NCBI GenBank assembly: GCA_021817755.1
Contig: JAKAGC010000048.1
Location: 1 to 12,485, forward strand
Source of the DNA: Acidobacteriota bacterium
GTDB taxonomy: Bacteria; Acidobacteriota; Aminicenantia; UBA2199
Length of the DNA: 12,485 bases
Direction of reading: 5' to 3'
In this document: one piece after another, positions 1 through 12,485 of the stretch
Numbering within the stretch: position 1 is the stretch's first letter
How the letters are laid out: every line of letters starts with the position of its first letter
Translations under genes and position numbers: made by a program
Notes under the pieces: model-generated
The model's database searches: none
Told to the model about the DNA's origin: nothing
The model's input: the letters and a program-made list of their open reading frames with translations, nothing else

Positions 1-70
1 TCCCCGAAATTATCAGATCAAGAGCTTTTAAGAAGTATTTCCAATTATCCCAACAAAATATTCCGATTTC

Positions 71-84
71 TCCAATATATTGGA
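71..84. repeat. 14-bp perfect palindrome upstream of sigma-54-type promoter
   Basis: TCCAATATATTGGA reads the same on both strands, and related CCAAT words flank it (near 40-47 and 90-96). Its centre lies about 110 bp upstream of the start predicted for the sigma-54-type promoter at 162-179. That is the usual distance for a binding site of a sigma-54 activator (bacterial enhancer-binding protein). The palindrome is seen directly; the role is inferred from spacing only. Confidence 0.35.
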
Positions 85-161
85 AAAATTCCAATAATAT
101 AGATTTCCTTTGTTTTTGATTGAAATGTATATCAATAGAAGGTTTTAGGGTAAATGAAAAG

Positions 162-179
162 TTGGCAACATAATTGCTT
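162..179 (+). promoter_or_regulatory. sigma-54 (RpoN) -24/-12 promoter
   Basis: TTGGCAACATAATTGCTT matches the RpoN consensus TTGGCAC-N5-TTGCW with the invariant GG (164-165) and GC (176-177) at the required 10-nt spacing. Only the C after TTGGCA differs. Initiation would fall near 189. No protein gene starts downstream before the terminator at 328-369, so the expected product is a short non-coding RNA. A chance match in AT-rich DNA is possible but unlikely given the number of matching positions. Confidence 0.6.
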
Positions 180-188
180 ATATATTAC

Positions 189-368
189 GGACGTGATATA
201 AGGAAAAACATATCACGCGGACCGAAAGAATATGTGTAAGGTTCTTTTGTGAAGTTGCGTGTATGCGGTTTCCGGTAGATATGTTATTCCAAAGTCACCT
301 TTAAAATAGATCTCTCAACACGATTTGCCCCCCGTTCTCCCACCCCTCAAGAACGGGGGGTTTTTTTT
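189..368 (+). ncRNA. candidate sigma-54-dependent small RNA, about 175-180 nt
   Basis: The boundaries come from the predicted sigma-54 start (about 12 nt after the GC element) and the intrinsic terminator ending in nine T. The 5' end folds into a perfect 8-bp stem (CGTGATAT 192-199 with ATATCACG 210-217) whose 10-nt loop carries AAGGA, a Shine-Dalgarno-like word. A second possible hairpin pairs AAAGAA (225-230) with TTCTTT (242-247). GGA words occur at 189-191, 202-204 and 219-221, which could suit a CsrA-type RNA-binding protein, but this is speculation. No open reading frame of useful length lies inside. It does not resemble 6S RNA, tmRNA, RNase P RNA or a riboswitch class that I recognise. 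Confidence 0.5.
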
Positions 369-369
369 T
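328..369 (+). terminator. strong intrinsic terminator
   Basis: CCCCCCGTTCT (328-338) pairs perfectly with AGAACGGGGGG (350-360) over 11 bp around an 11-nt loop and is followed directly by nine T (361-369). It works on the plus strand and closes the candidate small RNA. The word TTTGCCCCCCGTTC (324-337) recurs in another hairpin at 5444-5457. Confidence 0.9.
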
Positions 370-463
370 ATACTGATTTTCCTCCCTATTTTAATCTAAA
401 AAATAAACTAAAATTTATCCCGAAAATTAATTAGAATTATGGAATTGATTTTCATAATTTTTT

Positions 464-538
464 GGGAAAATAAAGGAAAAGATGACCCGAAACAATCTTT
501 ATATTGTGCTCGATTGTATTCGGGTCACTGGTTTTTAG
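464..538. terminator. bidirectional terminator after the pseudokinase gene
   Basis: A two-part stem is formed by TGACCCGAA (483-491) plus ACAATC (492-497) pairing with GATTGT (512-517) plus TTCGGGTCA (519-527), with one bulged base at 518 and a 14-nt loop. On the minus strand the stem is followed by a T-rich stretch (complement of the A-rich 464-482), so it can end the gene that stops at 545. On the plus strand TTTTT and TTTTTTT runs follow it (532-546). Confidence 0.75.
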
Positions 539-544
539 ATTTTT

Positions 545-2464
545 TTAATTGAATGAAATAGATATGTTAGCAGGCAACCACACTTTTACTTTTATTTTAT
601 CTTTTTCGGCAGGGCTATACTCCCATGATTTAAGAACTGATGAGATCGGTGGTCTCATTTCGTCCATCAAATATTCAGGGTACTTAATATCCCTTACAAA
701 TCCATTTTGATCCAATAGTATGGTGACCTGTATTGAAATTTTCTGTTTACTATATAGTTTTAATACTTTTTCAGGGAAATTCAATTCAGAAGCATTGAAA
801 TTACTTTTGCCGCTGAATTTATTGGGCTTCTTTGTGATCGCTTCCAGGGGAACTATATCGCCAGCTTTCACATTGAGTAATTCCGGTTTATTTTCGGTTT
901 TTGGTGTAACAACAGGGTCTTTCTTCGGATCTTGAGAAACAGCAGTACCCGAAGGAGTTACAGGTGCATTCTGCGGAGGTGTTTTGGATTTATCCGTTGT
1001 TTGAGGTGGGTTTTGAACAGCAGGTTCTTTTTGTTGCGGCTGTTGTTGTGAAGGCTGCGGTTGAACCTGGGAAACAGTCTTTTGATCTTTGATTTGTGCA
1101 CTCTGAATTTTTTCCTGCTGGGTTTTCCATTCTTTTAGCTTCAGAATCTCCATGTCTCTCGATTTTTTCTCTTCCAGGGTCTGTGCCGTTTTTTTCTCGA
1201 TAGCATCAAGCCGTTTTCGGTACTCTTCATCCAATTGAGCTGTCATTTTGGCCATCGCTTCTTTTAATTCTTGCGCAGATTTCATATCTCTTTTCAGTTG
1301 AGTTTCGTTTTTACCCTGCTGTGTAATGTACCAGAATGCAACCGCACCAATAATGGCAATAATAATAGCAGCTACTCCAATGAAAATCTTAAGCCCTGAA
1401 CTTTTCTTTTCCTGGATAAGCGGATGAATTTCTTCCAAAGGTAACGGTGATGCCACAGGTTGTTCGACAACTTTTACCGGTTCTACAGGAATAGGTTTCA
1501 CGTAAACCGCTTCTTTCTTTATTGCAGTATCTTCTTTTTCAATAGTATCCATGTATAATAAATTCATGAAATATGCAATAATGAAGGTGCCTGTAGATAC
1601 TTCGGATACATGAAAAAACTGACCGATATGGTCTTTCATTTCCTTCATTGTAGAGAAACGTTTTTTGGGATCCGGATTCAAGGTTTTGCTGAAAAACTCC
1701 ATAATATTTTTCTCGAAATCCGCTTCATCTTCAGGAAGAAGAGTTAATAATTCATTCGGGATTTCTTTTATTTTCGCCTCAAAGGAATTCATATCCCCAA
1801 GGGGGAAATAATTACCGCAAAGTAAACGGTAAACGATATTTCCAAGATGAAATACATCCGATTGCGGAAGAAGAATATCTTCCGTGGAAAATTCAGGCGC
1901 CAGCATTTCCTTAAATTTTTCACGATTCTGTTCTGCAACCAGGTGATTCTTTCTTAAAAATGGAAAAATACCAAAATTCTTTAATACCACTCTCCCGTCA
2001 TAATCGACAAAAATATTATCAGGTGTTAAAAATCCATGATATGATTTAATTTTACTGAATTCCTCCTGGGAAGCAGTATCCAGGATATCGGCGATCGATA
2101 TAACTATTGAAAAAGCAAGATCCAGATCGATGACTGTTTGTTTTTTTTCTGCATCTTTAATGATCTGGTCAAGGTTACGTCCCGATAATAAAGGATAAAT
2201 CATAATAATTCCGTCTTCGACGGAATCGATACTTTCAGGTGATAATAAATTCCTAATTTTTGATTCATGAATTTCTTCCGACATAATGTTTAACAGGTTA
2301 ATCACATCAGGAAAAGAAGCAACTTCCGGTTTTAATTGAACAAGAGTACAATGATTACGGGTTTTATTTTGTTCGATTTTTCCCGCCCTATAATAAGTCC
2401 CCATCCAATCGGAATCGGTTTTGTCAAAAATAAAATGATTATGGATTATTTTGTAATCGCTCAT
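545..2464 (-). CDS. membrane-anchored pseudokinase with C-terminal TonB-like domain
   Basis: A 639-residue protein. Residues about 1-285 have the layout of a Hanks-type Ser/Thr kinase: an HRDLKPxN-like segment (143-150), APE (189-191), a DVFxLG helix (203-208) and a DPxxRF ending (265-270). The catalytic residues are gone: the VAIK lysine position appears to be Gln, the HRD aspartate is replaced (HGF, 143-145), DFG is NFG (163-165), and no glycine-rich loop is visible. A single membrane helix (358-381) is followed by a charged coiled coil (385-460), a Pro/Gln-rich linker (464-525) and a domain (530-639) with the TonB C-terminal pattern (LDQNGFVRDI, W614, PA, beta strands). Cytoplasmic kinase fold and periplasmic TonB-like end are inferred. 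Signalling by phosphate transfer is unlikely; binding or scaffolding is more plausible. GGAGG precedes the ATG. It has its own promoter and terminator. Confidence 0.85.
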   Translation of the reverse strand: MSDYKIIHNHFIFDKTDSDWMGTYYRAGKIEQNKTRNHCTLVQLKPEVASFPDVINLLNIMSEEIHESKIRNLLSPESIDSVEDGIIMIYPLLSGRNLDQIIKDAEKKQTVIDLDLAFSIVISIADILDTASQEEFSKIKSYHGFLTPDNIFVDYDGRVVLKNFGIFPFLRKNHLVAEQNREKFKEMLAPEFSTEDILLPQSDVFHLGNIVYRLLCGNYFPLGDMNSFEAKIKEIPNELLTLLPEDEADFEKNIMEFFSKTLNPDPKKRFSTMKEMKDHIGQFFHVSEVSTGTFIIAYFMNLLYMDTIEKEDTAIKKEAVYVKPIPVEPVKVVEQPVASPLPLEEIHPLIQEKKSSGLKIFIGVAAIIIAIIGAVAFWYITQQGKNETQLKRDMKSAQELKEAMAKMTAQLDEEYRKRLDAIEKKTAQTLEEKKSRDMEILKLKEWKTQQEKIQSAQIKDQKTVSQVQPQPSQQQPQQKEPAVQNPPQTTDKSKTPPQNAPVTPSGTAVSQDPKKDPVVTPKTENKPELLNVKAGDIVPLEAITKKPNKFSGKSNFNASELNFPEKVLKLYSKQKISIQVTILLDQNGFVRDIKYPEYLMDEMRPPISSVLKSWEYSPAEKDKIKVKVWLPANISISFN

Positions 2465-2492
2465 TCGAGTTCCTCCATAAGATACAGATTAA

Positions 2493-2522
2493 ATTATATA
2501 CTAAGAAGATAAACAAGGTCAA
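2493..2522 (-). promoter_or_regulatory. sigma-70-type promoter of the pseudokinase gene
   Basis: On the minus strand a -35 TTGACC (2522-2517) and a perfect -10 TATAAT (2498-2493) are 18 bp apart. The start would lie near 2486, leaving a leader of about 22 nt with the GGAGG site before the ATG at 2464. It lies in the 149-bp divergent gap shared with the amidase gene, for which no clear promoter was found. Confidence 0.6.
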
Positions 2523-2599
2523 TCAAATTTTTTTATTCTAAAAAAAAAGATGAACAAGGACCTGTTGAAATTATTTTTTAATTATGTTAAAAATGAGAA

Positions 2600-2604
2600 A
2601 GAGG
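2600..2604 (+). promoter_or_regulatory. ribosome binding site that sets the amidase start
   Basis: AGAGG sits 9 nt before the ATG at 2614. The in-frame ATGs at 2584 and 2593 have no such site and would add a lysine/arginine-rich tail not expected in this family, so 2614 is preferred. Confidence 0.65.
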
Positions 2605-2613
2605 AAAATAAAA

Positions 2614-3456
2614 ATGGCAGGAAATTTGAGAGAACTTAAAATAATCGATCATCGATTATGTAAAGGGGATGGGACACCTTATCCGTTTAAAGCTTGTAAC
2701 AATACAGGCGGTCTTATTGAACACAAATATTTGGTTATTCATTACACCGCAGGCCCCACCGCTAAATCGGCTATCAATTCATTTTGTAGTGAAAACGGAA
2801 ATGCATCGGCCCATGTGGTTATCGACAGGAACGGGGAAATCACCCAGCTCGTTCCATTTAACCGTGTGGCCTGGCATGCCGGTATCAGTTCATGGGATGG
2901 TTTAACCGGATTGAATAATTATTCAATCGGTATCGAACTGGTTAATGCGGGACGGTTGGAAAAGGTAGGCGATAAATGGAGAGCATGGTTTGGGAAATTG
3001 TATGATCCTTCGGATATTATTGAATTAATCCATAAAAATGAAACTACTGTAACCGGATGGCAAACATATCCCCAGGAACAATTAGAGGCCGCATTGGAAT
3101 TATCGAAATTACTGGTCCAGGAATATCACTTACTCGATGTTATCGGACATGAAGACATAGCCCCGGGAAGGAAATCCGATCCCGGTCCTGCTTTTCCCAT
3201 GAATAATTTTAGATCAACTGTTATGGGAAGAGCAGATGATATCGATGTTCAATTTATTACCACAACCGAATTGAATATCCGTACCGGCCCCGGTTCCGAA
3301 TTCCCTAAAATAATCGAGACCCCACTTCCTTCGGGAACTACTGTTGAAATAATCAATAGTAAAGGTAGCTGGCGGTTTGTCGATGTCCTGGAAAAAGTAA
3401 ACGATGCAATGGACTTACAAGGATGGGTGCACGGGCGATATTTGAGAAGAAAATAA
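2614..3456 (+). CDS. N-acetylmuramoyl-L-alanine amidase (Amidase_2) with SH3 domain
   Basis: This zinc hydrolase cleaves the bond between muramic acid and the L-Ala of the stem peptide. Counting from the ATG at 2614 (280 residues), the Amidase_2 fold covers about 10-200. The zinc ligands are His43 (VIHYTAG), His179 (GHEDIAPG) and Asp189, with catalytic Glu108 (SIGIELVN) and Lys187; the His-x9-Asp and Lys-x-Asp spacings match AmpD. Residues about 215-280 form a bacterial SH3 domain (LNIRTGPG to GWVHGRYL) expected to bind wall material. No signal peptide is visible, so it either acts in the cytoplasm on recycled muropeptides, as AmpD does, or leaves the cell by another route. The gene faces ftsB convergently, 43 bp apart, with no obvious terminator between them. 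The longer ORF from 2584 (290 aa) is less likely. Confidence 0.92.
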   Translation: MAGNLRELKIIDHRLCKGDGTPYPFKACNNTGGLIEHKYLVIHYTAGPTAKSAINSFCSENGNASAHVVIDRNGEITQLVPFNRVAWHAGISSWDGLTGLNNYSIGIELVNAGRLEKVGDKWRAWFGKLYDPSDIIELIHKNETTVTGWQTYPQEQLEAALELSKLLVQEYHLLDVIGHEDIAPGRKSDPGPAFPMNNFRSTVMGRADDIDVQFITTTELNIRTGPGSEFPKIIETPLPSGTTVEIINSKGSWRFVDVLEKVNDAMDLQGWVHGRYLRRK

Positions 3457-3499
3457 TTCTCAAAATAGTATAAATTATCTGCCTAAAAGGGGAAATCGT

Positions 3500-3862
3500 T
3501 TATGGAAATTCCTCGTGAGGTTGATGGTTTTCGTCTTCTTTCTTTTTATCTTTTACGATTACTACCACTTTTTCATTTTTTTTCATCAGCCAAAGTTTTT
3601 CTCTCGCCTTTCTTTCTAAAGCTTCCGGGTTTTTTTCAAGGTATTGAATCTCTTTTATAAGATCTTCTTTTTGTTTTTTTAAACTATCAATTTCTTTTTG
3701 CAATTGTTCGATTTTGTTCCGGGATTTCATTATATCTATGATTCCCGCATCTCCAAAAAAGAAGGCCAGGATAAGTATAAATACGAATACAACAAGGAGC
3801 ATTAAAAATCCCCTCGATAGTAAAAACCTGGCTTCACTACTTTTTTCTTCTTTTTTATTCAA
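3500..3862 (-). CDS. FtsB/DivIC-like septum formation initiator protein
   Basis: A 120-residue bitopic protein: a charged N-tail (1-16), one membrane helix (about 18-37), a leucine-rich coiled coil (about 46-80) and the family signature near 78-95 (NPEALERKAREKLWLMKKNE), followed by a lysine-rich, then histidine/proline-rich tail. Proteins of this family bridge early and late division proteins with FtsL and FtsQ. The reading frame has no ATG; the best start is TTG at 3862, inside the end of the upstream phosphohexomutase gene (8-nt overlap), with a GGGG stretch about 10-13 nt upstream. This points to translational coupling. Low sequence conservation means FtsB, DivIC and similar small coiled-coil proteins cannot be told apart, so no symbol is given. 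Confidence 0.8.
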   Translation of the reverse strand: MNKKEEKSSEARFLLSRGFLMLLVVFVFILILAFFFGDAGIIDIMKSRNKIEQLQKEIDSLKKQKEDLIKEIQYLEKNPEALERKAREKLWLMKKNEKVVVIVKDKKKEDENHQPHEEFP

Positions 3863-5309
3863 TTAACGAACGCCCCAATTTTATTAGTTCTCGTGTCCCA
3901 TCCCAACCTGTTGCTTCGGCATAGATTCGAATTACTGGGTTAGTTCCCGATTCTCGTATCAATAGCCATGAATCCCCGAACCGGAATTTTACCCCATCCA
4001 CATAATCCACGTGATTCGGTTTTCGCCCTCTAAAAAGTATGTTTTTTTCTATAGTTAGCTTTTTATAATTTTGGATGACTTTTTCATTTCTATCAACTGC
4101 GACTTCTCTACCGTATAATCTCGGGAAACGGAGGTAAAAATCTTTCAGGATGACATCCATTTTTTTCCCATAATAGGCTCGCATTTCCGTAATTAATAAG
4201 CTGAACAAAATACCGTCTTTTATTTTTATCTCTTTATTCAGCGAAGCTCCATTTGAACTTTCCACACCGATGAACGCATCGTTATTTTCAAGTTGATCCG
4301 CCAAGAATTTAAAACCGATAGGAGTTGTATATAGCTTCCTTCCGTAGTGTTCAGCCACTTTTCGGATATTGTTGGTTGTGGAAATCGATTTTACGATTCC
4401 TCCGCTCATTTTCTTTATTTCGATAAGATATTCGATCAGTTTCGGCATAATAATGTTGGAACTCAAAAAATGCCCGCCGCAATCGACAATCCCGAACCGG
4501 TCCCCATCGATGTCAGTTGCAAGTCCCAGATCTGCTTTTTCCCTCATTACCAGTCGTGATAAATCTGTTAATGTTTCCCGTCCACATGAAGAAATGACCC
4601 CTCCGAATGCAGAATAAGGGAAATTATGAATACTGACTGCATCGATATCATTTTCGATCAATATATGGTCGAGATATTCTCTAGAAGATCCGTATAGATT
4701 ATCGACAATGATCTTTAATTCGGATTTTCGAATCAACTGTAAATCAACCAGTTGGGCTATATAATCCATATAATCTGATTTAACGTCTACGATTGAAATC
4801 AAACGGCTATCTGCATATTGTGGTTTAAAACAATAATCTTTTTCGATTTTTTGGATTTCATTTTCAATTGCATCGGTAACTTCGGGAAGAGCAGGGGAGC
4901 CATTTTTTGTAAAGACTTTAACCCCATTGTAAATAGGTTTATTAAAACTAGCTGTGAAATTAATCGCACCGCAGCAATTCCGTCGTTTAACAGCCAGAGA
5001 AATCGGAGCCAGCGGCGCATCCCGCTCAGGCATCAATACTTTAATCCCATTTAATGTGAATATCCGGGCCGATTCTCGAGCGAATTCTTCCGATAAAAAA
5101 CGTGTATCATAATTAACAAATACACATAATTCATCCGGGCTGCCTGTGCAGGTTGTACAGGTTTGTTTCAGGTAATTGGAATAAGCCTGGGTAAAGATTC
5201 GAACATTTCGGAAAGTAAAATCCTTTCCCATCTTTGCACGCCAACCGTCTGTTCCGAATTTAATTGCTGTCATACTATTATTAATATCATAGATCGTCTC
5301 TTTTTTCAA
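3855..5309 (-). CDS. phosphoglucomutase/phosphomannomutase family protein
   Basis: An alpha-D-phosphohexomutase of 484 residues, which moves a phosphate between C1 and C6 of a hexose phosphate through a phosphoserine. Visible elements, in order: FGTDGWR near 18-24; active-site loop with Ser121 (TASFN); metal loop DIDGDR (266-271); sugar loop GVESSNG (348-354); phosphate loop RESGTNPVIR (452-461). The loop deviates from the usual TASHNP (His to Phe, Pro to Lys) and the last loop has GTN for GTE. The substrate (glucose, mannose or glucosamine phosphate) cannot be read off. The chosen start is TTG at 5309, with AAGGGG 7 nt upstream; an ATG at 5273 would remove 12 residues but lacks a ribosome site. 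It overlaps the ftsB-like gene and is separated from rseP by 195 bp, so it probably has its own promoter. Confidence 0.88.
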   Translation of the reverse strand: MKKETIYDINNSMTAIKFGTDGWRAKMGKDFTFRNVRIFTQAYSNYLKQTCTTCTGSPDELCVFVNYDTRFLSEEFARESARIFTLNGIKVLMPERDAPLAPISLAVKRRNCCGAINFTASFNKPIYNGVKVFTKNGSPALPEVTDAIENEIQKIEKDYCFKPQYADSRLISIVDVKSDYMDYIAQLVDLQLIRKSELKIIVDNLYGSSREYLDHILIENDIDAVSIHNFPYSAFGGVISSCGRETLTDLSRLVMREKADLGLATDIDGDRFGIVDCGGHFLSSNIIMPKLIEYLIEIKKMSGGIVKSISTTNNIRKVAEHYGRKLYTTPIGFKFLADQLENNDAFIGVESSNGASLNKEIKIKDGILFSLLITEMRAYYGKKMDVILKDFYLRFPRLYGREVAVDRNEKVIQNYKKLTIEKNILFRGRKPNHVDYVDGVKFRFGDSWLLIRESGTNPVIRIYAEATGWDGTRELIKLGRSLIE

Positions 5310-5434
5310 CTCTACACCCCTTTTGTTTCGGGAATTTCCATTTCACCGATGCGAAATGATATAGTAAAATTATATTTTCGGAAACGAAATATTATCTCTC
5401 ATTACTAGATTAGGAAATTTTTTTATATATTTTC

Positions 5435-5454
5435 CGGGGGGCTTTTGCCCCCCG
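5435..5454. other. GC-rich hairpin between rseP and the phosphohexomutase gene
   Basis: CGGGGGGC (5435-5442) and GCCCCCCG (5447-5454) pair perfectly around a TTTT loop in otherwise AT-rich DNA. Neither strand has a proper T-run right after the stem, so it is not a textbook intrinsic terminator, although it sits where the rseP transcript should end. The right arm shares 14 nt, TTTGCCCCCCGTTC (5444-5457), with the terminator at 324-337. Possible roles are a weak terminator, an attenuator or an mRNA 3'-end stabiliser. The rest of 5310-5504 shows no gene; a TATAAT (5374-5369, minus) lacks a good -35. Confidence 0.6.
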
Positions 5455-5504
5455 TTCGATCTATATTAAAAACAATTTCGGGTGGTCAATATGATCTCTA
5501 TGAA

Positions 5505-7040
5505 TTAAAAAGGCCAGAAAGATCTCCAGCCATTGGGAAGTAATTTTGCCACATCGTTTAATATGACGAAAGCCATTAATGCAATTAATATGGCAAAACC
5601 GATATTCATTAAAATTTCTTTTACTTTCTGACTAAATTCTTTTCTTACAATCGCTTCAAGTGTGTATATCAAGAGGTGACCTCCATCCAGGGCCGGAATG
5701 GGAAATAAATTGACAAGCCCCAATTGAAGAGAAATAAACGCAATTAGTAAAAAGAAATTGGAAAGACCGCTCTGTAATGCCCGTCCTGAAAATTTTGCAA
5801 TTTCAATAGGACCTGATAATTGCTTCGGTGATAATTTTCCTACGATCATCTTTTTAAAAGAACTGAATACCAACCCCGATAGATTGATACAGTCATTAAA
5901 ACTCTTTTTTAATCCTGCAAATAATCCATAACTGGTTTTGATGGAAGGCGAATAGGCAATCATCATTGTACCTATTATTCCTTTTTCGTGGGCATAAAGT
6001 TTTACAGGTAATCCCTGCATATCCGAAAATGTTTTCGCTTCATTCAGGTTTTCAAAATCCTTTGAGATTATTCTGTACCATGCATTTCTTCTTAACACAT
6101 CAAAATCCGGTGCAGGCAATTTTTTACTAAGAATGCGTGCCATCTTCTCAGCATTTTCATAAGTATCAAAATCCCCACTTTCTACAAAAAACACTTTGCG
6201 AGGAGTTACATTTATATTGAGTGGTTTATCTTTCCGACTAATCTGAAAATTAAGGGGAACTCCTGAATTTTTGGCTATTATATTAACCAGTTCAAAGTAA
6301 TTCATCGGCTGGTTATTTATTCCTGTAATAATATCTTCTTCTTTTATTCCACTCTTTGCCGCAGGTGATCCAGGGGCTACAGATGCGATCAATGTTTTAA
6401 AATTCCAATATATACCTGCTTCTCCTACTCCGTATTGCGAGACAGAGCGGATATTCATTTTCCCTGAGATAACCTTTGAATCCCTTTCATATTCGACTGA
6501 GAGTATTGAATTCGGGTTAGAGCCGATCGTTAATTCCAGTTCTTTCCAGGTTTTAATTTCGCTCCCATCTATTTTACGGATGATATCCCCTTTACGTAGT
6601 CCGATTTTTTCTGCCGGTGAACCCATATCCACATAACCGATTTTTGGGGATTCTTTTTTATAGGAATCGATTTCAACCCCTGTTATGTTTATTATAGTAA
6701 AAATTACATATGCCAGCAGTAAGTTCATCACTGAACCGGCTACCAGGACCAAAATTTTTTGCCCCCTATTTTTCGCCTGGAATTCATCCGGTTTCAAGTT
6801 ATTCTCATCCCATTCTTCTTCCCCAGCCATTTTTACATAGCCTCCCAGAGGAATAAGACTAACACGGAAATCCGTATCTCCGTATTTTTTTCCAAAAAGG
6901 CGTTTTCCAAAACCGAAAGAGAAAGTCTCTACCCTGACCCCCACCATCCGTGCCGCGATAAAATGGCCGAATTCATGAATCAGTACGATGATTCCCAGCA
7001 CGATGGTAAAAGATACAATTGTACTCAATACATTCATCAT
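5505..7040 (-). CDS. rseP: RseP-like M50 site-2 intramembrane metalloprotease with SPOR-like insert
   Basis: A 511-residue membrane protease; in E. coli RseP cuts anti-sigma factors and signal peptide remnants within the inner membrane. Zinc motif HEFGH (22-26) lies in the first helix, and the third ligand is in NLFPIPALDGGH (444-455). Two PDZ domains follow each other at about 120-200 and 205-280. Residues about 283-349 are extra: they separate the usual end of the second PDZ (NVTPRK) from the G-I-I-G segment that normally follows at once, and they look like a SPOR domain. This explains a length some 60-70 residues above the roughly 440-450 usual for RseP. Membrane helices follow near 425-450 and 475-495. 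The ATG at 7040 has GGAG 8 nt upstream. It is the last gene of the uppS-cdsA-dxr-rseP operon, a common arrangement. Confidence 0.95.
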   Translation of the reverse strand: MMNVLSTIVSFTIVLGIIVLIHEFGHFIAARMVGVRVETFSFGFGKRLFGKKYGDTDFRVSLIPLGGYVKMAGEEEWDENNLKPDEFQAKNRGQKILVLVAGSVMNLLLAYVIFTIINITGVEIDSYKKESPKIGYVDMGSPAEKIGLRKGDIIRKIDGSEIKTWKELELTIGSNPNSILSVEYERDSKVISGKMNIRSVSQYGVGEAGIYWNFKTLIASVAPGSPAAKSGIKEEDIITGINNQPMNYFELVNIIAKNSGVPLNFQISRKDKPLNINVTPRKVFFVESGDFDTYENAEKMARILSKKLPAPDFDVLRRNAWYRIISKDFENLNEAKTFSDMQGLPVKLYAHEKGIIGTMMIAYSPSIKTSYGLFAGLKKSFNDCINLSGLVFSSFKKMIVGKLSPKQLSGPIEIAKFSGRALQSGLSNFFLLIAFISLQLGLVNLFPIPALDGGHLLIYTLEAIVRKEFSQKVKEILMNIGFAILIALMAFVILNDVAKLLPNGWRSFWPF

Positions 7041-7103
7041 CTGTGTTCTCCATTACAATACTTTTTTATTTCCACGTTTTTATTGTTGTTTTCAAATTTA
7101 TGA

Positions 7104-8276
7104 TTAATTTTTTATTTTTTCTTTGATATAAAGAGTTGTTTTACGTTTTATTTCCGAAATTGTTTCATCGATATCATCCAATGAATGGACCTGATGGAAA
7201 GTCTGATTATAAAATATATGCGCTACTACTGAAAAAATATCTTTGAAAGAAATTTTTTCCTTAAGAAAATAATCGACTGCTATTTCATTCGCAGCATTTA
7301 GCACCGCACCCGAATTTTTCCCAATTTCCAACACATCGTAAGCCATACGAATCGATGGAAATTTTTCCATATCCACTCCATAGAACTCTAATTTATTCAA
7401 TTCCGCGAAATTCAAGCTGTTATTATTCCAGGTAATGCGTTCCGGGTAACTCAACGAGTACAATATCGGTAATTTCATATCCGGTATACTTAGTTGAGCC
7501 ATAACCGATGAGTCGATAAATTCTACCATCGAATGGATGATACTCTGCGGATGAATCACGACATCTATTTGATTTTTATTCAGCTTAAAAAGGTGGAAGG
7601 CTTCGATTACTTCCAGGGCTTTGTTCATTAATGTAGCCGAGTCAAGCGTCACTTTTGTTCCCATCGACCAGGTAGGGTGGGCTAATGCATCCTTTATTCC
7701 TATCGTATCGAACTCTTTCCTGTCTTTTTTAAAAAAAGGTCCACCCGAAGCCGTTAAAATTACTTTCTTAATAAACTCCTTAGAACAGTTTCCGATACAT
7801 TGAAAAATAGCACTCTGTTCACTATCGATCGGCACTAATTCGGCATTTGAGTGCTCCAAAGCATTATTGATCAATTCACCCGCTGCAACAAGGGTTTCTT
7901 TGTTAGCTAAACAGATTCGGTGGTTGTTTTTAATCGATAACAGTGTCGCTTCAAGTGAAGTCGTACCATCTATAGCCGACACCATCGTATCTACTCCCGG
8001 AAAAGAGACCACATCCATTAACCCTGAATTTCCATTGATTATTTTTACTTCAGGAAATAGTGTTTTTAATTCGTCAGCATCTTCTTTTCTTTTTACAGAG
8101 ACGATTTTAGGGGAGAAGGATTTGATTTGTTTTTTTACCAGATCGATATTTTCGCCCGCAGCCATTCCCAGTAATTTGAAACGTTGAGGATTACGTGCGA
8201 TCACTTCCAGGGTATTTGTTCCTATGGAACCCGTTGACCCCAATATTGCTATATGTCTGATTTTTTCTGTTTCCAG
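7104..8276 (-). CDS. dxr: 1-deoxy-D-xylulose 5-phosphate reductoisomerase
   Basis: Dxr turns 1-deoxy-D-xylulose 5-phosphate into 2-C-methyl-D-erythritol 4-phosphate with NADPH and a divalent metal, the committed step of the MEP isoprenoid pathway. Seen: NADPH loop ILGSTGSIG at the N-terminus, LANKETLVAAGE, the metal site PIDSEQSA (Asp151 and Glu153 in the 390-residue form) and the flexible-loop/metal stretch HPTWSMGTKVTLDSATLMNK with the following Glu. An internal TTG at 8243 would begin at MGSTGSIG and cut off the first beta strand. The better start is CTG at 8276, with GGAGG exactly 8 nt upstream, giving M-E-T-E-K-I-R-H-I-A-I-L-G-S-T-G as expected; no ATG exists there. The ribosome site overlaps the cdsA stop codon, so the two genes are probably coupled. 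The product feeds UppS, encoded two genes upstream. Confidence 0.96.
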   Translation of the reverse strand: METEKIRHIAILGSTGSIGTNTLEVIARNPQRFKLLGMAAGENIDLVKKQIKSFSPKIVSVKRKEDADELKTLFPEVKIINGNSGLMDVVSFPGVDTMVSAIDGTTSLEATLLSIKNNHRICLANKETLVAAGELINNALEHSNAELVPIDSEQSAIFQCIGNCSKEFIKKVILTASGGPFFKKDRKEFDTIGIKDALAHPTWSMGTKVTLDSATLMNKALEVIEAFHLFKLNKNQIDVVIHPQSIIHSMVEFIDSSVMAQLSIPDMKLPILYSLSYPERITWNNNSLNFAELNKLEFYGVDMEKFPSIRMAYDVLEIGKNSGAVLNAANEIAVDYFLKEKISFKDIFSVVAHIFYNQTFHQVHSLDDIDETISEIKRKTTLYIKEKIKN

Positions 8277-8281
8277 CGTCC

Positions 8282-9082
8282 CTACCTCCAGAAGTATTGA
8301 ATAATATAATAGAGCGCAGGTGCACAGAATATATAACTATCGACCCGGTCCAGAACTCCCCCGTGTCCCGGAAGAAGGGAACTCGAATCTTTTTTATTTG
8401 CTGCCCGTTTAAATAGGGACTCGATCGGGTCCGATAATTGGGAAAACAAACCCATAATTGCTCCCGTTGCTACAGCGATCCATGGATTCACTTTTACCGG
8501 GAATATAATAATGGAAAGCCATCCACTGGCTCCCGCAAATACGATACTTGCTATCAAACCCTGGAGGGATTTCTTCGGAGAAGCCACAGGGTATATTTTC
8601 GTTTTGCCAAACGCCTTACCCAAAAAGTAAGCAAATGAGTCTCCGATCGCTATTACGAAAATCAAGAAAAACAGGAAATTGGGATCCAGCTTTTTTAATT
8701 TGAACATATAATAAAGCGGTACATAGAGATAGAATATTATCAGAAAATGAATCCCGAAATCTCTGACAAAGGTTTCAAGGTTTTCTTTCTTTCGGATTGA
8801 AAAGAGGAAATAGATACCAAATGAAATCATTATGATAATAATACTCATCGACATATCCGGTTTTCCCAGGGTAAACGAGAGAGCGATCACAAGACCGCTT
8901 AAGAATATTAAAATTGGTGATTGTGTTACCGGGTTTGTAAGTTTTAATAATTCCATTGCTCCCATACCGATTATAATGAATAGGAAAGCCGAGAAGTACA
9001 GCGGGGGAATGAATTTAATGATGGCATAAGCAAAAGCGATTAAGATGAATGCGGTGGTAGTTCGTGTAATAAATTCTTTCAT
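8282..9082 (-). CDS. cdsA: phosphatidate cytidylyltransferase (CDP-diacylglycerol synthase)
   Basis: This inner-membrane enzyme joins phosphatidic acid and CTP into CDP-diacylglycerol, the precursor of bacterial phospholipids. The 266-residue form has many hydrophobic helices, the SPKKSLQG motif (about 168-175) and the C-terminal CdsA signature LSDPIESLFKR to LLPGHGGVLDRVDS (about 216-249). The reading frame extends to 9160, but those first 26 residues lie inside uppS. The ATG at 9082, in an ATGA overlap with the uppS stop, gives the standard MKEFITRTTTAFIL start and is chosen. An AAAGGAG lies 12 nt upstream, a little far, and GGAA is closer. Its end overlaps the ribosome site of dxr. Confidence 0.95.
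   Translation of the reverse strand: MKEFITRTTTAFILIAFAYAIIKFIPPLYFSAFLFIIIGMGAMELLKLTNPVTQSPILIFLSGLVIALSFTLGKPDMSMSIIIIMISFGIYFLFSIRKKENLETFVRDFGIHFLIIFYLYVPLYYMFKLKKLDPNFLFFLIFVIAIGDSFAYFLGKAFGKTKIYPVASPKKSLQGLIASIVFAGASGWLSIIIFPVKVNPWIAVATGAIMGLFSQLSDPIESLFKRAANKKDSSSLLPGHGGVLDRVDSYIFCAPALYYIIQYFWR
8285..8289 (-). promoter_or_regulatory. ribosome binding site supporting a CTG start of dxr
   Basis: GGAGG (minus strand) adjoins the cdsA stop codon and lies 8 nt before CTG at 8276. It is the only strong site upstream of the dxr frame and decides the start codon. Confidence 0.7.
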
Positions 9083-9915
9083 ATGTTTCCAAATCTCCTT
9101 TGACGGCGTTGATAATCTGCAATAGCCGTTAAAAATTCTTTTAAGCGAAATCCCGGCCATGAGGTAGAAGTGAAATAGAGTTCTGCATAAGCAATCTGGT
9201 AAAGTAAGAAATTGGAGATGCGAAGTTCCCCGGAGGTGCGAATCACGAAATCCGGGTCCGGTGATCCCGTCGTATATAAATATTTTTCAAATAAAGCTTC
9301 ATCTATTTTATTCGGAGAGATTTTATCCTGGACAATATGTTTCACCGCGTTAATAATTTCCATTCTTGAACCGTAATTGAGGGCCAGGTTGACTTGCATA
9401 TTATCAAAGGATTTAGAGAGTTCCATTGTTTCTGCAATTTTCTTTTTAAGTTTTCCCGGTAATTTTTCGATATCTCCAATCACATTAAAGCGGATCCGGT
9501 TTTCAATAAGGGATTCTTTTTGTTCCGTTAATTTTTCATACAACATATTCATTAACGTATTCACTTCTGTTATCGGGCGTTTCCAATTCTCGCTCGAGAA
9601 AGCGAATAATGTCAGATATTTAACCCCGCATCGGAGAGCATATTCTGTGATTAATTTTGCAGATTCAGCCCCTTCTTTGTGACCTTCTTCCCGTTTTAAA
9701 CCCTTGCTCTTTGCCCATCTTCCGTTCCCATCCATAATAATGGCCACGTGTTTCGGTATTTTATCCTGTTCGATGGACTGGGCTAGCGTATATTCTTCCG
9801 TTCCTTCTGTGATTAAGCCATTAAATTTTGTAAGCATCATGGAATTATAGAGGTAAATCGTTTCCTTGTCAAGCCATAATTTCAGCAGTTCTCCCAAATA
9901 TGGAATAGGAAACAT
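9079..9915 (-). CDS. uppS: isoprenyl transferase (undecaprenyl diphosphate synthase family)
   Basis: A cis-prenyltransferase that elongates farnesyl diphosphate with isopentenyl diphosphate to the C55 carrier used for peptidoglycan and surface glycans. Signatures: IIMDGNGRWA with catalytic Asp62, FAFSSENW (104-111), and RTSGELRISNFLLYQ (226-240) followed by AYAELYF. The full frame gives 278 residues, some 25 more than usual. The ATG at 9840 (253 residues) fits the family length better, but neither ATG has a visible Shine-Dalgarno site. A TATTAT (9929-9924) just before the ATG at 9915 might allow a leaderless mRNA. First gene of the operon; the stop codon overlaps the cdsA start (ATGA). Confidence 0.93.
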   Translation of the reverse strand: MFPIPYLGELLKLWLDKETIYLYNSMMLTKFNGLITEGTEEYTLAQSIEQDKIPKHVAIIMDGNGRWAKSKGLKREEGHKEGAESAKLITEYALRCGVKYLTLFAFSSENWKRPITEVNTLMNMLYEKLTEQKESLIENRIRFNVIGDIEKLPGKLKKKIAETMELSKSFDNMQVNLALNYGSRMEIINAVKHIVQDKISPNKIDEALFEKYLYTTGSPDPDFVIRTSGELRISNFLLYQIAYAELYFTSTSWPGFRLKEFLTAIADYQRRQRRFGNI

Positions 9916-9972
9916 AAAACGCTATAATATAAGCCATTTCAAAGGCATAATAGGTAATAAATGAAGAATTAT

Positions 9973-10001
9973 TTAATAATTTAATCTCATAATTTTTTCA
10001 A
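9973..10001 (-). promoter_or_regulatory. possible promoter of the uppS-cdsA-dxr-rseP operon
   Basis: On the minus strand TTGAAA (10001-9996) and TATTAA (9978-9973) are 17 bp apart, giving a leader of about 50 nt to the ATG at 9915. The match is moderate and the region is so AT-rich that chance hits are common. Confidence 0.3.
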
Positions 10002-10115
10002 TTCATTTATTATAAAAAGAAAGGAATTTTTGAGCCTAAATTTCTCTCGAATAATAATTAATTTTAAGAGAATAAAATTTTACGGTTATTGAAAGTGTTA
10101 ATCGAATAAATAGGC

Positions 10116-10142
10116 TTCCGGGTTCTCTATTTATGCCCGGAA
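10116..10142. other. hairpin in the 9916-10451 intergenic stretch
   Basis: TTCCGGG (10116-10122) pairs with CCCGGAA (10136-10142) around a 13-nt loop. No T-run follows on either strand. A second weak hairpin (ATCTC 10148-10152 with GAGAT 10157-10161) lies next to it. Apart from these, the palindromes at 10239-10269 and the promoters noted, I see no gene in this stretch of more than 500 bp. Confidence 0.4.
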
Positions 10143-10238
10143 AAATGATCTCACTTGAGATATTTTCACCCTCATTTGTAATCTGGAATAACTTACTATC
10201 TATTGTTTTCGGTTATACCATCTACAAAACTTCCTAAT

Positions 10239-10269
10239 CGTAATAAATATTACGGTAATAAATATTACG
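10239..10269. repeat. two tandem copies of a 15-bp palindromic repeat
   Basis: GTAATAAATATTACG occurs twice back to back (10240-10254 and 10255-10269). Each copy contains GTAATA-AA-TATTAC, a dyad with 6-bp arms; the first extends to 7-bp arms with the C at 10239. The arrangement looks like a double operator for a dimeric DNA-binding protein. It lies about 170 bp upstream of the ygiT-like promoter and about 320 bp upstream of uppS on the other side, so its target is unclear. Confidence 0.55.
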
Positions 10270-10406
10270 ATAATCCTATTTGGAAGTCAAATTTATATTA
10301 TTCTTTTAAATTTTATAATGTGGATTTTTCTTGAAAGCGGTGACTCTGTTGAATATCAGTAAGAGTGCTTCCACTCAATATGGGAAAATAAAATAAATTT
10401 TACTCG

Positions 10407-10434
10407 TTGACAATATTTTCTTTTTTTATATCAT
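10407..10434 (+). promoter_or_regulatory. sigma-70-type promoter of the YgiT-like gene
   Basis: A perfect -35 TTGACA (10407-10412) is followed after 16 bp by TATCAT (10429-10434), one base off the -10 consensus. The start would fall near 10441, leaving a leader of about 11 nt that contains CGGAG before the ATG at 10452. The in-frame TTG at 10407 is part of the -35 box and cannot be the start codon. Confidence 0.7.
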
Positions 10435-10451
10435 TAAGACCGGAGAATAAT

Positions 10452-10697
10452 ATGACAAAATGTAATTTTTGTGGAAATAAAAACGTTGAATTGAGACAAA
10501 CAGATTATATTTATCAACATAAAGGGCATTATATGCTTTTTGAAAATGTTCCATGCGAAGAATGTACTTACTGTGGAGAGAGATATTATGAAGCAAATAC
10601 TCTTAAAAAAATTGAAAAGGAATTCTTTGAAGTATTAAATCGAAAAAAAGTCCCTAGTCGAAAAATTGAAATGCCTGTCGAAGTTTTTTCTATGTAA
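10452..10697 (+). CDS. YgiT-type zinc-finger protein (MqsA-like antitoxin), apparently orphan
   Basis: An 81-residue protein with the YgiT zinc finger: Cys4-x2-Cys7 and Cys38-x2-Cys41 (CTYCGERYY) hold a zinc ion; Cys35 is extra. The C-terminal part (50-81) is a short helix and tail and lacks the helix-turn-helix of full MqsA. Small YgiT proteins are usually antitoxins beside a short toxin gene (DUF4258 or MqsR type). No such partner is visible in the roughly 540 bp upstream or 685 bp downstream, so it is an orphan here, or its toxin has been lost. The ATG at 10452 with CGGAG upstream is chosen. Confidence 0.8.
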   Translation: MTKCNFCGNKNVELRQTDYIYQHKGHYMLFENVPCEECTYCGERYYEANTLKKIEKEFFEVLNRKKVPSRKIEMPVEVFSM

Positions 10698-11031
10698 TTC
10701 CTTTCAAGAGAAATCAGTTTGGAAAAAAGTTCTCAACTATGTCGTAAAAATATTTTAGGAAAGAATCTATAATTACTTGGGAGATGGTAAGATTTCAATG
10801 GATTTCTTATGTTTGAATTGTGAAATACTAACTGAATTGGAGACTTTCTTTAATAAAAAATTGATAAATAAATCTTTTATGTCCATTATTGCTTTTAATT
10901 AATCGGTTGTTGAAGTAAAAATAGCTATTTATAGAAAAATTTTGGGGAGTTGAATGTTTTGAAAATTACGTTTTCTATTTAATAAATACACAAGTCTCTT
11001 TGGGAATGTCAGTGATGAGTTAAATAATTAA

Positions 11032-11198
11032 GCCAGCTTCTAAAATATAGAGAACAATGTATTAATTAAATAGGCCAGCTTCTGAAATATAGAGAACAAT
11101 GTATCAATTAAATAGGCCAGCTTCTGAAATATATAGAACGATGTATTAATTAATTAGGCCAGCCTCTGAAATATATAGGCTAATGTATTTCTGAAGCT
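11032..11198. repeat. 42-bp tandem repeat, four copies, with inverted end
   Basis: GCCAGC-starting units begin at 11032, 11074, 11116 and 11158, an exact 42-bp period. Units share GCCAGCTTCT-AAATATA-GAAC-ATGTATTAATTAA with few changes; the fourth diverges after AATGTATT. ATTTCTGAAGCT (11187-11198) is an inverted copy (11 of 12) of the AGCTTCTGAAAT inside each unit and closes the array. All six frames carry stops, so it is not coding. Units are whole repeats without spacers, so this is not CRISPR. Otherwise 10698-11382 shows no gene, only a 6-bp hairpin (ACTCCC 11320-11325 with GGGAGT 11332-11337). Confidence 0.9.
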
Positions 11199-11382
11199 CA
11201 ATTGGCTCTTCCAAATCTCAAATAAGATACCCAGAGATATCATGAAAGAATTAAAATTGGCAATTTTTTTATTCAAAGAATTGATCATTTACTGGGAGAT
11301 TGATTCATCTTCTAATGGAACTCCCTGAAGTGGGAGTGAAATATTAATTGGTGCCCTCAATATTGTTGAAATAAAAAAGATT

Positions 11383-11736
11383 TCATTTATAGAGAGAAGA
11401 AATTTCTTCTTCCAATACAATGATAGAAATATCGTTAACAGATTTAAGTCTCTTATCATTTGTCAGAAAATAATTTGCGCCGTAGTATATTGAAGTTCCC
11501 AATTGAATAGCATCTGGAGTTCTAATTCCATGTGTTGCCCTAAGTCTCGCAGAAATTTCAGATATCTCCGGGTTTAAATCTATAAGATTTATATTATCGG
11601 AATTAATAAATATTTTTTTGTACTCTTCAATCAAATCTAATTTTGATTATTTAAATAGCAAAATAAGTATTACAAGAAGCATCATAGTTGAAATAACTAT
11701 ATTTGCTTTTCTGGAAAATTTTTGGGTTATGCCCAT
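11383..11736 (-). pseudogene. broken PIN-domain toxin (VapC-like)
   Basis: The intact part (11383-11634, from a TTG; 83 codons) is the C-terminal half of a PIN-domain ribonuclease: SARLRATHGIRTPDAIQLGTSIYYGA, then FLTNDKRL with the acidic Asp residues of the active site. The N-terminal half with the first catalytic Asp (D-T-N/D-A-S motif) is missing in this frame, which has a TAA at 11649-11647. In another frame just after the antitoxin, YDASC (11686-11672) with a hydrophobic flank looks like a remnant of that motif. Intact relatives have about 130-140 residues; I infer a frameshift plus loss of about 25-30 codons. It lies directly after the VapB-like gene, as toxins of such pairs do, and the ATG at 11736 overlaps the antitoxin stop. 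It is almost certainly inactive. Confidence 0.7.
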
Positions 11737-11957
11737 GAGTTTCTTTCTTTATCTATATAACTGCTCGAATCGGTTTCTTTCCATATTTCTTTACCAAGTC
11801 CTTTTAAATCCAGAATTGAAGGTTTTAATAAGGTCTCTTTTTTTTGTGCCTGAATTTTTATTAATTGGACAAGTCGCTCAAGTACTTCTAATTTTTCTTT
11901 ATACCCCAAGGTATTTATACATTGCATTGCTTTATCTACCTGTTTTGCATTTGCCAT
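11727..11957 (-). CDS. VapB-like antitoxin of a PIN toxin
   Basis: A 76-residue protein. The N-terminal part (1-45) is helical, with a leucine-rich stretch (LEVLERLVQLI). The C-terminal tail has the form LDLKGLGKEIW-x(6)-YIDKERNSW (49-75) that is typical of antitoxins encoded just before VapC/PIN toxins and wraps the toxin active site. The ATG at 11957 has only a weak GGG site. A clear promoter lies upstream. The toxin frame downstream is broken, so the antitoxin probably has no active partner here, unless it neutralises PIN toxins elsewhere. Confidence 0.75.
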   Translation of the reverse strand: MANAKQVDKAMQCINTLGYKEKLEVLERLVQLIKIQAQKKETLLKPSILDLKGLGKEIWKETDSSSYIDKERNSWA

Positions 11958-11975
11958 AATGATTACCCGGTTTTT

Positions 11976-12004
11976 AATATATATTGTTTTCTGGAGAAAA
12001 TCAA
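11976..12004 (-). promoter_or_regulatory. sigma-70-type promoter of the VapB-like gene
   Basis: On the minus strand TTGATT (12004-11999) and TATATT (11981-11976) are separated by 17 bp. The start near 11969 leaves a leader of about 12 nt to the ATG at 11957. Confidence 0.5.
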
Positions 12005-12049
12005 TACGAATATATAATTTTTTAATAATTCGGATGGATGATTATTTCG

Positions 12050-12083
12050 CCACAGAGGCCACCGAGGTCACAGAGTTTTTTTT
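12050..12083. repeat. CACAGAG-type 9-nt tandem repeat followed by a T-run
   Basis: Three imperfect 9-nt units stand in a row: CCACAGAGG (12050-12058), CCACCGAGG (12059-12067), TCACAGAGT (12068-12076), then eight T (12076-12083). It is GC-richer than its surroundings and non-coding. I recall similar CACAGAG strings between genes of many environmental bacteria, but cannot check this here. Confidence 0.6.
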
Positions 12084-12103
12084 CAGGAATTTTCTTTTTC
12101 AAT

Positions 12104-12132
12104 TTGTTGAAATTTTATAAAAATAGTATTAT
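12104..12132 (+). promoter_or_regulatory. possible promoter of the second antitoxin-toxin pair
   Basis: TTGTTG (12104-12109) and TATTAT (12127-12132) are 17 bp apart, and AAGGAG follows before the ATG at 12155. The -35 match is poor. Confidence 0.3.
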
Positions 12133-12154
12133 TCTTCACAGGTAAGGAGTCAAA

Positions 12155-12406
12155 ATGCAACAGGTATCTGTAAGGAAGCAAATTAATAGAAAATTAGAAA
12201 TAATGCCTATTGAAATGCAACGGAAGGTTCTAATATATATTGATAGTTTATCTAAGTCAAGTCTACCATATGGCGTTTCTGGAAAAAAACTATCTCAATT
12301 TGCCGGTGTATTAACGGAAGAGAATGCTAAGGAACTCACACTAATTATCGAAGAGGGTTGTGAAAGAATAGATGGCAACGAATGGTATATTCTTACTGGA
12401 TATTAA
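12155..12406 (+). CDS. antitoxin-like protein preceding a PIN toxin
   Basis: An 83-residue protein. The N-terminal part (8-35) resembles short DUF2281-type antitoxin helices (a run of the kind MPxExQRKVLxYIDSL). The C-terminal part (about 46-77: LSQFAGVLTEENAKE to IEEGCERIDGNEW) is the pattern seen in antitoxins that precede PIN toxins starting LLDTN. Relatives usually end soon after the NEW motif; here six more residues follow. AAGGAG lies 7 nt before the ATG. The toxin start (12372) overlaps the end of this gene by 35 nt. Confidence 0.7.
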   Translation: MQQVSVRKQINRKLEIMPIEMQRKVLIYIDSLSKSSLPYGVSGKKLSQFAGVLTEENAKELTLIIEEGCERIDGNEWYILTGY

Positions 12407-12485
12407 TACAATTAATTCCTTTACGAGGAAATTTAAAGATAGTAAAAGTTTTAATAATACGGCAATTATCACTGATACTCAAAAT
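12372..12485 (+). CDS. PIN-domain toxin (VapC-like), 5' part, runs off the window
   Basis: From the ATG at 12372 an open frame runs to the window end (38 codons) and begins MATNGIFLLDINTINSF, the form of a PIN N-terminus: a hydrophobic strand followed by the first catalytic Asp (Asp10) and the conserved Asn two residues on. The usual Thr between them is Ile. Position and overlap with the preceding antitoxin gene are as expected for a VapBC-type pair. Later parts (A-I-I-T-D-T-Q) are less typical, so whether the toxin is intact cannot be judged. GAGG lies 15 nt upstream, too far to be convincing. Confidence 0.6.
   Translation, partial: MATNGIFLLDINTINSFTRKFKDSKSFNNTAIITDTQN

Follow-up and report, generated by a model that had tools for sequence, protein, structure and literature searches.

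A predicted SPOR-fold domain with kinship to RlpA inside the PDZ region of an RseP protease from uncultured Aminicenantes bacteria

RseP-type proteases are membrane proteases that relay envelope stress, and their periplasmic PDZ domains serve as the gate. What they respond to in addition to trimmed substrates is, to our knowledge, unsettled. The window investigated here, a contig stretch of 12,485 nucleotides from an Acidobacteriota bacterium (assembly GCA_021817755.1), encodes an RseP with additional residues in the PDZ region. What is this stretch, where did it come from and what could it do for the protease? A SPOR-derived module spliced into the PDZ gate would represent a natural experiment on the coupling of wall state and proteolysis. 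The literature search found no paper pairing SPOR with M50 or site-2 proteases; one publication, which deals with the E. coli division protein DrpB, mentions the SPOR domain and RseP twice each.

The protease, its insert and the proteins that share it

The gene and the parts of its product are located as follows.

5505..7040, minus strand: rseP, site-2 (M50) intramembrane metalloprotease of 511 amino acids (ORF list)
6963..6977, minus strand: HEFGH zinc-binding motif, residues 22-26 (translation)
6468..6641, minus strand: first PDZ domain, residues 134-191 of the match (Pfam PDZ_2)
6207..6401, minus strand: main part of the second PDZ domain, residues 214-278
5988..6194, minus strand: predicted SPOR-fold insert, residues 283-351 (69 amino acids), absent in insert-free relatives (AlphaFold2, fold comparison, reciprocal RlpA SPOR profiles)
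5841..5924, minus strand: long helix, residues 373-400, positioned like the H1 helix of the PCT in E. coli RseP (model secondary structure)

With 313 bits against TIGR00054 (NCBIfam, cut-off 147.55), matches to Peptidase_M50 and two PDZ stretches (Pfam), the HExxH motif and a C-terminal DG motif, the protein is an RseP. H, E, G and H of the HEFGH motif are invariant in 27 aligned rows. The nearest named relatives belong to Candidatus Aminicenantes and Acidobacteriota MAGs. M50 core, two PDZ domains and the long helix are common to the window RseP and the enzymes of E. coli (7w6x), Aquifex aeolicus (9j82/9j83) and Kangiella (7w6y). By its position, helix 373-400 would be the equivalent of H1, which rests on the membrane in E. 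coli RseP; according to passages of PMC7728848, H1 contacts cleaved RseA in that enzyme. The same passages describe deregulation of E. coli RseP by mutations of the PDZ tandem and by combined mutations of the strand and helix after it.

The boundaries of the insert were derived from an alignment of 47 RseP rows, of which L065 stops short of the junction; no ORF was obtained by the motif rule for three of 29 loci (L011, L012, L014), which were left out. Since insert-free relatives run from ..TP.. almost directly, within about a dozen residues, into ..IG.., and the window RseP has 69 residues more, the insert is placed at about 283-351. Positions 5994-6194, for which the earlier note had proposed a SPOR-like domain, encode residues 283-349, and both peptides quoted there were found in them. 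The domain also sits where it had been proposed, at the junction of the second PDZ domain and the following segment, between TM2 and TM3 as judged by hydrophobicity. This region is periplasmic in E. coli RseP (passages of PMC7728848). The sequence match to Aquifex RseP halts at residue 282 and restarts at 376, and the 441-residue Aquifex chain lacks the extra domain. In the full RseP model the match to the Aquifex PDZ tandem spans residues about 123-361 and skips some 68 residues of the model. The most likely site of the insert is therefore the loop that precedes the final strand of the second PDZ domain (about residues 358-363), upstream of the long helix.

Region searches of a large protein set added eight distinct RseP proteins that bear the insert (P0002 and P0004-P0010); a third region search of this set yielded no more. 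The stretch recurs in these eight with 34-81% identity (82% for P0002 over the region searched) and is thus not an assembly artefact. P0004 is the protein of genome G002, named RIP metalloprotease RseP of Candidatus Aminicenantes at NCBI. With the whole protein, matches were obtained in 59 of 60 genomes, including the window genome (G000). Besides G000, only G002, of the same genus, aligns over residues 2-500 unbroken among the matches listed; the remaining long matches listed come in two pieces, the first breaking off at residue 283 or earlier and the second starting at 344-368. No long RseP match other than the insert-bearing protein was counted in G000 (80% complete) or in G002 (87% complete). 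The insert was found in one lineage of uncultured Aminicenantes bacteria.

Other RseP proteins show additional residues as well. In the comparison of RseP loci 13 of 80 gave no ORF and were left out. The enzymes L071, L073, L075 and L095 from Peregrinibacteria and WOR-3 are long like the window RseP, L071 being of similar length, and none of the four matches the insert or RlpA profile. In L073 (Peregrinibacteria), L075 and L095 (both WOR-3) the PDZ region is longer by 69-95 residues, which by eye suggest a further PDZ domain. The RseP of L077 (Acholeplasmatales) has 82 extra residues after the HExxH region and before the second membrane segment.

Kinship with RlpA SPOR domains and history of the insert

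The assignment as SPOR domain, put forward from the letters alone, was borne out by a profile search and a structure prediction. Pfam SPOR (PF05036) lies near its cut-off of 21 bits, giving 18.3 bits (E 0.003) for the window RseP with hmmscan and 22 bits, above the cut-off, in a six-frame search of the genome. A profile of 18 RlpA SPOR domains gives stronger evidence, with E values of 1.9e-8 for P0002 and 5.3e-8 for P0001 (nominal set of 100,000 sequences); strong matches are confined to these two of nine inserts, the others being weaker, down to E 0.73 (P0007). The 18 domains were collected with the insert profile and therefore do not constitute a random RlpA sample; one of 21 rows in a search of the reciprocal profiles (G003:C71, E 0.0098) was left out, and for profiles and trees insert columns filled in fewer than seven of nine rows were removed. 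The window insert reached 38.4 bits, compared to at most 7.2 bits for 3000 shuffled sequences, of which 2555 were reported at all. Reciprocal profiles link insert and RlpA SPOR, with an hhalign probability of 98.2. The other SPOR protein of the window genome, which scores better in the six-frame search (60 bits), was not matched by the insert profiles.

In the AlphaFold2 model the insert adopts a beta-alpha-beta-beta-alpha-beta, RNP-like fold. Solved SPOR domains occupy ranks 1, 2, 3 and 7 of the fold comparison list (VIA-align), with the SPOR domain of Pseudomonas aeruginosa RlpA among the best. The hmmscan score below the cut-off and the mere two of nine insert-bearing proteins matched there would fit a divergent loop or an assembly error in place of a SPOR domain. 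This explanation is highly improbable, being contradicted by the six-frame SPOR score, the RlpA profiles, the shuffles, the AlphaFold2 model, the fold list and the eight other insert-bearing proteins. Profile and model evidence together indicate that the insert is a SPOR-fold domain whose nearest kin are the SPOR domains of RlpA, and they make secure a domain that lies near or under the Pfam cut-off. RlpA SPOR domains (P. aeruginosa 6i05/6i09; Aminicenantes L052, L053) stand at the end of a DPBB protein, whereas the insert interrupts a PDZ domain in a membrane protease. Pfam gave no DPBB match in the window RseP; it thus carries the SPOR relative of RlpA without the lytic transglycosylase domain of the latter.

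In the tree with the RlpA SPOR domains all nine inserts group together (99/98), separated from RlpA by a long branch; the program warns of long branches here. For the core tree 33 of 47 rows were kept, after removal of rows with fewer than 380 core residues and of exact duplicates (L005 equals P0004). In this tree insert-free G001 and G003 fall among the insert-bearing rows with weak support (84/75), and a single clade of insert-bearing proteases was not rejected in 18 rows of the core-tree set (AU p 0.343). One gain, perhaps plus one loss, would be the simplest history suggested by these trees. In the insert-free proteins L006 (G003) and L007 (G001), of the same genus, the linker between the second PDZ domain and the PCT is about four residues longer than in most others, possibly a scar of insert loss.

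Identities were compared in seven pairs of insert-bearing proteins. The insert is more conserved than the second PDZ domain in three (76/72, 78/49 and 78/72%) and less conserved in four (78/88, 35/39, 80/81 and 74/83%), and its identity is lower than that of the membrane core in all seven. It consequently changes roughly like the second PDZ domain and faster than the membrane core. Reading frame and core residues of the insert are intact even at 35% identity.

Putative binding site and readings of the function

Two sites of the insert are needed for the comparison with known SPOR domains.

6180..6182, minus strand: codon of Glu287, at the place of RlpA Gln270 and FtsN Gln251 (column count)
6072..6080, minus strand: codons of Trp321-Tyr322-Arg323, of which Trp321 and Arg323 correspond to FtsN Trp283 and Arg285 (alignment)

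Passages of PMC6895207 describe side-chain contacts from Gln270 and arginines 302, 309 and 311 in the RlpA complex, reduced septal localisation of FtsN on mutation of Gln251, Ser254, Trp283, Arg285 or Ile313, and the importance of Gln351, Ser354 and Trp416 in DamX. The fold alignment starts with model residue 12 at RlpA residue 266, and model residue 16 equals 270 if no gap follows. The glutamine of strand 1 (RlpA Gln270, FtsN Gln251, DamX Gln351) is kept in 18 of 18 related RlpA SPOR domains and absent from all nine inserts, where it is replaced by Glu (eight) or Lys (one). At the place of Arg309 the inserts have Arg in two cases (window, P0002), Ile in six and Val in one, compared to Lys in 16 and Arg in one of the 18 RlpA domains, L051 being shifted by one in the alignment. 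The place of Arg311 is Ile or Met in all nine inserts; it tells little, since it is non-basic in 17 of 18 RlpA domains as well (L051 again shifted by one). At the place of Arg302 the alignment is insecure. Trp occupies the place of RlpA Leu307 and FtsN Trp283 in two inserts (window, P0002) and Lys in the other seven. The SPOR domains of CwlC (1x60) and FtsN (1uta) are also among the closest known domains; Gln251 and Ser254 of FtsN correspond to Glu and Asp in the insert, whose wall binding is putative.

The earlier note had suggested a tie between site-2 proteolysis and the septal wall state; in this reading the domain would bind peptide-free glycan at the septum in the manner of RlpA and FtsN and would place or switch RseP where the wall splits. 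In this form the proposal was not supported: with the key glutamine absent in nine of nine inserts and only two of them basic where RlpA has Arg309, the residue counts make canonical glycan binding unlikely, most of all outside the clade of the window. Further, the glutamate would confront the lactyl carboxylate that is bound by glutamine, as deduced from passages of PMC6895207. The SPOR fold, the good match with P. aeruginosa RlpA, and the presence of both Amidase_3 and RlpA in the window genome are in accordance with such binding, and since the window insert keeps Trp321 and Arg323, the equivalents of FtsN Trp283 and Arg285, it may retain residual or changed glycan binding.

SPOR fold, RlpA kinship, the one insert lineage and the site changes were computed here, and from them we infer a repurposed SPOR module of the RlpA type that docks or gates RseP, a role to which we assign a probability of about 0.5. 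Probably once, in one Aminicenantes lineage, a SPOR domain of the RlpA C-terminal type would have entered RseP in the loop preceding the final strand of the second PDZ domain, retaining its fold but not the glutamine by which peptide-free glycan is held. Its position would be periplasmic, with the PDZ gate on one side and the helix at the H1 place on the other; in E. coli RseP, H1 rests on the membrane and comes into contact with substrate. There its sheet face would bind something other than canonical denuded glycan, candidate partners being a wall component of another form, an envelope protein or RseP itself, and this binding would bias when or where the PDZ gate opens. The insert would then be a case of a wall-binding domain with its binding residue altered after the move to a new protein.

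The main rival, doubtful in our view, regards the insert as a spacer, i.e. a thickened periplasmic gate for size exclusion or a tolerated insertion without ligand. Its location in a PDZ-domain loop and the possible third PDZ domain in RseP of other phyla are consistent with this. In five of nine insert-bearing proteins (P0006-P0010) an additional loop of some 26-55 residues separates alpha2 from beta4 of the SPOR fold, so the insert may tolerate disruption and be a mere spacer; G001 and G003, which belong to the same genus and lack the insert, may have lost it, so that it may also be dispensable. On the other hand, fold elements and core residues are retained at 35% identity, the divergence is near that of the second PDZ domain and does not resemble free drift, and Glu is conserved in eight of nine inserts.

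A more specific form of the repurposed module is quite unlikely, namely that RseP reads the wall directly. With Glu in place of Gln the domain would avoid free lactyl carboxylates and prefer a wall-synthesis protein or another form of the wall, and binding or release would move the PDZ gate. Peptide-bearing or chemically modified strands would be examples of such a form. If true, intramembrane proteolysis would be coupled to the state of peptidoglycan.

The extra loop of P0006-P0010 ends in FPIL.R..FS..RP.SIYFD. It gave weak matches (E 0.12-0.98), several with stops, in the DNA of G001 and G002, and may come from a dispersed repeat.

Cell wall setting and gene neighbourhood

Amidase_3 proteins, a family of septal-type amidases, are encoded elsewhere in the window genome and in all eight genomes tested, G000 included; these cells therefore probably make denuded glycan. 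RlpA is also encoded in the window genome. Omp85 proteins, found in two of two genomes tested, indicate an outer membrane.

The argument from gene context, which had linked the insert to nearby wall genes, lost its force. The order uppS, cdsA, dxr and rseP, followed by PGM-like and FtsB/DivIC-like genes, also occurs in insert-free L056 and L060 and thus has no bearing on the insert. The amidase gene of the window, at positions 2584-3456 (plus strand), was found in none of 12 rseP loci of relatives, several of which are short. It encodes a protein with Amidase_2 and SH3 matches (Pfam), in which a signal peptide was not obvious by eye. The product of 545-2464 (minus strand) has a protein-kinase-like domain at its N-terminus (Pfam Pkinase, 40 bits); a membrane helix and a long linker rich in Q and P lead to a C-terminal part that appears TonB-like by eye and has no Pfam match.
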